A stretch of 64,000 bases of DNA from Natronomonas moolapensis 8.8.11 (GTDB lineage: Archaea; Halobacteriota; Halobacteria; Halobacteriales; Haloarculaceae). Below are positions 1-64,000 of the stretch, piece by piece. Position 1 is the stretch's first letter. Each line of letters begins with the position of its first letter. The translations under genes were made by a program, and so were the position numbers. The notes under the pieces were generated by a model. That model saw nothing but the letters and a program-made list of their open reading frames with translations. It did not search any database and was not told the origin of the DNA. The DNA is taken from positions 2,356,001 to 2,420,000 of the forward strand of contig NC_020388.1 in the NCBI RefSeq assembly GCF_000591055.1. Direction: 5' to 3'.

Positions 1-69
1 GGCTTCGACGGAGTCGGACGGGGGGTCGGCTAACGGGTCTGTAGAATTTTCAGAAGCGCTTCTGTGAAT

Positions 70-139
70 GGGACCGCCGTGATTCGAACACGGGTCCAAC
101 GCACCCCATGCGCAGAGGATACCACTACCCCACGGTCCC
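70..139 (-). tRNA. tRNA-Pro(GGG)
   Basis: On the minus strand the 70 bases fold as a cloverleaf. The acceptor stem pairs GGGACCG with CGGTCCC, the T-arm is CCGTG-TTCGAAT-CACGG, and the anticodon loop reads ATGGGGT, giving U33 and anticodon GGG (proline). No CCA is encoded and no intron is visible. A TATA-like gtttaac (167-173) lies about 30 bases upstream of the 5' end. The outermost anticodon-stem pair is a U-U mismatch and the next is G-U, so the stem is slightly weak. The isotype call rests on the GGG anticodon and loop register. Confidence 0.93.
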
Positions 140-194
140 TCGCGTTTCGAGGGACGGTTGAGGAACGTTTAACCTCTTCGTTTCGCGTCGGCGT

Positions 195-1073
195 TCACAC
201 CAACACGCGCTCTAATTCGACGACCGTCCCCGACTCCGCGTCGGGGTCGCCGACCAAGTGGCCGAGACAGACCGCAGCGCCGTCGGGGGTATAACAGGCC
301 ACGAGATCGCCCGGGTCGGCGCCGGCCAACCCGGCGTCGATGACGCCGGGGGCGTACACCGGCGCACCCTCGGCGACCTCGCGGGCGGCCGAGGGCGCGA
401 CGGTCACCGTCGGCAGCCCCTCGAGGGCGCGTTCGGCCGGCGAGACGACCTCACAGAGCAGGTCGGCGTCGTCCGACTCCCGCCAGAAGGCGAGACCGTC
501 GGCGAGGTCCTCCATCGTCGAAAGCGTCGCGTCGGTGAAGCCAGCAGTCTTTGTCCGCCGGAGGTCGCCCATGTGCGCGCCGGTCCCGAGCGCCAACCCG
601 AGGTCGTGACAGAGCTTCCGGATATAGGTGCCGCTCGCACACTCGATGTCGAGCAGCGCTCGGCGCTCCTCGCGTTCGAGGGCTTCGAGGCGGTGTATCT
701 CCCGTGTCCGGAGGCGACGGACGACCGCGGACTTCCGAGGAGGCTTCTGGTAGAGGGCGGTCTCGAACGCCGAGAGCGTCGATTCGAAGTCGGCGGGGAG
801 CCGCCCGTGGGCCTCGAGGACGGCGACGTACCCCTTCCGGCTGTCGTCGAACACCTGCGCCGCGCGGGTGGCCGTCCCCGTCAGGATCGGCAGACAGCCG
901 GTGACCTTCGGGTCGAGCGTTCCGGCGTGGGCGGCGCGGTCGACGCCGGCCATGTCCCGGACCCAGGCGGCGACCTGGTGGGCCGACGGTCCCGGTGGCT
1001 TGTCGAGGTTGACGACGCCGAACTCCAGAAGCGTCGCCGGGTCGCGCTCCGCGGGGGGACCACGCTCGCGCAT
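195..1073 (-). CDS. truB: tRNA/rRNA pseudouridine synthase Cbf5 (TruB family)
   Basis: A 292-residue archaeal Cbf5/TruB protein. It isomerises uridine to pseudouridine, either guided by H/ACA RNAs in a Nop10-Gar1-L7Ae complex or directly at tRNA U55. The catalytic motif HAGTLDP places the nucleophilic Asp at about residue 54. The KPPGPSAHQV and GTYIRKLCHDLG motifs are standard for the family, and the C-terminal ~75 residues form the PUA RNA-binding domain. The ATG start lies two bases after the cmk stop, so the two genes are almost certainly co-transcribed. The gene order DUF106-cmk-truB is typical of haloarchaea. Confidence 0.95.
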   Translation of the reverse strand: MRERGPPAERDPATLLEFGVVNLDKPPGPSAHQVAAWVRDMAGVDRAAHAGTLDPKVTGCLPILTGTATRAAQVFDDSRKGYVAVLEAHGRLPADFESTLSAFETALYQKPPRKSAVVRRLRTREIHRLEALEREERRALLDIECASGTYIRKLCHDLGLALGTGAHMGDLRRTKTAGFTDATLSTMEDLADGLAFWRESDDADLLCEVVSPAERALEGLPTVTVAPSAAREVAEGAPVYAPGVIDAGLAGADPGDLVACYTPDGAAVCLGHLVGDPDAESGTVVELERVLV

Positions 1074-1075
1074 GG

Positions 1076-1654
1076 TCAGAAGTCGTACTCGACGCCGTCG
1101 ATTGGGGTCTTGCCCTCGTCGTCGACGGTGTCGTATGCCTCGACGGCGGCGATGACGACGTCGAGGACCGCTCCGGGGGAAAACCGGGCGGTGTTGAGCG
1201 AGAGGTCGTAGATGCCGAGGTCGTCGATGTCGACGCCGTAGTACTCCCGGTAGCGCAACGCCTCGCTGTCGGCCCGTTCGACGGTCTCCTCGCGGGCCGT
1301 CTGGACGGCCTTGTCCTCGCGGTCGGCGATCCGCTCGGCGCGGATGTCGAGCGGGGCGTCGAGCCAGATCCGAAAGTCGGCGTGGGTGCCGGCCATCCAG
1401 CCCGCGAGCCGCGATTCGAGCACGAGGTCCTCGCGCTCGGCGGCGAGGTCGCGCTGCCGTCGATCGAGGTCCCGGTCTATCGAGTCGTCCTCCTCGGCGA
1501 GTTTGTTCAACTCCAGCGGCGTGAGGTCGCGCTCGGCGGCGAGGTCGCGGAAAATGTCACCACCGCTCACGTGTTCGGATCCCAGCCGTTCGGCCAGCCC
1601 GGCGGCGACCGTGCTCTTGCCGCTGCCGGCCGGGCCGGAGATGGTTATCAACAT
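1076..1654 (-). CDS. cmk: cytidylate kinase
   Basis: A 192-residue (d)CMP kinase of the archaeal type, converting CMP and dCMP to the diphosphates. The P-loop GPAGSGKST is at residues 7-15, followed by the GGDIFRDLA substrate-binding stretch and a lid region rich in Arg and Asp. The ATG at 1654 is chosen over a start 25 codons upstream because the extra residues ([11 protein letters not shown]...) are basic and non-conserved, while [10 protein letters not shown] is the normal beginning. Its stop lies two bases from the truB start. Confidence 0.93.
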
Positions 1655-1747
1655 ATCAGTACTGCGCCGCTGTGGGTCAAAGGCGTTACCGTTCGCGGCC
1701 GACGGACGCCGGTGAAACCGAAGCGCCACAGGCGGCCGATCGGCGGA

Positions 1748-2644
1748 TCACGTCGGCGTCGTCTGGATGTTCAGCGACTTGCGGATGACCTGTGTGAAAC
1801 ACATCGAGCAGACGAAGTACCAGCCGATCCACGCCTGGAGCGGCCCCACGAGCCCCTCGTTCCAGCCGACCTCGCCGACGATCGGCATCACCATCGGCCC
1901 GAGATCGATTCCGGGGTACAACGGCGCACCGCGGAAGCCGACGACGGCGTACATCCACAGGAAGACGGGAATGGTCAACAGCATGATCCACACCATCGGT
2001 CGGAACTGCTCTTTGAACATCCCGAGGTTGTCCGCCATCGCGTCCATCTGCTCGTCCTGGATGCGTTCGAGCGCCTCGTCGTCGCCGCGCTCTTTGGCCT
2101 CCTTGCGGCGCTCTTGGATCTCTTTCATCCGGCCCTGATAGGCCCCCATGACCTCCATATCCATCAGGTTCGACTGCAACAGCGTCGAGTAGAGCCCGGT
2201 GAACAGCGCGAGCACCATTATCACGGCAAAGAACGGAAGCAGATCCAACAGCGGACCGAGCGCGATGTTCAGCGTATCCGCGAGCGGCTCCCGGACCGAC
2301 CGGAACGTGTAACCGGCGAACATCGCGACCGACCCAACAGCGGCCATCTTGTCCCACTTCGACCACGAGGAGTCGCCGTCGGGCGCGTCGGGCAACTCGA
2401 GGTCGTCGTCCTCGAGCGCGTCCCTGACGCCGCCGGGGTCGGCGACGTCGAACCCCTCGCCGTCCGAGTCGACGAGCAGGCCGATCTCGATGAGCCGTCC
2501 CCACTGGCCGCTCGTGAGTTCATCGGAGACGTCGCCCCACGAGACGGTCCCCTCGTCGGCGCGGTCGAGGAGGTATTCGAGGGCGTCCTCCATCTCCGCG
2601 TCCTCCGAGACGAGTTCCTGTACCTTCGAGGCTGTGCGTGCCAT
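1748..2644 (-). CDS. DUF106 / EMC3-TMCO1-like membrane protein (Oxa1 superfamily)
   Basis: A 298-residue membrane protein. The first ~110 residues are soluble and acidic. A transmembrane hairpin follows (LLPFFAVIMVLALFTGLYSTLL), then a charged coiled coil (MKEIQERRKEAKERGDDEAL), then two to three further helices. This is the DUF106 layout, the archaeal relatives of EMC3/TMCO1 in the YidC/Oxa1 insertase superfamily, so a role in membrane-protein insertion is likely by family. The ATG at 2644 (MARTASKVQ) is preferred over one ten codons earlier. The gene is upstream of cmk and truB on the same strand, as in other haloarchaea. Confidence 0.88.
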   Translation of the reverse strand: MARTASKVQELVSEDAEMEDALEYLLDRADEGTVSWGDVSDELTSGQWGRLIEIGLLVDSDGEGFDVADPGGVRDALEDDDLELPDAPDGDSSWSKWDKMAAVGSVAMFAGYTFRSVREPLADTLNIALGPLLDLLPFFAVIMVLALFTGLYSTLLQSNLMDMEVMGAYQGRMKEIQERRKEAKERGDDEALERIQDEQMDAMADNLGMFKEQFRPMVWIMLLTIPVFLWMYAVVGFRGAPLYPGIDLGPMVMPIVGEVGWNEGLVGPLQAWIGWYFVCSMCFTQVIRKSLNIQTTPT

Positions 2645-2717
2645 TACCCCGTGTAGCGACTGGCGGGTAATCAAGCTTTTACCTTCGATGCGACCGACGG
2701 ATTCGGGGAAACGGGCG

Positions 2718-3005
2718 CTAGCCGTTCTCCTCTTGCGTCCCGTCGAGCGGTTCTGAGAGCGCTTCGAAGCGCTCCCGGAGCCGCCGTCGTCGCTCCGCCG
2801 TCCGCTCCGGCGACGCCTTGATGCCGACTAGCGTCCCGCCATCGAAGGTGAACGAACAGACGTCGCCGGCCGCCGTCCCGGCCGGGAGGTCCTCGACCGG
2901 AACGCGGCGCTCGGCGACCGTCTCGCCGTCGTCCTCGACCAGACAGACCGCCGTTCCCCCGGTGATCCGATCCACCGTTCCGGTGTAGGTCCCTTCGAGG
3001 GTCAC
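2718..3005 (-). CDS. DUF3006 family protein
   Basis: A 95-residue acidic protein. A small beta-rich fold (GTYTGTVDRITGGTAVCLVEDDGE) is followed by a charged C-terminal helix with a run of Arg (AERRRRLRERF). It matches DUF3006, a family of unknown function often found beside ComEC-type beta-lactamase-fold proteins. Its start overlaps the stop of that upstream neighbour by four bases, which points to translational coupling and a joint function. Confidence 0.75.
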   Translation of the reverse strand: MTLEGTYTGTVDRITGGTAVCLVEDDGETVAERRVPVEDLPAGTAAGDVCSFTFDGGTLVGIKASPERTAERRRRLRERFEALSEPLDGTQEENG

Positions 3006-4051
3006 GCGGCCACCCCCACCACGAAGCGCTCCGCGGTCGGATCGGTCGGGTCGGCGCCCGCTTCGGGCGCGGCTTTCAGTTCCAGCGGGTCGGTCGTCGC
3101 CGCCGCCTGCGTCCGGACGACGATCCGTTCGCCGTCGCTCTCGAAGACGATCGAGCCGTGGGCCCCGGTCCAGAGCGTCCGGATCCCCCGCTCGGCGAAC
3201 CGCCGTAGGGGCTCGTCGTGGGGGTGGCCGAACTGGGAATCATAACCCGAGGAGACGACCGCGACCGCGGGATCGACCACGTCGAGAAAGGCCGGGGCTG
3301 AGGAGGTGTCGGACCCGTGGTGGCCGGCCTGATACACGTCGACATCGAGGCGCTTGCCGTGGGTTCCGAGTAGCCGCGATTCGGCCGCGCGCTCGGCGTC
3401 GCCAGTGAACAGAAACGACGTCTCCCCGGCGGCGACCGACACGGAGACGCCGTTGTCGTGGAGGTCGTCGCCGACGGGCGGCGAGGGCGAAAGCACCGTC
3501 GCCGCCGCCCCCTCGAGTGGGATCTCGTCGCCGGATCGGACCTCGAAGAGCCGAACGTCGTGGCGCTCGACCGCGTCCAGATAGCGCTCGTACGTCCGGG
3601 AGGTGTGCGTGACGCCCGAATCGTACACCGCTCCGATCCCTCCGCGCTCGGTCTCGTAGCGGTCGATGATCGCTTCGTGGCCGCCGATGTGGTCCGCGTG
3701 GGCGTGCGTCGAGACGAGGTGGTCGATCCGCTCGACACCCCGGGCATCCAGGTACTCGAGGACCGTCTCGCCGTCGTCGCGCCAACCGCCCGAATCGATC
3801 AGCATCGTCTCTTCGTCGGTCCGGAGCAGCGTCGCGTCGGCCTGGCCGACGTCGATGACGTACACCACGAGCGTGCCGTTCGGCGGCGGGGCGGTCCCCG
3901 TCGTCCCCGCAGGCGTCGGTGTCCCGTCGGTTGCCGTCCCGTCGGTTGCCGTCCCGTCGGTTGCCGTCCCGTCGGGGCCGACCCCGAGTCCCGCACACCC
4001 GGATAACACGACGAGCAGACAACACGCCACCACGGGGACTCGGTATCGCAT
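3002..4051 (-). CDS. secreted metallo-beta-lactamase-fold lipoprotein, ComEC/Rec2-like
   Basis: A 349-residue protein with a lipoprotein signal peptide: VPVVACCLLVVLSGC, lipobox Cys at residue 19. A low-complexity linker of repeated DGTAT units follows, then a metallo-beta-lactamase domain from about residue 60. The metal-binding motif HAHADH is at 116-121, and GDAE and GHHGSDTSS supply further ligands. This is the soluble domain seen at the C-terminus of ComEC DNA-uptake channels, here free and lipid-anchored on the cell surface. No channel domain is present. It may act as a surface nuclease or phosphodiesterase, but its substrate is unknown. The ATG at 4051 is chosen because it directly begins the signal peptide. 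Confidence 0.85.
   Translation of the reverse strand: MRYRVPVVACCLLVVLSGCAGLGVGPDGTATDGTATDGTATDGTPTPAGTTGTAPPPNGTLVVYVIDVGQADATLLRTDEETMLIDSGGWRDDGETVLEYLDARGVERIDHLVSTHAHADHIGGHEAIIDRYETERGGIGAVYDSGVTHTSRTYERYLDAVERHDVRLFEVRSGDEIPLEGAAATVLSPSPPVGDDLHDNGVSVSVAAGETSFLFTGDAERAAESRLLGTHGKRLDVDVYQAGHHGSDTSSAPAFLDVVDPAVAVVSSGYDSQFGHPHDEPLRRFAERGIRTLWTGAHGSIVFESDGERIVVRTQAAATTDPLELKAAPEAGADPTDPTAERFVVGVAA
3921..3975 (-). repeat. 15-bp tandem repeat coding DGTAT units
   Basis: The unit gtcccgtcggttgcc (plus strand) occurs three times in full plus ten bases of a fourth. It encodes the surface-exposed linker directly after the lipobox of the beta-lactamase-fold lipoprotein. In-frame 15-bp units can be gained or lost without breaking the gene, so linker length is likely to vary between strains. 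Confidence 0.9.
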
Positions 4052-4328
4052 AAAAACGTCACACGCTCCGTTTATAAGAGTCTTGTCAAGACCCGCATAC
4101 GAGAGACAGCGCGAACCCGGTCCAGTTGCGGCTCGGGTGTGTATGTTCGATTCCCTCTGGATTTCTTGCTGCCCATTTGCAGCCGTCACGTCACTCTATC
4201 GTGATTCAGCGGTCGAATCTCGGCGTTCACGCCGGGTGTGACTCGCGTACGCCCCGTGGCACAGACCACTGGAGATGGCCGGTCTGGAACGCCACCAGTT
4301 ATAGTAACCATCACAAGCGATTACACAT

Positions 4329-4353
4329 CGATCGCACTGCCGCCGTGCGATCG
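4329..4353. repeat. perfect 9-bp inverted repeat (hairpin)
   Basis: cgatcgcac at 4329-4337 pairs exactly with gtgcgatcg at 4345-4353 around a seven-base loop, with further pairing outside (acac against gtgt). There is no U-run after it, so it is not an ordinary intrinsic terminator. It could be the core of a structured RNA or a miniature element. Confidence 0.7.
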
Positions 4354-4425
4354 AGTGTGCAGTGTCTTCCGATCGCTACTGTAGCATCGCTCGTGGCGTT
4401 CGTTCACACACGGGGTCCGCTGACG

Positions 4426-4493
4426 CCCGATGGCTGGCGACCGCGGGAGTCCGTCCGACCCCCGATGGCTGGCGACCGCGGGAGTCCGTCCGA
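4426..4493. repeat. 33-bp perfect direct repeat, two copies
   Basis: Identical 33-bp copies at 4426-4458 and 4461-4493, each beginning cccgatggctggcgaccgcg, are separated by two bases. Exact identity in non-coding DNA suggests a recent duplication. Confidence 0.9.
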
Positions 4494-4591
4494 AACCCAA
4501 CTAATAACAGGCCGAGATCCCTCTGTCGAGGGACCCCGCGCCGTCGTCGGGCGTCGCCCGACTGCCTGCGGGATCTTCGATCCCGCTCCGC

Positions 4592-6238
4592 TTACGCCGC
4601 GGAAGATGTCACGCCGGATGCCTCGTTGTCGGGAATATCGATCCTTACTGTCGTCCCGTCGTTTATTTCGAACGAAACGTCTCCGTTGAGTGTCATTGCC
4701 GCCCACTTGAGTTGCCACAGCCCGAGTCCGGTCGTGTGTGTCAGTGGGTCTTCTGTGCCTCTGTTCAGGGCGTCGAGTTCCGCTGCAGGGATACCTGGGC
4801 CGTCGTCGCTGATGGTCACGCAGTAGCCCCCGTCCGTGGTTGTGATCGTCACTGCTACCGACGAGGCCGCGTAAGTAACCGCATTTTTCAGTGGACTTTC
4901 GATGGCGTTCTCGGCAGCCCGTCGATTCGTGGTCACTATGGCCGTTCCCGGCATATCAGTAGTGACAGTCACGCCCACTGTCGAAACACGGTCTAGTACT
5001 CTCCGTACGATCCGTGTGAGGTCGACCTGGCTGCTGGATTCTTGCGCCGAAACGAACTGATCGATCCGCTGTGCCTGCCGGCCGAGAGCAACAGCGTCAT
5101 CAGCAGCCGCGATGATCGATGAACGGTGCTCATCCACGGTACCCGGCAGGGTCTCGGCGTGGCTCTTTATTACGTCCATCCGGTTTCGAAGGTTATGTCT
5201 CAACACTCGGTTCAGAACCGATAACCGTTGTTGGCTGACCTCACGGTCGCTCACGTCACGAAAGCTGAGTACACTTCCAAGCCTGTTGCCGTGTGGATCG
5301 GTAACGGCTGATAGCTGTGAATCGTACTGTCGAACTCCAGCAGACGTTTCGAGAGAGATAGTCTCGCTAGCCACGATTTCGTCGACCTCGTACCCCAAGA
5401 CGTCGCCAACTTTGCTTTTTAAAAGCTCGCTCCGCGCCGTGTCGAGCGTCTCGACGGCGGTCCGGTTGCTCTGTACGACCCGCTCGTTCGCATCCACGAC
5501 GAACATCAGGTCGTCTGTCTGTTCGATCAGCGCGTTTTCACCGAGCGCTCCGACGGCCGGAATCGGGCCGAAGAGACCATACCGGTAGCGAGCAGCGGCC
5601 AAGCCCACACAGGCGGTGATCGCTCCAGCGTCGAACGTAACCGCCATCGCGGTCGCGGTTATCTCCAGAGTCGAGAGGTTCCAGAATAAAAACGACCCGA
5701 TCGGGATGGCCGAGAGCGACAGGGCCTGCCGCAATGAAAAGCGGGCATCGGTTTTGTTCTGCCGAATCAACAAGTAACAGCCGGACGCAACCAGCGACAG
5801 GACGTACGCAAAAACGACGGTGGCAGTAAAGCCTACAATCGCTGGCGGTAACTCGACCCGGCTTGCTTGAACACCAACGCGGAGCGGGACTAGCAACACC
5901 GGTACGGTCAGTGCCACGATCAGCCGACGGCTGATAGCTGGACGCGTCCCGGTGTATTGGAGCGCGAATACGAGCCACGGCGCAGTCATCAGGTTCCAAG
6001 TCACAAGTGGCAACAGCAACCATATCTGCTCTCCCGTCTCTGGGCCTGGGAGCCACGGCACAACACCGACCACGGCGGTGAGAACGCTTCCAGTACCCAG
6101 GATGCCGACAGCTATCGCCAGTGCGCGACGACCGAGCTGTGGATCCCTCCGTAGTAGCGAGTAACTGATCCAACACAGCCATCCCCCAGCGGAGAGTCCG
6201 ATAGCCAAGAGCCCATATATAAGCGAGACCACGCGCAA
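4592..6238 (-). CDS. membrane sensor histidine kinase, 7TM-PAS-HATPase
   Basis: A 548-residue sensor kinase. About seven transmembrane helices fill residues 1-215 (the HisKA_7TM-type input domain). A PAS domain covers roughly 235-330 (EQTDDLMFVVDANERVVQSN). The phosphoacceptor box is VLNRVLRHNLRN near residue 345, and a HATPase_c domain with DDGPGIP and a GLGLW G2 box follows. The protein autophosphorylates and would pass phosphate to an unlinked response regulator, since none is adjacent. The start is a TTG at 6238 with a TATA-like cgtataatg about 20 bases upstream; a GTG two codons later is equally possible. Its domain order matches the kinase at 23901, so the two are paralogues. Confidence 0.88.
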   Translation of the reverse strand: MRVVSLIYGLLAIGLSAGGWLCWISYSLLRRDPQLGRRALAIAVGILGTGSVLTAVVGVVPWLPGPETGEQIWLLLPLVTWNLMTAPWLVFALQYTGTRPAISRRLIVALTVPVLLVPLRVGVQASRVELPPAIVGFTATVVFAYVLSLVASGCYLLIRQNKTDARFSLRQALSLSAIPIGSFLFWNLSTLEITATAMAVTFDAGAITACVGLAAARYRYGLFGPIPAVGALGENALIEQTDDLMFVVDANERVVQSNRTAVETLDTARSELLKSKVGDVLGYEVDEIVASETISLETSAGVRQYDSQLSAVTDPHGNRLGSVLSFRDVSDREVSQQRLSVLNRVLRHNLRNRMDVIKSHAETLPGTVDEHRSSIIAAADDAVALGRQAQRIDQFVSAQESSSQVDLTRIVRRVLDRVSTVGVTVTTDMPGTAIVTTNRRAAENAIESPLKNAVTYAASSVAVTITTTDGGYCVTISDDGPGIPAAELDALNRGTEDPLTHTTGLGLWQLKWAAMTLNGDVSFEINDGTTVRIDIPDNEASGVTSSAA

Positions 6239-6339
6239 TACATGGTTTCAGAGCATTATACGAGTATCGGTGGAAACCGCACGAAGTTCAGAATCTATAT
6301 CGGTGTTGTCCCAGCGACCGATACGGATGCTCCAGACGC

Positions 6340-6960
6340 TCAGGCCACGTCCTCGATCGCGGCGTCGAGGTCGCTCCAGACCTCTTCGGGGGTCTGCTCG
6401 CCGTCGATCCGGACGAGTTCGCCCGATTCCTCGTAGTGGTCGATTACGGGCTGGGTGTTCTCGTCGAAGACGCGGAGGCGCTCGCGGACCGTCTCCTCGG
6501 TGTCGTCGTCGCGCTGGACGAGGCGCCCGCGGATCTCCTCGTCGTCGGGCATGTTGAACTCCGTGTGGTAGATATCGCCCGTCTCGGGGTCCATCCGCCG
6601 GCCGGTGAGCCGGTCGACGAGTTCCTCTTTGCTCACGTCGAGCAGCGCAACGAGGTCGAGATCGGTGATCTCCGAGAGGTACTCCGCCTGCGAGAGGTTT
6701 CGCGGGTAGCCATCGAGGACGAACCCGCCGGCGTCCTCGAGGGCGGCCTTGACGATCTCGTTGACGAGAGGGTCGGGGACCAACTCGCCCGCCTCCATGT
6801 ACTCGCGGGGCGTCCCGTGTTCGGTCTCCATGTCCTTGTTGGCGCGCAGCGCGTCGCCGGTCGTCACGTGCTCGACATCGTAGTGCTCGAGGATGTTGCT
6901 CGATTGGGTTCCCTTGCCGGCCCCCGGTGCGCCGAGCAGCAGGATCTTCGGTCGGTTCAT
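6340..6960 (-). CDS. adk: adenylate kinase
   Basis: A 206-residue nucleoside monophosphate kinase (ATP + AMP to 2 ADP) of the bacterial-type family. The P-loop [10 protein letters not shown] is at residues 10-19, with the AMP-binding TTGDALR and the [11 protein letters not shown] motif. The lid ([13 protein letters not shown]) lacks the four zinc-binding cysteines. In haloarchaea adk normally sits next to the DUF106 and cmk genes; here about 3.7 kb of other genes intervene. The promoter is listed separately. Confidence 0.96.
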
Positions 6961-6980
6961 GATCGACTATTCAGAACGGT

Positions 6981-6991
6981 CCCTAAAAGTC
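6981..6991 (-). promoter_or_regulatory. TATA box of adk
   Basis: On the minus strand gacttttaggg is centred about 26 bases before the adk ATG, the spacing expected when transcription starts at or next to the start codon (a leaderless mRNA). Confidence 0.65.
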
Positions 6992-7099
6992 TTGACTGAA
7001 CGCGGGCGGGTCGTCCGGGCGCGGGTGGCCGGGCCGTCAGGAGAGTGAGACGGCGCCCACGAACGCGGGGTTGATGTGGCCGGACGACCGAAAGCCGTC

Positions 7100-7450
7100 A
7101 TGGCGGCCGACAGCCCCGGTGAGCGGCGACAGGTGCTCGTGCAGCGGATCGTCGAGTCGCGGCGGCGCAGCGAAGCGACCGTCTTTCGCGCCGGGGACGC
7201 GTCGGTCGAGTACGACGACCGGCGTCTGCGTCTCGACGTCGACCCGGACGAGCGGGACCGACTCGACGCGCTGTTGTCGGCGTACCACGTCTTCAAAATC
7301 AAACAGCCCGAGACGCGAAAGGCGGCGGAGGGCGTGTGTTACCTCTCGGCGGTGACGGACGCGAAACACGCCGCCGACTTCCTCGAGGCGCTGTTCCGCG
7401 AGGTGTACGGCCGCCCGGAGGGATACGAACTCCGGGTCGGACCCGTCTGA
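7100..7450 (+). CDS. uncharacterised haloarchaeal protein
   Basis: A 116-residue soluble alpha/beta protein of mixed charge. I do not recognise a named family. The beginning (SPGERRQVLVQRIVESRRRS) is basic and helical, the middle resembles a small beta sheet (ATVFRAGDASVEYDDRRLRLDV), and the end is helical (AKHAADFLEALFREVYG). The ATG at 7100 is preferred over an in-frame GTG eight codons upstream. It is convergent with the K+ channel gene, with only six bases between the two stop codons. Confidence 0.7.
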   Translation: MAADSPGERRQVLVQRIVESRRRSEATVFRAGDASVEYDDRRLRLDVDPDERDRLDALLSAYHVFKIKQPETRKAAEGVCYLSAVTDAKHAADFLEALFREVYGRPEGYELRVGPV

Positions 7451-7456
7451 CCCGAC

Positions 7457-9112
7457 TCAGCGGTGGCGTTCGACGAACTCGTTGGTCCCCTCGTCGGTCC
7501 CGGCGACGACTAACTCGTCGTCCGCTTCGATCCGGAAGTCGGCGTCGAGGTCCGTAAACACGGTGCCGTCGCGCCTGACCGCGACGACGGTACAGCCGGT
7601 TCGTTCCCGCACCTTCGCGTCCCGGAGGCGCTTGCCTTCGAGCGCCGGCGCCGTCGTCGAGACCAACTCGACGCTCGTGTCCACCGAGAGAATCCGCTCG
7701 TCGGTGAGGACCCGCGAGGCGATCGATCGGCCGCTGACCGTCGCCAGCGCGAGGACGTAGTCGGCCCCGGCGCGGTAGGCCTTCCGGACGCCGCCGGTTC
7801 GCTCCGCCCGCGCGACGATTTCGGTCCTCGGGTCGATGTCGCGGACGACGAGCGTCGCGAACTCGGTGAGGGTGTCGTCCGGGAGCGCGAGCACGATCGC
7901 GGACGCCGTCTCGATACCGGCCGCCCGAAGCACGTCCGGGTCGGTCACGTCGCCGACGACGTCCACCCCGTCGTGGTCCCGGAGGTCGACCGTCGTGTGG
8001 GGGACGTCGTGTTCTTCGAGCGCCTTGGAGACGGTTCGGCCGACTTCCCCGTACCCGGCGACGATCACGGCGCCCTCGTCGGACCGGATAGCGCTCGACA
8101 GTTCGGCCGATTTGAGCCGGTCGATCCCATCGCGCCCGCCGGCGAGCAAGAGCACCGTACCGTCTCTGAGCGGTTCGTCGATCGGGGCCGGGGTCTCGAA
8201 CCTGCCGCGGATCCACGCCCCGAGGACGTTCACTCCGTACTCCGCCCGCAGGTCGCTCTCGGCGATCGTCCGACCGGTGATGCGGCTGTTGCGGTGGACC
8301 GGTAGCTCCGCGATCTCGACGTCCTCACCCAGGCTCACGGTGTCGGCCGAGTCCGCGTCGATCCCCGTGGTGAGTTTGCCCGCGAGGCTCTCGCCGAGCG
8401 CCTGCCTCGGCGTCAGGACGTGATCCGCCCCCGCGAGGCGGTGGTACGTCGCGGTGTCGGTGTCCTCGACGACGCTGATGATCGTCGTCTCGTCGGTCGC
8501 CTCGCGGGCGGCGAGGACGATGCTGGCGTCGACCCGATCGGAGACGTCGGCGACGAGCGCCCGCGCCTCCCCCACCGCAGCGGCTTTCAGTTCAGCTGTC
8601 GACTCGGGGTCGCCGTGGATCACCCGGTGGTCGTCCTCGTCGAGCGAGACCGCCCGATCGCGGTCCGACTCGACGAAGACGTACTCGATTCCGTTGGAGT
8701 CGAGTTCGTCGATCAGCGCCTCCGCGCGGGAGGTATCCGAGCAGACGACGACGTGTTCGGCGAGGTCGTCCGTGAGCTCCGTCGGCGGCGAGGGCGACAG
8801 CGCGTCCCGGAACAGCGGCAGGAGGATCGCCGGCAGCGCCAGGAAGAACAGTCCGACGCCGGTGAGATCGAGCAGCATCACGAGCAGGTTCATTTCGGCG
8901 CTCGACCACGGGGAATCGGAGCCGTAGCCGGTCGCGGTGAACGTCTCGACGACCACCTGCGTCGAGTGGAGCAGCGACACCTCGGTTCCCGGGGGCGGGT
9001 ACGGCCCGGGTTCGAACGTCCGCATGCCGAAATCGTAGACGAGTGCCGAGACCGCAACGAGGACGACGATCACGCCCACGTAATACGCGGCACGGCGCTT
9101 GATTCGGCTCAT
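7457..9112 (-). CDS. potassium channel/RCK (TrkA-N, TrkA-C) protein
   Basis: A 551-residue protein. A short membrane part has an N-terminal helix (residues 10-27), a pore loop containing the K+ selectivity filter TATGYG (59-64) and a second helix (about 72-100). Two successive RCK units follow. The first nucleotide-binding domain begins near 119 (HVVVCSDTSRAEAL). The second begins near 340 with a clear NAD-binding GYGEVG. Each unit ends with a TrkA-C domain (about 250-315 and 470-551). The layout fits a 2TM ligand-gated K+ channel. K+ handling is central to salt-in haloarchaea. The first nucleotide-binding domain lacks the usual GxGxxG, so only the second may bind NAD(H). Confidence 0.88.
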   Translation of the reverse strand: MSRIKRRAAYYVGVIVVLVAVSALVYDFGMRTFEPGPYPPPGTEVSLLHSTQVVVETFTATGYGSDSPWSSAEMNLLVMLLDLTGVGLFFLALPAILLPLFRDALSPSPPTELTDDLAEHVVVCSDTSRAEALIDELDSNGIEYVFVESDRDRAVSLDEDDHRVIHGDPESTAELKAAAVGEARALVADVSDRVDASIVLAAREATDETTIISVVEDTDTATYHRLAGADHVLTPRQALGESLAGKLTTGIDADSADTVSLGEDVEIAELPVHRNSRITGRTIAESDLRAEYGVNVLGAWIRGRFETPAPIDEPLRDGTVLLLAGGRDGIDRLKSAELSSAIRSDEGAVIVAGYGEVGRTVSKALEEHDVPHTTVDLRDHDGVDVVGDVTDPDVLRAAGIETASAIVLALPDDTLTEFATLVVRDIDPRTEIVARAERTGGVRKAYRAGADYVLALATVSGRSIASRVLTDERILSVDTSVELVSTTAPALEGKRLRDAKVRERTGCTVVAVRRDGTVFTDLDADFRIEADDELVVAGTDEGTNEFVERHR

Positions 9113-9319
9113 ACCGGCCCGTCGTCACTCGCGGGTAAAAGCGTCCCGACAGCGCGTCGCCGCGTCGGCAGTATATAAGTGGGCCGCGTCGAACGGACGG
9201 ACCGGATCGGGCGGAAACGCGGCACGAGTATATAAATGGAACACGGGGCGGGAACGGGGTCCCACCCGGACTATTTATAAAACGCTCCCGGGACGGGAAC
9301 GGTGCACGCCTCTATGATC
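9113..9319. promoter_or_regulatory. promoter-rich region with three tandem TATA-like units
   Basis: TATA-like boxes occur at 9172-9178 (tatataa), 9229-9236 (tatataaa) and 9274-9282 (tttataaaa). Each is followed by a similar G-rich block (gggcggaaacg, gggcgggaacg, gggacgggaacg). A minus-strand box (gcttttacc, near 9137-9145) is placed to drive the K+ channel gene. No protein-coding gene follows on the plus strand before the mobile element. Confidence 0.55.
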
Positions 9320-9656
9320 TTATAGAGATACAAGGAGAATACTGGTGGCTTTAGCCACCAGGTGAATCCGACAAAAGTTTATGTATAGACACAGTACGTA
9401 TAATTGTGCGTGGGGAACTGGCAGTTGACTCGGTGTTTGCCACGGTTTCTAACCGGAATCAAAAAGTAAGCCGACCACGCCGACAGTCGTAAAACAATCA
9501 GCTATCTCGAAGCCCTTCAGCGGGTACGAGTAACGGCTTCGTGGCAGAGCCACTGGCTGACTGTCCAGCAAACCTGAGACTCCCAACGTTCAGGATTGAC
9601 CTGCTCGGTCAACACCGGGTGGGAGGCCCGCGCCTTTAGCCGCGGGAGGATGTCAC
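9320..9656 (+). mobile_element. non-autonomous IS200/IS605-like element, copy 1
   Basis: A 337-bp element without a transposase gene. One end carries the perfect hairpin ctggtggctttagccaccag (9342-9361). The other carries a cccgcg/cgcggg hairpin followed by gaggatgtcac. Subterminal hairpins without terminal inverted repeats are the hallmark of IS200/IS605 transposons, which move as single-stranded circles. It is nearly identical to copy 3 at 60555, with only a few substitutions seen, and more divergent from copy 2. Short open frames inside it are not coding. It ends 59 bases from the end of the EamA gene. Confidence 0.8.
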
Positions 9657-9714
9657 AAATAGACGCCGACCGGGAGGCGGTGACGGCGCGCGCGACCAGC
9701 ATCGCGCGCGGCGA

Positions 9715-10644
9715 TCAGACGAGCCGCTCGCGGAGGCTCCGTCGAAGCGATACCGGAAGGGTCACCGGCGGGCCGGCGACGAGGAGAAATCCGCTGAAGA
9801 TGACGCCGAAGCCGACCAGCGAGGCGACCGGCAGCGTCTCGCCGAGCAGGCCCCATCCGCCGACCGCCGACACCACGGGGACGAAATAAAACAGCAGGTT
9901 CGCCCGGGTCGCGCCCGCCTCGTCGACGAGCGCGAAGTACGCGAGGTAGGCGATCGCCCCCGAGAACACGCCGACGTACAGAAGCGCCGCGAGCGCGACC
10001 GGCGGCACGGAGAACCCGGGAACGGGTTCGCCGGCCGAGAGGCTGAGCGCGTGCGAGAGGACGGCCGCCAGCGGCACGCCCCAGACCGTGCGGGCGGTGC
10101 TCGACAGCGTCGCCTCGGCGCGGCGGATCACCACGGCACCGAGCGCGCTCGTCACGGCACCGCAGAACAAAATCGGGACGGCGACCCCGTCGCCGAGCAG
10201 CGCCGACGGGTCGGGATCGGCGACCAATCCGACGCCGAGGAGGCCGAGGGCCATCCCGGCCGACCCCCGCACCGAGAGGCGATCCTCCGAGAGCAGGAGG
10301 GCGGCGAACACCGGCGTCAGGATCGGGTTCAGGCTGAACACGACCGCGGCGACGCCGCTCGTGGTGTACTGCTGGCCGACGAACAACAGCGCGTTCGTCA
10401 GCCCGATGACGAGCAGCCCCGTCGCGAGGATGCCGACGACGTCGCCGACGGTCCGGGGCCGCAGTTCCGCACGCGGGAGGCGACTCGCCGCGTACGCCGC
10501 GAGGACGACCGCGCCGATGTCGAAACGGAGCGCGACGAAAAACAGCGGTGGGAAGTGCGCCAGCCCGGCCTTGGCCGCGACGAAGGTCCCACCGAAGAGG
10601 ACGGCGGAGACGACAAACAGCGCGCCGCTTCGCCGCGAGAACAC
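9715..10644 (-). CDS. EamA/DMT-superfamily transporter
   Basis: A 309-residue membrane protein with ten predicted helices arranged as two five-helix EamA repeats. Markers are FGGTFVAAKAGL in the first helix, AALLLSEDRL at the end of repeat 1 and GWGLLGETLPV at the end of repeat 2. The family exports metabolites such as amino acids or nucleobases, and the substrate here cannot be deduced. The start is a GTG at 10644 (MFSRRSGALF); no better ATG is available. The element at 9320-9656 lies just beyond its 3' end and does not interrupt it. Confidence 0.88.
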   Translation of the reverse strand: MFSRRSGALFVVSAVLFGGTFVAAKAGLAHFPPLFFVALRFDIGAVVLAAYAASRLPRAELRPRTVGDVVGILATGLLVIGLTNALLFVGQQYTTSGVAAVVFSLNPILTPVFAALLLSEDRLSVRGSAGMALGLLGVGLVADPDPSALLGDGVAVPILFCGAVTSALGAVVIRRAEATLSSTARTVWGVPLAAVLSHALSLSAGEPVPGFSVPPVALAALLYVGVFSGAIAYLAYFALVDEAGATRANLLFYFVPVVSAVGGWGLLGETLPVASLVGFGVIFSGFLLVAGPPVTLPVSLRRSLRERLV

Positions 10645-10853
10645 GCTATCGGAACACCCCGGCTACGGCTCCGGACGATCGATCGATGTTCGTGGAGGTA
10701 TCGGACACACTGTTCAAAAAGGCCCCGAGACGTATAACGGAATTCCTAAAAAGTTCCACGAAGGGAAACGGATACCCGCAACGAGAGCGGCACACGGCGT
10801 GAAATCCTTTCGCGGGGCGAAGACTGTTTACTTTCGCGCCCGGTGGCTCCGGT

Positions 10854-11648
10854 ATGGCGGTCCCGCTCGAGGAGATGGAGTTCTTGGCTCGCTCGGACAA
10901 CCGGGTCGAAGTGTTGCGGCTGGTGGCGACCGAACCGCACAGTCGGCGGCGCCTCGCCGAAGCCACCGGGGCCTCCCAAGCGACGCTCGGGCGGATCCTC
11001 GAGGACTTCGCCGACCGGTCGTGGGTCGAACGCGACGGGGGCGCGTACGTCGCCACGGCTACCGGGGCGTTGGTGGCCGACGGCGTCGCCGAACTGCTCG
11101 CGATCCTCGAGACCGAGGCCAAACTGCGCGACGTCGTCGGGTATCTGCCCACCGGGGCGATGGGGTTCGACCTGCGCCGCCTCGCCGACGCGACGGTCAC
11201 GGTCCCGACTCGGACGCGCCCGAGCGCGCCGTTGCAGCGCGTCCTCGAGGCGATGGCCGACGCCGACGACCTGCGGGCGTTCTCGCACACGCTCAACGAA
11301 CAGAGCCTCGCCGCGGTCCACGACCGGGTGCGGGCGGGCGATGGGACGTTCGAGGCGGTCCTCTCGGAGAGCGCCATCCGCGCGCTCGCTGTGGATGAGC
11401 GGCTGTGGTCGCAACTGCGGGCGCTCGCCGCCGCCGCAGATGCCGAGGTCCGGGTGCGGGAGGCGGAGATCCCGCTGGCGGTGACCGTCGCCGACGGGAC
11501 GGTCTACCTGCTCGTCCGCGACGACGCGGGGCTTTTGCAGGCCTCACTGCACACCGACGACGGTGACGTCCGGGCGTGGGCGATAGAGACGTTCGAGCGT
11601 TACTGGGAAACGGCGAGTGGCTTCGATCCCGCGGCGTTCGAGGACTGA
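10854..11648 (+). CDS. HTH transcriptional regulator with FilR1-type C-terminal domain
   Basis: A 264-residue regulator. A winged helix occupies residues 5-70 (FLARSDNRVEVLRLVATEPHS...TLGRILEDF). The C-terminal half resembles the haloarchaeal/methanogen FilR1 middle domain (PF08350 type), with SHTLNEQSLAAVHDRVRAGDG and a final Trp-rich stretch ending ERYWETASGFDP. It probably binds DNA as a dimer and senses an unknown ligand through the C-terminal domain. A TATA-like gtttacttt lies about 27 bases before the ATG. Its target is unknown; the divergent EamA exporter is the nearest candidate. Confidence 0.82.
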   Translation: MAVPLEEMEFLARSDNRVEVLRLVATEPHSRRRLAEATGASQATLGRILEDFADRSWVERDGGAYVATATGALVADGVAELLAILETEAKLRDVVGYLPTGAMGFDLRRLADATVTVPTRTRPSAPLQRVLEAMADADDLRAFSHTLNEQSLAAVHDRVRAGDGTFEAVLSESAIRALAVDERLWSQLRALAAAADAEVRVREAEIPLAVTVADGTVYLLVRDDAGLLQASLHTDDGDVRAWAIETFERYWETASGFDPAAFED

Positions 11649-11772
11649 TACTGACAGACAAACGAATATACACACGACGCACGAGGATCACGCCGTTCGA
11701 CGGAGCGACCGGCGGATCACTCGTGAGTCGGTGTTATTCGATTTCGTCCACCAATATGAGGCCGGGGGCCGT

Positions 11773-12249
11773 CTACGCCGCCGCGAACGTGAGGCCGACG
11801 GCGACGGGGACGAGGACCGCGAGGTAGACGGCCGCGGAGACGGCCCATCCCCGCGCGGTCGCCCGCCGACGCGCTCGGTCGAGTCCCGGGGCACGCGGCA
11901 GCGGGACGACGAGAAAGAACGCGACCATCAGAACGTACAACACGAGCGTCGTCGCCGCGACCGACAGCGCCGAGGCGCCGCCGAGCAGCGTTTCGGCCAG
12001 CAACGACCCGTAGACGAACAGGAGACCGGTGCCGATTCCGGCGCCGTAGTGGGCGACGGCGGCGAGGCGGGCGGGCGCGTCGTCTGGGTGGGTCCTCGTC
12101 AACACGCCGGCGGCGACCCGCGGCGGGGTCGTCCCCTCCGGAAGCCGCGCCATCGCCCGGTCCATCGCGAGGAGTGCAGCGACGGCGGCGAGGAGGCCGA
12201 TCGGGAAGCGAGCCGCCACGGAGACCGACGAGAGCCCGCTGAGGGTCAT
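11773..12249 (-). CDS. uncharacterised membrane protein
   Basis: A 158-residue protein with four hydrophobic stretches: residues about 10-30, 60-85, 90-115 and 135-155. I recognise no catalytic motif. A cytoplasmic loop carries a cluster of Arg (DRARRRATARGW). The ATG at 12249 (MTLSGLSSVS) is chosen over a start 25 codons upstream because the extra residues are Pro/Arg/Cys-rich and unlike haloarchaeal proteins. It lies between two regulator genes, with no clear operon partner. Confidence 0.68.
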   Translation of the reverse strand: MTLSGLSSVSVAARFPIGLLAAVAALLAMDRAMARLPEGTTPPRVAAGVLTRTHPDDAPARLAAVAHYGAGIGTGLLFVYGSLLAETLLGGASALSVAATTLVLYVLMVAFFLVVPLPRAPGLDRARRRATARGWAVSAAVYLAVLVPVAVGLTFAAA

Positions 12250-12354
12250 ACCGTTCGATGGCGCCGGCGGTGTATGAACGCGCCGATCCCGGATGCAGGC
12301 GGCCGGGCAGCGCGCCGCGGGCACTCGCTGCGGTCCTCTCTGGCTCTCCCTTGC

Positions 12355-12879
12355 TCACACCCGCCCGCACCCGTGGAGATTCTCGAGGATCTCCGGGTCG
12401 GTCCGGAACTTCAAGACGTTCGTCATGAGCGAGTTCCGGATGTTGTCGACGACCGGGCCGTGGCGCGTGTAGAACTCGTGGATCCACCGCGATTGGGACT
12501 CCCGGTCGGTGAACATCATCACCGATTTCCACTGGTACTCGCCGTCCGAGAGGAAATACAAGAGCGTGTTGTGTGAATCCCTGATGTACTCCATCGCCTC
12601 GCGCCACCCCGCCTCGAAGTGCTCGGGATCGAACTTGAACTCGAAGAGCGCGAAGTAAAAGTACGCCTCGTTTGGGATGATCGCCTCCCGGAAGACGCCC
12701 TCCTCGCGCATCGATCGGATCGACTCGGAGACGGTGACGTGGGAGACGTCGATGTCGTGTTTCGCTGCCAAGATGTCGGCGAGTTCCCGCGAGGAGAGCT
12801 GTGGATCCCGCGACAGTTCGCGCAACACCAAGACGTCGCGCTCTTTGAATTCCCACTCCGGCGGGTCGCGTGCTGTCAT
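12355..12879 (-). CDS. winged-HTH regulator, Lrp/AsnC-like
   Basis: A 174-residue regulator. The N-terminal winged helix spans about residues 10-75 (FKERDVLVLRELSRDPQLSS, then SHVTVSESIRSMREEGVF). An alpha/beta ligand-sensing half follows (AYFYFALFEFKFDPEHFE...TLLYFLSDGEYQWKSVMMF). It resembles the Lrp/AsnC family in order of parts but lacks a textbook RAM domain. The ATG at 12879 is the natural start. It may control the adjacent surface-protein region, but nothing in the sequence proves that. Confidence 0.82.
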   Translation of the reverse strand: MTARDPPEWEFKERDVLVLRELSRDPQLSSRELADILAAKHDIDVSHVTVSESIRSMREEGVFREAIIPNEAYFYFALFEFKFDPEHFEAGWREAMEYIRDSHNTLLYFLSDGEYQWKSVMMFTDRESQSRWIHEFYTRHGPVVDNIRNSLMTNVLKFRTDPEILENLHGCGRV

Positions 12880-13160
12880 ACCTCATACATCGTCTGCCCG
12901 GGTACTGTCAGTTTCGGTGCAGAGCGACCGGCGAGGTCCGCGTCGGCACACGGTCGGACTGGGTGGGTCCGTCGCTCCCGCGTGGGCATCCGCAGCCACC
13001 GGTATCGATGCGCTAGTCCGCAGGAACACCCGGCACCCGAGGTTGTCCCCCGTCGTGTCGGCGACCCCTCGTTCGTCGTCTGCTTCAAGCAGTACGCGCG
13101 GCGCCCCGCCCACGACGGAAAGGTTGATTCACTCGGCCGGCCGAACGAGGATACAAACGA

Positions 13161-14315
13161 ATGCTCCGGAAGATTGCCGGACAGGTGGGGACTGTCGTGC
13201 TCGTCGCCGTGCTCGTCTCGCTCGTGGTCGGGCAGGCGCTCGGCCAGCCGGTGTTGCTCGCCTACGTCGAATCGGGGAGTATGGAGCCAACGATCGACGA
13301 GGGCGATGGGTTCGTTGCGATCCCTTCGGTCGTCGCCACGACACCACAGGAGGGCGATGTCGTCACCTTCCGCGCCGAGGAGATCGAGGGGGGCGGGCTC
13401 ACGACCCATCGGATCGTCGACGAGACACCGGAGGGATACGTCACCAGAGGTGACGCCAACCCCTTCACCGACCAGGACGGCGGCGAGCCCCCGGTCACCG
13501 AGGGCGATATCGTCGCGAAGGCGCTGCAGATCGGCGGCTACACCGTAACGATCCCCCGCCTCGGCACCGGGATCGAGGCGGTCCAGGGCGTGCTGTTGGC
13601 GGTGACGACCGCCATCGCCGGGGCGTTCGGCCTGGGTGCCAACCTCACCGCCGAGACGGTCGGATTCGGGCTGTTCGGCTTCGGACTCGTGCTGTTCGTC
13701 GCCTCCCTCGTCGGCGAGCGACGCGGGTCTCCGGAGCGCGACAGGCGGCGCTCTCGGCGGCGCACCGGGCAGCTCGACACCCGGGTGATCGCGCTCGTAA
13801 TGATGCTCGTCGTGCTCGTGCCGGCCAACGCCGCGATGATCCTCCCCGCCGGGCCGACGGAGATCACCGTCGACGGCGACGACGTGGCCGAGGCCGAGGG
13901 CGTCAGCGCCGGCGACGCGGTCGACGCCGAACTCACGATCCGCAACGACGCGTTCCTGACGATGGTGTTCACCTTCGAGTCGGCGAGCGAGGACGTGGCG
14001 ATCGACCGGGAGGCGCTGTCGATACCGCCCGGGGGGGAGACGACGGTGACCGCGTCGGTGCCGGCGCCGGAGCCGGGGACCGAGCGGACGATCACGATCG
14101 AGGAGCGGCGCTACTTCCTCCTGGGTCCCGAGTCGGCGATCACCTGGCTGCACGACGTGCGGCCGCTGGCCGCCATCGGCGCGCTGAATCTCTTCATCGG
14201 CGCGAGCGTCTTCGGGTTCGTCGGCGGGCTGTTCGGCTTCGGACCCTCGCGGTTCAGGGAGACCGACCGCGGTGTCCCGCTTTTGATGCGGGTGAAACGA
14301 CAGCTCCGGCGGTGA
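13161..14315 (+). CDS. signal peptidase I, SipW/archaeal (Ser-His) type
   Basis: A 384-residue S26 signal peptidase. An N-terminal helix (7-27) is followed by the catalytic ESGSMEPT with nucleophile Ser40. The general base is His83 in TTHRI, not Lys, as in archaeal, ER and SipW enzymes. RGDANPFTDQ around 96-105 is the conserved Asp box. Two more helices flank a basic loop. The last third is an extracytoplasmic beta domain (residues ~232-325) plus a final helix, making it much longer than minimal enzymes. A SipW-type enzyme next to several DUF1102-type secreted proteins suggests it processes them. It is convergent with the DUF5305 gene. Confidence 0.92.
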   Translation: MLRKIAGQVGTVVLVAVLVSLVVGQALGQPVLLAYVESGSMEPTIDEGDGFVAIPSVVATTPQEGDVVTFRAEEIEGGGLTTHRIVDETPEGYVTRGDANPFTDQDGGEPPVTEGDIVAKALQIGGYTVTIPRLGTGIEAVQGVLLAVTTAIAGAFGLGANLTAETVGFGLFGFGLVLFVASLVGERRGSPERDRRRSRRRTGQLDTRVIALVMMLVVLVPANAAMILPAGPTEITVDGDDVAEAEGVSAGDAVDAELTIRNDAFLTMVFTFESASEDVAIDREALSIPPGGETTVTASVPAPEPGTERTITIEERRYFLLGPESAITWLHDVRPLAAIGALNLFIGASVFGFVGGLFGFGPSRFRETDRGVPLLMRVKRQLRR

Positions 14316-14413
14316 GTCCAGCGGCGGCGAGCGGTGGACGCACGGTCGTCTCTCGGGTCGAGCGAAGCGATCCGCCGGGGACCGAGCAGGTGCAGCGCGT
14401 CGCTCCCGGCGAG

Positions 14414-15709
14414 TTACGGGTTCCGGGGGTCGCTGTCACCGTCGCGGACCGGCGAGCCCTCGCCAGCCGACTCGTCCCCGTCGTCGGCGTCGGAGCCGGC
14501 TCCGGGGGGGTCTCCGGTCGCGCTCCCGTCCCCGCCGCCGACTGCCACGTCGATCCCGCCGTCGACGGCGGGCGAGACGGCCTCGGCGACGACGTCGGGG
14601 GGATCGAAGCGGTACTCGATGTCGTCGACGACGGTGGCGTACCGCGGCGTCGGCTCGACGCGCTCGACGACCCGGCGGTCGCTGTCGATGGCGGTGTCGA
14701 CGGCGTCCTCGAGGCTGTCCAACTCGATCACGCGGTCGGCGCTCTCGTCGGGCAACGTCCCGCGGGAGATCCACTCGTCGTAGTCTTCGCGGGCGCGCTG
14801 GAAGGTGAGCCGGCGGCGCTCGGCCGGCGAGACCGCGAAGGCGCCGCGGTGCGTGAGCCCCCCGACGCCGAGCGCGCCGAGCAACCCGAGGACGACCAGC
14901 GCGGGGCCGCCGTACAGCTCCGCCGGGGAGTGCTCGACGGGGACCTCGACGGTGGCGGTCGCCTCGTAGGGCTCGCTCGAATCGACCTCGCTGTCGACGC
15001 TGTAGGTGCCGCCGTCGGGCTCGAGCCTGAGTCGGTCGGTGCGTTCCTCGGTGAAGCGCTCGCCCTCGACCTCGGCCTCGAAGGTCGTATCGGCGACGAC
15101 GACGATCTCGCGCGTGCCGGGGGAGGCACCGAGGTCCTCCTCGATCCGGTCGAGGCGGTTCGTCAGTTCGGTCGCGTTGGTCTCGAACTGGACGATGTGG
15201 GTCTCCCCGGGCGGGAGCCGATCGATCTCCTCGCTCGCGAGCGGGTCGATCTGTCGCCAGTACGTGACGGTCTCCGTCTCACCGTCATCGGTGTCGACCT
15301 CCTCGGTGGCCTGCAGCACGAGCCGGAGGTCGACCCGCCCGGTCGCGGTGTCGGCGTCGCCGGAGTGGCTGAGGCGATACTGCCCGTCGAGTACCGGCGA
15401 TATCCGGGTGAAGTAGAGTTCGCGCTCGGAGAGGCGCTGCCCGCGGTCGAAGACGATGCTGGTGTTCGAGACCACGGCGCTGTGGGAGAACCCTGCGTCC
15501 GGCTCCCAGGTCCCGACGGTCTGGGTCTCGAACCGCGTCTCGGGGGCCGTCTGCACGTCGTACGTGAGATAGCCGCCCCCGGCGGCGACGACCAGGAAGA
15601 CGAGGATCGCGACGACGGCGTAGCGGCCGGCGAGCGAGCGCGTCGACGGCGAGAGCCGGCGGTGAAGCCTGTCGGTGATCTCGCTCTCGCCCCCATCCCC
15701 ACCGCTCAT
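14414..15709 (-). CDS. DUF5305 membrane protein
   Basis: A 431-residue protein. It has a short cytoplasmic start, a helix (AVVAILVFLVVAAGGGYLTY), a long extracytoplasmic beta-rich domain of ~230 residues, a second helix near residue 265 (GGPALVVLGLLGALGVGGL) and an acidic cytoplasmic tail rich in Gly/Asp/Ser. This matches DUF5305, a haloarchaeal family of unknown function. It is convergent with the signal peptidase, and the two likely serve the same secretion or surface-assembly process. ATG 15709 is used; a TTG 18 codons upstream would also stay in frame. Confidence 0.78.
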   Translation of the reverse strand: MSGGDGGESEITDRLHRRLSPSTRSLAGRYAVVAILVFLVVAAGGGYLTYDVQTAPETRFETQTVGTWEPDAGFSHSAVVSNTSIVFDRGQRLSERELYFTRISPVLDGQYRLSHSGDADTATGRVDLRLVLQATEEVDTDDGETETVTYWRQIDPLASEEIDRLPPGETHIVQFETNATELTNRLDRIEEDLGASPGTREIVVVADTTFEAEVEGERFTEERTDRLRLEPDGGTYSVDSEVDSSEPYEATATVEVPVEHSPAELYGGPALVVLGLLGALGVGGLTHRGAFAVSPAERRRLTFQRAREDYDEWISRGTLPDESADRVIELDSLEDAVDTAIDSDRRVVERVEPTPRYATVVDDIEYRFDPPDVVAEAVSPAVDGGIDVAVGGGDGSATGDPPGAGSDADDGDESAGEGSPVRDGDSDPRNP

Positions 15710-16108
15710 TCCGGCCTCGCCCCCGACGGCCGCCGCGACGACGTCCCGGAGCGAACGATACAACCTGTGAGCCAGCGTTCACGTCGACCCCCCATACCCG
15801 CCGGGCCGGACGGCACGCTAAAGGGTCTTTCCCTTCCGGTGGGCACGCGCCGCCTGTCGCTCCCGCAGTCGTATTTCATTTATATATCGATAGGACCGAA
15901 TTGGTGGTATTGACCGGTTAGCCGTCTCGATTCCGACAGACGCGGGACGGACGCGAGACAGACGCGTGTCGGACCCCGCGAGACGGACGTAACGAAGGAA
16001 ATCGGCACACAGCGGGCTGGAAGACGGTCGATCTTACCGCGTCAAACCGCCGTTCACGCCGACCCGTATATTTATATTCTTGCCCTATGTTATTACTCAA
16101 TGTAGCAA
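15710..16108. other. gene-free stretch with two divergent TATA regions
   Basis: No coding region is visible. tttatatatcg (15879-15889) can act as a TATA box for the DUF5305 gene on the minus strand. tatatttata (16067-16076) is the plus-strand TATA for the DUF7344 operon. Between them lies a run of related cagacgcg and gacggacg words (15935-15990) that could be regulator sites. Confidence 0.5.
16067..16076 (+). promoter_or_regulatory. TATA box of the DUF7344 operon
   Basis: tatatttata lies about 35 bases before the TTG start at 16109. This predicts transcription starting near 16098-16102 with a leader of about ten bases. Confidence 0.6.
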
Positions 16109-16660
16109 TTGGGTGGGACTACGTTGCACACGACACAAGCTTCGACGGGATCAGACGTGTTCAGTTTGCTCAGCAACCAGCGACGGCGTTACGCCGTCCA
16201 GGCGTGTCAACACCTCGACACGCCGATCGAACTCGGCGAGCTCGCCGAGTACGTCGCCGCCGAGGAGTGCGGCAAGTCGATCTCGGAGATCACCAGCGAA
16301 GAGCGCCGGCGGGTGTACACCTCCCTCCAGCAGGTCCACATCGACAAACTCGAGGAGGCGGGGGTGATCGAGTGCGACCGCAAGACGATCGAACCCACCG
16401 ACCGCCTGGAGGAGCTGGAGTTCTACCTCGAGGTCGTCCCGGGCGACGAGATCCCGTGGGCGGAGTACTATCTGGGGCTCTCGGGGGTCGCGGCGGTCGT
16501 GACCGCCGGCGCGTGGGTGGGCATCTACCCGGATGCGGTGCCCGCCGTCGCGTTGCTCGCGCTCTTCGTCGGGGTGTTCGCGGTGTCGGCGGGGATGCAC
16601 TACGTCCAGACGAAGCGGCACAAACTGGACGCGGGACTCGGGGGGGATGCGGATGCGTGA
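16109..16660 (+). CDS. DUF7344 winged-helix membrane regulator
   Basis: A 183-residue protein. The N-terminal winged helix is of the haloarchaeal DUF7344 type (VFSLLSNQRRRYAVQACQHL, RRRVYTSLQQVHIDKLEEAG), residues ~17-100. A C-terminal pair of helices (GLSGVAAVVTAGAWVGIYP and AVPAVALLALFVGVFAVSA) would anchor it in the membrane. Such proteins are thought to be DNA-binding or signalling proteins tied to the envelope. The start is TTG 16109: an ATG at 16100 is followed at once by a stop, and the ATG at 16087 is out of frame. Its stop overlaps the next gene by eight bases, so the secreted protein downstream is coupled to it. Confidence 0.8.
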   Translation: MGGTTLHTTQASTGSDVFSLLSNQRRRYAVQACQHLDTPIELGELAEYVAAEECGKSISEITSEERRRVYTSLQQVHIDKLEEAGVIECDRKTIEPTDRLEELEFYLEVVPGDEIPWAEYYLGLSGVAAVVTAGAWVGIYPDAVPAVALLALFVGVFAVSAGMHYVQTKRHKLDAGLGGDADA

Positions 16661-17252
16661 GGATCGCGACCTGCGGACGTACACGCGCCGCGGCGCGTTG
16701 GGGTTGATGGGAGCGGGTGGGGTGTTCGCGGCGACGGAGACGTTTGGTGTCACCAACCTAACAGCAGGACGTGGGACGAACATCATAGTTGCGAACGACA
16801 GTGCAGATGCTGTTGCACTGGAACTAGTCGACAGTAATGGAAGCATAGGCGGAGAAATCTATACACTTCCCGACAGTGACACTGAAACTTTTACGATCAC
16901 CAACCAGTCTGGTGAATCGCTCTCCAGTTCTGCCGATGACCTGACGGTCACGTTGTCGGGTTCTAATCCCAACGGCTCTGGAGAAGTAACTATTGAGAGT
17001 ACTTCAGGGTTTGATTCTTCTGACTTTCCTGTAACAGATACCGGCGACGCAACATTAATAATAAATTCTAGTTTAGGTTCCTCCGATAGTGGAAGTTTTC
17101 AACTCGGAATAAACGACACAACCGAGTCAAGTAATGGGGGCACTACCGATGTCCGAGACGCTCTCGACGTTGAAATAACCGTCACAGCGGAGTTCCCGAA
17201 TACGACACTCAGCTTCACACGATCAATAACTATCGAAGACCAGTCTGCTTAA
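16653..17252 (+). CDS. secreted DUF1102-like surface protein with Tat-type signal
   Basis: A 199-residue secreted protein. The twin-arginine-style signal (TRRGALGLMGAGGVFAATE) is followed by a short segment aligning with the three DUF1102-like proteins downstream (A-x-R-x-x-x-I-x-V-A-N-D), then a Ser/Thr/Asn-rich beta domain with no Cys. From about 16740 the gene is clearly AT-richer than its neighbours (runs such as acattaataataaattc), a sign of transfer or relaxed selection. ATG 16653 overlaps the DUF7344 gene by eight bases, and the stop overlaps the next gene by one base (TAATG). The fibre-subunit role is inference from context. Confidence 0.75.
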   Translation: MREDRDLRTYTRRGALGLMGAGGVFAATETFGVTNLTAGRGTNIIVANDSADAVALELVDSNGSIGGEIYTLPDSDTETFTITNQSGESLSSSADDLTVTLSGSNPNGSGEVTIESTSGFDSSDFPVTDTGDATLIINSSLGSSDSGSFQLGINDTTESSNGGTTDVRDALDVEITVTAEFPNTTLSFTRSITIEDQSA

Positions 17253-17779
17253 TGAGTGGGCGATCATCAGACGATGCCAACCTTACGTACGGTGATATCA
17301 TCACCGTACTCAATAGCGAAGGTATACTGCTTGACTCTAATGACGACCTCACTCTCACCGACTCGTTCCGCACCGACTGGCGGCGTCGCATCGACCAGGT
17401 GGCCGAGGACCCGACGACGTACCTCGGCCTCGTCGTCGAGGCCGACCCGGAATCGCTCGTCGTCGACGACGACGAGGACGGCATCGCGGTCCGGGACGAA
17501 TCGGGATCGATCACCCGGACGGTCGGGGAGTGGCCCTCCGAGGCGGCGCTTCTCGCCGACGTCGCCGCGTTCGTCTCGCTGGGGGAGTGGCTCCCCGAGT
17601 TCGAGGCGTTGGACGGCGTCGAGCGCGACGAGCTGGTCGCGCGACTGCGGGTGTTTCTGGAGGCCTGTCCGAGCTGTGGCGGCGAACTCAAAGAGGGGGA
17701 GGATCCGAGTGACGCCGCGGCGGCGGAGGTATCCGTTCCCGACGTGTCCTGTAGGGACTGCGGGGCGGCGCTGTTCTGA
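17252..17779 (+). CDS. acidic protein with C-terminal zinc ribbon
   Basis: A 175-residue cytoplasmic protein, strongly acidic. The last 45 residues hold two cysteine knuckles, CPSCGG and CRDCGA, spaced as a zinc ribbon. The first 130 residues show no motif I can name. It is the third gene of an overlapping operon after DUF7344 and the secreted protein. Its first ~100 bases are AT-rich like the preceding gene and the rest returns to the usual GC level. Confidence 0.75.
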   Translation: MSGRSSDDANLTYGDIITVLNSEGILLDSNDDLTLTDSFRTDWRRRIDQVAEDPTTYLGLVVEADPESLVVDDDEDGIAVRDESGSITRTVGEWPSEAALLADVAAFVSLGEWLPEFEALDGVERDELVARLRVFLEACPSCGGELKEGEDPSDAAAAEVSVPDVSCRDCGAALF

Positions 17780-18161
17780 GTCACTAACACAGCCGGATCG
17801 ATGCAGTCGTTTTCGACACCTTCATTGAACTTTGTAGGAAGGGAAAACAGCGGACATAGTGGTGTGTTCTAGCCGATACCTCTTGATGAAAGGCGCTTGT
17901 TGTCGTATAGGCCCTCGCTCGCTCATCGAACTCCGGACACGATGGTGTGGGTGTGCGGTGGGTGAGTCGCGACAACTGCTCTATCGATCTTCACAGCTCA
18001 CCGACACCACCACAAAACAACGGACACGACGGTGTGGGTGTCGAGGATCGAATTTCTGACTGGGGACGACGAAATCAGCCCCGTGTGCCCACGGTTGACT
18101 GAGATACACCCCACCACGTCGCTGAGGCGGCCAAATCCGAACGCGACCCGGAAACGAGAGT
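17780..18161. other. gene-free stretch with three iterated repeats
   Basis: No coding region is visible between the zinc-ribbon gene and the integrase remnant. Related words begin at 17851 (cggacatagtggtgtg), 17934 (cggacacgatggtgtgggtg) and 18021 (cggacacgacggtgtgggtg), 83 and 87 bases apart. Such iterons resemble binding sites of a replication initiator or regulator. Next to a broken integrase they may mark the end of a decayed integrated element. Confidence 0.5.
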
Positions 18162-18415
18162 GTGTTCCAAACGGTGAAGCAACCAGCGAGTCGGAAGTTC
18201 CGGCAGATATCCAAGGAGACGGGCGCGGAGGTGACGATTCAGATGCTTCGTCGATGGTTCGTGATCGAGATGAGTCGATGTGGTGTTGACACGGACATAT
18301 CGGCGCGTTCTGTGGGAGAACGAAGTCGAGCGTCTTGGAGAAGCATTCTCTCGACTATTCGCTGGAGCGGTTGAAGGAGATATACGACGACGCGGGCCTC
18401 ACGATGCTTGACTGA
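18162..18415 (+). pseudogene. C-terminal remnant of a tyrosine recombinase (integrase), frameshifted
   Basis: Read from 18162, the frame gives KFRQISKETGAEVTIQMLRR and WFVIEMSRCGV, the box II region of haloarchaeal phage-type integrases, where HxLR has become QMLR. Near 18300 the frame shifts. The second frame continues AFCGRTKSSVLEKHSLDYS then LERLKEIYDDAGLTML and a stop at 18413-18415. Both frames together rebuild the usual C-terminus of these integrases, including the SVLxKHYTDYS region, where the first Tyr is now Ser. The N-terminal and central catalytic parts are absent. This is a dead fragment of a provirus or integrative plasmid. Confidence 0.75.
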
Positions 18416-18486
18416 GCCTTGCGGTGTGGTTTTTGTGTCATGAAAAATCGCGGTTGACTGACGAGCGACTTGGGAGGCGTGGTTAT

Positions 18487-19827
18487 CTACGAACTGTTAT
18501 CGGCAGCCGTAACGTCGAGATCAGAGAGGGAAATCGATTGACCGTTGACGGTGACGCTACTAACGCTCTTTTCACTGCTGCTACTGTTGCCAATATAAAC
18601 GCTCACTTCATCTAGACTGACTTCCCCTCTGCTAAGGTTTTCATTGTTCAACTCGCTAATGACTTGTTTTACTCCGCCACCACTCTCTGTCTTATCAGGA
18701 TCCGCATCAGCTCCATCGATCACAGCGGGAATCAGTCTACTACTCTGAACATTTCCGTTTACGTTAACTGCGTTGCTGAAATATGCAGTCCCAGTTCCAC
18801 CGTCTGCGGTTGGTCCGACAAGGAAGCCGAGAGCGTCAACATCACCGGACGTGTAATCCTGGTCAGTCCCGTTGATGCCAGATACAACAGGGATTTGAAT
18901 TCCCTCAATAGCGGTCAGTCCCGACGATCCAGTCGAGGTAATCGTTCCACCGCTGGACTTGCTCAGGTCGCTAGCGTCGATTCTCCCACCGCTGAACTCA
19001 GCATTTATCACTAAATAACCGGGTTCAGGTTCGTAACCGCCAACTCTGAATTCCCCTTTATTTTCTCCGAACGCTTTACTAAGCTGATTACCGTTTCCGC
19101 TGAAAGCACTATTGTCTTCTAAAGTGGCCTGCGAGATCGTGAGAGCGTCATCCGGCTCAAGCGTAAGCGTGTCTCTCTCTCGCTGCTGAACGAAGTTCTG
19201 GTTGGCGAGGTCCGATCCAGCGCGGAAGACCACGTCTCCGGTGATGTCTTCGGGATCGCTGGAATTGAACGTCTCGACCCGAATTGCGACGTCAATTTCA
19301 TCATCGGGATCTACGCCGCTGAACACCTCACTCGATCCGTCGGCGATCGTTTGAGTACTACCATCTGGACTACCTCCGTCTCTAGGAGTCGCCACGAGTT
19401 CAAACGTCGCGCTGTTGTCCAGTGCTTCGAAGTCCGTCAGATCGATTTCGATATCGACCTTACCGTCGAAGTTATCGCCGTCGCTGTCGAGTTCATTGTC
19501 GAAATTGCTGACGAGTTTGAATGCTCCGCTACCGTCGGCTACATCACCATTTTTAATTTGTCCGATTTCGACCGTTGAGCCGACATTGAATCCTTCGTTG
19601 TCGGCACCCAGCCGGTCGGTATCGATGACAAGCTCGCCATCACTATCCTCGATCACCGAGGCAACACTATCGTTTGGAACAAGCGCAATCAACGCTTCGC
19701 TATCGGGGTCGACACCGATCGTCACGTCGCGCGATGCCTGCAGCTGCGTAAACGCCCCCGATCCGAATACGATTCCACTCCCCGCCGCCGCTGTGCCCAA
19801 TCCAAGGAGGACATTCCGTCTGTTCAT
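18487..19827 (-). CDS. DUF1102-like secreted surface protein, long form
   Basis: A 446-residue secreted protein. The N-terminus RRNVLLGLGTAAAGSGIVFG ends in GSGAFT, followed by A-S-R-D-V-T-I-G-V. This is the shared start of the DUF1102-like family in this window. The rest is Ser/Asp/Asn-rich beta structure without Cys and has no transmembrane tail. It is about twice the length of its two plus-strand relatives, which suggests a second beta domain. It is transcribed away from them across a 429-bp divergent region. A minus-strand cattaataac about 45 bases upstream is the likely promoter. By analogy with SipW-dependent TasA/AbpA proteins it may be a fibre subunit or adhesin. Confidence 0.78.
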   Translation of the reverse strand: MNRRNVLLGLGTAAAGSGIVFGSGAFTQLQASRDVTIGVDPDSEALIALVPNDSVASVIEDSDGELVIDTDRLGADNEGFNVGSTVEIGQIKNGDVADGSGAFKLVSNFDNELDSDGDNFDGKVDIEIDLTDFEALDNSATFELVATPRDGGSPDGSTQTIADGSSEVFSGVDPDDEIDVAIRVETFNSSDPEDITGDVVFRAGSDLANQNFVQQRERDTLTLEPDDALTISQATLEDNSAFSGNGNQLSKAFGENKGEFRVGGYEPEPGYLVINAEFSGGRIDASDLSKSSGGTITSTGSSGLTAIEGIQIPVVSGINGTDQDYTSGDVDALGFLVGPTADGGTGTAYFSNAVNVNGNVQSSRLIPAVIDGADADPDKTESGGGVKQVISELNNENLSRGEVSLDEVSVYIGNSSSSEKSVSSVTVNGQSISLSDLDVTAADNSS

Positions 19828-20256
19828 GAGTACGTGTTCACCGCATCCGTACCCATGCCCCCAAGGGTGTTATTAATGAGTCGGCTGAGCGTGTTCAGAC
19901 CCAGTCTGAGCGACGACGGTCGCCCGTACGACACGACCCGCACGCGACGCGACCCGCCCGGGACCGATTCGAACCCCGGAGAACCGATCGGGCCGACGAC
20001 ACCGCCGTCGACGTCGACGGACTCCCGACCGCCCGTGACGATTCGACGATCTGAGACGCCCTCCTGCCGCAATACGACGTTCCTCAGGGCCGGTTTGAGC
20101 GCTCCGGTGGACGCTCACGGGGGCGCTGAACGCCTCCGGCATGGATCAGACGATGCCTGAAACGGATCACGCGTGTGCCTGAGGACCGTCAGGGAACTCA
20201 TTAACATATAGGTGGGCGTTCTGTGCGTGGACAATGACGAGGTGGGTTCGTCGGCC
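19828..20256. promoter_or_regulatory. divergent promoter region of the DUF1102-like genes
   Basis: I see no real gene in these 429 bases. A TATA-like cattaataac (minus strand, 19869-19878) serves the long DUF1102-like gene. ttaacatatagg (20201-20212) serves the plus-strand cluster, leaving a leader of about 20-30 bases before 20257. The middle is GC-rich with no obvious hairpin. Confidence 0.5.
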
Positions 20257-20811
20257 ATGAATCGGCGCAACGTACTGGTCGGGCTCGGAGCGGCCGCGAC
20301 CGGCAGCAGCGTGGTGTTGGGCTCCGGCGCGTTCGCGCAGGTCAGCACCGCGAGGAGTGTCACGATCGCGGTGGACAAAGATAGCGAGGCGTTGGTACAA
20401 CTCGAAGCCGGTGATCCAACGCCGGTTCAGGAGAACGGCAGCGGCGAACTCGAGATCAGTACGGAGAACTTCGGTGGGGCGTTCAACGAGAACGCGACGG
20501 TGGAGATAGGTGATCCAGATAATCCAGGTACGACTCCAGCCTTCAGCGTGACGAACAACTTCGACGTCGATATCGATCTCACGCTGAATTTGCAGGACAT
20601 CGACTCAAGCAATGATTTTACGCTGTATTTTGATCAAACCTCAAGCTTCCCAGATACACTTGACGCAAACGGAAGTACGGATTCAACTTTGGGTTCAGAT
20701 ACAGATACGACGCTGAACATCGCAATCAAGATCGACACCCAGAGCGCTGGATCGAATTTCGACGGGACGATACAGATCGATGCGAGCCATCCCTCGTCCG
20801 GAGGTGCCTGA
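20257..20811 (+). CDS. DUF1102-like secreted surface protein
   Basis: A 184-residue secreted protein beginning RRNVLVGLGAAATGSSVVLG-SGAFAQ, then A-R-S-V-T-I-A-V-D-K-D-S-E-A. This is very close to the matching part of the 446-residue protein (VTIGVDPDSEA). The remainder is an acidic beta domain ending HPSSGGA with no anchor. ATG 20257 begins the signal. It is the first of three genes on the plus strand: the next DUF1102-like gene starts 67 bases downstream, and that one overlaps the PGF-CTERM protein gene. Confidence 0.78.
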   Translation: MNRRNVLVGLGAAATGSSVVLGSGAFAQVSTARSVTIAVDKDSEALVQLEAGDPTPVQENGSGELEISTENFGGAFNENATVEIGDPDNPGTTPAFSVTNNFDVDIDLTLNLQDIDSSNDFTLYFDQTSSFPDTLDANGSTDSTLGSDTDTTLNIAIKIDTQSAGSNFDGTIQIDASHPSSGGA

Positions 20812-20878
20812 CCATGGTTCGACGACTCACTGACTGCGGTAACGGGAAACAGGAGACTCTCGGGGGTGTCGACAACAC

Positions 20879-21496
20879 ATGAACCGACGAAGCGTACTCA
20901 AGGGACTGTCGGCCGCGTCAATCGGGTCGGTGGGGCTCGTGTTCGGATCGGGCGCGTTCACCGAGGCGACCGCCACCCGCGATTTCTCGATTTCGGTGGC
21001 GAACGACGGCAGCGATAGCGCACAGCTCCAGATCGAACCACAGGGGGTTAGCTCGGATTCCGTATATCAAACCGAGTCCGGCGTGCTGGTGATCGACGCC
21101 AGTAAGCTTCCGCCACAGGCGATAACCACCCTCGGCCGGTTTGGTGATCTCAGCGATGCGAACTCCCTGAAAGAGGAGGTTTTCGCGATCACCAACGAGA
21201 ACGACACTGGTGAATCGGTCGCTATCACCGTGAACGTCGAGATCACCAGTGACGACGACGACGCGACGCTCAATGTCGCTATCGCGCCGGAAAATAACCA
21301 GGGGAACGTCGATAGCGAGAGCGTTACTGTAGCTACAGCGACAGGTAAAGGAGCAGGATCCAGCGGGTCAGCCATGGTCAGAAGTGTCTCAGTCGGCGAC
21401 CAGGTCCTCGGGGGTATCCTCATCAATTCGGCAGGTGCCGAAACGATTGAGGCCGATATCACGATCGAAGCCGACCAGTCGGTGGAGGCAAGATGA
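20879..21496 (+). CDS. DUF1102-like secreted surface protein
   Basis: A 205-residue secreted protein with the same N-terminal design: RRSVLKGLSAASIGSVGLVF, GSGAFTEA, A-T-R-D-F-S-I-S-V-A-N-D. A beta-rich acidic domain follows, ending ADITIEADQSVEAR. Its stop overlaps the ATG of the following PGF-CTERM gene by four bases (ATGA), so the two products are probably made in fixed proportion: one a subunit, the other its cell-anchored partner. Confidence 0.8.
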   Translation: MNRRSVLKGLSAASIGSVGLVFGSGAFTEATATRDFSISVANDGSDSAQLQIEPQGVSSDSVYQTESGVLVIDASKLPPQAITTLGRFGDLSDANSLKEEVFAITNENDTGESVAITVNVEITSDDDDATLNVAIAPENNQGNVDSESVTVATATGKGAGSSGSAMVRSVSVGDQVLGGILINSAGAETIEADITIEADQSVEAR

Positions 21497-23730
21497 ACAC
21501 ACGTACGCTGCTCGCCGGGTTCTTTGTTGTCGCCCTGATCGGAAGCGCCGTCGTCGGTACCGGCGCGGGCGACATCTTCAGCGGCCAAGACGAAGTCGAG
21601 GAGAGCGTCACGCTCAGCCCCGCGGACACGCCCGAGGGCGACGCGTACGCCTCAACGACCGACGCCGGCGAGCTGTCCGTCACGATCGATGGACTCCCGC
21701 AGAACGCCCAGACGGACGTCGACGACGTATTCAATGTCTCCTTCGACTCCCCGACCAGTCCCACCGCGAAGGTACTGATCAATGAAAGCGAATCGAACGA
21801 CAACGTCGATTTCGTCGTCACGGACGCCTCCAACGCGGCGGGCGTGCAGTCGGGCGCTGACATCGACGACTCGCGGGTCGAACTCGAATCGGGCGAGTCG
21901 GTCCTCGTCGGCGTCGAACTCGACGGCACCTCGGGTGGCGACGTCACGATCGAGGAGATCACCGCCGACGTCGAACTCGACGCCGGCGACCTCGCGGTGA
22001 CCTTCGACAACAACGTCATCGCCGCGGGCGACGGCCAGACCCAGGCGACGGCGACCACGCTGTTCGAGGACGGCGTCACCGAAGATCGGACCGCCGACGC
22101 CGAGTTCTCCAGCAACGACACCGACGTCGTCGAGGTCGACGACGACGGCACGATCACCGCGGGCGAGGCGGGTACTGCGACGATCACCGCTGAGCTGGAC
22201 GCCGAGGACGTCGTCGGCGACGAGGGTGTCACTGCCGAGGCGGAAATCAACGTCGGCCTGATAACGGACCTCGACGTCGAACTCGCGGACGACCGCGTCC
22301 GGTTCGGCAGCGGGGTCAGCCAGACCGAGACGACGGCCGTCGACAGCGTCACTGCCACGCTCGCGGACGGCACCACGACTGACGTCACGAACGACACCGA
22401 TCTCACCGTGGCGCCCGCCGACGGCGACGCGGAACTCGTCGACGTGAACGACCTGACCATCGCGCCGACCGAGGACGCCACCGGCACGGCGACGATCCAA
22501 GCGGAACTGCAGGGCGAAAGTGACGCAGTCGACGTCACGGCGGTCCGGCGCTCGCGGGCAACCGTCGACGCCGATGAGGGCACCGCGAGCTTCGACGGCA
22601 CGGAGAGGATCGATTCTATTACTTTCGAGGGCGTTGACCTGCAGGGCAGCGAAACGGTCGAGATTGAGGAGTCCGACCAGCCACCCGACGAAGAGGACCT
22701 CCCGGACAATATCGATCCGGCAACAAGCGTAACAATCACCGACGGTACTAGCGTCACCGTTGACGACGAGAACGAAGACGAAAGCGCGAATCTCACAGCC
22801 AGAGTGCCGACCGACGAAGTCAATCGAGGCGACATCGTCGTGATCCGACTCCCCGACGACGGTGGCTCCCAGAGGCTGGATCCCTATGTCGGAGACCCGG
22901 TCGACGACAAATACGTCGTCAAGTTCGAGACGCCCGGCTTCTCGACGTTCGTCCTCGGCGGCACGACTACCGAACCCTCCGGCGGCGGAGGCGGTGGCGG
23001 TGGCAGCGGGGGCGGTAGTTTCGGCGGCGGTGGTCTCTCGCCGTCGGTCTCCGTCTCGACCGGCGTCGACGTCGCATCGGGCGGAACGGTCGAACTGGGC
23101 CGTGGCACGGTCGAGTCGATCAGGTTCGAGGAAGCCACCCAAGGAACTCTCGAAATCGACGATTACGGGACCTCTGTCCCGCCGGGCAGCGCCGAGACCG
23201 GCGACCGCCCGGTGCTTGCCAGCGCCGACATCACCGCGCCCGACTCGGTATCGGACTCACCGGCGACCATCCGGATGACAGTCGATCAGACCGAACTGCT
23301 CCGAACCGGCGTCGACGCCGACGAGCTCGCGATCCTGAGAGAAACTGATACCCGATATCAGACGCTTGATACGTCTGTCGCCGGCGAGAACGGGGACGTG
23401 ACTCTCGAGGCCCGGACGCCTGGTTTCTCGACGTTCATCGTCACCACCGACGAAGGTGACATAGTCTTCGACACCGACGCCGACACGCCGGTGCCGGACG
23501 ACGGCGGGACGCCCGTCCCCGGCGACGGCGCGCCCGCGGACGACGATGCGACCGAGACGCCCGACACCGAGGCGACCGAGACGCCCGACACCGAGGCGAC
23601 CGAGACGCCCGACACCGAGGCGACCGAGACGCCCGAACCCGAATCGCTGCCCGGCTTCGGCGCCGCTGTCGCCGTCGTGGCGTTGCTCGCCGCCGCGCTG
23701 TTGGCTGCGCGCCGGCGGACGGACGGCTGA
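21493..23730 (+). CDS. PGF-CTERM surface glycoprotein with Ig-like and PGF-pre-PGF domains
   Basis: A 745-residue exported protein. Its parts are a Sec signal (TLLAGFFVVALIGSAVVGTG), several acidic beta domains including a Big2-like one (DDDGTITAGEAGTATITAEL), two copies of a TPGFSTFV motif (PGF-pre-PGF type, near residues 475 and 640), a Gly-rich linker near 500-520, ATETPDTE repeats, and a PGF-CTERM anchor (LPGFGAAVAVVALLAAALLA followed by Arg). In haloarchaea such tails are cut and lipidated by archaeosortase A, leaving the protein on the cell surface. The threonine-rich stalk is a likely O-glycosylation region. It is cotranslated with the DUF1102-like gene before it. Confidence 0.85.
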   Translation: MNTRTLLAGFFVVALIGSAVVGTGAGDIFSGQDEVEESVTLSPADTPEGDAYASTTDAGELSVTIDGLPQNAQTDVDDVFNVSFDSPTSPTAKVLINESESNDNVDFVVTDASNAAGVQSGADIDDSRVELESGESVLVGVELDGTSGGDVTIEEITADVELDAGDLAVTFDNNVIAAGDGQTQATATTLFEDGVTEDRTADAEFSSNDTDVVEVDDDGTITAGEAGTATITAELDAEDVVGDEGVTAEAEINVGLITDLDVELADDRVRFGSGVSQTETTAVDSVTATLADGTTTDVTNDTDLTVAPADGDAELVDVNDLTIAPTEDATGTATIQAELQGESDAVDVTAVRRSRATVDADEGTASFDGTERIDSITFEGVDLQGSETVEIEESDQPPDEEDLPDNIDPATSVTITDGTSVTVDDENEDESANLTARVPTDEVNRGDIVVIRLPDDGGSQRLDPYVGDPVDDKYVVKFETPGFSTFVLGGTTTEPSGGGGGGGGSGGGSFGGGGLSPSVSVSTGVDVASGGTVELGRGTVESIRFEEATQGTLEIDDYGTSVPPGSAETGDRPVLASADITAPDSVSDSPATIRMTVDQTELLRTGVDADELAILRETDTRYQTLDTSVAGENGDVTLEARTPGFSTFIVTTDEGDIVFDTDADTPVPDDGGTPVPGDGAPADDDATETPDTEATETPDTEATETPDTEATETPEPESLPGFGAAVAVVALLAAALLAARRRTDG
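23548..23640 (+). repeat. 24-bp tandem repeat coding ATETPDTE
   Basis: Three full units of gcgaccgagacgcccgacac(cgag) and most of a fourth encode the Thr-rich stalk just before the PGF-CTERM anchor. The copies are identical at DNA level, so stalk length can change by slippage. Confidence 0.9.
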
Positions 23731-23850
23731 CCCCAACTGCGGCTCTCTTTATTTCGCCCGAGCGCCCCCGTCAATCCGGAGCGGGAGTTCGGCCACCGTC
23801 CCGTCGACGCGGCCAATCGGACGACCGCCGCTCTCACCCTTCCGGGGAGT

Positions 23851-23860
23851 AAGTATATAC
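23851..23860 (+). promoter_or_regulatory. TATA box of the second histidine kinase
   Basis: agtatatacg is about 45 bases before the ATG at 23901, which predicts a leader of roughly 15-20 bases. Confidence 0.5.
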
Positions 23861-23900
23861 GCATCCCTGCCGCAGGTTCCGACAGCGACACAGGATTGGC

Positions 23901-25736
23901 ATGTCTGTCCAGACGCCCGTAGTCTCGCTTCTCATCCTCGCAACGCTCGTCGTCTCGGCCGGCTACGTCGCGTTCGGTGCCCGTACGCTCCGGGCACGTG
24001 CCGGGCGCGGCGTCAAAACGCTCGGCTGGTTCGCGATACTGTGGGGCATCGGCAACGGACTCACGAACGCGATGGATCTGTACCTGAGCGCGTCGCTCGG
24101 GATCGTGACACAGGCGCAGTTTTCGACCGCTGTGTTGCCACGTTGGTTCGAGGTGTCCCTCGCCGCCGGGACGTTTTTGAGCATCCTTTCGAGCACGGTC
24201 GCGCCGTTCGTCTGGACCGCGTTCGTGCTCAACTACACGACCCAGCTCCGCCCGCGACACCGCCGGCTGTACGCCGGTTCCGTCGCGGTAGTGACGCTGT
24301 TCGTGGTCTTTTTCACCGCGCCGAGCCTCCTCGAAGTCCTCGGAATACGGGCTCCCCTCGCCAATAGCTTCCTGTTTCTCACCGGCCTCGTCGTTATCGG
24401 GAGCCAGATCGGCGTCGCCGGCGCCGGGGTCGCGCAACTGTATAAATCCTCACAGCGGTACGCCCCGTCCGAACCCGCGGAGGTGCTCGCCGTCGCCGCC
24501 CCGCTGTTGTTGTTGTTCAACAACGCTGCGAACAACTTCGGTCTCTACGGGGAGTTTCTCGGGCTCTACGCCGTGTACTTCTCGCTGCACGGGTTCGGGA
24601 TCGTCGGCTTCGTAGCGGCAATCCAGCGGTACGATATCTTCGAGCAACTGCCGGCGGCGACCGAGATCGGCCGCGACACCGCGATTGAGTCCATCGAGTT
24701 GGGTATCGTGGTGCTCGACGAGCACGACCGGATCGCGGATATAAACGAGTCCGCGAGGGCCATGTTCGGCAGGCGCGACGGGACGGTGGTCGGAACCGAC
24801 TATCGGAACCTCCACCCGTCGCTTGCGAATACCGATCTGACGGCCGAACGGGCGCGTACGATCAAGATCCCCGAGACCGGTCGCGTGCTCGAAGCCGATA
24901 CCACCACAATGGCCGACAGATACGACCGCCCACTCGGCGCCGCGGTCGCGTTCTACGACATCACCGAGCAGAAACGCCGCCAGGAGCGGATCCAGGTGTT
25001 GAACCGCGTGTTGCGACACAACCTGCGCAACGAGCTCACCGGCGCGCGGGGGTACGCCCAGTTGCTCGTTACCGAACCCGAGAACGCCGCGGAGCTCGCA
25101 GAGCAGATCACAGAACATCACGACCGGCTCACGTCGATGGGCGATAAAGCCCAGCGGATCGAACGGATGCTCGAACTCGACCGCGACGCGACCGGATCGA
25201 CGCCCGTCTCCGAGGTCGTCGGAGATGCCATCTCGGCCGTAAACACGGGGACCGACCGGACGATCGACCCGGAGCAGGTGACGGCGTCGATCCCGGGCGT
25301 CTCTTTGACCCGTGTTAATCCCGCGATCCTCCAGATGGTGCTCGTGGAACTGCTCGAAAACGCGATCCAGCACGCCGCGGATCCCGAAATCGAGATCCAG
25401 TTTCGAGAGCCTGATCACGCGCTCGTCGTCACCGATACCGGTCCCGGGATACCGGATATCGAGATCGAGGTTCTCCGGACGGAGACGGAGACGCCGACGA
25501 AACACGGCCAGGGGCTCGGCCTGTGGCTCATCAAATGGGGGATCGACCGCCTCGGTGGCTCGGTCGACATCGACGCCGACAGTTCCGGAACCCGTATCGA
25601 AGTCACGCTCCCGGCGGCGCACTTCGTCCGAACGCCCGAAGCGTCAACGTCGGAGTCAGGGACGGAGTCTGAGCCGGAGTTCGGGACGGAGTCTGAGTCG
25701 GGGTCAGGGACGGAGTCTGAGCCGGAGTCAGGGTGA
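23901..25736 (+). CDS. membrane sensor histidine kinase, 7TM-PAS-HATPase, acidic repeat tail
   Basis: A 611-residue sensor kinase. Seven helices cover residues 1-240 (HisKA_7TM-type input), followed by a PAS domain (about 255-360: ESIELGIVVLDEHDRIADIN). The phosphoacceptor box is VLNRVLRHNLRN near residue 372. The HATPase domain has LVELLENAIQHA (N box), DTGPGIP and GLGLWLIKWG. The last ~35 residues are an acidic Glu/Ser/Gly tail from a 24-bp repeat. It is a paralogue of the kinase at 4592-6238. There is no adjacent response regulator. It lies between the surface cluster and complex I and could sense the envelope or redox state. Confidence 0.88.
   Translation: MSVQTPVVSLLILATLVVSAGYVAFGARTLRARAGRGVKTLGWFAILWGIGNGLTNAMDLYLSASLGIVTQAQFSTAVLPRWFEVSLAAGTFLSILSSTVAPFVWTAFVLNYTTQLRPRHRRLYAGSVAVVTLFVVFFTAPSLLEVLGIRAPLANSFLFLTGLVVIGSQIGVAGAGVAQLYKSSQRYAPSEPAEVLAVAAPLLLLFNNAANNFGLYGEFLGLYAVYFSLHGFGIVGFVAAIQRYDIFEQLPAATEIGRDTAIESIELGIVVLDEHDRIADINESARAMFGRRDGTVVGTDYRNLHPSLANTDLTAERARTIKIPETGRVLEADTTTMADRYDRPLGAAVAFYDITEQKRRQERIQVLNRVLRHNLRNELTGARGYAQLLVTEPENAAELAEQITEHHDRLTSMGDKAQRIERMLELDRDATGSTPVSEVVGDAISAVNTGTDRTIDPEQVTASIPGVSLTRVNPAILQMVLVELLENAIQHAADPEIEIQFREPDHALVVTDTGPGIPDIEIEVLRTETETPTKHGQGLGLWLIKWGIDRLGGSVDIDADSSGTRIEVTLPAAHFVRTPEASTSESGTESEPEFGTESESGSGTESEPESG
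25659..25730 (+). repeat. 24-bp tandem repeat, three units, at the histidine kinase C-terminus
   Basis: Units starting gggacggagtctgag at 25659, 25683 and 25707 encode the acidic GTESEPE-type tail. Differences between units are mainly single bases. Confidence 0.85.
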
Positions 25737-25974
25737 TCTTCGGACGATCCGTTACAACGGGCACCGCCGGGCTACACCCCATCTGTTCGAGTCCCCCTAT
25801 CCTCTTTTGGAGAATAAAATTAAACTCGCGTGGTTGGGTTCCGGGCGTATCCCTGCTTCTCACCCGTCCGACAAGGTCGGAACGGCGATTTCTCGCTTTG
25901 CATCATAATAAATAAACTGGTAATCTACCGGCAGTCCTCGCCGTCGAGGGCAGGTGTAGGTGATCCGACTCAAC

Positions 25975-26012
25975 AACCCTTAATACGCTGTCTTCCAAAC
26001 CATATAACGATA
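25975..26012 (+). promoter_or_regulatory. promoter region of the nuo operon
   Basis: cccttaatacg (25977-25987) is about 38 bases before the nuoA ATG and is the best TATA candidate. catataacg (26001-26009) is only ~16 bases before the ATG and is probably too close. The 240 bases upstream carry no gene. Confidence 0.45.
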
Positions 26013-26020
26013 CAAACCGC

Positions 26021-26425
26021 ATGAGTGATCCATGGATCGCCGTCGGTGCGCTGGCGCTTGTGGGGCTTGCGATCCCGCTGTCGATGATCGTCGTCTCCAG
26101 TCTGCTTCGCCCCAGCGTGCCCGAACAAGGAAAACGCGCCATCTACGAGTCCGGTGAGGTGCCGACCGGGGATACGCGCATCCGCTTCAACATCCAGTAC
26201 TACACAGTCGCGTTGCTGTTCGTCGTCTTCGACGTCGAGACGGTGCTCATCTTCCCGTGGGCGCTGATATACAGCGACGCCGTCGCCGAGTTCGGACTCG
26301 GGCCGGTGTTGGGACCGATGCTCGTCTTCCTTGCGGTCCTCGTCATCGGACTCGGGTGGGCGTGGCGTACCGGTGCCGTTCGCTGGGTCAAGAGCGAACG
26401 CGCGGAGATCAAAACCCAACTATGA
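26021..26425 (+). CDS. nuoA: complex I subunit NuoA
   Basis: A 134-residue NADH-quinone-oxidoreductase-type subunit A (ND3 homologue) with three helices. The conserved loop reads AIYESGEVPTGD. The cysteine that normally sits in this loop in bacteria and mitochondria (YECG) is Ser44 here. It is part of the membrane arm next to the quinone channel. First gene of the nuo operon; its stop overlaps the nuoB start by four bases (ATGA). Confidence 0.94.
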   Translation: MSDPWIAVGALALVGLAIPLSMIVVSSLLRPSVPEQGKRAIYESGEVPTGDTRIRFNIQYYTVALLFVVFDVETVLIFPWALIYSDAVAEFGLGPVLGPMLVFLAVLVIGLGWAWRTGAVRWVKSERAEIKTQL

Positions 26426-27111
26426 GCAGCGACAGCGACCAACTCCACGACACAGTCTCGACGCAGGACGCCCGGATGGGCGACGGCGTCGACAGCCGAT
26501 TCAACTCGAAGCTCCGGGAGGCGTTCGGCTCGACGCCGTTCATTCTCACCAAGTTCGACCAGTTCATGAACTGGGTGCGGGGCAACTCGATGTTCATGCT
26601 GCAGTTCGGGATCGCCTGCTGCAGCATCGAGATGATCCACAGCTACGCGATCAAACACGACCTCGATCGCTTCGGGGCGGGCGTCCCGCGCGCCTCGCCG
26701 CGGCAGGCTGACGTGATCATCGTCCCCGGGACCATCGTCTCGAAGTTCGCCCCCCGGATGAAACGCGTCTACGACCAGATGCCCGAACCGAAGTTCGTCG
26801 TCGGGATGGGTTCGTGTACCATCTCCGGCGGCCCCTTCCAGGAGGGGTACAACGTCATCAAGGGCGCCGAGGAGGTCATTCCGGTCGACATCCACGTCCC
26901 GGGCTGTCCACCCCGCCCCGAGGCGCTCATCTACGGCATCGCGAAACTGCAAGAGCGCATCCGAAACGGCGAGACCTCGCCGGTGACGGTCAAACCCTAC
27001 GAGCTAGAGGAGTTCGGCGATCTGGAACGCGACGAGTTGGTCCAGCATCTGGCCGACGAGATCGACGAGGAGGACCTCGTCATGCGGTACAACTGGGCTG
27101 ATTCGCCATGA
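26422..27111 (+). CDS. nuoB: complex I subunit NuoB
   Basis: A 229-residue subunit that carries the terminal [4Fe-4S] cluster N2 and passes electrons to quinone. The unusual vicinal pair CC is at residues 66-67 (FGIACCSIEMI). The other ligands are Cys132 (GSCTISGG) and Cys162 (VPGCPPRPE), so all four are present. An acidic N-terminal extension of ~20 residues is typical of haloarchaea. It overlaps nuoA and nuoCD by four bases each. Confidence 0.96.
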   Translation: MSSDSDQLHDTVSTQDARMGDGVDSRFNSKLREAFGSTPFILTKFDQFMNWVRGNSMFMLQFGIACCSIEMIHSYAIKHDLDRFGAGVPRASPRQADVIIVPGTIVSKFAPRMKRVYDQMPEPKFVVGMGSCTISGGPFQEGYNVIKGAEEVIPVDIHVPGCPPRPEALIYGIAKLQERIRNGETSPVTVKPYELEEFGDLERDELVQHLADEIDEEDLVMRYNWADSP

Positions 27112-28787
27112 GTCTGGAGCAACCCCGCCCCACCGACGTCGGCGAGACGGCCGACGGCAGCGTCGACTACGACGAACTCGAGGCGCTGCTCGGCGAGACG
27201 ACACTCGGTCGCGAGTCCCACGTCAACGCCGAGGCGTTCGTCGTCCGCCCCGACGAGGTCCAAGAGGCGCTGTCGGCGCTCCGGGAGGACGCCGGCTTCG
27301 ATTACTGCTCGAGCGTCACCGCCCAGCAGTACGAGGACCGCTTCGAGTCGATCTATCACTTGAAGAAGTACGACGACCCGACACAGGAGGTCGGCGTCGT
27401 CGTCCCGACGCCGACCGACGAGCCGAAAAGCGAGACTGCCGAACCCGTCTACCGGACCGCCGAGTGGCACGAACGGGAGGCCTACGACCTGGTCGGCATC
27501 GAGTACGACGGCCACCCCGACATGCGCCGGATCCTGCTGCCCGAGACGTGGCAGGGCCACCCGCTCGGGCTGGATTACAACCCCGAGAAGCCACAGGTCG
27601 TCCCGTTCCGCGAACACGCCAACCCGCTGCAGCCGGACGCCCGCGGCGAGGGGGCCGACTCCGACACGATGTTCATCAACATCGGCCCACACCACCCGGC
27701 GACCCACGGCGTCCTCCACGTCAAGACCGTCCTCGACGGCGAGCAGATCGCCGACGTCGAACCCGACATCGGCTACCTGCACCGCTGTGAGGAACAGATG
27801 TGCCAGCAGTCGACGTACCGCCACCAGATCATGCCCTACCCCGACCGGTGGGACTACGTCTCCGCCGGCATCCTCAACGAGTGGGCCTACGCCCGCGCGG
27901 CCGAGGACCTCGCCGACATCGACGTCCCGGAGTACGCCCAGGTCATCCGGACGATGTCCGCGGAGCTGTGTCGGATCGCGAGCCACATGCTCGCCCTCGG
28001 TACGTTCGCTTTGGACGTCTTCGGCGACTTCACCGCGGTGTTCCAGTACGCCTTCCGCGATCGGGAGGTCGTCCAGAACATCTTAGAGGACCTGACGGGC
28101 CAGCGGCTCATGTTCAACTACCTCCGGCTGGGCGGGGTCGCCTGGGACCTGCCGGAACCCCGCGCGGAGTTCTTCGAGAAGATTCGCGATTTCCTCGACG
28201 GGTTGCCCGAGAAGACGACCGAGTACCACAACCTCATTACCGCCAACGAGATCTTCCAGGTGCGGTGTGTCGACACGGGCGAACTTCCGCCGGCGGTCGC
28301 AAAGCAGTACGGCGCGACCGGCCCCGTCGCCCGCGGGTCGGGGGTCGACTTCGACCTCCGCCGGGACGATCCCTACGGCTACTACGAGGAACTCGACTGG
28401 GACGTCGTCACCGAGGACGGCTGTGACAACTACAGCCGCGTCCTCGTCCGGATGCAGGAGGTCGAGGAGTCCGCGAAGATCATCGAACAGTGCGTCGATC
28501 TCCTCGAGGACTGGCCCGAAGACGACCGCGAGATCCAATCGAACGTCCCCCGGACGCTGAAGCCCGACCCCGACACCGAGATCTACCGCGGCGTCGAGGC
28601 CGCAAAGGGCGAGCTGGGGATCTACATGCGCTCGGACGGCACCGACAAGCCCGCCCGATTCAAGATCCGCAGTCCGTGTTTCTGTAACCTCCACACCCTG
28701 CGGGAGATGACCGAGGGCGAGTACATTCCGGACCTGATCGCCTCGCTCGGCAGCCTCGACATCGTTCTCGGGGAGGTCGATCGGTGA
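27108..28787 (+). CDS. nuoCD: complex I fused subunit NuoCD
   Basis: A 559-residue fusion. Residues ~20-165 are the NuoC (30 kDa) part with YHLKKYDD and the EREAYDLVGI...GHPDMRRILLPETW signature. Residues ~185-559 are the NuoD (49 kDa) part beginning GPHHPATHGVLH and ending in RSPCFCNLHTL. NuoD lines the quinone site together with NuoB. The fusion also occurs in Escherichia coli and other groups. Its stop overlaps the nuoH ATG by one base (TGATG). Confidence 0.95.
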   Translation: MSLEQPRPTDVGETADGSVDYDELEALLGETTLGRESHVNAEAFVVRPDEVQEALSALREDAGFDYCSSVTAQQYEDRFESIYHLKKYDDPTQEVGVVVPTPTDEPKSETAEPVYRTAEWHEREAYDLVGIEYDGHPDMRRILLPETWQGHPLGLDYNPEKPQVVPFREHANPLQPDARGEGADSDTMFINIGPHHPATHGVLHVKTVLDGEQIADVEPDIGYLHRCEEQMCQQSTYRHQIMPYPDRWDYVSAGILNEWAYARAAEDLADIDVPEYAQVIRTMSAELCRIASHMLALGTFALDVFGDFTAVFQYAFRDREVVQNILEDLTGQRLMFNYLRLGGVAWDLPEPRAEFFEKIRDFLDGLPEKTTEYHNLITANEIFQVRCVDTGELPPAVAKQYGATGPVARGSGVDFDLRRDDPYGYYEELDWDVVTEDGCDNYSRVLVRMQEVEESAKIIEQCVDLLEDWPEDDREIQSNVPRTLKPDPDTEIYRGVEAAKGELGIYMRSDGTDKPARFKIRSPCFCNLHTLREMTEGEYIPDLIASLGSLDIVLGEVDR

Positions 28788-29863
28788 TGGCGCCGGCGCT
28801 CGCCGCGCTGCAGGGTGCGCCGCTGCCCGACCGGATCGTCGAGCTGTTGCCGTTCGGCTCGGGACCGCTCGGCACCGCAATCGCCGCCGTCGTCGGCGCG
28901 GCGATCGTCGGCTCGTTGATGATGACGATGACCGCAGTCGCCGGGCCGTGGGCCAAACGAAAGGTCACGGCGGCTTTCACCGACCGCTACGCCGTCAACC
29001 GGCTCGGTCCGTTCGGGCTCGTGATCATCGTCGCCGACGCGGTTCGGCTGCTCTCGAAGGAGCTCATCGTCCCCGAGGGCGCGGACCGCCCGGCGTGGGA
29101 CCTCGCGCCGGTCGTTCTCGCGTTTTCGGCGCTCCTGGGCTTCGCCGTCATCCCGATGGGCAGCGGAATCCACCTCGCCGATCCAGAGGTCGGACTGGTG
29201 TACGTGTTCGCCATCGCGTCGATCGCCTCGCTGGGGCTCGTGATGGCCGGTTACGCCTCGAACAACAAGTTCTCGATGCTCGGCGGGCTCCGGGCGGTCG
29301 CCCAGAACCTCGCCTACGAGATCCCGCTCATCCTGATCGCGGTCTCGGTCGTGTTGTTCGCCGGCTCGTTGCAGATGAGCGAGATCGTGGCCGCCCAGGC
29401 CGAACCGCTCGTCGACCTCGGCGTGGTCGCGATTCCGGCGTGGTACGCGTTCGTCAACCCCTTCGCGTTCGTGCTGTTCATCATCGCGAACCTGATGGAG
29501 GTCGGCCGCAACCCCTTCGACATCCCCGAAGCGCCGACGGAGATCGTCGCGGGCTATCAGACAGAGTACTCGAGCGTCTACTTCGTGTTGATCTACCTCG
29601 GGGAGTTCCTGCACATCTTCCTCGGCGGCGCGGTCATCGCGACGCTGTTTCTCGGTGGCCCCGCCGGTCCCGGTCCTGCGAGCATCGGGATCGTCTGGTT
29701 CATCGCGAAGATCTGGGCCGTCTACCTGTTCACCCAGTGGGCGCGGTCGGCGCTGCCGCGGCTGCGCATCGACCAGCTGATCGAGGTCGGCTGGAAGGGG
29801 ATGCTCGTGCTATCGCTCGTGAACCTCGTGTTGACTGCCGTAATCGTAGGAGTGATCGCCTGA
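28787..29863 (+). CDS. nuoH: complex I subunit NuoH
   Basis: A 358-residue membrane subunit (ND1 homologue) with about eight helices, linking the quinone cavity to the proton-pumping arm. Diagnostic stretches are AYEIPLILIAVSVVL, the acidic loop NPFDIPEAPTEIVAGYQTEY and the FLHIFLGGAV helix. ATG 28787 is used; an in-frame GTG one codon earlier is less likely given the one-base overlap with the nuoCD stop. Confidence 0.95.
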   Translation: MAPALAALQGAPLPDRIVELLPFGSGPLGTAIAAVVGAAIVGSLMMTMTAVAGPWAKRKVTAAFTDRYAVNRLGPFGLVIIVADAVRLLSKELIVPEGADRPAWDLAPVVLAFSALLGFAVIPMGSGIHLADPEVGLVYVFAIASIASLGLVMAGYASNNKFSMLGGLRAVAQNLAYEIPLILIAVSVVLFAGSLQMSEIVAAQAEPLVDLGVVAIPAWYAFVNPFAFVLFIIANLMEVGRNPFDIPEAPTEIVAGYQTEYSSVYFVLIYLGEFLHIFLGGAVIATLFLGGPAGPGPASIGIVWFIAKIWAVYLFTQWARSALPRLRIDQLIEVGWKGMLVLSLVNLVLTAVIVGVIA

Positions 29864-30324
29864 TGATCGGAATGCTCAAATCGATGGCAACGACGATGAA
29901 ACACGCCCTGGACGGCGAGAAGTTCACCGTCCAATACCCCGAGGAGACCCCGGAGGTCTCCCCGCGCTTTCGGGGCGTCCACAAGTTCTCACAGGAGCGC
30001 TGTATCTGGTGTCGTCAGTGCGAGAAGGTCTGTCCGAACGACACGATCCAGATCGTCACCGACGACATGCGCAACGGCGAGCAGTACAACCTCCACATCG
30101 GGCAGTGCATCTACTGCCGACTGTGCGAGGAGGTCTGTCCCGTCGACGCGATCCTCCTGACCCAGAACTTCGAGTTCACCGGGGACACGAAGGACGACCT
30201 GGCGTACAACAAAGAACAGCTAAAGAACGTCCCGTGGTACAAGGACATCGACCCGCTGGCCTCCCGGGAGCCGGACCGCGAGGGGTGGGTCGGCGAAGGC
30301 GACGGCGAAGTCGACTACCAGTAG
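29863..30324 (+). CDS. nuoI: complex I subunit NuoI (8Fe ferredoxin)
   Basis: A 153-residue peripheral subunit holding two [4Fe-4S] clusters (N6a, N6b). Ligands are Cys47-50-53 with Cys57, and Cys82-85-88 with Cys92, in CIWCRQCEKVCP and CIYCRLCEEVCP. In the absence of NuoEFG in this cluster it is the likely entry point for electrons from an unknown donor such as ferredoxin. The last 83 bases of the gene are present again at 30489-30571. ATG 29863 overlaps the nuoH stop by one base. Confidence 0.95.
   Translation: MIGMLKSMATTMKHALDGEKFTVQYPEETPEVSPRFRGVHKFSQERCIWCRQCEKVCPNDTIQIVTDDMRNGEQYNLHIGQCIYCRLCEEVCPVDAILLTQNFEFTGDTKDDLAYNKEQLKNVPWYKDIDPLASREPDREGWVGEGDGEVDYQ
30242..30324 (+). repeat. 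83-bp direct repeat, copy A (3' end of nuoI)
   Basis: This segment (from aggacatcgacccgctggcc through the nuoI stop) is repeated at 30489-30571 with two mismatches, 247 bases downstream. Confidence 0.95.
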
Positions 30325-30356
30325 ACGCGTACGGCGAGCGAACGCGAGCCGTTTCA

Positions 30357-30413
30357 CCGACTCCGAGCGACGGGGGCCGAACGGAGTGAGGTCCCCCGAT
30401 GCGACGGAGTCGG
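30357..30413. repeat. palindrome with 9-bp outer stem
   Basis: ccgactccg (30357-30365) pairs with cggagtcgg (30405-30413). An inner cggggg/ccccg pairing extends the hairpin. It contains the haloarchaeal-style words gagcga and gaacggagtgag. Confidence 0.8.
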
Positions 30414-30422
30414 CTTTTTCAT

Positions 30423-30481
30423 CCACGGTTTTTCGGGAGCGGTTCCTCGCGGAGCGAGGAATCCCGAGCGAAAAACGGTGG
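30423..30481. repeat. 59-bp near-perfect palindrome
   Basis: ccacggttttt at 30423-30433 pairs with aaaaacggtgg at 30471-30481 with one mismatch. The arms continue inward through cggga/tcccg and ttcctcgc/gcgaggaa. This could form a long cruciform or RNA hairpin. Confidence 0.85.
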
Positions 30482-30488
30482 GGTCGCG

Positions 30489-30571
30489 AGGACATCGACC
30501 CGCTGGCCTCCCGGGAGCCGGACCGCGAGGGATGGGTCGGCGAAGGCGACGGCGAAGTCGACTATCAGTAG
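30489..30571 (+). pseudogene. duplicated nuoI C-terminal fragment (repeat copy B)
   Basis: An 83-bp copy of the end of nuoI. It encodes DIDPLASREPDREGWVGEG and the same last residues and stop, with two base changes against copy A, both silent (ggg/gga Gly; tac/tat Tyr). It has no start codon or ribosome site of its own and is not a gene. It is followed by ctggccccctttttaacc, plausibly the original terminator of nuoI. Confidence 0.9.
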
Positions 30572-30663
30572 CTGGCCCCCTTTTTAACCAACCTCGGGGA
30601 TAGCGGTGGTCCGATCGAACCGGTGATACGTGGTCGAAATATGGGACGATCAGACGGAAGCGT

Positions 30664-30718
30664 ATTATAGATATCGTTCAGCCCATTTATAAATTATTTA
30701 TAAAACGTTTATAAAATA
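30664..30718 (+). promoter_or_regulatory. AT-rich multi-TATA promoter zone upstream of nuoJ1
   Basis: Overlapping TATA-like words (attatagata, tttataaatt, atttataaaa, gtttataaaa) occur within 55 bases of otherwise GC-rich DNA. This is the best candidate for a second promoter of the nuoJ-N half, although ~280 bases of hairpins lie between it and the nuoJ1 ATG. Confidence 0.45.
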
Positions 30719-30738
30719 CATTCCGAGAACGCTGTCCG

Positions 30739-30936
30739 CCGAGGGGGCGTCCGGCGGTCGCCCCCGAGGCGGTTCCCGGCGACGAGCGAACGGAGTGAGC
30801 GAGTCGCCGTAGCGCCGACCGACTAACGCCGCGCGACCGTAGCGAGCGCGGCGGCTGGAGGAAGGCGCGCATATTTTCCCCACGTTTTTGCCGAGAACCG
30901 GTGTCGCGCGCCGTTCGGCGCGCGACCCGTGTTCTC
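30739..30936. repeat. array of four hairpins upstream of nuoJ1
   Basis: Four inverted repeats follow each other: a gggggcg/cgccccc stem (30743-30765), cggcgac/gtcgccg (30778-30809), gccgcgc/gcgcggc (30828-30852) and gagaac...gttctc (30893-30936), the last with an inner tcgcgcgccgttcggcgcgcga stem whose arms are nine bases. The second includes gagcgaacggagtgagcgag, a word family common between haloarchaeal genes. Confidence 0.75.
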
Positions 30937-30997
30937 GTGTAAAAAGTGGAAGTTGGAACGGAAATCTTCAAAAGGCGTGCGGGTGCACGGACAAGTA

Positions 30998-31276
30998 ATG
31001 GCTGTAGTACCGCTTGAGACGCTGGCATTCCTCCTGTTTGCCCTGCTCACTGTCGGGGCGAGCGTGGGGGTCGTAGTGGCCCGGGACGTGTGGCACTCGG
31101 CGTTGCTTTTGGGCGCCGCGTTGCTGTCCGTCGCGGTCCACTACGTGATGTTACGGGCCGAGTTCCTCGCGGTGATACAGGTACTCGTGTACGTCGGTGG
31201 CGTACTGATCCTGATAACGTTCGCCGTGATGCTCGTTCGGCGCGATTCGGAGATCGAGATGGAGGTGGTCGGATGA
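30998..31276 (+). CDS. nuoJ1: complex I subunit NuoJ, N-terminal part
   Basis: A 92-residue membrane protein with three helices, matching the first half of NuoJ (ND6): LLTVGASVGVVVARDVWHSA and HYVMLRAEFLAVIQVLVYVG. NuoJ is split into two genes here, as in other haloarchaea. ATG 30998 is preferred to an upstream in-frame start because the extra residues are Lys-rich and lie over the last hairpin. The stop overlaps the next gene by four bases. Confidence 0.9.
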   Translation: MAVVPLETLAFLLFALLTVGASVGVVVARDVWHSALLLGAALLSVAVHYVMLRAEFLAVIQVLVYVGGVLILITFAVMLVRRDSEIEMEVVG

Positions 31277-31557
31277 CGACGAGGCCGCGGCTCTACCGGG
31301 GCGACGTGGTCATCGGCGTCCTCGCCGTGGGGCTGTTCGGCTTCTTCGCGGCGGTGTTTCTGGGTTCGGGGTTCGGCACCGCCGGCGCGTTCCCGGAGGG
31401 GTCGGTCACCGCCTCGATCGGCTACGCGCTGTTGAATCTACCGGGCGGCGACATCGGCGGTGAGGGCTTTCTCGTCTCCTTTATCGCCATCGCGGTCGTA
31501 CTTGACGCTGCCCTCGACGGCGCGCTATTGCTGGCGAAAACGGAGGACGAACCCTGA
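31273..31557 (+). CDS. nuoJ2: complex I subunit NuoJ, C-terminal part
   Basis: A 94-residue protein with two helices (VVIGVLAVGLFGFFAAVFLG and FLVSFIAIAVVLDAALDGAL), corresponding to the second half of NuoJ. It overlaps nuoJ1 by four bases and nuoK by one base (TGATG), so the three are tightly coupled. Confidence 0.82.
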   Translation: MTTRPRLYRGDVVIGVLAVGLFGFFAAVFLGSGFGTAGAFPEGSVTASIGYALLNLPGGDIGGEGFLVSFIAIAVVLDAALDGALLLAKTEDEP

Positions 31558-31871
31558 TGGTATTGGAGACTGTCCCGGCGGAGTACTACCTCGTGCTCTC
31601 GGCGGCGGTGTTCTGTGCCGGGCTCTTCGGCGTGCTCACCCGGCGGAACGCGCTCCTGTTTTTGATGAGCGTCGAGCTATTGCTCAACGCGGCGAACATC
31701 AACCTCGTGGTCTTTTCGTTTTATTGGGGCGAGATCACGGGCCAGACGTTCGCGCTGTTCGTCGTCGCGCTCGCCGCCGCGGAGGTCGCGGTCGGAATCG
31801 GCATCATCCTCGTGTTGCACCGGAACTTCGGCGACGTCGACGTGACCGACGCAACGACACTGAAGTGGTAA
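31557..31871 (+). CDS. nuoK: complex I subunit NuoK
   Basis: A 104-residue membrane subunit (ND4L homologue) with three helices. The conserved Glu residues are in MSVELLLNAANINLV and LAAAEVAVGIGIIL, which lie in the proton-translocation path. Length and helices match the family. Confidence 0.95.
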   Translation: MVLETVPAEYYLVLSAAVFCAGLFGVLTRRNALLFLMSVELLLNAANINLVVFSFYWGEITGQTFALFVVALAAAEVAVGIGIILVLHRNFGDVDVTDATTLKW

Positions 31872-31872
31872 G

Positions 31873-33897
31873 ATGGCGCTGATATACGAACTCACTCCGG
31901 CGATCGTGTTGCTCCCGCTCGCGTCGTTCGCGCTCGCGTTATTCTTCGGGCAGTGGCTGCCCAAGCGCGGGGCCGTCGTGGGGAGTCTCGCCACCGCAGG
32001 GACGCTCGGACTCTCCGTCGCCACCCTCGGGTGGCTCCTGACGACGGGCGAACCGCACAACCAGACGTGGTACGCGCTCGTCGACGCCGAGGCGACGTTC
32101 GATCTCACCTTCGGCATCCTGATCGACCAGCTCTCGGCAGCGATGCTCGTCATCGTTTCGCTCGTCGCATTCCTCGTTCACGTGTTTTCGCTTGGCTACA
32201 TGAACGACGAGGGCGAACCGGGGCTGCCGCGGTACTACGCCGGGTTGGGGCTGTTCACGGCGAGTATGCTCGCGTTCGTGATCGCCGACAACCTGCTCAT
32301 GGCGTTCGTCTTCTTCGAGTTGGTCGGGCTCTGTTCGTACCTGCTCATCGGCCACTGGTTCACCGACGAGGCCCCGCCCTCGGCCGCAAAAAAGGCCTTC
32401 CTCGTCACCCGCTTCGGCGATTACTTCTTCCTCGTCGGCGTCGTCGGCGTCCTCGTCACGTTCGGGACCGCGAACTTCGCCGGCAGCGGGGGCTTTCCCG
32501 TCCTCGCCGAGGAGGCGCTCGCGGCGGGCGAGACGTTCTTCGGCTTCGGGGCGGAGACGTGGTTTTCGGTGCTCGGATTGCTCGTGTTGGGCGGCGCGCT
32601 CGGCAAGTCCGCGCAGTTTCCCTTCCACACGTGGTTGCCCGACGCGATGGAGGGTCCGACGCCCGTCTCGGCGCTGATCCACGCGGCGACGATGGTCGCC
32701 GCCGGGGTGTATCTCGTCGCGCGAATGTACGGCTTCTATGCGCTGTTACCGACGGTACTCGGAATCATCGCGTTCGTCGGCGGCTTCACCGCGCTGTTCG
32801 CCGCGACGATGGCCATCGTCAAAGACGAGATCAAACAGGTGCTCGCGTACTCGACGATCAGCCAGTACGGGTACATGATGCTCGCCCTAGGCGCGGGCAG
32901 CTACGTCGCCGCCTTCTTCCATCTCACCACGCACGCGGTGTTCAAGGCGCTTCTCTTTCTCGGTGCCGGGTCGGTCATCATCGCGATGCACCACAACGAG
33001 GACATGTGGGCGATGGGCGGGCTGAAAGACGAGATGCGCGTCACCTACCTCACGTTCCTCGCGGGGTCGCTCGCGCTGGCGGGTATCTTCCCTTTTGCGG
33101 GCTTTTGGTCGAAGGATGAGGTGCTCTTCGAGACGCTCATCCACGCCCTCGGGGGGAGCCCGCTTCTGTTCGGCGCCTACGCGATGGGGCTTGCCGCCGT
33201 GTTCCTCACCGGCTTTTATACCGTCCGGATGGTGCTTTTGACATTCCACGGCGACCCCCGAAGCGACACCGCCGAGGACCCCCACGACGTCCGCTGGAAC
33301 GTCAAACTCCCGCTTGCGATCCTCGGCGTCCTCGCCGTCGTCGCCGGCGGGATCAACCTCGTGCCGGTCGAGAAACTCACTGGCGCCCACGTCGCGTTCC
33401 TCGAGGGGTACCTCGAGCGCGACCTCGGCCTGTTGACCCACGGCGAACACTACAGCGAACTGTTACACGACTACGCGGGCTATCAGTCCGCCTACGTCGG
33501 CAGCGAGGTGACGACGCTGTTGCTCGGAGCCGGGCTCAGCCTCGGGCTGGCGTTGCTCGGTGCCGGGACGGCCTACGGTCTCTATCGCGGCGCGTCGCCG
33601 GCGCGACACACGGAGAAACTCGGCGGCATACGGACGCTTCTCATGGACAACTACTACCAAGACGAGTACCAGGTGTGGCTCGCCGAAGGCGCGACGGTGC
33701 GGCTCTCGGCCGCCGCCGACACGTTCGATCAGGGCGTCATCGACGGCGCGGTCAACGCGGTTTCGAGTGTGAGCCTCTTCGCCGGGAACCGCCTGCGACG
33801 GATCCAGACGGGCATCGTGACGAACTACGCGGCGCTGTTGCTGTTGGGGCTGCTCGCGTTGCTCGTCGTCTTCGCGATCCTCGGGGGGTGGCTCTGA
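31873..33897 (+). CDS. nuoL: complex I subunit NuoL
   Basis: A 674-residue antiporter-like subunit (ND5 homologue). Typical stretches are MAFVFFELVGLCSYLLIGHW, AQFPFHTWLPDAMEGPTPVS and YSTISQYGYMMLALG. The Glu and Lys residues of the half-channels are present. The C-terminal lateral helix extends past the fourteen-helix core, with a soluble stretch near residues 575-625. It is followed immediately by nuoM with no gap. Confidence 0.96.
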   Translation: MALIYELTPAIVLLPLASFALALFFGQWLPKRGAVVGSLATAGTLGLSVATLGWLLTTGEPHNQTWYALVDAEATFDLTFGILIDQLSAAMLVIVSLVAFLVHVFSLGYMNDEGEPGLPRYYAGLGLFTASMLAFVIADNLLMAFVFFELVGLCSYLLIGHWFTDEAPPSAAKKAFLVTRFGDYFFLVGVVGVLVTFGTANFAGSGGFPVLAEEALAAGETFFGFGAETWFSVLGLLVLGGALGKSAQFPFHTWLPDAMEGPTPVSALIHAATMVAAGVYLVARMYGFYALLPTVLGIIAFVGGFTALFAATMAIVKDEIKQVLAYSTISQYGYMMLALGAGSYVAAFFHLTTHAVFKALLFLGAGSVIIAMHHNEDMWAMGGLKDEMRVTYLTFLAGSLALAGIFPFAGFWSKDEVLFETLIHALGGSPLLFGAYAMGLAAVFLTGFYTVRMVLLTFHGDPRSDTAEDPHDVRWNVKLPLAILGVLAVVAGGINLVPVEKLTGAHVAFLEGYLERDLGLLTHGEHYSELLHDYAGYQSAYVGSEVTTLLLGAGLSLGLALLGAGTAYGLYRGASPARHTEKLGGIRTLLMDNYYQDEYQVWLAEGATVRLSAAADTFDQGVIDGAVNAVSSVSLFAGNRLRRIQTGIVTNYAALLLLGLLALLVVFAILGGWL

Positions 33898-35448
33898 ATG
33901 TTCGTCGAGATACTTCTGGCGTTGTGTCTCCTCGGCGCCGCCGCAGTCTTCGTGGCCCCCGACCGACACGCCGGCCAACTCGCGTTCGGGATCTCGCTCG
34001 CGCCGCTTCTCGTCTCGCTGTACATGTATTTAGCCTTCGAGGGGAGCGGCAACGCACTCTTGGGCGGCGAGATCGCCTACGAGCGCTTCGCGGAGTGGCT
34101 CCAGTTCGGCCCCTACGCGGTCAACTACCACGTCGGTCTCGACGGTATTTCCCTGCCGCTCGTCGTCCTCTCGACGGCTCTGACGTCGCTCGCCATCCTG
34201 AGCGCGTGGACGCCGATCGACGCCCGCCAAAGCGAGTTTTATGGGCTCGTGTTGTTGCTCGAGGGCAGCCTCGTCGGCGTCTTCGCCGCGTTAGATTTCG
34301 TCCTCTGGTTCGTCTTCTGGGAGGCCGTGTTGATCCCCATGTACCTGCTCATCGGTGTCTGGGGTGGCCCCCGTCGCAAGTACGCTGCGATCAAGTTCTT
34401 CGTCTACACGAACATCGCCTCGCTCGTGATGTTCATCGGTTACATTGCGTTGCTGTTCGGTCTCGGCGGCGCGGTCTCGGCGACGAGCATGCCCGCGATC
34501 GCGGAGGCGCTGCGGGCGGGGCAACTCGGCTACCTCGGCACGCCGGCGTTCGGGGTCGGTCCCGACGTCCTCGCGATGGCCGCCTTCCTCGCGATGTTCG
34601 TCGGCTTCGCGGTCAAGGTCCCGATCGTCCCCTTCCACACGTGGCTGCCGGACGCCCACGTCGAGGCCCCGACCCCGGTGTCGGTGCTTTTGGCCGGCGT
34701 CCTCCTGAAGATGGGGACCTACGCCCTGTTGCGGTTCAACTTCACGATCCTCCCCGAGCAGGCCGCGGCCCTCGCGGCCCCGATCGCGGCCGTTGCCGTG
34801 ATCTCGATCATCTACGGCGCGTTGCTCGCGTTGGCCCAACAGGACCTCAAACGCGTCGTCGCGTACTCGTCGGTCTCCTCGATGGGCTACGTCATCTTGG
34901 GGCTGGTCGCCTACACCGTCTACGGCGTCGGCGGCGCGACGTTCCAGATGGTCGCCCACGGCCTCATCTCCGGGCTGCTGTTCATGACGGTCGGCGTCTT
35001 CTACAACGCGACCCACACCCGGATGATCGGCGACATGTCGGGGCTTGCGACCCGGATGCCGGTCACTGCCGCGGTGTTTCTCGCGGGGGCGTTCGCCTAT
35101 ATGGGGCTGCCGCTGATGGCCGGCTTTATGGGCGAGCTGTTCGTCTTCCTCGGCGCGTTCGAGTCGACGGTCCTGCCGGCCGCGCCGCTGTTTACCGCCG
35201 CTGCGATGTTCGGCATCGTGATCGTCGCCGGCTACCTGCTGTGGGCGATGCAGCGGTCGCTGTTCGGCCCGTTTCGGCTCGAGACCGACTACGAACTCGG
35301 GCGCGCGCCGCTGCACGACATCGCGCCGCTCGTGGTGCTCGTAGTGCTCATCGTTGCGTTGGGCGTCGCCCCGGACCTCATCTTCGAGATGATCCGGGAT
35401 GCGACGCTCGACGTCATCGACTTCCCGTTCGGGGGTGACGTCCAATGA
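33898..35448 (+). CDS. nuoM: complex I subunit NuoM
   Basis: A 516-residue antiporter-like subunit (ND4 homologue) with about fourteen helices. Diagnostic parts are FVFWEAVLIPMYLLIGVWGG, VPIVPFHTWLPDAHVEAPTP and YSSVSSMGYVILGL. The stop overlaps the nuoN ATG by four bases. Confidence 0.96.
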   Translation: MFVEILLALCLLGAAAVFVAPDRHAGQLAFGISLAPLLVSLYMYLAFEGSGNALLGGEIAYERFAEWLQFGPYAVNYHVGLDGISLPLVVLSTALTSLAILSAWTPIDARQSEFYGLVLLLEGSLVGVFAALDFVLWFVFWEAVLIPMYLLIGVWGGPRRKYAAIKFFVYTNIASLVMFIGYIALLFGLGGAVSATSMPAIAEALRAGQLGYLGTPAFGVGPDVLAMAAFLAMFVGFAVKVPIVPFHTWLPDAHVEAPTPVSVLLAGVLLKMGTYALLRFNFTILPEQAAALAAPIAAVAVISIIYGALLALAQQDLKRVVAYSSVSSMGYVILGLVAYTVYGVGGATFQMVAHGLISGLLFMTVGVFYNATHTRMIGDMSGLATRMPVTAAVFLAGAFAYMGLPLMAGFMGELFVFLGAFESTVLPAAPLFTAAAMFGIVIVAGYLLWAMQRSLFGPFRLETDYELGRAPLHDIAPLVVLVVLIVALGVAPDLIFEMIRDATLDVIDFPFGGDVQ

Positions 35449-36926
35449 TCGGCGGCGTCGCGCTCGCGCCGGCCGGGGCGTTCGTCCTCGCGGCGCTCGC
35501 GCTGTTCGTACTCGATGCGTTCTCGCCGGGGCGGACGAACGGTGGGCTCCTCGCCGGCGTCTCCGCGTTCGGCGCGTTCGGCGCGCTCGCCGCGTCCGGC
35601 GTGCTCCTTCTGTCGGGGGCGGCCGACGGCGTCGAGCTGTTCGGCGGGCAGTTGGTCGTCGACGGGATGAGCCTGCTTTTCACCTTTATTTTCGGCAGCG
35701 TGACCGCGCTCGTTTCGATCGCCTCTCTCGATTACGTCCGCGAGTTACCCCACCGCGCCGAGTACTACATGCTCGTCATGCTCGCGGCGACGGGGATGTC
35801 GCTGATGGCTTCGGCCAACAGCCTCGCGGTGGCGTTCGTCGCCCTCGAGCTCGCGAGTCTGCCCTCCTACGCGCTCGTCGCGTACCTGAAGGACAACCGC
35901 GGCTCCGTCGAGGGTGCGCTCAAGTACTTCCTGATCGGGGCGCTCTCCTCGGCGATCTTCGTCTACGGGATCTCGCTCGTGTACGCTTCGACCGGCAGCC
36001 TCCTGCTTTCCGACGTCGCCGGGGCGGTCGGCGGCGCAGCCGCCGGCTACACGGGCGTGCTCGGCGTCGGCGTGCTCATGATCGTCGGCGGGCTCGCGTT
36101 CAAAACGGCCTCGGTGCCGTTTCATTTCTGGGCCCCGGACGCCTACGAGGGCGCGCCCGCTCCGGTTTCGGCGTTCCTCTCGTCGGCCTCGAAGGCGGCC
36201 GGCTTCGTCCTCGCGTTCCGGATCCTGCTCGTCGGGTTCCCGATCGAGACGGTCGTCGGATCGATCGACTGGGTGTTGTTGTTTCAGGTGCTTGCGGTGT
36301 TGACGATGACCGTCGGGAACTTCGCGGCGGCGACCCAAGAGCGTGTCAAGCGGATGCTCGCGTACTCCTCGGTCGGGCACGCCGGCTACGTGTTGATCGG
36401 ATTGGCCGCGCTGACCGGCGTCGGCGGCGCGAGCGCGGGATCGACGGTTCTCGGGGCGAGTATGCTTCACCTCGTCGTCTACGGATTTATGAACACCGGC
36501 GCGTTCCTCTTCGTTGCGCTGGCCGAATACTGGGGGATCGGCCGGACGTTCGAGGACTACAACGGCCTCGCCCGGCAGGCGCCGCTGGCCTGCGTGGCGA
36601 TGACCGTGTTCATGTTCTCGCTGGCCGGCCTGCCCGTCGGCGGCGGCTTCGTCTCGAAGTACTACCTCTTCGCGGGGGCCGTCGGGGCCGGCGTGCCGTG
36701 GCTCGCCGCCGTCGGCGCGATAAACAGCGCGCTCAGCCTCTATTATTACAGCCGCGTCGTCAAGTCGTTGTGGATCGAAGAGCCGGTTTCGGAGCGCTCT
36801 ATCGATCGGTACCCGACCGCGTTGTACGTCGCGGTGCTCACAGCGGCGGTCGCGACCGTTTTCCTGTTGCCCGGTCTGGCCGTCTTCGACGGTGCGGCCT
36901 TCGACGCGGCGGCGGCGCTGTTTTGA
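35445..36926 (+). CDS. nuoN: complex I subunit NuoN
   Basis: A 493-residue antiporter-like subunit (ND2 homologue). Diagnostic parts are FVALELASLPSYALVAYLKD, ALKYFLIGALSSAIFVYGIS, SVPFHFWAPDAYEGAPAPVS and YSSVGHAGYVLIGL. It is the last gene of the nuo run. No nuoE, nuoF or nuoG gene follows. Confidence 0.95.
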   Translation: MIGGVALAPAGAFVLAALALFVLDAFSPGRTNGGLLAGVSAFGAFGALAASGVLLLSGAADGVELFGGQLVVDGMSLLFTFIFGSVTALVSIASLDYVRELPHRAEYYMLVMLAATGMSLMASANSLAVAFVALELASLPSYALVAYLKDNRGSVEGALKYFLIGALSSAIFVYGISLVYASTGSLLLSDVAGAVGGAAAGYTGVLGVGVLMIVGGLAFKTASVPFHFWAPDAYEGAPAPVSAFLSSASKAAGFVLAFRILLVGFPIETVVGSIDWVLLFQVLAVLTMTVGNFAAATQERVKRMLAYSSVGHAGYVLIGLAALTGVGGASAGSTVLGASMLHLVVYGFMNTGAFLFVALAEYWGIGRTFEDYNGLARQAPLACVAMTVFMFSLAGLPVGGGFVSKYYLFAGAVGAGVPWLAAVGAINSALSLYYYSRVVKSLWIEEPVSERSIDRYPTALYVAVLTAAVATVFLLPGLAVFDGAAFDAAAALF

Positions 36927-36978
36927 GGCCCGGGCGACGCTCCAGCACGTTTTAGACCGTTCGGGCCGGATCGACGGT

Positions 36979-38415
36979 ATGGATCGGCTGGTGTTGGGCT
37001 ACGACGCGGTCGGGACGTCGTTCGTCGAGCGGTTGGCCCGCCGTCCGGGGTCACTTGTCGTGCTCGTCGACGACGACGATCGGGCCGAATCCCTCCGGGA
37101 GGCCGGTATCGACGCCCGCCGGGTCGATACCGGCGACGTCGACGACGTCCGGACCGTTGCCGGCGACGTCGACTCGGTCGTCGTCGCCCCCGCTGCCGAC
37201 GCGGTCGGGCGGGTCGTCCGGACGGCGCGAGCGGCGTACCCCGACGCGTTTCTCATGGTCTGTCTCGCCGACGGAGCCGACAGGGCGGCCGCCGCTGCGG
37301 CCGACCGGGTGCTCGACGTTTCACGCGGCGCCGGGGGCGGCTTTCTCGAGTGTGCCGGGGGCGACGCGTTGCGCACCCGGGAGTTTCGAACAGCTCTGCG
37401 GGGCGTCGACGGGCGGCTTGCCGTCCTCGCCCACGACAACCCCGACCCGGACGCCATCGCCTCCGCCGTGGGGCTTCGCCGTCTCGCTTCGGCGTTCGAC
37501 GTCGAGGCGGAAGCGTGTTACTACGGCGATATCGGCCATCAGGAAAACCGCGCCCTCGTGAACCTCTTCGGGTTCGACCTCCGGAACCTCGAGGACGGCG
37601 CGGACCTCTCGTCGTTCGACGCCGTCGCCCTGGTCGATCACTCCCGACCGGGGGTCAACGACGGGCTACCGCCGGAGACCTCGATCGACATCGTCGTCGA
37701 TCACCACCCGCCGAGGACGCCGGTTCGGGCCGGATTCGTCGACCTCCGGAGCGACGTCGGCGCGACGTGTACGATCCTCACGGAGTACTTCGATCGCTTC
37801 GGCATCGAGCCGACCGAGTCGATCGCGAGTGGACTGTTATACGGCATCCGGACGGACACCCGGGACTTCTCTCGGGGCGTCTCCGCCGTCGATTTCGAGG
37901 CCGCCGCCGGGCTCGTCGAGGCGGCCGACTCGGATCGGCTCAGGCAGGTCGAATCGCCGAGCGTCTCGGTGGATACCCTGGAGACGGTCGGCACCGCCAT
38001 CTCCGCCCGAGAGGTGACCGGAGACGTTCTGACGAGCTGTGTGGGTCCGATCGCCGACCGGGACACGCTCGCGCAGGCCGCCGACAGGCTCCTCAGCATG
38101 GACGGCATCACGACTACGCTCGTCTTCGGATACACCGACGGAACGGTGTTCGTCTCCGCACGCTCTAGGGGGATCGAACGCGATCTGGGAGAGATCCTCC
38201 GGGAGGCGTTCGCCCAGATCGGCGATGCCGGCGGACACGCCGACATGGCCGGGGCACAGATCCCGGTCGGTATTCTCACCGAGGGGGCGACCGATACGGA
38301 CTGTCGAGAGGTGATCGACGACGTGATCACCGACCGGTTCTTCGAGGCGCTCGGGGTGACGCCCGACTACGGCCCCTTCATCTACGCCGACGGCGCCCAC
38401 GGGTTCCCCGATTGA
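36979..38415 (+). CDS. TrkA_N-DHH phosphoesterase fusion
   Basis: A 478-residue protein in two parts. Residues 1-120 form a Rossmann-like domain of the TrkA-N/RCK type (DRLVLGYDAVGTSFVERLAR). Residues ~140-478 form a DHH/DHHA1 phosphoesterase with motif I AHDNPDPDAIAS, VDHSRPG, DHHPP at 241-245 and a C-terminal GGHADMAGAQI motif. The DHH family includes nanoRNases and c-di-AMP phosphodiesterases, all Mn-dependent. Joining it to an RCK-like domain hints at control by a nucleotide or a link to K+ signalling. It starts 52 bases after nuoN. Confidence 0.86.
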   Translation: MDRLVLGYDAVGTSFVERLARRPGSLVVLVDDDDRAESLREAGIDARRVDTGDVDDVRTVAGDVDSVVVAPAADAVGRVVRTARAAYPDAFLMVCLADGADRAAAAAADRVLDVSRGAGGGFLECAGGDALRTREFRTALRGVDGRLAVLAHDNPDPDAIASAVGLRRLASAFDVEAEACYYGDIGHQENRALVNLFGFDLRNLEDGADLSSFDAVALVDHSRPGVNDGLPPETSIDIVVDHHPPRTPVRAGFVDLRSDVGATCTILTEYFDRFGIEPTESIASGLLYGIRTDTRDFSRGVSAVDFEAAAGLVEAADSDRLRQVESPSVSVDTLETVGTAISAREVTGDVLTSCVGPIADRDTLAQAADRLLSMDGITTTLVFGYTDGTVFVSARSRGIERDLGEILREAFAQIGDAGGHADMAGAQIPVGILTEGATDTDCREVIDDVITDRFFEALGVTPDYGPFIYADGAHGFPD

Positions 38416-38530
38416 CGCTCCGATCCCGCGCTGCATCCCGGGGGACGTCCACTCGCACGTCTGTCATCGGCGAGAGAGCGGTGTGTCGATCCGGCCGGCG
38501 GCTGTCCGGACGCGCGGCGCCGGCAAGTGG

Positions 38531-38543
38531 GCTTTTTATCATT
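38531..38543 (+). promoter_or_regulatory. TATA box of the CBS-ParB gene
   Basis: gctttttatcatt lies 20-32 bases before the ATG at 38563, the spacing of a leaderless haloarchaeal promoter. Confidence 0.6.
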
Positions 38544-38562
38544 CGGCGTTATCTATCCACCA

Positions 38563-39375
38563 ATGGACGACCGTTCGAGTGGTGCCAACGGCGGGAAGCC
38601 GAGAGTGAAGGATTATATGACCCGCGACGTCGCGACCGTCTCGCCGGACGACTCCGTCGCAGCGGTCGCCGAACGGATCGCCGGGAGCGAAGACCACAGC
38701 GGGTTTCCGGTGTGTGACGGCCGACAGGTCGAGGGGTTCGTCAGCGCCAGGGACCTGCTGCTCGCCGACGAACACGACCTGATATTCAAGGTAATGACGT
38801 CGGACATCATCGTCGCCCACCCGGAGATGCGGATCACGGACGCGGCGCGCGTCATCCTCCGATCCGGAATCGAACGCCTCCCCGTGGTCGACGACGCCGG
38901 GAACCTCGCCGGAATCATCTCGAACGCCGACGTCATCCGCTCGCAGATCGAGCGCGCGACCCCCGAGAAGGTCGGCAAGCTCAAGCGGACCCTCGAGTCG
39001 ATCCACGGCATCGAGGCGACGGAGGAGCGACGCACTGTCTCGCTCGCGGAACTGACGCCCACGCAGACGAAGGTGTACACCGACGAGCTCGAAGGCCGAA
39101 GCTACGAACTCGAAAACGGGCTCGCGGAACCGCTTGTCGTCATCGACAACGCGGGGAGGCAGCTGTTGGCCGACGGCCACCACCGAGTCAAGGCGGCCGA
39201 CCGCCTCGACATCGGGGAGATGGACGCCTACGTGATCAACCTCGACAGACGCGTCGAGTTGGGGATGGCCGAGACCGCAAAAAAAAGCGACCTCGAATCG
39301 ATCGACGACATCGAGGAGGTCGACTACGGCCACCATCCCCTCGTCGAGACGACAGAGCGGCTACAGGATTCTTGA
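38563..39375 (+). CDS. CBS-pair protein with ParB/SerK-like C-terminal domain
   Basis: A 270-residue protein. Two CBS motifs (about residues 14-65 and 75-130: VKDYMTRDVATVSPDDSVAA and GIERLPVVDDAGNLAGIISN) form a Bateman module that usually binds adenine nucleotides. Residues ~155-240 are a ParB N-terminal/sulfiredoxin-like fold with the motif DGHHR at 204-208. The DGHHR form is close to that of archaeal serine kinase SerK and to ParB CTPases, so the domain may bind or hydrolyse a nucleotide. No HTH DNA-binding part of ParB is present, so chromosome partition is unlikely. The ATG at 38563 fits the promoter spacing. Confidence 0.82.
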   Translation: MDDRSSGANGGKPRVKDYMTRDVATVSPDDSVAAVAERIAGSEDHSGFPVCDGRQVEGFVSARDLLLADEHDLIFKVMTSDIIVAHPEMRITDAARVILRSGIERLPVVDDAGNLAGIISNADVIRSQIERATPEKVGKLKRTLESIHGIEATEERRTVSLAELTPTQTKVYTDELEGRSYELENGLAEPLVVIDNAGRQLLADGHHRVKAADRLDIGEMDAYVINLDRRVELGMAETAKKSDLESIDDIEEVDYGHHPLVETTERLQDS

Positions 39376-39391
39376 GGTGGGCCCTCGACCG

Positions 39392-39655
39392 CTACGCGTC
39401 GACGTAGTTCCGCGAGACGTACACCACCAACAACAACGCGACGCCGAGTGCCGTGCCGACGGTCGTCATGCCGAAGGCCGCGAGCCCGGCCGGCGTCGGC
39501 TGGAACGTCACTACCCCGAGCAGCGATACCGCCTCGAGATCCCGGAGTCCGATGCTTCCGATGGCAGCACCGAGCACACCCGCGATCGCGACGACGACCA
39601 CGTATAGGACCGCAATAATGCGTTCGCCCTCGATACCGCCGCCTGTCTCCGTCAC
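39392..39655 (-). CDS. small two-helix membrane protein
   Basis: An 87-residue membrane protein: a short acidic start (MTETGGGIEGER), a helix IIAVLYVVVVAIAGVLGAAI, a loop with FQPTPAGLAAFG and a second helix GTALGVALLLVVYVSRNYVD. It resembles small haloarchaeal membrane proteins found near respiratory genes (possibly DUF7520), with unknown function. The start is a GTG at 39655, because no ATG is available at a sensible place. It is divergent from a 37-residue membrane protein gene. Confidence 0.65.
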   Translation of the reverse strand: MTETGGGIEGERIIAVLYVVVVAIAGVLGAAIGSIGLRDLEAVSLLGVVTFQPTPAGLAAFGMTTVGTALGVALLLVVYVSRNYVDA

Positions 39656-39756
39656 GTCGATCGATAGGGTCGTACGTCGAATGAGCCTTGTGTTTCGCTC
39701 GCCCCGTCGCGGGGGCGTGTTGAAACGTTTTTGCGAGCGGGCGTCCAAGCAACGGC

Positions 39757-39870
39757 ATGGCCGAACCACGCCGTCAGTTCACTGAAAAGGAGTATCTCCT
39801 CGTCGTGTTGGTCGTCGTCGCCGTGCTCATGGCTGGCGTTGCGCTGCTTTTGGTCGTCAGTTCGGCCTGA
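39757..39870 (+). CDS. 37-residue single-helix membrane protein
   Basis: A very short gene: MAEPRRQFTEKEYLLVV begins it, followed by a single helix (LVVVAVLMAGVALLLVV) and a stop at 39868-39870. The basic/charged N-terminus followed by one clean hydrophobic helix is typical of small accessory membrane proteins. A TATA-like cgtttttgc lies about 30 bases upstream (39725-39733), consistent with a leaderless transcript. Function unknown. Confidence 0.6.
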   Translation: MAEPRRQFTEKEYLLVVLVVVAVLMAGVALLLVVSSA

Positions 39871-39913
39871 GTCGCCGCGGTATCTTTTTTGCGGCGCGTG
39901 TCGACGGGGCGCT

Positions 39914-40678
39914 ATGGCTTCTTTCGAGGACACGACAGCGGTGATCACCGGCGCCGGATCGGGAATCGGGCGCACGACGGCCCTCGAGTTCGCCGACCGC
40001 GGCGCCGACGTCGTCGTCGCGGACGTCGACGTCGAGGGCGGTGAGGGGACCGCCTCGCGGATCGAAGACGCAGGTGGGGACGCCGTCTTCGTCGAAACGG
40101 ACGTGACCGACCCCGACGAGGCCGAGGCGATGGTCGACACCGCCGTCGAGGAGTACGGTCGCCTCGACTACGCGTTCAACAACGCGGGCATCGGCGGCGA
40201 ACAGGCCGACGTCGCGGAGTACCCGCCCGAACAGTGGCGGGCCGTCATCGACGTCAACCTCGTCGGCGTGTTCAACTGCATGCGGGCGGAGCTACGCCGG
40301 ATGAAGCGACAGGACGCGGGCGGTGCCGTCGTGAACAACGCGTCGGTCCTCGGCAAGGTCGGCTTCGAGACGTCGTCGGGGTACGTCGCCGCGAAGCACG
40401 GCGTACTCGGGTTGACGAAGACGGCCGCCCTCGAGAACGCGGAGGCCGGCGTGCGCGTCAACGCCGTGTGTCCGGGGTTCATCGAAACACCGCTGCTCGA
40501 GGCGGGCGGAATCACGACTGACCCGGAGGTGCGGGCGGCCATCGAGGGCCGGCACGCGATGAACCGCCTCGGAACGCCCGAGGAGGTCTCGGGGGCCGTT
40601 CTCTGGTTGTGTAGCGACGAGGCGTCCTTCGTGACCGGCGAGTCCCTCGACGTCGAGGGCGGTTATCTCAGCCGCTGA
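39914..40678 (+). CDS. SDR-family oxidoreductase
   Basis: A 254-residue classical short-chain dehydrogenase/reductase. The cofactor motif TGAGSGIG is at residues 11-18, with NNAG at the end of strand 4, the catalytic Ser in NNASVLGKVGF and the Y-x-x-x-K in GYVAAKHG. Acidic residues after strand 2 (VVVADVDVEGGE) suggest preference for NAD over NADP. PGFIETP is standard. The substrate cannot be deduced. ATG 39914 begins directly with the Rossmann fold. Confidence 0.92.
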   Translation: MASFEDTTAVITGAGSGIGRTTALEFADRGADVVVADVDVEGGEGTASRIEDAGGDAVFVETDVTDPDEAEAMVDTAVEEYGRLDYAFNNAGIGGEQADVAEYPPEQWRAVIDVNLVGVFNCMRAELRRMKRQDAGGAVVNNASVLGKVGFETSSGYVAAKHGVLGLTKTAALENAEAGVRVNAVCPGFIETPLLEAGGITTDPEVRAAIEGRHAMNRLGTPEEVSGAVLWLCSDEASFVTGESLDVEGGYLSR

Positions 40679-40950
40679 GGTTCTCCGCGGCAACGACCGT
40701 GGACTGTGGGATCGAACCCACAGATACGGAGGGTCGTCGTGACCGTTCGAACGGTGTCACGGCGGCCGACGCGATCGAAGACGCGTCGCTTCGCTCGGCT
40801 CGTTCGAGTCCCCACGCTCTGTAGAGCCGTCGGCGAGGCGGATCGATCGGATCGGGGTCCATCGCGCGGGACGTTACGCGTCGGAGATCCAGCGCCACGA
40901 AAGACGAAACGCGAGTCCGTCGGGACCGAGTGAAAAACAAAAGGGTCGAG
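40679..40950. other. gene-free stretch between SDR and coxA
   Basis: 272 bases without a credible gene. It includes a perfect inverted repeat ctgtggg/cccacag (40703-40722) and a second, gaccgttcgaacggtgtc (40740-40757). These may be terminators for the convergent SDR and coxA transcripts. Confidence 0.5.
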
Positions 40951-42768
40951 TTACTCCGGCTGGCCGTCTTCGACGGTGCCGCCGTCCGTCGCGACGTCGC
41001 TGCCGCCGTCGGCTACGACCTCGTCACCGCCGTCCGTCGCCGCGAGTTGCTGTTCGAACCACGCGAACTCGCGGCCGTGGAGGCCGTACTCCTTGGTGTC
41101 CCAGGGATCGGGGTCCGTGACCTCGCCGCCTTTCTTCCAGGACCAAACGACGTTGAGAAGCCAGAGCGCCGTGCCGACGGTGATGAGGAGCGCACCGACC
41201 GTCATCGCCCGGTGGAGCAGCGTGATCTCCGCCAGCGGCGCGAGGCTCGGGTTGAACTCGTAGGTCGCATAGCGCCGCGGCATCTCGAAGTAGCCGGCGA
41301 GCAGCATCGCGAAGAACGTGATGTTGGTGCCGATCATCGTGAGCCAAAAGTGCGCCTTCGCGGCCGTCCGGTTGTACATCCGGCCGGTGACGATCGGGAA
41401 CCAGTAGTAGATCGCCCCGAAGCCGGCGAAGGCGATCATCCCCATCACCACGTAGTGGAAGTGCCCGACGACGTAGTACGTCTCATGCAGAATGAGATTG
41501 ACCGGGACGGACGCCAGGAAGACCCCGGTGATCCCGCCGATCACGAAGTTCGAGACGAACCCGATGCAGAACAGCATCGGTGTCGTCAGTCGGATGTTCC
41601 CGTTCCACAGCGTCGTGATCCAGTTGAACGTCTTCACCGCCGACGGGATGGCGATGGCCAGCGACGTCGCCATGAACGACGCCCGGATGCGGGGGTCGAT
41701 GCCGCTGCCGAACATGTGGTGCGCCCACACGCCGAAGGAGAGCACCCCGATGGCGAGCGTCGAGTAGACGACGAACTTGAATCCGAAGAGCTTCCGGCCT
41801 GCGAACTTCGGGAGGATCCACGAGACGATTCCCATCATCGGCAACACGAGTATGTACACCTCCGGGTGACCGAAGAACCAAAACAGGTGTTGCCACAGTA
41901 TCGGCCCGCCGCCCTCGACTGCGAAGAAGGTGGTACCGAAGTTGCGGTCCAAGAGCAACATGATAAGCGCGCTACCGAGCAGCGGGAACGCGAACAGGAT
42001 GATTCCCGACTGGGTGAGGATCGTCCAGCTGAAGATGTCGAGGTTCGCCCAGGAGACGTCGTCGCCACGCTCGGTGAAGATGGTCGCGATGAAGTTGATC
42101 GCACCCATCGTCGCGGAGACGCCTGTCAGGTGAAGTCCGAGCAACATGAGGTCCACGCCGGGGTTGGCCTGCTCGACCGATAGTGGCGTGTACATCGTCC
42201 AAGACGTCGCGGCCGGACCGACGCCGATGTCCAACGGGATGGTGAAAAAGCCGGCCCAAATCAACAGCGCTCCCGGTGGCAGGAGCCAGAAAGCGATGGC
42301 GTTGATCCGCGGGAACGCCATGTCGTCCGCGCCGATCAAGAGCGGAATGAAGTAATTCGAGAACGCCGCGATGATCGGGGTCCCGAAGAGAAACAACATC
42401 GTGATCCCGTGGCTCGTCAACAGCGCGTTGTACATGTTCGGGCTGATGTACGTCGACGCCGCGGTGAACAGTTCGATCCGCATGATCAGAACGGCGACGC
42501 CGCCCCACAGGAACGCAATGACGCCGTAGGTCCCATAGAGGATCCCGATGTCCTTGTGATCGACCGTCGTCAACCAGCGGATGACGCCGGACGGCTTGTG
42601 AGCGTGTGTCTCTGACGATTCGTGCGCATGGCCGCCGTCGGTCGCGACCCGCTTGCCCCCGACGAGCGGCAGCCGTGCGCGCCAGTTCCGCACGCGAGCG
42701 ACGAACCCGAACGCCGCGAGGACGACTGCCCCCATGAGAACTGTCAGCGCGAGCTGTTCTGCATCCAT
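40951..42768 (-). CDS. coxA: cytochrome c oxidase subunit I (heme-copper oxidase, A type)
   Basis: A 605-residue catalytic subunit of an aa3-type terminal oxidase, reducing O2 and pumping protons. Ligands and channels are visible: TSHGITMLF (heme ligand His), the HPEVY cross-linked His-Tyr motif of the A family, WAHHMFGSG (CuB), VKTFNW and YYVVGHFHYV (heme ligands). There are about twelve core helices plus an N-terminal helix and a His-rich linker. The acidic, Gly-rich C-terminus (TDGGDEVVADGGSD) is typical of halophiles. ATG 42768 (MDAEQLALTV) is the start. It is the last gene of the coxB-coxC-orf-orf-coxA operon. Confidence 0.96.
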   Translation of the reverse strand: MDAEQLALTVLMGAVVLAAFGFVARVRNWRARLPLVGGKRVATDGGHAHESSETHAHKPSGVIRWLTTVDHKDIGILYGTYGVIAFLWGGVAVLIMRIELFTAASTYISPNMYNALLTSHGITMLFLFGTPIIAAFSNYFIPLLIGADDMAFPRINAIAFWLLPPGALLIWAGFFTIPLDIGVGPAATSWTMYTPLSVEQANPGVDLMLLGLHLTGVSATMGAINFIATIFTERGDDVSWANLDIFSWTILTQSGIILFAFPLLGSALIMLLLDRNFGTTFFAVEGGGPILWQHLFWFFGHPEVYILVLPMMGIVSWILPKFAGRKLFGFKFVVYSTLAIGVLSFGVWAHHMFGSGIDPRIRASFMATSLAIAIPSAVKTFNWITTLWNGNIRLTTPMLFCIGFVSNFVIGGITGVFLASVPVNLILHETYYVVGHFHYVVMGMIAFAGFGAIYYWFPIVTGRMYNRTAAKAHFWLTMIGTNITFFAMLLAGYFEMPRRYATYEFNPSLAPLAEITLLHRAMTVGALLITVGTALWLLNVVWSWKKGGEVTDPDPWDTKEYGLHGREFAWFEQQLAATDGGDEVVADGGSDVATDGGTVEDGQPE

Positions 42769-42870
42769 GTGTATCTGTGTGATCGATAGGACCGCTCCTA
42801 AAGAAAGGTTATGATTGTGAACCCCGTTCAAGTGTGAACTCCGACCGACAACCTGCCCGCGTTACTCGCT

Positions 42871-43173
42871 TTACTCGCTTTCTTCGCCCGGAACGCCCGA
42901 GACTTCCGCGTCGGCTTCGGAGTAGCCCGCCGGGATGTAGTTGTTCGTCGCTTTTTCGTCCCGCGAGATGACTTTCCCCGAGTAGTACGTCAACACGAAG
43001 AGCGCAACGCCGATGACGCCGACGATGGCCATCTGGACCACGAGGACGAGCGAGTCGGCGGGAAACGGTGATACGAATATAAATAAGAGCACGAAGCAGA
43101 GTAATATCGCGAGCGGAATGACGTTGACCGAGAGGTCCAACAGCGTTTCGCGGTCGAATATACGATCGCTCAT
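42871..43173 (-). CDS. DUF6684 small membrane protein of the cox cluster
   Basis: A 100-residue protein with two helices (VIPLAILLCFVLLFIFVSPF and QMAIVGVIGVALFVLTYYSG) and an acidic tail ending GEESE. It matches the haloarchaeal DUF6684 family that lies next to coxA. It may be a small supernumerary subunit or assembly factor of the oxidase. ATG at 43173. Confidence 0.75.
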   Translation of the reverse strand: MSDRIFDRETLLDLSVNVIPLAILLCFVLLFIFVSPFPADSLVLVVQMAIVGVIGVALFVLTYYSGKVISRDEKATNNYIPAGYSEADAEVSGVPGEESE

Positions 43174-43205
43174 ACCTGAGTGGTTTGTCGAGACGGTTAA
43201 ATAGG

Positions 43206-43592
43206 TTACTGGTTCCACACACGCGGGAGAACGGTCCCGGCGACGGACACCACCACCCCTGTCACAGCAACCGTGAGCCCCCGCTGGAGGACTCCGTCGG
43301 CAGCGGCAGCCGAAAACACGGACGCCGAAAGCCCTCCGTCGAAGCGAACCGAGACGACGACCCCACCCAGGACGGCCAACGCCGCGCCGAGGCCGACGAG
43401 GAGCCGCCACGGCGAGACGACGTAGCCGGCTTCGTGGACGATTCCGGAGACGCTGCCGACGAAGACGACGAGCCCCGCGACCGCGACGGGCAAGACGTTG
43501 AACAAGATCCCGAGTTCGCTGAACACCACGCCGAGGACGACGACGATGGGCCACGGGCTCGTCTTGTCGTACCGCTCGGACTCCGTTGCCAT
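43206..43592 (-). CDS. small membrane protein of the cox cluster
   Basis: A 128-residue protein with four hydrophobic stretches: WPIVVVLGVVFSELGILFNV, AVAGLVVFVGSVSGIV, LLVGLGAALAVLGGVVVSV and a C-terminal one. No cofactor ligands are evident. Its position between coxC and the DUF6684 gene, 33 and 45 bases from its neighbours, suggests an accessory subunit or assembly role. Possibly the DUF7541 family, but I am not certain. Confidence 0.75.
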   Translation of the reverse strand: MATESERYDKTSPWPIVVVLGVVFSELGILFNVLPVAVAGLVVFVGSVSGIVHEAGYVVSPWRLLVGLGAALAVLGGVVVSVRFDGGLSASVFSAAAADGVLQRGLTVAVTGVVVSVAGTVLPRVWNQ

Positions 43593-43636
43593 GACTGTAC
43601 GTGGAGACGGCGGCTAAAAGACGCGTCGGTTGGCGA

Positions 43637-44503
43637 CTAGAGTATCGCGCCGCCGTAGAGTACGACAACGAGGAAGACCCACACCACGTCGACGAAGTGC
43701 CAGTACATCGAGACAGTGCTGATCGAGACGTGTCTCTCGGCCGAGTAGTGGCCGTACAGCGCCCGGACGAAGACGATCGACAACAGCACGGCCCCCAAGG
43801 CGACGTGGAGGCCGTGGAGTCCGGTCAGCCCGTAGAACGCCGATCCGTACGCGCCGTCGGTAAGCCCGAAGCCGTAGTGGACGATGAACTCGTAGTACTC
43901 ATAGACCTGCCCGCCGAGGAAGACGATCCCGAGCCCGAGTGTGGCACCCAACAGACGGACAAACCGGGTTCGATCGCCGGACAGTAACGCATGGTGGGCG
44001 TAGTGCATGGTTATCGAACTCGCGATCAACACGAGAGTGTTGGCGATCACGAGCGTGCTCAACACGTCGCCCTCCGCGACGATCGCCGGGAGGTTCTCCC
44101 AGGCGCCCGCGCGGATGAAAAAGTAGTACACGAAGCCGCCGCCGAACGTCGCGACCTCGGTCGCGAGGAACAGAAGCATCGTCAGTTTCAACGGGAACCC
44201 ATAATCAGTCGTCTCGCCGCCCCAGAAGTCGACGATGAACGCGTGATAGAGCCACCCGTACAGTCCGGTGAGGAACGCGACGGTGCTCAATACGAAGACG
44301 GCGGGACCGATGACGGGGTTGATAATCGGCTCCGATCCGCGGCCGAGCACGAACAGTGCAACGCCGACGTAGAATCCCGAGCCACCGAGGGCGGCGATGA
44401 ATGGCCACCACGAGGCCTCCCCGAATCCTTTCGGCCAGTCCTCGACGGCAGGGAGGTGATGGCCGTCACCGTGCCCGTGGCCGTCGTCAGTTTCGACGCT
44501 CAT
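43637..44503 (-). CDS. coxC: cytochrome c oxidase subunit III
   Basis: A 288-residue membrane subunit with seven helices. Family signatures are LLFLATEVATFGGGFVYYFF (the conserved Glu helix), TLVLIASSITMHYAHHALL, YGLTGLHGLHVALGAVLLS and the final YWHFVDVVWVFLVVVLY. A His/Gly-rich N-terminus (GHGHGDGHH) precedes helix 1. It stabilises subunit I and its proton uptake. ATG 44503 is chosen; the upstream extension is basic and unconserved. Confidence 0.95.
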   Translation of the reverse strand: MSVETDDGHGHGDGHHLPAVEDWPKGFGEASWWPFIAALGGSGFYVGVALFVLGRGSEPIINPVIGPAVFVLSTVAFLTGLYGWLYHAFIVDFWGGETTDYGFPLKLTMLLFLATEVATFGGGFVYYFFIRAGAWENLPAIVAEGDVLSTLVIANTLVLIASSITMHYAHHALLSGDRTRFVRLLGATLGLGIVFLGGQVYEYYEFIVHYGFGLTDGAYGSAFYGLTGLHGLHVALGAVLLSIVFVRALYGHYSAERHVSISTVSMYWHFVDVVWVFLVVVLYGGAIL

Positions 44504-44662
44504 ACCCTTCGATTCGCGTCGAGAAATAAAAAACCCACTCAAAACGGTCGGACCCCCGCCACGGGTCCACTCAAGGCAGCGATACACTCGCCGTCGGTCG
44601 GGACTGCGATCCTCACTGGCCGAAACAACGGGGTCAGATCCACTCCGGTTCCGGACGTGGCG

Positions 44663-45415
44663 TCACTCGGACTGTTCGTCGACCCAGCTGTCGAACTCGC
44701 CGCCCTCCATGATGATGAACTCGCCGTTCATCTGGGAGTGGCCGACGCCGCAGTACTGCGTGCAGTAGAACTGGTGGCTCCCGGGCTCGTACGCTTCCGT
44801 TTTGACCGTATTGTACGTCCCTATCTGGGCTTCCTGTTTGAGGCCGACCTCGGGGACGTGGAGCATATGTAGCCAGTCTGTCGCGTAGACGTGGAGGTAC
44901 ACCGGCCTATCGGTCGGGATGCGTATCTCGTTGAACGTCGCCGCCGAGCCGTTGTCGTAGCTCGCCCGCCAGCCGTACCGGAAGGCCTCGATTTCGATCT
45001 CGACGGCGTCGCTCTCGTCGGCGTAGGGACCGACGGCGCCCTCGATGTCCTGTGAGACCGACGGTTCGAGGCGCTCCTCGTCGTCGATCGGGTTGCCGAT
45101 CTCCTCGACGGCGAGCACCTGATAGGAGGCGACCCCGACGAACAGCAACACGACGGCCGTCGCGATCGTCCAGGTGATCTCGAGGCGTCGGTTCTCTTCG
45201 GTCGGCTTCGGGTCGTCGCTGTTTTTGAACTTGACGATGGCGTAGATGAGAATTGCTTCGACGAGGATCGCGATCGGGATGGCCGCGTACAACAGCGTCG
45301 TATTGAGATCCGTGATGAGTTCGTCGTGGATTGACGTCTGTGCGGCCACTGGATCGGCCACGAGCAGCGCGAGGACCCCGACGAGCGCCACCGGAAGTAT
45401 TCGTGTACCCCTCAT
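44663..45415 (-). CDS. coxB: cytochrome c oxidase subunit II
   Basis: A 250-residue subunit with a signal peptide ending near PVAAQ, two membrane helices (TLLYAAIPIAILVEAILIYA and ITWTIATAVVLLFVGVASYQ) and a cupredoxin domain outside. The binuclear CuA site is complete: His in TDWLHMLHVP, then C-x3-C, His and Met in CTQYCGVGHSQM. It accepts electrons from a blue copper protein or cytochrome. First gene of the cox operon; ATG 45415 rather than the TTG two codons earlier. Confidence 0.95.
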   Translation of the reverse strand: MRGTRILPVALVGVLALLVADPVAAQTSIHDELITDLNTTLLYAAIPIAILVEAILIYAIVKFKNSDDPKPTEENRRLEITWTIATAVVLLFVGVASYQVLAVEEIGNPIDDEERLEPSVSQDIEGAVGPYADESDAVEIEIEAFRYGWRASYDNGSAATFNEIRIPTDRPVYLHVYATDWLHMLHVPEVGLKQEAQIGTYNTVKTEAYEPGSHQFYCTQYCGVGHSQMNGEFIIMEGGEFDSWVDEQSE

Positions 45416-45514
45416 TAGCAATCACATGGGGAGTATTCCTCAAATATGTGCCGACTTCCCCCGGGTCGGCTGGAAGCAAGAAGGCTAAGTGCACGCACGC
45501 AAAGAAGTCAGATA
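45416..45514. promoter_or_regulatory. divergent promoter between coxB and the heme synthase gene
   Basis: Ninety-nine bases separate the two start codons. AT-rich words (cctcaaatatgtg, 45436-45448; gctaagtgc, 45484-45492) can serve as TATA elements for the minus and plus transcripts. The arrangement suggests joint control of oxidase and heme O/A supply. Confidence 0.45.
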
Positions 45515-46894
45515 ATGCGATCGTCGACACTTCGGCCAGTGGGGTTCGTGCCGCTGCTCGCGGCGTCGGTCGTCGGCGTGTACATGCTCGTCGTGGTCGG
45601 CTCGACCGCTGCGCTGTCGGACGCTGCGGCCGCGTGCGGCGGCTGGCCGCTCTGCCAGGGCGACCTCTCGAATCCGTCCGTGCTGGTGGCGATTTTCCAT
45701 CGCCTCGTGGCCGCGGTCGTCGGGGTGCTCGTGGCGGCGACCGCCGCGGTCGGCTGGCGCCGCGGGAGCCAGCGTGTCCGGAGCGCGCTCCTCGTAGCAC
45801 TGTGTCTGTACCCGATCCAGGCCGCGGTGGGCGCGGTCGTCGCGACCGGCACGGCCGTCGATCGGCTCCATCTCCTCGCCGCGATGGTCATCTTCGCTGC
45901 GCTGGTGTTGGCGCTGGCGTGGCAGTTGGAGACCGAAACTGGAAGCGACGACGCCCCCGAGACGGTCCCCGATCCCGCGCCGCCAGCAACCGAGGGCGAC
46001 GCCACCGGATCGGCCCCGACTCTCTCCGGGACCGAACGTATCAAGGCCACACTCGGTGCGTACGTCCGGCTGATGAAACCACGGCTGATGTGGCTGCTCT
46101 GTCTCGTCGCTGGCGCCGGGATGGTGCTGGCGGGGACGCCGCCGATCCGGACGGTCGTCGCGACACTCGGCGGCGGCGTCCTCGCTATCGGCGCGTCGGG
46201 CACGTTCAACCACGTCCTCGAGCGGGACGTCGACAAGCGAATGGACCGAACCGCCGATCGGCCCCTTGCGACCCACGAGGTCCCCGTAGCGAACGCGCTG
46301 GCTTTCGGCGGCCTGTTGACCGTCGCCTCGCTCTGGGCGTTCCTGTCGGTGAACCTCCTCACCGCCGCGCTCGGGCTGGCTGCGATCGGCTTCTACAGCA
46401 TCGTGTATACGCTCGTGTTAAAGCCCAATACGGTACAGAACACGGTGCTCGGCGGGGCTGCAGGAGCACTTCCCGCACTCATTGGATACGCCGCCGTGAC
46501 CGGAACGGTGGGGACCGTCGGCCTCGTCTTGGCGGGGGTTATTTTCCTGTGGACGCCGGCACACTTTTATAATCTCGCGTTGGCCTACCGCGACGACTAC
46601 GAGCGCGGTGGCTTCCCGATGATGCCGGTCGTCCGCGGCGACACCGAGACACGGAAACACATCCTGCTGTATCTCGGCGCGACGCTGCTCGGGGCGGGAG
46701 CGCTCGCCGCGGTGTCGGACCTCGGCTGGCTCTACGGCGCAACCACCGTCTCGCTCGGGGCGGTGTTCCTGTGGATGGTCATCCGGCTTCATTACGAGCG
46801 CTCCGAGGGGGCCGCTTTCAGGGCGTTCCACGCCTCCAACGCCTACCTCGGATTGGTGCTAGTCGCAATCGTCGTCGACGGCCTCGCCGTCTGA
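45515..46894 (+). CDS. ctaB: CtaA-like/CtaB heme O synthase fusion
   Basis: A 459-residue membrane protein in two parts. Residues 1-130 have four helices with CtaA-type features: ACGGWPLCQG and two His (FHRLVAAVVG, VDRLHLLAAM). They resemble one half of heme A synthase. After an acidic linker (~130-165), residues ~175-459 are protoheme IX farnesyltransferase of the UbiA family. Its two Asp motifs are NHVLERDVDKRMDRTADRPL and YRDDYERGGFPMMP. The product supplies heme O, and possibly heme A, for the divergent cox operon. ATG 45515 is the natural start. Confidence 0.92.
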   Translation: MRSSTLRPVGFVPLLAASVVGVYMLVVVGSTAALSDAAAACGGWPLCQGDLSNPSVLVAIFHRLVAAVVGVLVAATAAVGWRRGSQRVRSALLVALCLYPIQAAVGAVVATGTAVDRLHLLAAMVIFAALVLALAWQLETETGSDDAPETVPDPAPPATEGDATGSAPTLSGTERIKATLGAYVRLMKPRLMWLLCLVAGAGMVLAGTPPIRTVVATLGGGVLAIGASGTFNHVLERDVDKRMDRTADRPLATHEVPVANALAFGGLLTVASLWAFLSVNLLTAALGLAAIGFYSIVYTLVLKPNTVQNTVLGGAAGALPALIGYAAVTGTVGTVGLVLAGVIFLWTPAHFYNLALAYRDDYERGGFPMMPVVRGDTETRKHILLYLGATLLGAGALAAVSDLGWLYGATTVSLGAVFLWMVIRLHYERSEGAAFRAFHASNAYLGLVLVAIVVDGLAV

Positions 46895-46946
46895 GCGGCC
46901 CGCCGCTGTCGAAAGCCACAACAGCGCGCCCGCCGTATCGCGGGTA

Positions 46947-47921
46947 ATGCGCGTTCGGGTCGACGTCGGCGGGAGACTCCACGTCGGGTTTCAGAACCTC
47001 TCGTTGGCGCACAAACGGCTCTACGGCGGCGTCGGCATCGCACTCGACGCGCCCCGGGTTGTCCTGGAGGCGGAGCCGGCCGACCGGGTCGTCTGTGAGG
47101 ACGACCTCGTCGCGGAGTACGCCGAGCGGAGTTGCTCGGTGTTCGGCGTCGACGGCGTCGACATCGACGTCGTCGAGACACTGCCGCGTCACGTCGGCCT
47201 GGGAAGCGGCACCCAGACCGCGCTCGCGACGCTTGCGGCCGTCGGCCGGGCCCACGGCCGCGAGCCGGACGTCCGCGGGTTGGCGCCCTCGCTCAACCGG
47301 GGAGGCCGAAGCGGCGTCGGCGTCGCGGCGTTCGAGTCGGGCGGGTTCGTCGTCGATTCGGGGCACCCGACCGAGCGCTTCACCACGAGCCCGCCCGAAG
47401 CCGGGGAGTGGAGCGTTCCAGCGGTCACCGCGCGTCAGGACCTCCCCGGGGACTGGCGGTTCCTGATCGTGCTGCCCGAGGCCGAGGCCGGACGGAGCGG
47501 CGACGGCGAGGACGAGAGCATGCAAAGCGTCATCGAACGCGCCGATCCCGCCGTTGCGGACTCGCTCGCGTCGCTTTTGACCCGTCGGCTCCTGCCCGCC
47601 GCCGCCGAGGGGCGTCTCGATGCCTTCGGCGACGCGGTCGGCGATTTCGGCCGTCTCAACGGCGCGTGGTACGCCGACGAGCAGGGCGGCGTCTACCGCC
47701 CCCCGGCGGGTCGGCTCATCGACGAGTTGGCGGCGTCGCCGGCGGTTCGCGGCGTCGGCCAGTCCTCGTGGGGACCGGCCGTGTACGGTGTCACCGACGC
47801 TGCAGGGGCGAAGAAAGCCCGGTCGGACGCCGAGAGGGCGCTCGCCTCGGTCGGCGTCGGGGGGCAAGTCCACGTCGCACGCCCCCAAAACGAAGGGGCG
47901 CGGCTCCGGCACCTCCGGTAA
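46947..47921 (+). CDS. beta-RFAP synthase-like GHMP family protein
   Basis: A 324-residue GHMP-fold protein. The phosphate-binding loop LPRHVGLGSGTQTALA is at residues 79-94, and GGRSGVGVAAFESGGF is the second typical stretch. It matches archaeal beta-ribofuranosylaminobenzene 5'-phosphate synthase, the first committed step of methanopterin biosynthesis, which joins PRPP and 4-hydroxy- or aminobenzoate. Haloarchaea do not make methane, so the product may be a related pterin cofactor. It lies 52 bases after ctaB. Confidence 0.85.
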   Translation: MRVRVDVGGRLHVGFQNLSLAHKRLYGGVGIALDAPRVVLEAEPADRVVCEDDLVAEYAERSCSVFGVDGVDIDVVETLPRHVGLGSGTQTALATLAAVGRAHGREPDVRGLAPSLNRGGRSGVGVAAFESGGFVVDSGHPTERFTTSPPEAGEWSVPAVTARQDLPGDWRFLIVLPEAEAGRSGDGEDESMQSVIERADPAVADSLASLLTRRLLPAAAEGRLDAFGDAVGDFGRLNGAWYADEQGGVYRPPAGRLIDELAASPAVRGVGQSSWGPAVYGVTDAAGAKKARSDAERALASVGVGGQVHVARPQNEGARLRHLR

Positions 47922-47954
47922 CGTTTTTGTTCCTACCGCGTTCGGAACAAATGT

Positions 47955-48791
47955 ATGGACCGCATCCCGTTCGGGATCAGGCGGCTGGACACGACCATCG
48001 GTGGGGGGGCGCCGCCGGGGAGCGTCGTGTTGCTCTCGGGGGAGGCCGGGGCGGGCGCCCGGGAGTTCATTTATACCGCTGCGTTGATGAACGCGCTCGC
48101 CGAGAACGACCCGGACCTCTTCGAGTTGTACTACGGCGACCTTCCGCCGGGAACGGCAACCCCGCCGGAGGTCCACTACATCTCCTTTACTGCCGAAAAA
48201 AAACAGCTCCGGCGGGAGATGTCGCTCGCGATGGACGACGAGATCGTCTCGACGGCCGCCGAGTCGGTCACGTTTCACGACCTCTCGGGCGAGTACTTCC
48301 AGCTCAGCCCCGTCCCGCGGGAGTGGTACTCCGATCGGACGGACGTGATCACCCAACTCGGCAGCGAACAGGACCGCAGGAGCGTCCCCGAGGCGCTCGG
48401 GGACACCCTGACCGAACACGCGTCCGGGAACCTCGTCATCATCGACTCGATCTCCGATCTCGTCGACGCGCCGACGGACGACCTCGGGTGGGACGACGTT
48501 CCCGTCATCCTGAAGGGGATCTCGCGGATAGCTTTTAAATGGGGTGGGATGGTCCTCCTCCACGTCAGCCGCGAATCGCTCGACGATCGCCGACACGGCC
48601 AGCTGGTCGACGCCGCCGACGGCACCCTGCTGTTCCGGTGGGAAAGCGGCGGGTCGATGCGGGACCGGACGATGGTCGTCAAACAGTTTCGCGGGGTGCT
48701 TTCGCGGATCGAGGCCGAGGACATCGTCCAGTTCGAGACCGAGATCGGTGAGTCCGGCTTCGACATCAGCGACGTTCGGAAGATCCGCTGA
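47955..48791 (+). CDS. RAD55/KaiC-like ATPase homologue with degenerate P-loop
   Basis: A 278-residue RecA-fold protein of the haloarchaeal RAD55 or HTR-like family. It starts IPFGIRRLDTTIGGGAPPGS like KaiC/RadB. The Walker A position reads SGEAGAGAREF instead of GxxGxGK[ST], so the invariant Lys is missing. The Walker B-like strand is NLVIIDSISDLVD. ATP hydrolysis is therefore doubtful; a regulatory or scaffolding role is possible. ATG 47955 is in frame with the fold; an ATG four bases earlier is not. A TATA-like acgtttttgtt lies about 30 bases upstream. Confidence 0.83.
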   Translation: MDRIPFGIRRLDTTIGGGAPPGSVVLLSGEAGAGAREFIYTAALMNALAENDPDLFELYYGDLPPGTATPPEVHYISFTAEKKQLRREMSLAMDDEIVSTAAESVTFHDLSGEYFQLSPVPREWYSDRTDVITQLGSEQDRRSVPEALGDTLTEHASGNLVIIDSISDLVDAPTDDLGWDDVPVILKGISRIAFKWGGMVLLHVSRESLDDRRHGQLVDAADGTLLFRWESGGSMRDRTMVVKQFRGVLSRIEAEDIVQFETEIGESGFDISDVRKIR

Positions 48792-48854
48792 GGCGGCCCT
48801 CAGGGCTGATAACCGACAGAACGCTTAACACTCCCTCGGGCATACACTTTCGTG

Positions 48855-49736
48855 ATGGCTACCGAGTCGGCCGGGGACCCAAAACTATCGGTGACGCTGC
48901 CGCCGTCGCTCTCGGAGTGGCTAGACGAGCGGGCAGCGACGCTCGGGATGGAGCCCGAAGCGTTGCTCGTACAGCTACTCGAAACCCACCGGTCCGCGGC
49001 CGACCTCGACGAGAACTGGATCGAAACACTCGAGGATCGACTCGAGGACGTCGACGCCAGAGTGGAGCGAACCGACAGCCGAGTCGACGACGTCGAGACG
49101 AAACTCGCCACCAACGTCGAGGACGTCCGCGAACGCGTACTCCAGTTGCGCGACGCCGTCGAGGAACGGGCACCGGCGGAGCACTCCCACGGGGAGTTTC
49201 GGTCGCTCGCCGACCGGATCGATGAGCTCTCGACGGCACTGGAGGCGGTCGAATCCGAGGTGCAAGCCCTCGAGGGGCTCGAAGAGTCGGTCGATCGGTT
49301 CGGCGACGCGGTCGAATCGAACGCCGATCGCATCGACACCGCCGAGAGCAAACTGGACCGGATCGCCCGCGCCGTCGTCGCCCGCAACCGCCGGGAGGCG
49401 GCCGAGGCCGACTCCGAAGAGCGATTGCACGGGATTCGACGGGATGCAAACAGAACGGGGGCCTTCGAGGCGAACTGTGCGTCCTGTGGGGAGCCGATCC
49501 GGATCGGCCTGCTTTCGGAGGCGGCCTGTCCGCACTGCGAACGCGGGTTCGATGGTCTCGAGACGCCCTCTTCAGTGCTGCGGTGGTTTAAGCGGCCGAC
49601 GCTCACTGTTGTGGACGACGGCGAGGGGGCTCCCGAGGCCGAGGCCGAGGCCGGCGACGGCGACGGCGGGAACGTCGAAGCGGACTCCGCTGCCGGCGTC
49701 GGCCAGACGAGGCCGGCCGGAGGCTCGGATGAGTGA
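48855..49736 (+). CDS. coiled-coil protein with RHH-like start and zinc ribbon
   Basis: A 293-residue protein. Residues ~8-45 (KLSVTLPPSLSEWLDERAA) resemble a ribbon-helix-helix DNA-binding unit. Residues ~50-190 are a long acidic coiled coil of heptads. Residues ~203-232 contain NCASCGEPIRI and ACPHCERGF, a zinc ribbon. The tail is acidic and Gly-rich. A DNA-organising or regulatory role is plausible but unproven. The stop overlaps the next gene by eight bases. Confidence 0.78.
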   Translation: MATESAGDPKLSVTLPPSLSEWLDERAATLGMEPEALLVQLLETHRSAADLDENWIETLEDRLEDVDARVERTDSRVDDVETKLATNVEDVRERVLQLRDAVEERAPAEHSHGEFRSLADRIDELSTALEAVESEVQALEGLEESVDRFGDAVESNADRIDTAESKLDRIARAVVARNRREAAEADSEERLHGIRRDANRTGAFEANCASCGEPIRIGLLSEAACPHCERGFDGLETPSSVLRWFKRPTLTVVDDGEGAPEAEAEAGDGDGGNVEADSAAGVGQTRPAGGSDE

Positions 49737-50382
49737 AGAGCCTCCGGACGACTCGACCGATCGGGAACCGGCCTCCGACTCGGACGACCACGACGACCTC
49801 GAGGACCCGTTTGCCGAACTGGCCGACGCCGAATCGGACGTCGGAATCGAAGATCCCTTCGAGGAATTAGAGGCCCCGGGCGCCGGCGGTGCCGCAGACC
49901 GGGCCGACGTCGATCCCCCCGATCCGGACAGGGACCGCTCCGGTGAGGGTGCGTCAGCCGCTCCCGCTGGGGAAGATCCCCTCGCCGAGTTGGACGTCCC
50001 GGACGCGCCCCCCGAAGAGGACGTCTTCGATGCGGACGTCTTCGAAGAAGATGTTTTTGAGGAGGACGTCTTCGATGCGGACGTCTTCGAAGAGATGGAG
50101 ACCGCCGACCTCGACGAGGAGGCGGTCTGGGAGGCGGTCTTCGAGGAATCCGGGGGCGACACCGGTCCCGAGGCGGAGACCGAAGAAGGCGCGGACGCCG
50201 TCGTTCGAAAGGAACAGTACTGCAAGAAGTGCAAGCACTTCTCGGAACCGCCGGAACTGGCCTGCAACAACCCCGACACCGAGATCGTCGAGGTGGTCGG
50301 GGTCGACGAGTTCCGGGTTCGGAACTGCCCCGTGGTCGCCGACCGGCGGCGCGCGGATACGGTATTTCCGGACGAGGGGTGA
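49729..50382 (+). CDS. acidic repeat protein with four-cysteine C-terminal domain
   Basis: A 217-residue, extremely acidic protein. The first ~150 residues are low-complexity Asp/Glu/Pro with repeats of DVFDADVFEEDVFEED. The last ~60 hold YCKKCKHFSEPPELACNNPD and FRVRNCPVV, four cysteines that could bind zinc. It overlaps the preceding coiled-coil gene by eight bases and probably works with it. ATG 49729 is the first Met after the overlap. Confidence 0.75.
   Translation: MSEEPPDDSTDREPASDSDDHDDLEDPFAELADAESDVGIEDPFEELEAPGAGGAADRADVDPPDPDRDRSGEGASAAPAGEDPLAELDVPDAPPEEDVFDADVFEEDVFEEDVFDADVFEEMETADLDEEAVWEAVFEESGGDTGPEAETEEGADAVVRKEQYCKKCKHFSEPPELACNNPDTEIVEVVGVDEFRVRNCPVVADRRRADTVFPDEG
50017..50092 (+). 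repeat. 31-bp direct repeat inside the acidic repeat gene
   Basis: gaggacgtcttcgatgcgga and the following eleven bases occur at 50017-50047 and again at 50062-50092, period 45, in frame. They encode the EDVFDADVFEE blocks. Confidence 0.88.
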
Positions 50383-50444
50383 GACGCCGGCGCGGGCCGC
50401 CCCGAGTCCGCACGCTTTTGTCGCCGAAGGCCTTCGGGTATCCC

Positions 50445-50768
50445 ATGCAGTTCTGCGAGGAGTGCGGCTCCCTGATGCACGTCGACGGCGACGAGATGGT
50501 CTGTTCGTCCTGTGGCGCGAGCCAACGGAAGGACCGAGAGCGCGCCGAGTCGTTCGTCAGCACCGAGACGCAGACCGACGACGACGTGATCGAGTCCTCC
50601 CCCGACGCGGACTTCGAGGGGAAACCGACCGCGACGGACGTGATTTGCGACGAGTGCGGCCACGACAAGGCGTGGTACACGATCAAACAGACCGGAAGCG
50701 CCGACGAGCCGCCGACGCGCTTTTTTAAATGCACCGAGTGCGGCCACCGCTGGCGTGGATACAGCTGA
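50445..50768 (+). CDS. tfs: transcription factor S (TFS/TFIIS-like)
   Basis: A 107-residue RNA-polymerase cleavage factor with two zinc ribbons. The first is FCEECGSLM...CSSCGAS, residues 3-24. The C-terminal one is ICDECGHDKAWYTIKQTGSA then DEPPTRFFKCTECGHRWRGY. The catalytic acidic pair DE that enters the polymerase active site is present. The residue before it in eukaryotic TFIIS is Arg (RSADE) and here it is Gly. It rescues backtracked RNA polymerase. A TATA-like cgcttttgtc is centred about 28 bases before the ATG. Confidence 0.92.
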   Translation: MQFCEECGSLMHVDGDEMVCSSCGASQRKDRERAESFVSTETQTDDDVIESSPDADFEGKPTATDVICDECGHDKAWYTIKQTGSADEPPTRFFKCTECGHRWRGYS

Positions 50769-50853
50769 ACGCCACGGTTGTCGGCGGCCGAGGGCCGAAG
50801 CGCGGGTTCGGGGCGGTATCGCGTCAGTGACCGGCCCGAAGCCGTGTCGTCGG

Positions 50854-52176
50854 TCAATCGGCCGGTTCGACGGTGGCGTCCTCCGTTCGGAACTGTTCGC
50901 GCGCGTACTTCGCCAACAGCACGACCATCGCGAGCGCGAGAACGATCCCGAAGGCCAACACGGCCCCCGAAAGCGGGCCGAGTCCCGCCGCAATCTGCTC
51001 GCGGAGGAAGTTCGCGGCGAGGGCACCCGACACCGAGAGCAACGCCAGACCGCCGACGTTCGTCGCCGTGGCGGTCGGCCGCGACACCGCCGGGGAATTC
51101 AACAGGTAGATCACCAACGCGATGGCGAAGGGCGTCCCGACCGTCCCGAGCGCGAGGACGAGGACGAGTTGGCCGATCACCTGCCCGCCGATCGCCGCGC
51201 CGGGGGCAGAGAGGAGCGCAACGGCGGCCAGGAGGCCCCGATAGCGCGGGTCCTCTACGGTCGTCCCCCAGCCGAGTTTGTCGGCGAGGACGAACGGCGG
51301 GACGATGGTGTTGCCGCCGAGCGTCGACACCGCCGCGCCGCCGAGACCGAGCAAAAAGAGCCACCTGGCGTTCTCGCCGACCAGCGGGCCGAGCGCCTGT
51401 GCGGCGCCGACGGTGGTGAGATCGGGGTCCGAGAGAACGCTCGCCGCGACGAGGAAGATCGCGACGCTGTAGATCCCGAAGGCGACGAGCATCGAGGCGC
51501 CGATGTCGAACGTCGCCAGCCCGTACTCGCGGTCGGTCCAGCCTTTCGCCCGCATCGTGTAGGAGTGCATCGTGATGAGCGAGATGTGGACCGCGCCGCC
51601 GAGGATGCCCGCGGCAACGAGCGCACCGCCGCCGGGGAGCGACGGGACGAGTCCGCCGACGGCCGCCCCCGGGTCCACCGGCACGACGAACAGCGAGACA
51701 ACGAAGGCGACGACCACCGTGGCGACGATGAGCTTCGCCGCGCTCTCGAGGAGCCCGTAGCCCTGGCCCGCGAGGCCAAGCGCGAGCACGATAGCCCAGA
51801 CGAGCCCCCAGATCCAGGCGTCGGTTCCCGTGATCGTCGCCGAGACGCTCGCGAGCGTGTTCATGATCACGAGCTGGGCGACGCCGGCGGCAACGACGAC
51901 GTCCGCGACCAAAAGCCACGCCCACCATTCGCCGAGGTGGGACTCGACCACACTGACGATGCCGGACTCGGTGAGCAACCCCAGACGCATCGCGAGGTAC
52001 TGCGCGAGCGCGCCGGCGAAGGCCGACAGCACCACGACCCACAGGAGGTCGTAGCCGTAGGCCGCGCCGCCGGTGATGAGACTCGCCATCGTCGCTGGAC
52101 CGGCCGCGATGGCGCCCGCGACCCACGAGGGACCCATCTCGCCCGCGTAGCCACGGAGGCGCGCGATCGAGGCCAT
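50854..52176 (-). CDS. Nramp-related divalent metal transporter with altered metal site
   Basis: A 440-residue protein with about eleven helices, matching the Nramp fold (GPSWVAGAIAAGPATMASLI, YGYDLLWVVVLSAFAGALAQ, RLGLLTESGIVSV). The canonical metal-binding DPGN of helix 1 reads GPAT here, and the helix 6 M-P-H motif reads T-M-H. With the Met and Asp/Asn ligands gone, the substrate is probably not Mn/Fe. Mg2+-type Nramp relatives show comparable losses. ATG 52176 overlaps the stop of the PhyH gene by one base, so they form an operon. Confidence 0.85.
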   Translation of the reverse strand: MASIARLRGYAGEMGPSWVAGAIAAGPATMASLITGGAAYGYDLLWVVVLSAFAGALAQYLAMRLGLLTESGIVSVVESHLGEWWAWLLVADVVVAAGVAQLVIMNTLASVSATITGTDAWIWGLVWAIVLALGLAGQGYGLLESAAKLIVATVVVAFVVSLFVVPVDPGAAVGGLVPSLPGGGALVAAGILGGAVHISLITMHSYTMRAKGWTDREYGLATFDIGASMLVAFGIYSVAIFLVAASVLSDPDLTTVGAAQALGPLVGENARWLFLLGLGGAAVSTLGGNTIVPPFVLADKLGWGTTVEDPRYRGLLAAVALLSAPGAAIGGQVIGQLVLVLALGTVGTPFAIALVIYLLNSPAVSRPTATATNVGGLALLSVSGALAANFLREQIAAGLGPLSGAVLAFGIVLALAMVVLLAKYAREQFRTEDATVEPAD

Positions 52177-52949
52177 TATACGCACCCCGGGAACGCCTCG
52201 CCGGCAACTGTCAAGCTGTCGACCCACTCGGGGCGATCGTCGGTGCTGAACCGCGAGCGCGAGCGCATGTAGGCGACGATCATCGCCCGCCGCCACCGAT
52301 CGCTCCCGTTGGAGGCGGTGTAGTGGGGCAACAGACAGTGTTGAAACAGCGCGTCGCCGGGGTCCATCGGCAGCGTCTCGGTGTCGCTCTCGTCGTAGTC
52401 GCGTTCGGAAACCGTGATGTCAGTGTCGTACTCCTGGGTCTCGTGTTCCAGCAGGCCGTCGGTGTGCGCCCCGGGCACGACCTGCATACAGCCGTTCTCG
52501 GTCGTCGCCTCGTCGAGTGCGACCCACACCGTCACGTGGTCCATCGGGTGAATGGGGTAGTAGGCCGCGTCCTGGTGAAACGTCTTTGCGCTGCCGACGC
52601 CGGGCGGTTTGAGCATCCCGGCACACCGCAGCAGTTTCAGGTTCGGTCCCTGCAACTGCGTGACCACCTCGAGAATTTCCTCGTGGGTCGCGAGGTCGGC
52701 GAAGGCGTCGTCCTCGCGGGCCATTCCGACGCCCTCGAATTTCCGTACGGGATCACCCTCACGTTCGAACTCCGCGGGGTCGACGGAGGGTTCGAGCATC
52801 CGCTCGAAGTCCTCCTCCTCGCGGTCGCCGCGGACGTACTCTTGGAGGCGCGTCTTCAGCCCCGACACCTCTGCCCCCGAGAGGACGTCCTCGACGACGA
52901 CGTACCCGTCCGTCTGGTACTGCTCGAACTGCCGGTCGGTCAAGCTCAT
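52176..52949 (-). CDS. phytanoyl-CoA dioxygenase (PhyH) family protein
   Basis: A 257-residue Fe(II)/2-oxoglutarate-dependent dioxygenase. The facial-triad motif H-x-D is FHQDAAYYP (His125, Asp127). The distal His is His204 or His209 in GDALFQHCLLPHY, and Arg220/221 in DRWRRAM binds 2-oxoglutarate. The substrate is unknown; the family hydroxylates lipids and small molecules such as ectoine. It is the first gene of an operon with the Nramp-related transporter. ATG at 52949. Confidence 0.9.
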   Translation of the reverse strand: MSLTDRQFEQYQTDGYVVVEDVLSGAEVSGLKTRLQEYVRGDREEEDFERMLEPSVDPAEFEREGDPVRKFEGVGMAREDDAFADLATHEEILEVVTQLQGPNLKLLRCAGMLKPPGVGSAKTFHQDAAYYPIHPMDHVTVWVALDEATTENGCMQVVPGAHTDGLLEHETQEYDTDITVSERDYDESDTETLPMDPGDALFQHCLLPHYTASNGSDRWRRAMIVAYMRSRSRFSTDDRPEWVDSLTVAGEAFPGCV

Positions 52950-53042
52950 ACCATGAGGTGGTATTCGGGGATAATAAAGCGCCGTGATCCGCGGGGGAAC
53001 AAAACAAATGTGGGACCGAAAACGGGCGACGGTCCGCCGTCC

Positions 53043-54164
53043 CTACAGTTTTGGCCCGGTCTCGCTTCCCGTCGACTCCTCGACGGGGCTTTTGTCCTCC
53101 TCGCGCCCGCCGAGATCGAGCATGTCGGCTACCTTCCGGCGGTTGACCTCGCCGATGCGGTCGGCGATCGAATCGGCCAGTTCGACCATCGGCTCCCGGA
53201 CGGGGCTGTCCCCGAGTTTGACGACCGGGTCAGTGGTGCCGTCGGCCCCGAAGTCCTCGTGGATCGGGATCTGCCCGAGCAACTCGACGTCGTAGGAGTC
53301 GGAGATTTCCCGGGCGCCCCCGCGTCCGAAGGGGTCGTGGGTCTCCTCACAGCTCGGGCAGTGATACAGGCTCATGTTCTCGACGATGCCCAACACGGGC
53401 GTTTCGTGCTTCTCGAAGAGCCGAAGCCCCTTGCGGGCGTCGTCGACCGCCATCTGCTGGGGGGTCGTGACGATGGCGACGCCGGCGACGGGCAGCGTCT
53501 GGACGAGATCCAGGGAGGCGTCCCCGGTGCCCGGCGGCAGGTCGACGACTAAGTAGTCGAGTGATCCCCACTCGACGTTCTCGAAGAAGTGCGTCATCAC
53601 GTTGTTGACCATCGGGCCGCGGAGGATGGCCGGATCGTCCTTCTCGCCGACGAGAAAGTCCATGCTCATAATCTTGACGCCGTCGGACGTCGGCGGGACG
53701 ATCTTCTCCTGTGGCGTCACGCCCGGTTCCTCCTCGACCGGGAGGACACGCGGGACGTTGGGACCGTGGATGTCGGCGTCGAGCAGGCCGACACGTGCGC
53801 CCATCTGTTCGAGGCCGGCCGCGAGGTTGGCCGCGACCGTCGTCTTCCCGACGCCGCCCTTGCCGGAGGCGACGGCGACGACGTTGCGGACGTTCGGCAT
53901 GACCTCCTCGTCGAAGCCCTGTGCCTCGCCCGCCTCGGCGTAGAGGTCCGGGTCGAGGTCGACGTCCTGTACCGCCTCGCGGATGGCGTTGCCCAACTCG
54001 AGTTCCGCGGGGGCGAAGGGGGTGTTGAACGCGAGTGAGATCGACGCCGTCCCGTCGTCGATCGACACGTCGTTTATCAGCCCCATCGTCACGATGTCCT
54101 CGCCGACGAGTGGGTCCTCGATCTCCCGCAGCCGCGTTTCGAGTTCCGCTTCGATTTCGGTCAT
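53043..54164 (-). CDS. apbC: Mrp/ApbC Fe-S cluster carrier P-loop ATPase
   Basis: A 373-residue MinD/Mrp-family ATPase that carries and transfers Fe-S clusters. An N-terminal DUF59/MIP18-like domain occupies residues ~1-80. The deviant Walker A is SGKGGVGKTT (100-109), followed by DADIHGPNVPR and DLPPGTGD. The cluster-binding CxxC is YHCPSCEE near residue 280. The start ATG 54164 (MTEIEAELETR) is chosen because the upstream 23 codons are basic and unconserved. It fits a region rich in Fe-S proteins. Confidence 0.94.
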   Translation of the reverse strand: MTEIEAELETRLREIEDPLVGEDIVTMGLINDVSIDDGTASISLAFNTPFAPAELELGNAIREAVQDVDLDPDLYAEAGEAQGFDEEVMPNVRNVVAVASGKGGVGKTTVAANLAAGLEQMGARVGLLDADIHGPNVPRVLPVEEEPGVTPQEKIVPPTSDGVKIMSMDFLVGEKDDPAILRGPMVNNVMTHFFENVEWGSLDYLVVDLPPGTGDASLDLVQTLPVAGVAIVTTPQQMAVDDARKGLRLFEKHETPVLGIVENMSLYHCPSCEETHDPFGRGGAREISDSYDVELLGQIPIHEDFGADGTTDPVVKLGDSPVREPMVELADSIADRIGEVNRRKVADMLDLGGREEDKSPVEESTGSETGPKL

Positions 54165-54267
54165 CTGATCGATTTCACTACGGCGGGCGGACGTATGAGG
54201 CTTTATTTTTTTACACCCCGTCGCCAGGGACACCGCGCGATCGAAAAGAGACGCGACCGCCGTCCGC

Positions 54268-54498
54268 CTACATTGCGGGCGGGAAGACTAACCCGATGAT
54301 CTGGGTCAGAACGTAGAGTCCGACCCACATCGAGATAATGAAGCCGATGAGATACGTCAGCGCCATCAGCGCCTTCTCCATGTCACGCGGCTTCCCGAGG
54401 AACCACCCGAGGATCGCGGCGTACACCGGCGTCCCGATGACGACGAAGATGACCCACGTTCCGGGGTACAGGAAGTTCCAGGCGTCGAACTCCACCAT
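54268..54498 (-). CDS. small two-helix membrane protein of the NrfD module
   Basis: A 76-residue protein with two helices: FLYPGTWVIFVVIGTPVYAA and ALTYLIGFIISMWVGLYVLT. Its ATG overlaps the stop of the NrfD-like gene by one base (TGATG). It is presumably a small subunit of the same membrane complex. I recognise no named family. Confidence 0.75.
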   Translation of the reverse strand: MVEFDAWNFLYPGTWVIFVVIGTPVYAAILGWFLGKPRDMEKALMALTYLIGFIISMWVGLYVLTQIIGLVFPPAM

Positions 54499-55835
54499 CA
54501 GTCATCAGCCTCCACGTGGGAGTGGCCCTCGCCACGGAGCTCCTCGATGGCGTGCAGTTCGATCACCGGGACGACCTTTACGATCACGAGGAAAAACAGC
54601 GTACACAGCGCGATCGTCCCGACGAGCGAGCCGATCTCGATCGGACTCGGGAAGTAGTGCCCGGGGGTGTTGTAGTACATATCGAATGTCGGGTACTCGA
54701 GGCCCTCGAAGACGAACAGGATCTTCTCGGTCAGCGTGCCCGCGAGCACCAGAAGCGACGCCGCAAGCGAGCGCATCGGGCTGAACAGATGCGCCTTGAC
54801 AGCCTGTGCGAAGATGTACGCCAGCGACAGCAGGACGACGCCGATCGCGAACTGGTAGTAGGGGTTCGTGACTTTCGCCGCCGCGAAGCTCCGCTGATCC
54901 AGCGGCGCCGCGTAGACGCCCGTGATGACCTGCTGGAGCTGCAGCCAGAGGAACAGCAGGCTGAACAGCCCGAGCCAGAGCGTCAGTCCGCGGATCACGT
55001 CGTCCGTGAGGATGTGATGCCAGTCGTAGGCGCGCCGGAGCGCGAGCGCGAGGATGATCACGCCTGCGATGGCGGAGGTGAGCGCGATAGTCAGGAACTG
55101 CGGGCCCTGGATGGCGCCCTGCCAGCCGGGCATCGACGGCAACAGCGCGAAGAGCCACGGGATGACGCCGCCGTGCAACAACAGCGGGGCCATCACGATG
55201 ACGCCGAGCGCGAGCCACCAGACGATCCGCTCTATGACCTCGTCCTCGGACTCGGAGTAGCCGATCGTCGCGATCTTGTACACCGGCTCGAGGATGTTCG
55301 GCAGGTCGTCACGGATTCGAGCGAGGTCGTACCGGATTGTCAACCCGAGGTACGTGAGCGTCATCACCATGTACATCGTGATGACCGTCACGTCCCATAC
55401 CAGCGGCGACTGGTGTACCGTCACCGGGTACGCCTGAACGACGCTCGTGACGATGCGGTCGGGGCGGCCGACGTGGATAACGATGTAGAAGCCGGCCATA
55501 CTCAACGCGCCGATGGTGAGCAACTCGGCGAGACGGGCGACGGGGAGGTATCGCTTCATCCCGAACAGCCGGACCGCGGCCGAGAGGATGATCCCGCCGT
55601 GTGCGATGCCGACCCACCAGATGAACGCGCCGATGTAGAGTCCCCAGGTGACGCCGCCGGCCGAACCCCAGTCAGCGAGGTTCGTGACAGCCAGCCCGCG
55701 GCTGAGCTGGATCGTCCAGAGGCCGAACCAGACCAGCGCGAGGACGCTGGCGGCCCCGAAGACGACGTAATACCATTTGGCGGTGCTCTGCATCGGGCGG
55801 ACGATGTCGTCGGTGTTGGGTGTTCTCGAACTCAT
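54498..55835 (-). CDS. NrfD/PsrC-like quinol-oxidoreductase membrane subunit
   Basis: A 445-residue membrane protein with about ten helices (GGVTWGLYIGAFIWWVGIAH, YPVTVHQSPLVWDVTVITMY, DWHHILTDDVIRG, FPSPIEIGSLVGTIALCTLF). This fits the NrfD/PsrC/ActC family, which binds quinol without heme and passes electrons to a partner Fe-S protein. The His-rich end (GEGHSHVEADD) is unusual. It overlaps the Fe-S protein gene before it and the small gene after it by one base each, so the three encode one complex. Confidence 0.88.
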   Translation of the reverse strand: MSSRTPNTDDIVRPMQSTAKWYYVVFGAASVLALVWFGLWTIQLSRGLAVTNLADWGSAGGVTWGLYIGAFIWWVGIAHGGIILSAAVRLFGMKRYLPVARLAELLTIGALSMAGFYIVIHVGRPDRIVTSVVQAYPVTVHQSPLVWDVTVITMYMVMTLTYLGLTIRYDLARIRDDLPNILEPVYKIATIGYSESEDEVIERIVWWLALGVIVMAPLLLHGGVIPWLFALLPSMPGWQGAIQGPQFLTIALTSAIAGVIILALALRRAYDWHHILTDDVIRGLTLWLGLFSLLFLWLQLQQVITGVYAAPLDQRSFAAAKVTNPYYQFAIGVVLLSLAYIFAQAVKAHLFSPMRSLAASLLVLAGTLTEKILFVFEGLEYPTFDMYYNTPGHYFPSPIEIGSLVGTIALCTLFFLVIVKVVPVIELHAIEELRGEGHSHVEADD

Positions 55836-57283
55836 TAGTCGTCACCCGCCCCGAAGGTGAACTGATCGAGGTGCTCTTTGCGGTTGTCCTCGACGCCGAT
55901 CTGTTCGTAGGTGACCGGGCCGTCGACCTGCTCGGCTTCGGGTCCGGGTTCGTTGCCGAGGTAGGTGACGTTCGGCTGTGTGCCGAGGTCCTCGAGCAAC
56001 TTGAACGCCGAGAGCTTCGCCCACGGCGTGACCGTATCGCCCCACTGCTCGCCGTTGTCGAGTTCGGTGTCGCGTTCGAACTCCTGTTCGGCGCGCTGGC
56101 GGAGGTACTGTCGGGGTCGGCTCTCAGGGTCGTTGATGTCGCCGAAGTGGATTGCGCTCATGCCCGCGGCGTCACACGCTTCCATGCAGGCGACCGTACC
56201 CTGTTTCTCCTCGCCCTGGTGGCCGTCCTGGCGGGAGGGACAGTACGTACACTTGCCCATGACGCCCTGCGGTGGGCGCATATCGGCCCACTGGCCGCGG
56301 TCGTCGTGGATGTGGTCGTTGCTGTCGACGAGTTGCTGGTGGCGCTCCTCGTCGGGCATCCCTTTCAGCTCCTCGTAGTCGTTCTCCGAGCCCGGGAGAT
56401 CCTCGTACGGCACGTCGGGTTCGCCCCACTGGAAGTAGTTGACGCCGTACGGGCAGGCGACCTGACAGTACCGACAACCGATACAGATCTCGTAGTTGGT
56501 GAGGACGATGCCGTCCTTGTCGCGTGTGTGTCGCGCACGCACCGGACAGACCTTCTCGCAGGGCGCGTTGGTGCAGTGTTGACACGGTCGGACGAGGAAG
56601 TTCTCCTGGTCGGACTTCTCGTCCTCGTAGGTCAGGACGTACATCCAGTTCGCGCCGGTCGACGTCTGGTTCTCCTGAATGCACCCGGTGACGCACTCGA
56701 GACAGCCGTCACACCGGTTGAGGTCGATGACCATTCCGAGTTGCGTTCCGCTCGCCGAGGTGTCACCGACCGGTTCGGCGCCGAACTCGTCGTCTTTGGG
56801 GTCGCTCGAACTCTGTGCGGAGGCGACGCCGCCGAGGCCGAGTGCCGCAGCCCCGGCACCCATCTTTTTCATCGTGTCCCGGCGACTCTGGCTCGTGTCC
56901 GCGTCGACGTTTTTCAGCTGTTCGACGAGGCCCTCCTCGCCCGTGAGGCGCTGGAAGATTCCGTCGTGTTCGTCGTCGCTCTCCGTGGCCTGCATCTCCT
57001 CGAAGGCGTCGACCGTCGGCCGGTCGTCGACGTCGAACTCCTCTACGACGGCCTCGTTGTACTTTTCGTGGAACTCCGCTTCGGAGAGTTCACCCTGAAT
57101 GAGTTTCATGGCGTCCTCGGCCATGTCCATCCCGAGATCGGTGTCGTACTCGGTCTCGTCGAGCATCTCCCGCATCTCGGACTCGTGATCGGCCCCCATC
57201 GGGTGGAACGATTCGTCCTCTGTGTTGTCGTTGTCCCCACAGCCACAACTGCCGTTGCTGCAGGAATCGTCGTCTCTACTCAT
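55835..57283 (-). CDS. four-cluster ferredoxin (DmsB/PsrB-like) with internal Tat signal
   Basis: A 482-residue protein. Residues 1-130 are acidic, beginning with a Cys cluster (CSNGSCGCG). A twin-arginine signal lies inside the protein at 133-157 (SRRDTMKKMGAGAAALGLGG). Four [4Fe-4S] ligand sets follow: CDGCLECVTGC, CQHCTNAPCEKVCP, CIGCRYCQVACP, and CTYC paired with ACMEAC. This is the DmsB/PsrB layout. It would carry electrons between the NrfD partner and a catalytic subunit, but no molybdopterin enzyme is encoded nearby. Internal Tat signals occur in ActB of alternative complex III. The large N-terminal part must stay inside or be cut off. Confidence 0.85.
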   Translation of the reverse strand: MSRDDDSCSNGSCGCGDNDNTEDESFHPMGADHESEMREMLDETEYDTDLGMDMAEDAMKLIQGELSEAEFHEKYNEAVVEEFDVDDRPTVDAFEEMQATESDDEHDGIFQRLTGEEGLVEQLKNVDADTSQSRRDTMKKMGAGAAALGLGGVASAQSSSDPKDDEFGAEPVGDTSASGTQLGMVIDLNRCDGCLECVTGCIQENQTSTGANWMYVLTYEDEKSDQENFLVRPCQHCTNAPCEKVCPVRARHTRDKDGIVLTNYEICIGCRYCQVACPYGVNYFQWGEPDVPYEDLPGSENDYEELKGMPDEERHQQLVDSNDHIHDDRGQWADMRPPQGVMGKCTYCPSRQDGHQGEEKQGTVACMEACDAAGMSAIHFGDINDPESRPRQYLRQRAEQEFERDTELDNGEQWGDTVTPWAKLSAFKLLEDLGTQPNVTYLGNEPGPEAEQVDGPVTYEQIGVEDNRKEHLDQFTFGAGDD

Positions 57284-57959
57284 TTCATAATCACCGTTGG
57301 TATCCGAATCCGAACCCGTGGGCTCGCCACGGTCGCCGTCTTCCTCGGACGCTGCGAGCCCGTCGTTCGGCGGCCGAGGGGCGACGAGCGCCCGGACGTG
57401 GTTCCGGACGGCGCGAACAGATGGCGCGTGCGCCGAGAACGCAATCCGACGCCCGGGATCCGTTCGCCCCCCGCATTCGATCGCCCCGCGACGACAGCTC
57501 GTCCCCTAACACCCTCGATGGCTGGAGGTTCGGGGACGAACCGGTCGCCCGCTGCAGCGGTCTGGTCCAGTGTCCGAAGATTGCGTCTGCCCGCGTTGCC
57601 GACGGCCGGTCCCACACCGGACGTTCCGACCCCACCGACCGGTCGTCGGCCCGTCGGGTCGGGAGGCGCCGATACACCACTGCGTTCCAGACGGTCGTGG
57701 GCGCTTCGGCCGGCCCGTCCCGTCCGGCACCCGTCAGCGGATTTTTGCCTGTCGGCACCGGGCACTGCCATCACGATGAGCCTTTGACCGAACGGTAATA
57801 AAGACTCCCCATTCCCGCCGGTAGGGGGCCGGATTCCGTCGTTTTCGGCTTCGGCAGGCTTATTATGCCGTAGGTCATATTTACTTGGCCACCGATTCCG
57901 TCGGCCGAAGACGAGTACGGAACAGCGAATTTAAGCGGTCGCCACCCCCACATGCGACG
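57284..57959. other. long gene-free stretch between the Fe-S operon and deoxyhypusine synthase
   Basis: No convincing gene lies in these 676 bases. Open frames on both strands are Pro/Arg-rich and unlike haloarchaeal proteins. Features are the promoter of deoxyhypusine synthase at its right end (tttaagcgg, 57930-57938, about 26 bases before the ATG), an AT-richer block near 57800-57895 containing taataaag and catatttac, and several GC-rich dyads around 57600-57700. Confidence 0.55.
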
Positions 57960-58970
57960 ATGACTGACGAGGACGACGCCCCCGAACGGGAGGCGTTCGA
58001 CCACGACCCGATCGAACACGCACGGATCGGCGCCGGAATGAGCGTCGCCGAACTGGCCGCCCAGTACGGCAACGCCGGGATCGGCGCGGCCGACGTCGCC
58101 GAGGCGATCGACGTCACGGCGGCGGCCTTCGACAACGAGGAGACGGCCGTCTTTTTCGGGTTGGCTGGCGCGATGGTTCCCGCCGGAATGCGGGCCATCG
58201 TCGCCGATCTCATCCGGGCGGGCCACATCGACGCCCTGGTCACCACCGGCGCGAACCTCACCCACGACTCGATCGAGGCGATCGGCGGGAAACACCACCA
58301 CGGCAGCCACGACCACCCAGACTACGAGGAGACGGCGTTCGACGAACGGCTCCGCGACGAGGGCGTCGATCGGATCTACAACGTCTATCTCCCACAGGAG
58401 CACTTTGCGCTGTTCGAGGAGCACCTCCGGGCCGAAGTGTTCGACGCGATCGGCGAGTCGGTCGTTTCGATCGCGGAGTTCACCGCCGAGCTCGGCCGGG
58501 CGAACGCCGAGGTCAACGAGCGCGAGGGGGTCGACGAAGACGCCGGCATCGCCGCCGCGGCCTACGAACACGACGTCCCGGTTCACGCTCCCGCGATTCA
58601 AGACTCCGTGCTCGGGTTGCAGGCGTGGCTGCGCTCGCAAGTCAGCGGCTTCTCGCTCGACGCGTTGGCCGATATGTCGCCGCTGAACGACCTGGCCTAC
58701 GAGGCCGACTCGACCGCGGCAATGCTCGTCGGCGGCGGCGTCCCGAAGAACTACGTCCTCCAGACGATGCTCGTGACGCCGGGAGCCTACGACTACGCCG
58801 TCCAGTTGACCATGGACCCGCCCCAGACCGGCGGGCTCTCGGGGGCGACGCTGGACGAGGCCCGCTCGTGGGGGAAATTAAAAAAGGACGCCAGAAACAT
58901 TTCCGTGTACGCCGACGCGACGATCACTCTCCCGTTGGTCGTCGCGGGCGCGCTCGATTCTATTGAGTGA
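57960..58970 (+). CDS. dhs: deoxyhypusine synthase
   Basis: A 336-residue enzyme that transfers the aminobutyl group of spermidine (or agmatine in some archaea) to a lysine of translation factor aIF5A. The active-site lysine is Lys263 in GGGVPKNYVLQ. LVTTGANLTHDSIEAIGG and SPLNDLAYEADSTAAMLVGG are standard NAD and substrate stretches. A His-rich loop (KHHHGSHDH) is a local variation. ATG 57960 has a TATA box at leaderless spacing. A nearby upstream frame is not part of the protein. Confidence 0.94.
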   Translation: MTDEDDAPEREAFDHDPIEHARIGAGMSVAELAAQYGNAGIGAADVAEAIDVTAAAFDNEETAVFFGLAGAMVPAGMRAIVADLIRAGHIDALVTTGANLTHDSIEAIGGKHHHGSHDHPDYEETAFDERLRDEGVDRIYNVYLPQEHFALFEEHLRAEVFDAIGESVVSIAEFTAELGRANAEVNEREGVDEDAGIAAAAYEHDVPVHAPAIQDSVLGLQAWLRSQVSGFSLDALADMSPLNDLAYEADSTAAMLVGGGVPKNYVLQTMLVTPGAYDYAVQLTMDPPQTGGLSGATLDEARSWGKLKKDARNISVYADATITLPLVVAGALDSIE

Positions 58971-59011
58971 GTCCGCGACGACCCGCCGGTCGTCGGTTTC
59001 GGACGGGCCGA

Positions 59012-59158
59012 TCAGCGCGTCATTGTGTCGGTACTCCCGCATTCGGGACACTGCGTCAACGCACCCAGCGGCGGGTGTTGAATCGTCCCCCACGCGTCGT
59101 CGTCCGGCGACGCTTCGAACCCGCACTGCAGACAGCGGTGTCGTGTGTCGACCGACAT
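59012..59158 (-). CDS. 48-residue zinc-ribbon protein
   Basis: A short gene on the minus strand. The protein begins MSVDTRHRCLQCGFEASPDD, with a second knuckle TQCPECGSTDTMTR at the end. CxxCG and CPxCG are spaced as one zinc ribbon. Small CPxCG proteins are abundant in haloarchaea and some affect biofilm, motility or stress responses. The ATG at 59158 is preceded by an AT-rich stretch (ataattataaactac, 59160-59174) that can act as TATA. It is convergent with deoxyhypusine synthase. Confidence 0.8.
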   Translation of the reverse strand: MSVDTRHRCLQCGFEASPDDDAWGTIQHPPLGALTQCPECGSTDTMTR

Positions 59159-59183
59159 ATATAATTATAAACTACGTTAGTAT

Positions 59184-59519
59184 GTGACATCCTCCCGCGG
59201 ATAAAGGCGCGGGCCTCCCCCCCGGTGTTGGCCGGGCAGGTCAATCCTGACGGTTGGGAGTCTACGGTTTGCTGGACAGTCAGCCAGTGGCGTTGCCACG
59301 AAGCCGTTACTCGTACCCGCTGAAGGGCTTCGAGTTACCTGATTGTTTAATGACTGTCGGCGTGGTCGGCTTACTGTTTGTTTCCGGCTATGAACCGTGG
59401 CGAGCACCGAGTCAACCGCCAGTTCTCCACGCACGACGTACGGCACGATGGTTTGTGACGTAAATTGTCGGATTCATCTGGTGGCTAAAGCCACCAGTAT
59501 TCTCCTCGAATCTCTATAA
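59184..59519 (-). mobile_element. non-autonomous IS200/IS605-like element, copy 2
   Basis: A 336-bp copy in the opposite orientation to copies 1 and 3. It begins gtgacatcctcccgcgg on the plus strand and ends with the ctggtggctaaagccaccag hairpin and atctctataa. It differs from the other two by several substitutions, mostly in the middle, so it is older or from a sister subfamily. It has no transposase gene. It sits 25 bases upstream of the small zinc-ribbon gene start and could influence its promoter. Confidence 0.8.
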
Positions 59520-59771
59520 ATTCTGCCGACACCGGGGGTGCCCTCGGTTTGCTCCCGTTACGAGCGGCCGGGTCGGGACGGCGCCACGAGTCGCTCGCGC
59601 CGTCACAGGGACAGGACGGCTCCCCGACGGCGGCGTCACGATCCGACTGCCGAACGTCGAACTGTGTTATCCACTGGCGAGGCGAATACTCCGAGGCTTG
59701 GCCTCGGGGATGAAGCCGACGCTCAGTGGAATAAATTATTAAATAAAAACACGTCGAACCAACGGACAGCG

Positions 59772-59990
59772 ATGGAGTACAGTCACCGCTATTACGCCTG
59801 CCCGACAGGTAAGGGAGCGGCTGGACTGGAAGATCAACTCGAGCTTCATCGCCGATTCCACAGCCACGTCTATTTGGACCACGGAAACAGTCCAGAGGAC
59901 GACAAGCCGAGTGAGTACGATCAAAACAACAAACTCCCCGAGTGGAAACGCAAGTGGCCGATGACGAGTACTCTATCCGAGCCGGTGTAG
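59772..59990 (+). pseudogene. N-terminal fragment of TnpB (IS1341-type)
   Basis: The fragment encodes MEYSHRYYACPTGKGAAGLE, then LHRRFHSHVYLDHGNSPEDD and KPSEYDQNNKLPEWKRKWP. This is the usual N-terminus of haloarchaeal IS1341-type TnpB proteins. After KWPM the similarity ends and a stop follows at residue 73, whereas TnpB is normally about 400 residues with RuvC and zinc-finger parts, all missing here. It is a remnant of an IS200/IS605-family insertion. Confidence 0.75.
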
Positions 59991-60080
59991 GCAGCCGGCG
60001 ATGACGAGCCCTATGAGTACCGAGGCCGCCATTTTTGACGGTAGACGGCGCCTCTAAGGGCATCTGGTTGTGGTCACAGT

Positions 60081-60122
60081 AGACGTGACCTCCTCCTCGC
60101 CGCAAACGGCGAGGCTACCCAC
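60081..60122. repeat. IS605-like terminal hairpin of a further decayed element
   Basis: gtgacctcct is followed by the perfect stem cctcgccg (60095-60102)/cggcgagg (60107-60114) with loop caaa, then ctaccc. The pattern matches the gtgacatcctccc-hairpin end of the 337-bp elements with a different stem, so it is probably the end of a related insertion sequence. Confidence 0.55.
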
Positions 60123-60428
60123 GGTACCGCACCGCTGGGGTGGGATATTTGCTGATTTAGGGCCTGTCGGTATGACGGGCCGATGGCGGGACCACACCGC
60201 CGTTACTCTTATCCCGGCAAGGGATTCGGAGTTATCTTGCGATCGAGACACCACAGCGGTTCGAGATGGGTGTCTCGAACGTTCTGGATCTCGGACTCCC
60301 GATACTGTGCATTTGAGGGGGCGATGTAACCGCCTCGGAGTACGTTATACTACGCCACGATACCACGTAAATATCCGTATTGCTGTCGATTACGGATGTA
60401 TCCGAACTGTCGGAGTCACTCCCCGTCC

Positions 60429-60475
60429 CCAGAACGCGAAGCGTTCTGGTGTGCGAACGAGAGCTTCGCTCTCGT
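60429..60475. repeat. pair of perfect hairpins
   Basis: ccagaacgc-gaa-gcgttctgg (60429-60449) and acgagagc-ttc-gctctcgt (60457-60475), seven bases apart. Both have three-base loops that continue the palindrome. They may be insertion-sequence ends or a bidirectional terminator. Confidence 0.75.
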
Positions 60476-60554
60476 CAACGCCGTAAACGACGGGATCCTC
60501 TCCTCGAAAAAAGATAGGCCCGGTCAGATTGTCGGCGGACGGGCAGACACGGAT

Positions 60555-60891
60555 TTATAGAGATACAAGGAGAATACTGGTGGCTTTAGCCACCAGGTGA
60601 ATCCGACAAAAGTTTACGTATAGACACAGTACGTATAATTGTGCGTGGGGAACTGGCAGTTGACTCGGTGTTTGCCACGGTTTCTAACCGGAATCAAACA
60701 GTAAGCCGACCACGCCGACAGTCGTAAAACAATCAGCTATCTCGAAGCCCTTCAGCGGGTACGAGTAACGGCTTCGTGGCAGAGCCACTGGCTGACTGTC
60801 CAGCAAACCTGAGACTCCCAACGTTCAGGATTGACCTGCTCGGTCAACACCGGGTGGGAGGCCCGCGACTTTAGGCGCGGGAGGATGTCAC
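60555..60891 (+). mobile_element. non-autonomous IS200/IS605-like element, copy 3
   Basis: A 337-bp copy in the same orientation as copy 1. The differences I see are c for t at 60619, c for a near 60699, and two changes in the terminal hairpin, which reads cccgcg-actttagg-cgcggg here. Near identity over 51 kb distance implies recent movement or gene conversion. The right end abuts a broken antitoxin-like reading frame. Confidence 0.82.
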
Positions 60892-60928
60892 GAACGTTGC
60901 CGAGAGATCACATCGTGTGGCCGCCGAA

Positions 60929-61144
60929 ATGTCCGGCCGAGTTCGAGAAATCGCCGAGGCTCGCGGCCTTCCGGAGCCTGAAGTGTTCGAACGGGCACTC
61001 GAACGTGGGCTCGAAGACCCCGTACTCGCACAGTAGCTCGACGGCGAACTCGGCCGCGAGAAAGCCATCGAACACGTCGGTCGGACGAAAGGCGAGCGAG
61101 CGGAACGAAAGGCGAGCAGCCCCGAACGCGGTAGAGTGGCGTAG
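60929..61144 (+). pseudogene. antitoxin-like small protein, interrupted by a stop
   Basis: The frame from ATG 60929 reads SGRVREIAEARGLPEPEVFE, RALERGLEDPVLAQ, then a TAG at 61034-61036. In the same frame it resumes LDGELGREKAIEHVGRTKGE RAERKASSPERG to a second stop at 61142. Haloarchaeal relatives usually encoded beside PIN-domain toxins read ...VLAxYLDGELxREEAIExVG, so the TAG probably replaces a Tyr codon, and a few residues are missing before PVLAQ. The frame is also open back to the end of the element at 60891, so the original start may have been displaced by it. No PIN toxin gene remains here. Confidence 0.6.
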
Positions 61145-61173
61145 TCCACGCGGTTGCAGCTTCGCGTTCGGGC

Positions 61174-62391
61174 TCAGAACTCGTCCAGCGTGGTGTTGAC
61201 TCCCTTGTGTACGTCGACGACGAGCGCGTCGAGATCGAGTCCGATCGTCGCTTCGGCAGCCCGCCCGACCGCCTCCGTCTCCTCTTCGGGCGCGTAGACG
61301 CCGAGCCGCCACTGCTCGTGGCTCGCCCGGCGGAGCGCGGTCACGAGCGTCGATTGGCTCTCTAGGGCCCGGACCTCGCCGTTGACGACGACCCGGCTCG
61401 TGGACTCGCTCATCCGGGGGCGATCGGGGACGTCTAAGATGACTGCGTCGGGATCGACGCCCGCCCGGCTCGCGATCTCGCGTTCGTGCTCCCGGAGCAC
61501 GCCGTGGTCGGCGTCGAGGACGTCGTCCGGGACGTCCCGAAGCTCCGCCCAGATTGCCCGCTTGTACAACGAGCGGGTGTCGAGTCGGCGGGCGAACACC
61601 GCCGTCTCAGAGCACTCCCGGAGCGCAACGAGCAGCCCGGCGTCGTCCATCCGTCTGAGCTCGGCCGCGGTCGTCGCCCCGACTTCGAGCAGGCGCTCGC
61701 TCGCGCGCCGCAGCATCGCCTTCGAGATGCGCGCGACGTGGTGGTTGTAGACGACGGGATTCATGAGCGAGCGCGCAACGAGCAACGACTCGGCCGTCTG
61801 GACGTTGCCCGCCGCGAGCACAAGCCGCCCGTCGAGAAAGCGCAGCTCCCGGACCAGCCGGCCGGCGTCGATCGTCCCGTAGGGGACGCCGGTGTGGTGG
61901 GCGTCCCGGACGAGATAGTCCATCCGGTCGACGTCGAGCTCCCCCGAGATCAGCTGTCCGAACTCGCCCCCGCCGGCGATCAACTCCGCGACTGCGTCGG
62001 GAGCGATGTCGTGCAGCGTCAGCGCGCGGGCCACGTCCCCCTCCTCGAGGAGGTCCTCGACCTCGTCGTGCATCCGTCCCGTCCGGCGGGCGACGAGTGA
62101 CTCGACGTTGTGGCTGAATGGGGTGTGGCCGACGTCGTGGAGGATCGCCGCCGCCCGGAGGCGCTCGGCGCGCGCGCCGGCGATCCCGAGCTCCGAGAGC
62201 GCCGCGTCGGCGAGGTGATACACCCCAAGCGAGTGCTCGAAGCGCGTGTGGTTCGCGCTCGGGTAGACCAATCCGACGGTTCCGAGCTGTCTGATCCGCC
62301 GGAGCCGCTGGAGGGCGGGCGTGTCCAAGAGGTCGGCCGCCACCCCCTCGACGCCGATGTGGTCGTGGACGCTGTCCTTGATCGTGACCAT
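61174..62391 (-). CDS. HD-superfamily phosphohydrolase
   Basis: A 405-residue HD-domain protein similar to archaeal dNTPase-like/YwfO proteins. It begins KDSVHDHIGVEGVAADLLDT, with metal ligands in TRFEHSLGVYHLAD (His53) and the HD pair LHDVGHTPFSHNVE (His85, Asp86). The fourth ligand, Asp, is in ELDVDRMDYLVRDAHHTGVP. It probably hydrolyses nucleotides (dNTPs or alarmones). The ATG at 62391 is chosen because the 30 upstream codons are an Arg-rich, unconserved stretch. Confidence 0.92.
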   Translation of the reverse strand: MVTIKDSVHDHIGVEGVAADLLDTPALQRLRRIRQLGTVGLVYPSANHTRFEHSLGVYHLADAALSELGIAGARAERLRAAAILHDVGHTPFSHNVESLVARRTGRMHDEVEDLLEEGDVARALTLHDIAPDAVAELIAGGGEFGQLISGELDVDRMDYLVRDAHHTGVPYGTIDAGRLVRELRFLDGRLVLAAGNVQTAESLLVARSLMNPVVYNHHVARISKAMLRRASERLLEVGATTAAELRRMDDAGLLVALRECSETAVFARRLDTRSLYKRAIWAELRDVPDDVLDADHGVLREHEREIASRAGVDPDAVILDVPDRPRMSESTSRVVVNGEVRALESQSTLVTALRRASHEQWRLGVYAPEEETEAVGRAAEATIGLDLDALVVDVHKGVNTTLDEF

Positions 62392-62618
62392 CCGTCCGGT
62401 CCTTCGGCGCGATCGGATAAAACCGTCGCGCCCGTCGGGGCGGCCCCGCCGACGCCCCCGGCGTGTTTCCCGTCGCCTCACTGTTGCCCGATGAGCCGCC
62501 GCACACCCCTCCGGGCTGCCGCCGACGCCCCCGGCGCGTTTCCCGTCGCCTGAGCCTCGATGCGGCGACCGACGCGCCGGACGGTCAGATACAAACCCGT
62601 CGGCCCGAAACCCGTAGT
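62392..62618. promoter_or_regulatory. divergent region between the HD gene and cofD, with a 31-bp repeat
   Basis: 227 bases without a gene. A 31-bp sequence beginning gccgacgcccccggcg occurs at 62448-62478 and 62521-62551 with one mismatch. On the minus strand gttttatccg (62414-62423) is the TATA box of the HD gene, about 27 bases before its ATG. The cofD promoter is less clear (gatacaaac, 62588-62596). Confidence 0.55.
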
Positions 62619-63623
62619 ATGGTTACGTTCCTCGCCGGCGGCACGGGAACGCCGAAGCTGCTCTCCGGGTCGGAGGCGGTGTTCGACCCCGCCGACACGC
62701 CGGTCGTCTGCAACACCGGTGACGACGTCGAGCTCGGCGGCGTGGTGGTCTGTCCGGACGTCGATACGGTGCTCTTCTCAGAGGGCGGACTGCTCGACCG
62801 CGAGACGTGGTGGGGCATCGACGGCGACAGCACCGAGACCCACGAGGCGATCCACGAGGTGGCCGAGGGCGCCGGCCTCGAGTCCGGGCCGCGGTATCTC
62901 CCCGAGGCCGCCCAGACCGGGGGGCGCGACATCTCGCGGTTTCGGCGCTTTTCGGGGGTCGCGGAGTTCATGCAGTTGGGCGACTACGACCGGGCGGTCC
63001 ACGTCACCCGAACCGGCCTGCTGGACGAGGGGTACGGTCTCACATCGGTGACAGCTACCCTCGGCGACGCGCTAGACGTCGAACGCCCCGTGTTGCCGAT
63101 GAGCGACGACCCCGTCGCGACAATCGTCCACACCCCCGAGGGCGCGATGCACTTCCAGGAGTTTTGGGTCCACCGCCGGGCCGCCCCCGACGTCGACCGC
63201 GTCGAGTTCAGGGGTGCGGTCGACGCCGAACCGACCGACGCCGTCCTCGACGCGCTCGACTCGCCGGTCGTCGTCGGTCCGTCGAACCCGATCACGAGCC
63301 TCGGGCCGATGCTCGCGATGGACGCCTTCGAGGCGGCCCTGGCGTCGACGCCCGTCGTTGCGGTCTCGCCGTTCGTCGAGAGCGAGGTCTTCTCCGGGCC
63401 GGCCGGGACGCTGATGGCGGCCTCGGGGTACGAGCCCTCGACCGCGGGCGTCGCGGCAGCGTATCCCTTCGCCGACGCGTTCGTCCTCGACACCGACGAC
63501 GGGACGGCGCTCGATCGCCCGGTCGTCAGGACCGACACCGAACTCGGGACGCCGGCGGACGGCGAGCGCGTCTGTCGGGCGGTCCGCGAGGCGCTCGACC
63601 GCGCCGGCGCGGGGGGTGCGTGA
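62619..63623 (+). CDS. cofD: 2-phospho-L-lactate transferase CofD (coenzyme F420 biosynthesis)
   Basis: A 334-residue enzyme that joins the phospholactyl (or related) group to the deazaflavin Fo to give F420-0. Signatures are [54 protein letters not shown] and [17 protein letters not shown] 62619 begins directly with the first beta strand. The stop overlaps the start of the following gene by one base (TGATG). Confidence 0.95.
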
Positions 63624-64000
63624 TGTTCGAACCGCGGGTCGCCGCCGCCTCGCTGTCCGGGCAGGCGGACGCCGCGTGGGCGCGGACCGCCGAACCGTGG
63701 GTGGGCTGTGCGTTTCTGGGCGGGGTGGCACTCGACGGTCCGACCCGGGAGGCTGCCCGGCGGCTCCGCGACCGCGACCGCAGCGAGTTCCTCCCCGACT
63801 CGCCGACCGAGTTCGTCGACGACCAACTCGCAGCGCTTTCCGACGTCGGCCTTCGGCCGGCGTTCAACGTCCGGAGCGCTGCCCCCGGGCCGGTACGCGA
63901 GGCCGCCGCGGTCTGTGCCGACCGCGGCGCGATCCTCGAGGTGAACGCCCACTGCCGACAGGCCGAGATGTGCGCCGCGGGCGCGGGCGAGTCGCTGCTC
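63623..64000 (+). CDS. tRNA-dihydrouridine-synthase-like protein (partial, continues past the window)
   Basis: The first 126 residues are present and the gene runs off the window end. It starts [20 protein letters not shown] and includes CAFLGGVALDGPTREAARRL and VNAHCRQAEMCAAGAGESLL. The last stretch matches archaeal DUS-like FMN proteins commonly encoded beside cofD; in methanogens a related family is called methanogenesis marker 9. It is a TIM-barrel flavoprotein by family. The ATG overlaps the cofD stop, so the two are co-translated. Confidence 0.78.
   Translation, partial: MFEPRVAAASLSGQADAAWARTAEPWVGCAFLGGVALDGPTREAARRLRDRDRSEFLPDSPTEFVDDQLAALSDVGLRPAFNVRSAAPGPVREAAAVCADRGAILEVNAHCRQAEMCAAGAGESLL

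Follow-up and report, generated by a model that had tools for sequence, protein, structure and literature searches.

A probable surface-fibre locus of the Tat-fimbria kind in Natronomonas moolapensis

What does a cluster of genes for a signal peptidase, membrane proteins and secreted proteins build in the haloarchaeon Natronomonas moolapensis 8.8.11? The cluster lies in a 64,000-nucleotide stretch of contig NC_020388.1 (positions 2,356,001 to 2,420,000), hereafter the window, and a preliminary description had read it as a haloarchaeal counterpart of the SipW/TasA fibre loci of Bacillus. We consider it probable that its product is a surface fibre akin to the haloarchaeal Tat-fimbriae, formed by the mechanism proposed below. 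Tat-fimbriae are thin fibres on the cell, with subunits that resemble biofilm-fibre proteins of archaea and bacteria. An ORF check of the window found all genes of the candidate locus (Table 1), and the whole genome, a single contig of 2,912,573 bp, was searched alongside.

Table 1. Genes of the candidate fibre locus and its edges (window coordinates)
Feature	Coordinates	Strand	Matches and remarks
Winged-helix protein	12355..12879	-	Weak HTH matches only; locus edge
S26 signal peptidase (Ser-His, archaeal/ER type)	13161..14315	+	Pfam S26, TIGR02228
DUF5305 membrane protein	14414..15763	-	PF17231, 231 bits
DUF7344 winged-helix protein	16109..16660	+	PF24035, 87 bits
TafC-like protein with Tat signal	16653..17252	+	TafC, 27 bits, E 2e-6
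Small Zn-ribbon protein	17252..17779	+	Weak Zn-ribbon matches
446-aa pilin-domain protein with Tat signal	18487..19827	-	TafE, 5e-14
184-aa pilin (TafE/TafA-like) with Tat signal	20257..20811	+	TafE, 1e-14
205-aa pilin (TafE-like) with Tat signal	20879..21496	+	TafE, 8e-13
TafF-like PGF-CTERM protein	21493..23730	+	TafF, 1e-8; PGF-CTERM, PGF-pre-PGF, Big_2

Gene content and kinship of the locus

Galeva and colleagues are said to have described, in 2025 (iScience 28:111793), haloarchaeal Tat-fimbriae or 'tafi' with the components TafA, TafC, TafE and TafF. The window shares with these loci the S26 peptidase, DUF5305 and DUF7344 gene neighbourhood, the DUF7344-TafC and TafE-TafF adjacencies, and pilins with Tat signals; the Taf gene roles used here are taken from NCBIfam names and comparative evidence. 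Its pilins, TafC-like and TafF-like proteins are homologous to Taf proteins at E < 1e-5 (2e-6 to 1e-14), but the locus differs from tafi in having no clear TafA orthologue, no lectin domain in the TafC-like protein, a TafF-like protein that is PGF-CTERM-sorted and carries a Big_2 domain, and an extra 446-aa pilin-domain protein. A canonical locus in our survey has TafA, TafC, TafE and TafF all above their curated cut-offs, and because every Taf-type protein of the window scores below them (TafE at best 54 of 155 bits, TafC 27 of 410, TafF 35 of 420, TafA 33 of 190) we count the locus as a divergent relative. The published Tat-fimbriae, which the preliminary description did not name, have this gene set, and a homologous pilin structure is already deposited (see below); the locus is a divergent relative of them, not a new class.

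The membrane proteins are much as first described. The peptidase scores 71.1 bits (9e-20) against TIGR02228 in a profile search, above the cut-off of 51.85, with a Pfam S26 match of 25 bits, and an alignment shows its Ser40 and His83 invariant across 17 relatives. It contains about five membrane segments, together with an extracytoplasmic insert that is conserved and rich in beta structure. The genome has just one further S26-like gene, and we propose that the window peptidase is the dedicated peptidase of the pilins. DUF5305, which more likely starts at an internal ATG near 15709, consists of a beta domain between two membrane-like segments; we propose that it is an assembly or accessory factor, and that the DUF7344 protein, with two C-terminal membrane-like segments, is a membrane-tethered regulator of the cluster.

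All four secreted proteins carry RR followed by a hydrophobic stretch, as in twin-arginine signals. The fuller N-terminal plan attributed to all of them holds for the 446-aa, 184-aa and 205-aa proteins; the TafC-like protein has RR and A-G-R-G-T-N-I-I-V, and lacks GSGAF. In an alignment of 81 pilin relatives, A25 and R33 never vary and F26 is kept in 79, far beyond chance, while the invariance of RR was dropped as evidence because start codons had been chosen by the RR motif. The label 'DUF1102-like' is right at the profile level: the pilin profile retrieves bona fide DUF1102 proteins outside haloarchaea, and the N-terminal domain of the PGF-CTERM protein barely clears the Pfam cut-off (22.6 against 22.2).

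The individual subunits can be assigned candidate places. We regard the 184-aa pilin as the candidate main fibre subunit and the 205-aa pilin as a candidate adapter, cotranslated with the anchor. The TafC-like gene overlaps the DUF7344 gene and follows it, which is the TafC position in canonical loci, and its product has no lectin module. In the 446-aa protein a pilin domain (residues 1 to about 205) is followed by about 240 further residues that form an additional C-terminal domain; relatives match only the pilin part, Pfam reports no known domain, and the orthologous locus in Natronomonas sp. LN261, the closest relative found, has no such protein. It is a candidate specialised or tip subunit. 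Lectin modules (Laminin_G_3, ricin-B) and VWA are fused in TafC or long pilin-domain relatives, and TafC-slot relatives with lectin modules are likely fibre tips. Two neighbours with only weak domain matches were considered as members and left unassigned: the winged-helix gene at the locus edge, with no counterpart among the genes of the related loci surveyed, and the Zn-ribbon gene, whose start overlaps the TafC-like stop and which has one distant relative in other loci; its product probably lies outside the fibre system.

The expected association of peptidase, DUF5305 and pilin genes is borne out across haloarchaea. Peptidase and DUF5305 are both present in 109 of 110 TafE-positive haloarchaeal genomes (Fisher p 5e-20), usually within 10 kb; of 112 TafE matches, 93 have the peptidase no more than 10 kb away, where chance would give about 1%, and among the matches listed a DUF5305 gene is within 10 kb of 135 of 150 peptidases. 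The 74 related loci of at least 11 kb contain DUF5305 in 71 cases, TafA/E in 67, DUF7344 in 63 and all three in 58. Such loci occur in 110 of 145 haloarchaeal genomes, far more commonly than the curated TafE model reports (14 of 145).

Fold, donor strand and anchor

Fold comparison points to donor-strand pili. The model of the 184-aa pilin (pLDDT 76, moderate) has as its best PDB match the AbpA bundling pilin of Pyrobaculum calidifontis (7ueg; E 1.9e-4, probability 1.00, TM 0.49/0.50), followed by other donor-strand pili, and the anchor N-domain model also finds 7ueg first (E 2.3e-3, probability 0.99, TM 0.36), then Saf/Fim pilins. AbpA is thus the best match for both models built, with TM-scores at or below 0.5 and about 10% of structurally aligned residues identical, and it comes from a different phylum. 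We know of no Tat signals in AbpA of P. calidifontis. Of the two folds anticipated earlier, AbpA was recovered, whereas TasA is not among the best 50 matches of the 184-aa pilin. The monomer model leaves the N-terminal 41 residues free and without strands, as would be expected of a donor strand, the other feature that had been looked for. The most likely reading of the secreted proteins is as subunits of a donor-strand fibre like that of AbpA; that part of the preliminary description stands, while the fibre class it suggested does not.

A deposited structure brings the comparison closer to home. The three identical chains of PDB 9p0a, an entry named 'Pilin', are hit by the family profile at E 1.7e-44 and by the single 184-aa sequence at E 2e-5. 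A pilin of identical sequence is encoded in Natrinema gari, in a locus that also holds DUF7344, TafF, peptidase and DUF5305. The 9p0a pilin belongs to the same protein family and locus type, but has low identity to the window pilin beyond the N-terminal third, and the TafF-like protein of its locus ends in a plain membrane segment. A literature search found no paper naming 9p0a.

The PGF-CTERM protein (Pfam 24.8 bits, TIGR04126 42 bits) had been proposed as the cell anchor, cotranslated with a secreted protein. Its gene does overlap the stop of the 205-aa pilin gene by 4 bases (ATGA, 21493-21496), and TafE-TafF gene pairs are conserved in other loci. An N-terminal pilin-type (DUF1102) domain is followed by a Big_2 domain and a C-terminal sorting/anchor signal. 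The N-domain is homologous to the pilins in a profile comparison (E 8e-20), and a profile search with it against PDB sequences gave nothing credible. The donor-strand motif, present in 78 of 81 pilins, occurs in only 3 of 42 TafF relatives and is absent from the window protein, while in 38 of 44 TafF relatives a membrane-like segment lies close to the C-terminus. A domain of pilin type that lacks the donor motif, joined in most relatives to a C-terminal membrane segment, suggests an acceptor-only subunit and makes the cell-anchor role plausible.

Alternative readings of the locus

A literal archaeal SipW/TasA matrix locus, in which SipW would cut Sec-exported TasA/camelysin proteins, has real parallels here. 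Mature TasA starts with residue 28 and has Phe at P2' (PMC10151520, PMC10269814), and residues 28-38 form its N-terminal donor strand (PMC9674648); the Bacillus TasA/TapA/SipW system resembles the proposed working of the locus in its dedicated ER-type peptidase, the A-F at the mature N-terminus and the donor strand. The SipW equivalog NF046067 matches the window peptidase at E 1e-9, and DUF5305 and S26 genes adjoin genuine SipW-dependent TasA/camelysin genes outside haloarchaea, DUF5305 lying 1.8-3.6 kb from them in eight genomes. That SipW match, however, is 37.9 bits against a cut-off of 190, and TIGR02228 fits the peptidase far better. The substrates carry twin-arginine signals, whereas Bacillus uses Sec export with a SipW-type signal and a TapA starter in place of an anchored acceptor-only subunit. 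The SipW-dependent signal TIGR04088 is found neither in window proteins nor elsewhere in the genome, and the camelysin/TasA domain PF12389, detected in another surveyed locus, is absent from window proteins. With TasA missing from the best 50 fold matches, these results make this reading very doubtful; the profile results in particular rule out filing the locus under SipW/TasA, as had been suggested, the window proteins having no sequence-level membership.

The secreted proteins might instead each act on their own, as adhesins or enzymes that leave the cell by the Tat route and associate with the S-layer; they would not polymerise, and the peptidase would simply mature them. Relatives that fuse variable domains to the pilin part, large family sizes in some genomes and a surface-anchored PGF-CTERM partner would all suit such proteins, but a homologue deposited as a three-chain pilin, fold hits on AbpA and further donor-strand pilins, and an invariant donor-like segment argue for polymerisation, and a passage of PMC12687288 cites fibres known for TafA-type loci. 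We think non-polymerising adhesins unlikely. Least likely of all is that the fibre locus is decaying, or does not function, in N. moolapensis: the TafC-like protein lacks a lectin module, the pilin genes are separated by a stretch of 0.7 kb that is poor in genes and low in G+C, and one congener genome has none of these genes, yet the reading frames are all intact and identity to LN261 is 91% for the peptidase and 79% for both DUF5305 and the 205-aa pilin.

Proposed assembly and its wider meaning

In the Tat-fimbria reading that we prefer, three or four proteins would be exported via the Tat pathway, and the locus-specific S26 peptidase would cut near G-[ST]-G-A-F, freeing a short N-terminal segment, A-x-R-x-V-x-V, that would complete, as donor strand, the beta-sandwich of a neighbouring subunit. 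The TafF-like protein could only accept a strand, because its pilin domain has no donor strand of its own, and would be the likely base where the fibre starts, because its C-terminal signal holds it at the cell surface. On this base the 205-aa pilin would sit first, as adapter, and the 184-aa pilin would form the shaft, while the TafC-like and 446-aa proteins would be specialised subunits that probably lie nearer the tip. At the membrane DUF5305 would assist assembly, and DUF7344 would regulate.

What is new here is the TafF-like pilin-type domain without a donor motif, the lectin modules in TafC-slot relatives, and the occurrence of DUF5305 and S26 beside SipW-dependent genes outside haloarchaea. 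Since DUF5305 is common to true SipW/TasA-type loci of other archaea and haloarchaeal Tat-pili, it probably takes part in the assembly of such fibres in general, and its function becomes testable. More tentatively, haloarchaeal Tat-pili could be a Tat-exported offshoot of archaeal SipW/TasA systems that shares their S26-DUF5305 assembly module, each fibre starting on a donor-less, acceptor-only pilin anchored in the envelope by a membrane helix or archaeosortase signal and tipped by exchangeable lectin-pilins; we hold this possible, though somewhat doubtful. If true, subunits that are exported folded through Tat, cut by a dedicated signal peptidase and then joined by donor-strand exchange would represent a route to fibres without chaperone or usher. 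The donor-strand reading specifies exactly which segment is involved and which peptidase would free it, which makes the question of how a folded Tat-exported pilin polymerises testable, and the donor-less TafF-like anchor offers a concrete candidate for what holds the fibre on the cell.

Relation of the locus to haloarchaeal Tat-fimbriae

All genes that the preliminary description named for a putative surface-fibre locus are present in the window at the positions given there (see table). The locus is real and looks functional, and it probably represents a new and divergent example of a type of fibre that was described recently. The functional reading given there was largely right, but the SipW/TasA family label was wrong, and the class was already known. 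It is that of the Tat-fimbriae (Galeva et al. 2025, iScience 28:111793, cited in PMC12687288), which are presented in PMC12687288 as thin surface filaments exported by Tat, with TafA as core component. We compared the window proteins with the NCBIfam models of haloarchaeal TafA, TafC, TafE and TafF and their curated cut-offs. Three match TafE (E 8e-13 to 1e-14), and TafA is matched more weakly; the TafC-like protein matches TafC at 2e-6 and the PGF-CTERM protein matches TafF at 1e-8, all far under the cut-offs. A canonical locus in another genome (L102), with all four proteins above the cut-offs, shares with the window an S26 peptidase, DUF5305, and DUF7344 immediately before TafC. These common neighbours, together with the sub-threshold Taf matches, lead us to place the window locus among the Tat-fimbriae as a divergent member.

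Features of the locus, by position in the window
Feature	Position	Strand	Remark
Signal peptidase	13161-14315		archaeal S26 type
DUF5305 protein	14414-15763	-	
DUF7344 protein	16109-16660		
TafC-like protein	16653-17252		no lectin-type module
Zn-ribbon ORF	17252-17779		start overlaps stop of TafC-like gene
Interval, 0.7 kb	17780-18486		no convincing gene; G+C below average
26-bp direct repeat	copies at 17929 and 18016		88%
446-aa pilin-domain protein	18487-19827	-	extra C-terminal domain
184-aa pilin	20257-20811		
205-aa pilin	20879-21496		4-base overlap with next gene
TafF-like PGF-CTERM protein	21493-23730		

The signal peptidase (TIGR02228, 71 bits) has Ser40 and His83 invariant among its aligned relatives, and DUF5305, DUF7344 and PGF-CTERM all exceed their Pfam cut-offs. 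In the closest congener found, Natronomonas sp. LN261, the peptidase is 91% identical. The first part of the Zn-ribbon ORF looks lower in G+C than the remainder, as though the end of a gene had become joined to the variable region, and the ORF has a distant relative in another locus with pilins (L112:3511-4434). The interval after it, which splits the TafC-like part from the pilins, is possibly a decayed mobile element.

Among 145 haloarchaeal genomes, a TafE-like gene occurs in 110, and the peptidase and DUF5305 in 118 each; both are present in 109 of the 110 TafE genomes (Fisher p 5e-20). Of the 112 TafE matches listed, 93 lie no more than 10 kb from a peptidase relative (about 1% expected), and 135 of the 150 peptidases listed are as close to DUF5305. 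Among 74 named loci spanning 11 kb or more around the peptidase, 71 hold DUF5305, 67 a TafA/E-like gene and 63 DUF7344. The proposed genomic association of peptidase and pilin genes is thus clearly present. The TafE cut-off is passed in only 14 of these genomes, which means that the curated models capture a small part of the family.

Pilin fold, processing and anchoring

The N-terminal plan RR..GSGAF..A-x-R-x-x-x-I-x-V, attributed earlier to four secreted proteins, is complete in three; the TafC-like protein lacks GSGAF. A model of the 184-aa pilin built from 81 aligned sequences (pLDDT 76) is all-beta beyond residue 41, and its free segment 26-41 holds an invariant Arg33 and alternating hydrophobic residues. 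Of the two structural relatives that had been proposed, AbpA, the Pyrobaculum bundling pilin, was the top Foldseek match in the PDB (E 1.9e-4, probability 1.00, TM 0.49/0.50), followed by Pyrodictium cannulae and Csu and Fim pilins, but TasA was absent from the best 50. By sequence, the family profile matched PDB 9p0a, 'Pilin', at 1.7e-44; across a comparison of 212 residues, this chain is identical to a pilin of Natrinema gari that sits between DUF7344 and TafF/peptidase/DUF5305.

The close parallel to TasA lies at the mature N-terminus. G-[ST]-G-A-F is near-invariant among the pilins (A 81/81, F 79/81). In TasA, residue 28 is the first of the mature part and Phe occupies P2'; the archaeal-like SipW peptidase cuts this site, whereas LepB does so poorly (PMC10151520, PMC10269814). 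The donor strand of TasA comprises residues 28-38 (PMC9674648). By analogy, the window pilins would be cleaved near G-[ST]-G-A-F.

At its N-terminus, the PGF-CTERM protein has a domain of the TafF N-domain family, and this family shares homology with the pilins (hhalign 99.2%, E 8e-20). The model of the domain again finds the bundling pilin first, though weakly (E 2.3e-3, TM 0.36), and then the Saf and Fim donor-strand pilins. The donor-strand motif is found in 78/81 pilins, whereas it is matched in only 3/42 TafF relatives. A membrane-like segment lies near the C-terminus in 38/44 TafF relatives, and in the window and LN261 proteins this segment is a PGF-CTERM-type sorting signal (LN261 tail judged by eye). 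Such a protein would be an acceptor-only, surface-fixed subunit, as expected of a fibre base, and from this anatomy the proposal that it is the cell anchor seems an even call.

Variable tips and pilin repertoires

TafC carries a Laminin_G_3 domain in Haloarcula, and in Halomicrobium the protein in the TafC slot has a ricin-B lectin; long pilin-domain proteins of other loci carry LamG or beta-helix domains, and a DUF1102 protein from outside the haloarchaea a VWA domain. These fusions suggest exchangeable adhesive tips. The 446-aa window protein is absent from LN261. A small contig from the same family as the window genome (G190:C360:67-6000) has a cluster of six or more pilin-domain genes, of which the three best show 52-60% identity to the N-terminal part of that protein. 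Some haloarchaea have up to 15 TafE-like genes per genome (L113, L193, G110, G123, G128, G045), several encoding proteins longer than 800 aa, and LamG or beta-helix domains occur in some; such sets are possible adhesin repertoires. One contig (L141), assigned to a 'Mollicutes bacterium' MAG, bears a typical haloarchaeal pilin locus and is probably mis-binned.

DUF5305 and SipW-dependent systems

Outside the haloarchaea, DUF5305 occurs in 24 sampled genomes of the same phylum. In one, G308 (L218, G308:C1:559000-578000), its neighbours are DUF7344, a closely related peptidase and four true DUF1102 proteins, which score up to 150 bits and lack a twin arginine, one of them being fused to a VWA domain; this locus is likely a non-Tat counterpart of the haloarchaeal Tat system. 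In eight others (G262, G218, G227, G296, G300, G335, G358, G393) DUF5305 lies 1.8-3.6 kb from SipW-dependent-signal genes, two of which, in G262, also have a camelysin domain. At loci of other archaeal classes (L211-L217), DUF5305 often adjoins S26 peptidases and SipW-dependent/camelysin-type genes, and its function is apparently linked to fibres of this sort generally.

Canonical SipW-type genes were found in some haloarchaea and none in the window's own genome. Clusters of long SipW-dependent-signal proteins occur in G001, G007, G013 and other haloarchaea, with the Tat-pilin system absent from G001 and G007, and appear to form a canonical SipW-type system of their own. Since DUF5305 is found near Tat-pilins, DUF1102 and SipW-dependent genes alike, we conclude that both kinds of fibre are served by the peptidase/DUF5305 module; the original SipW/TasA intuition was in this respect right in kind.
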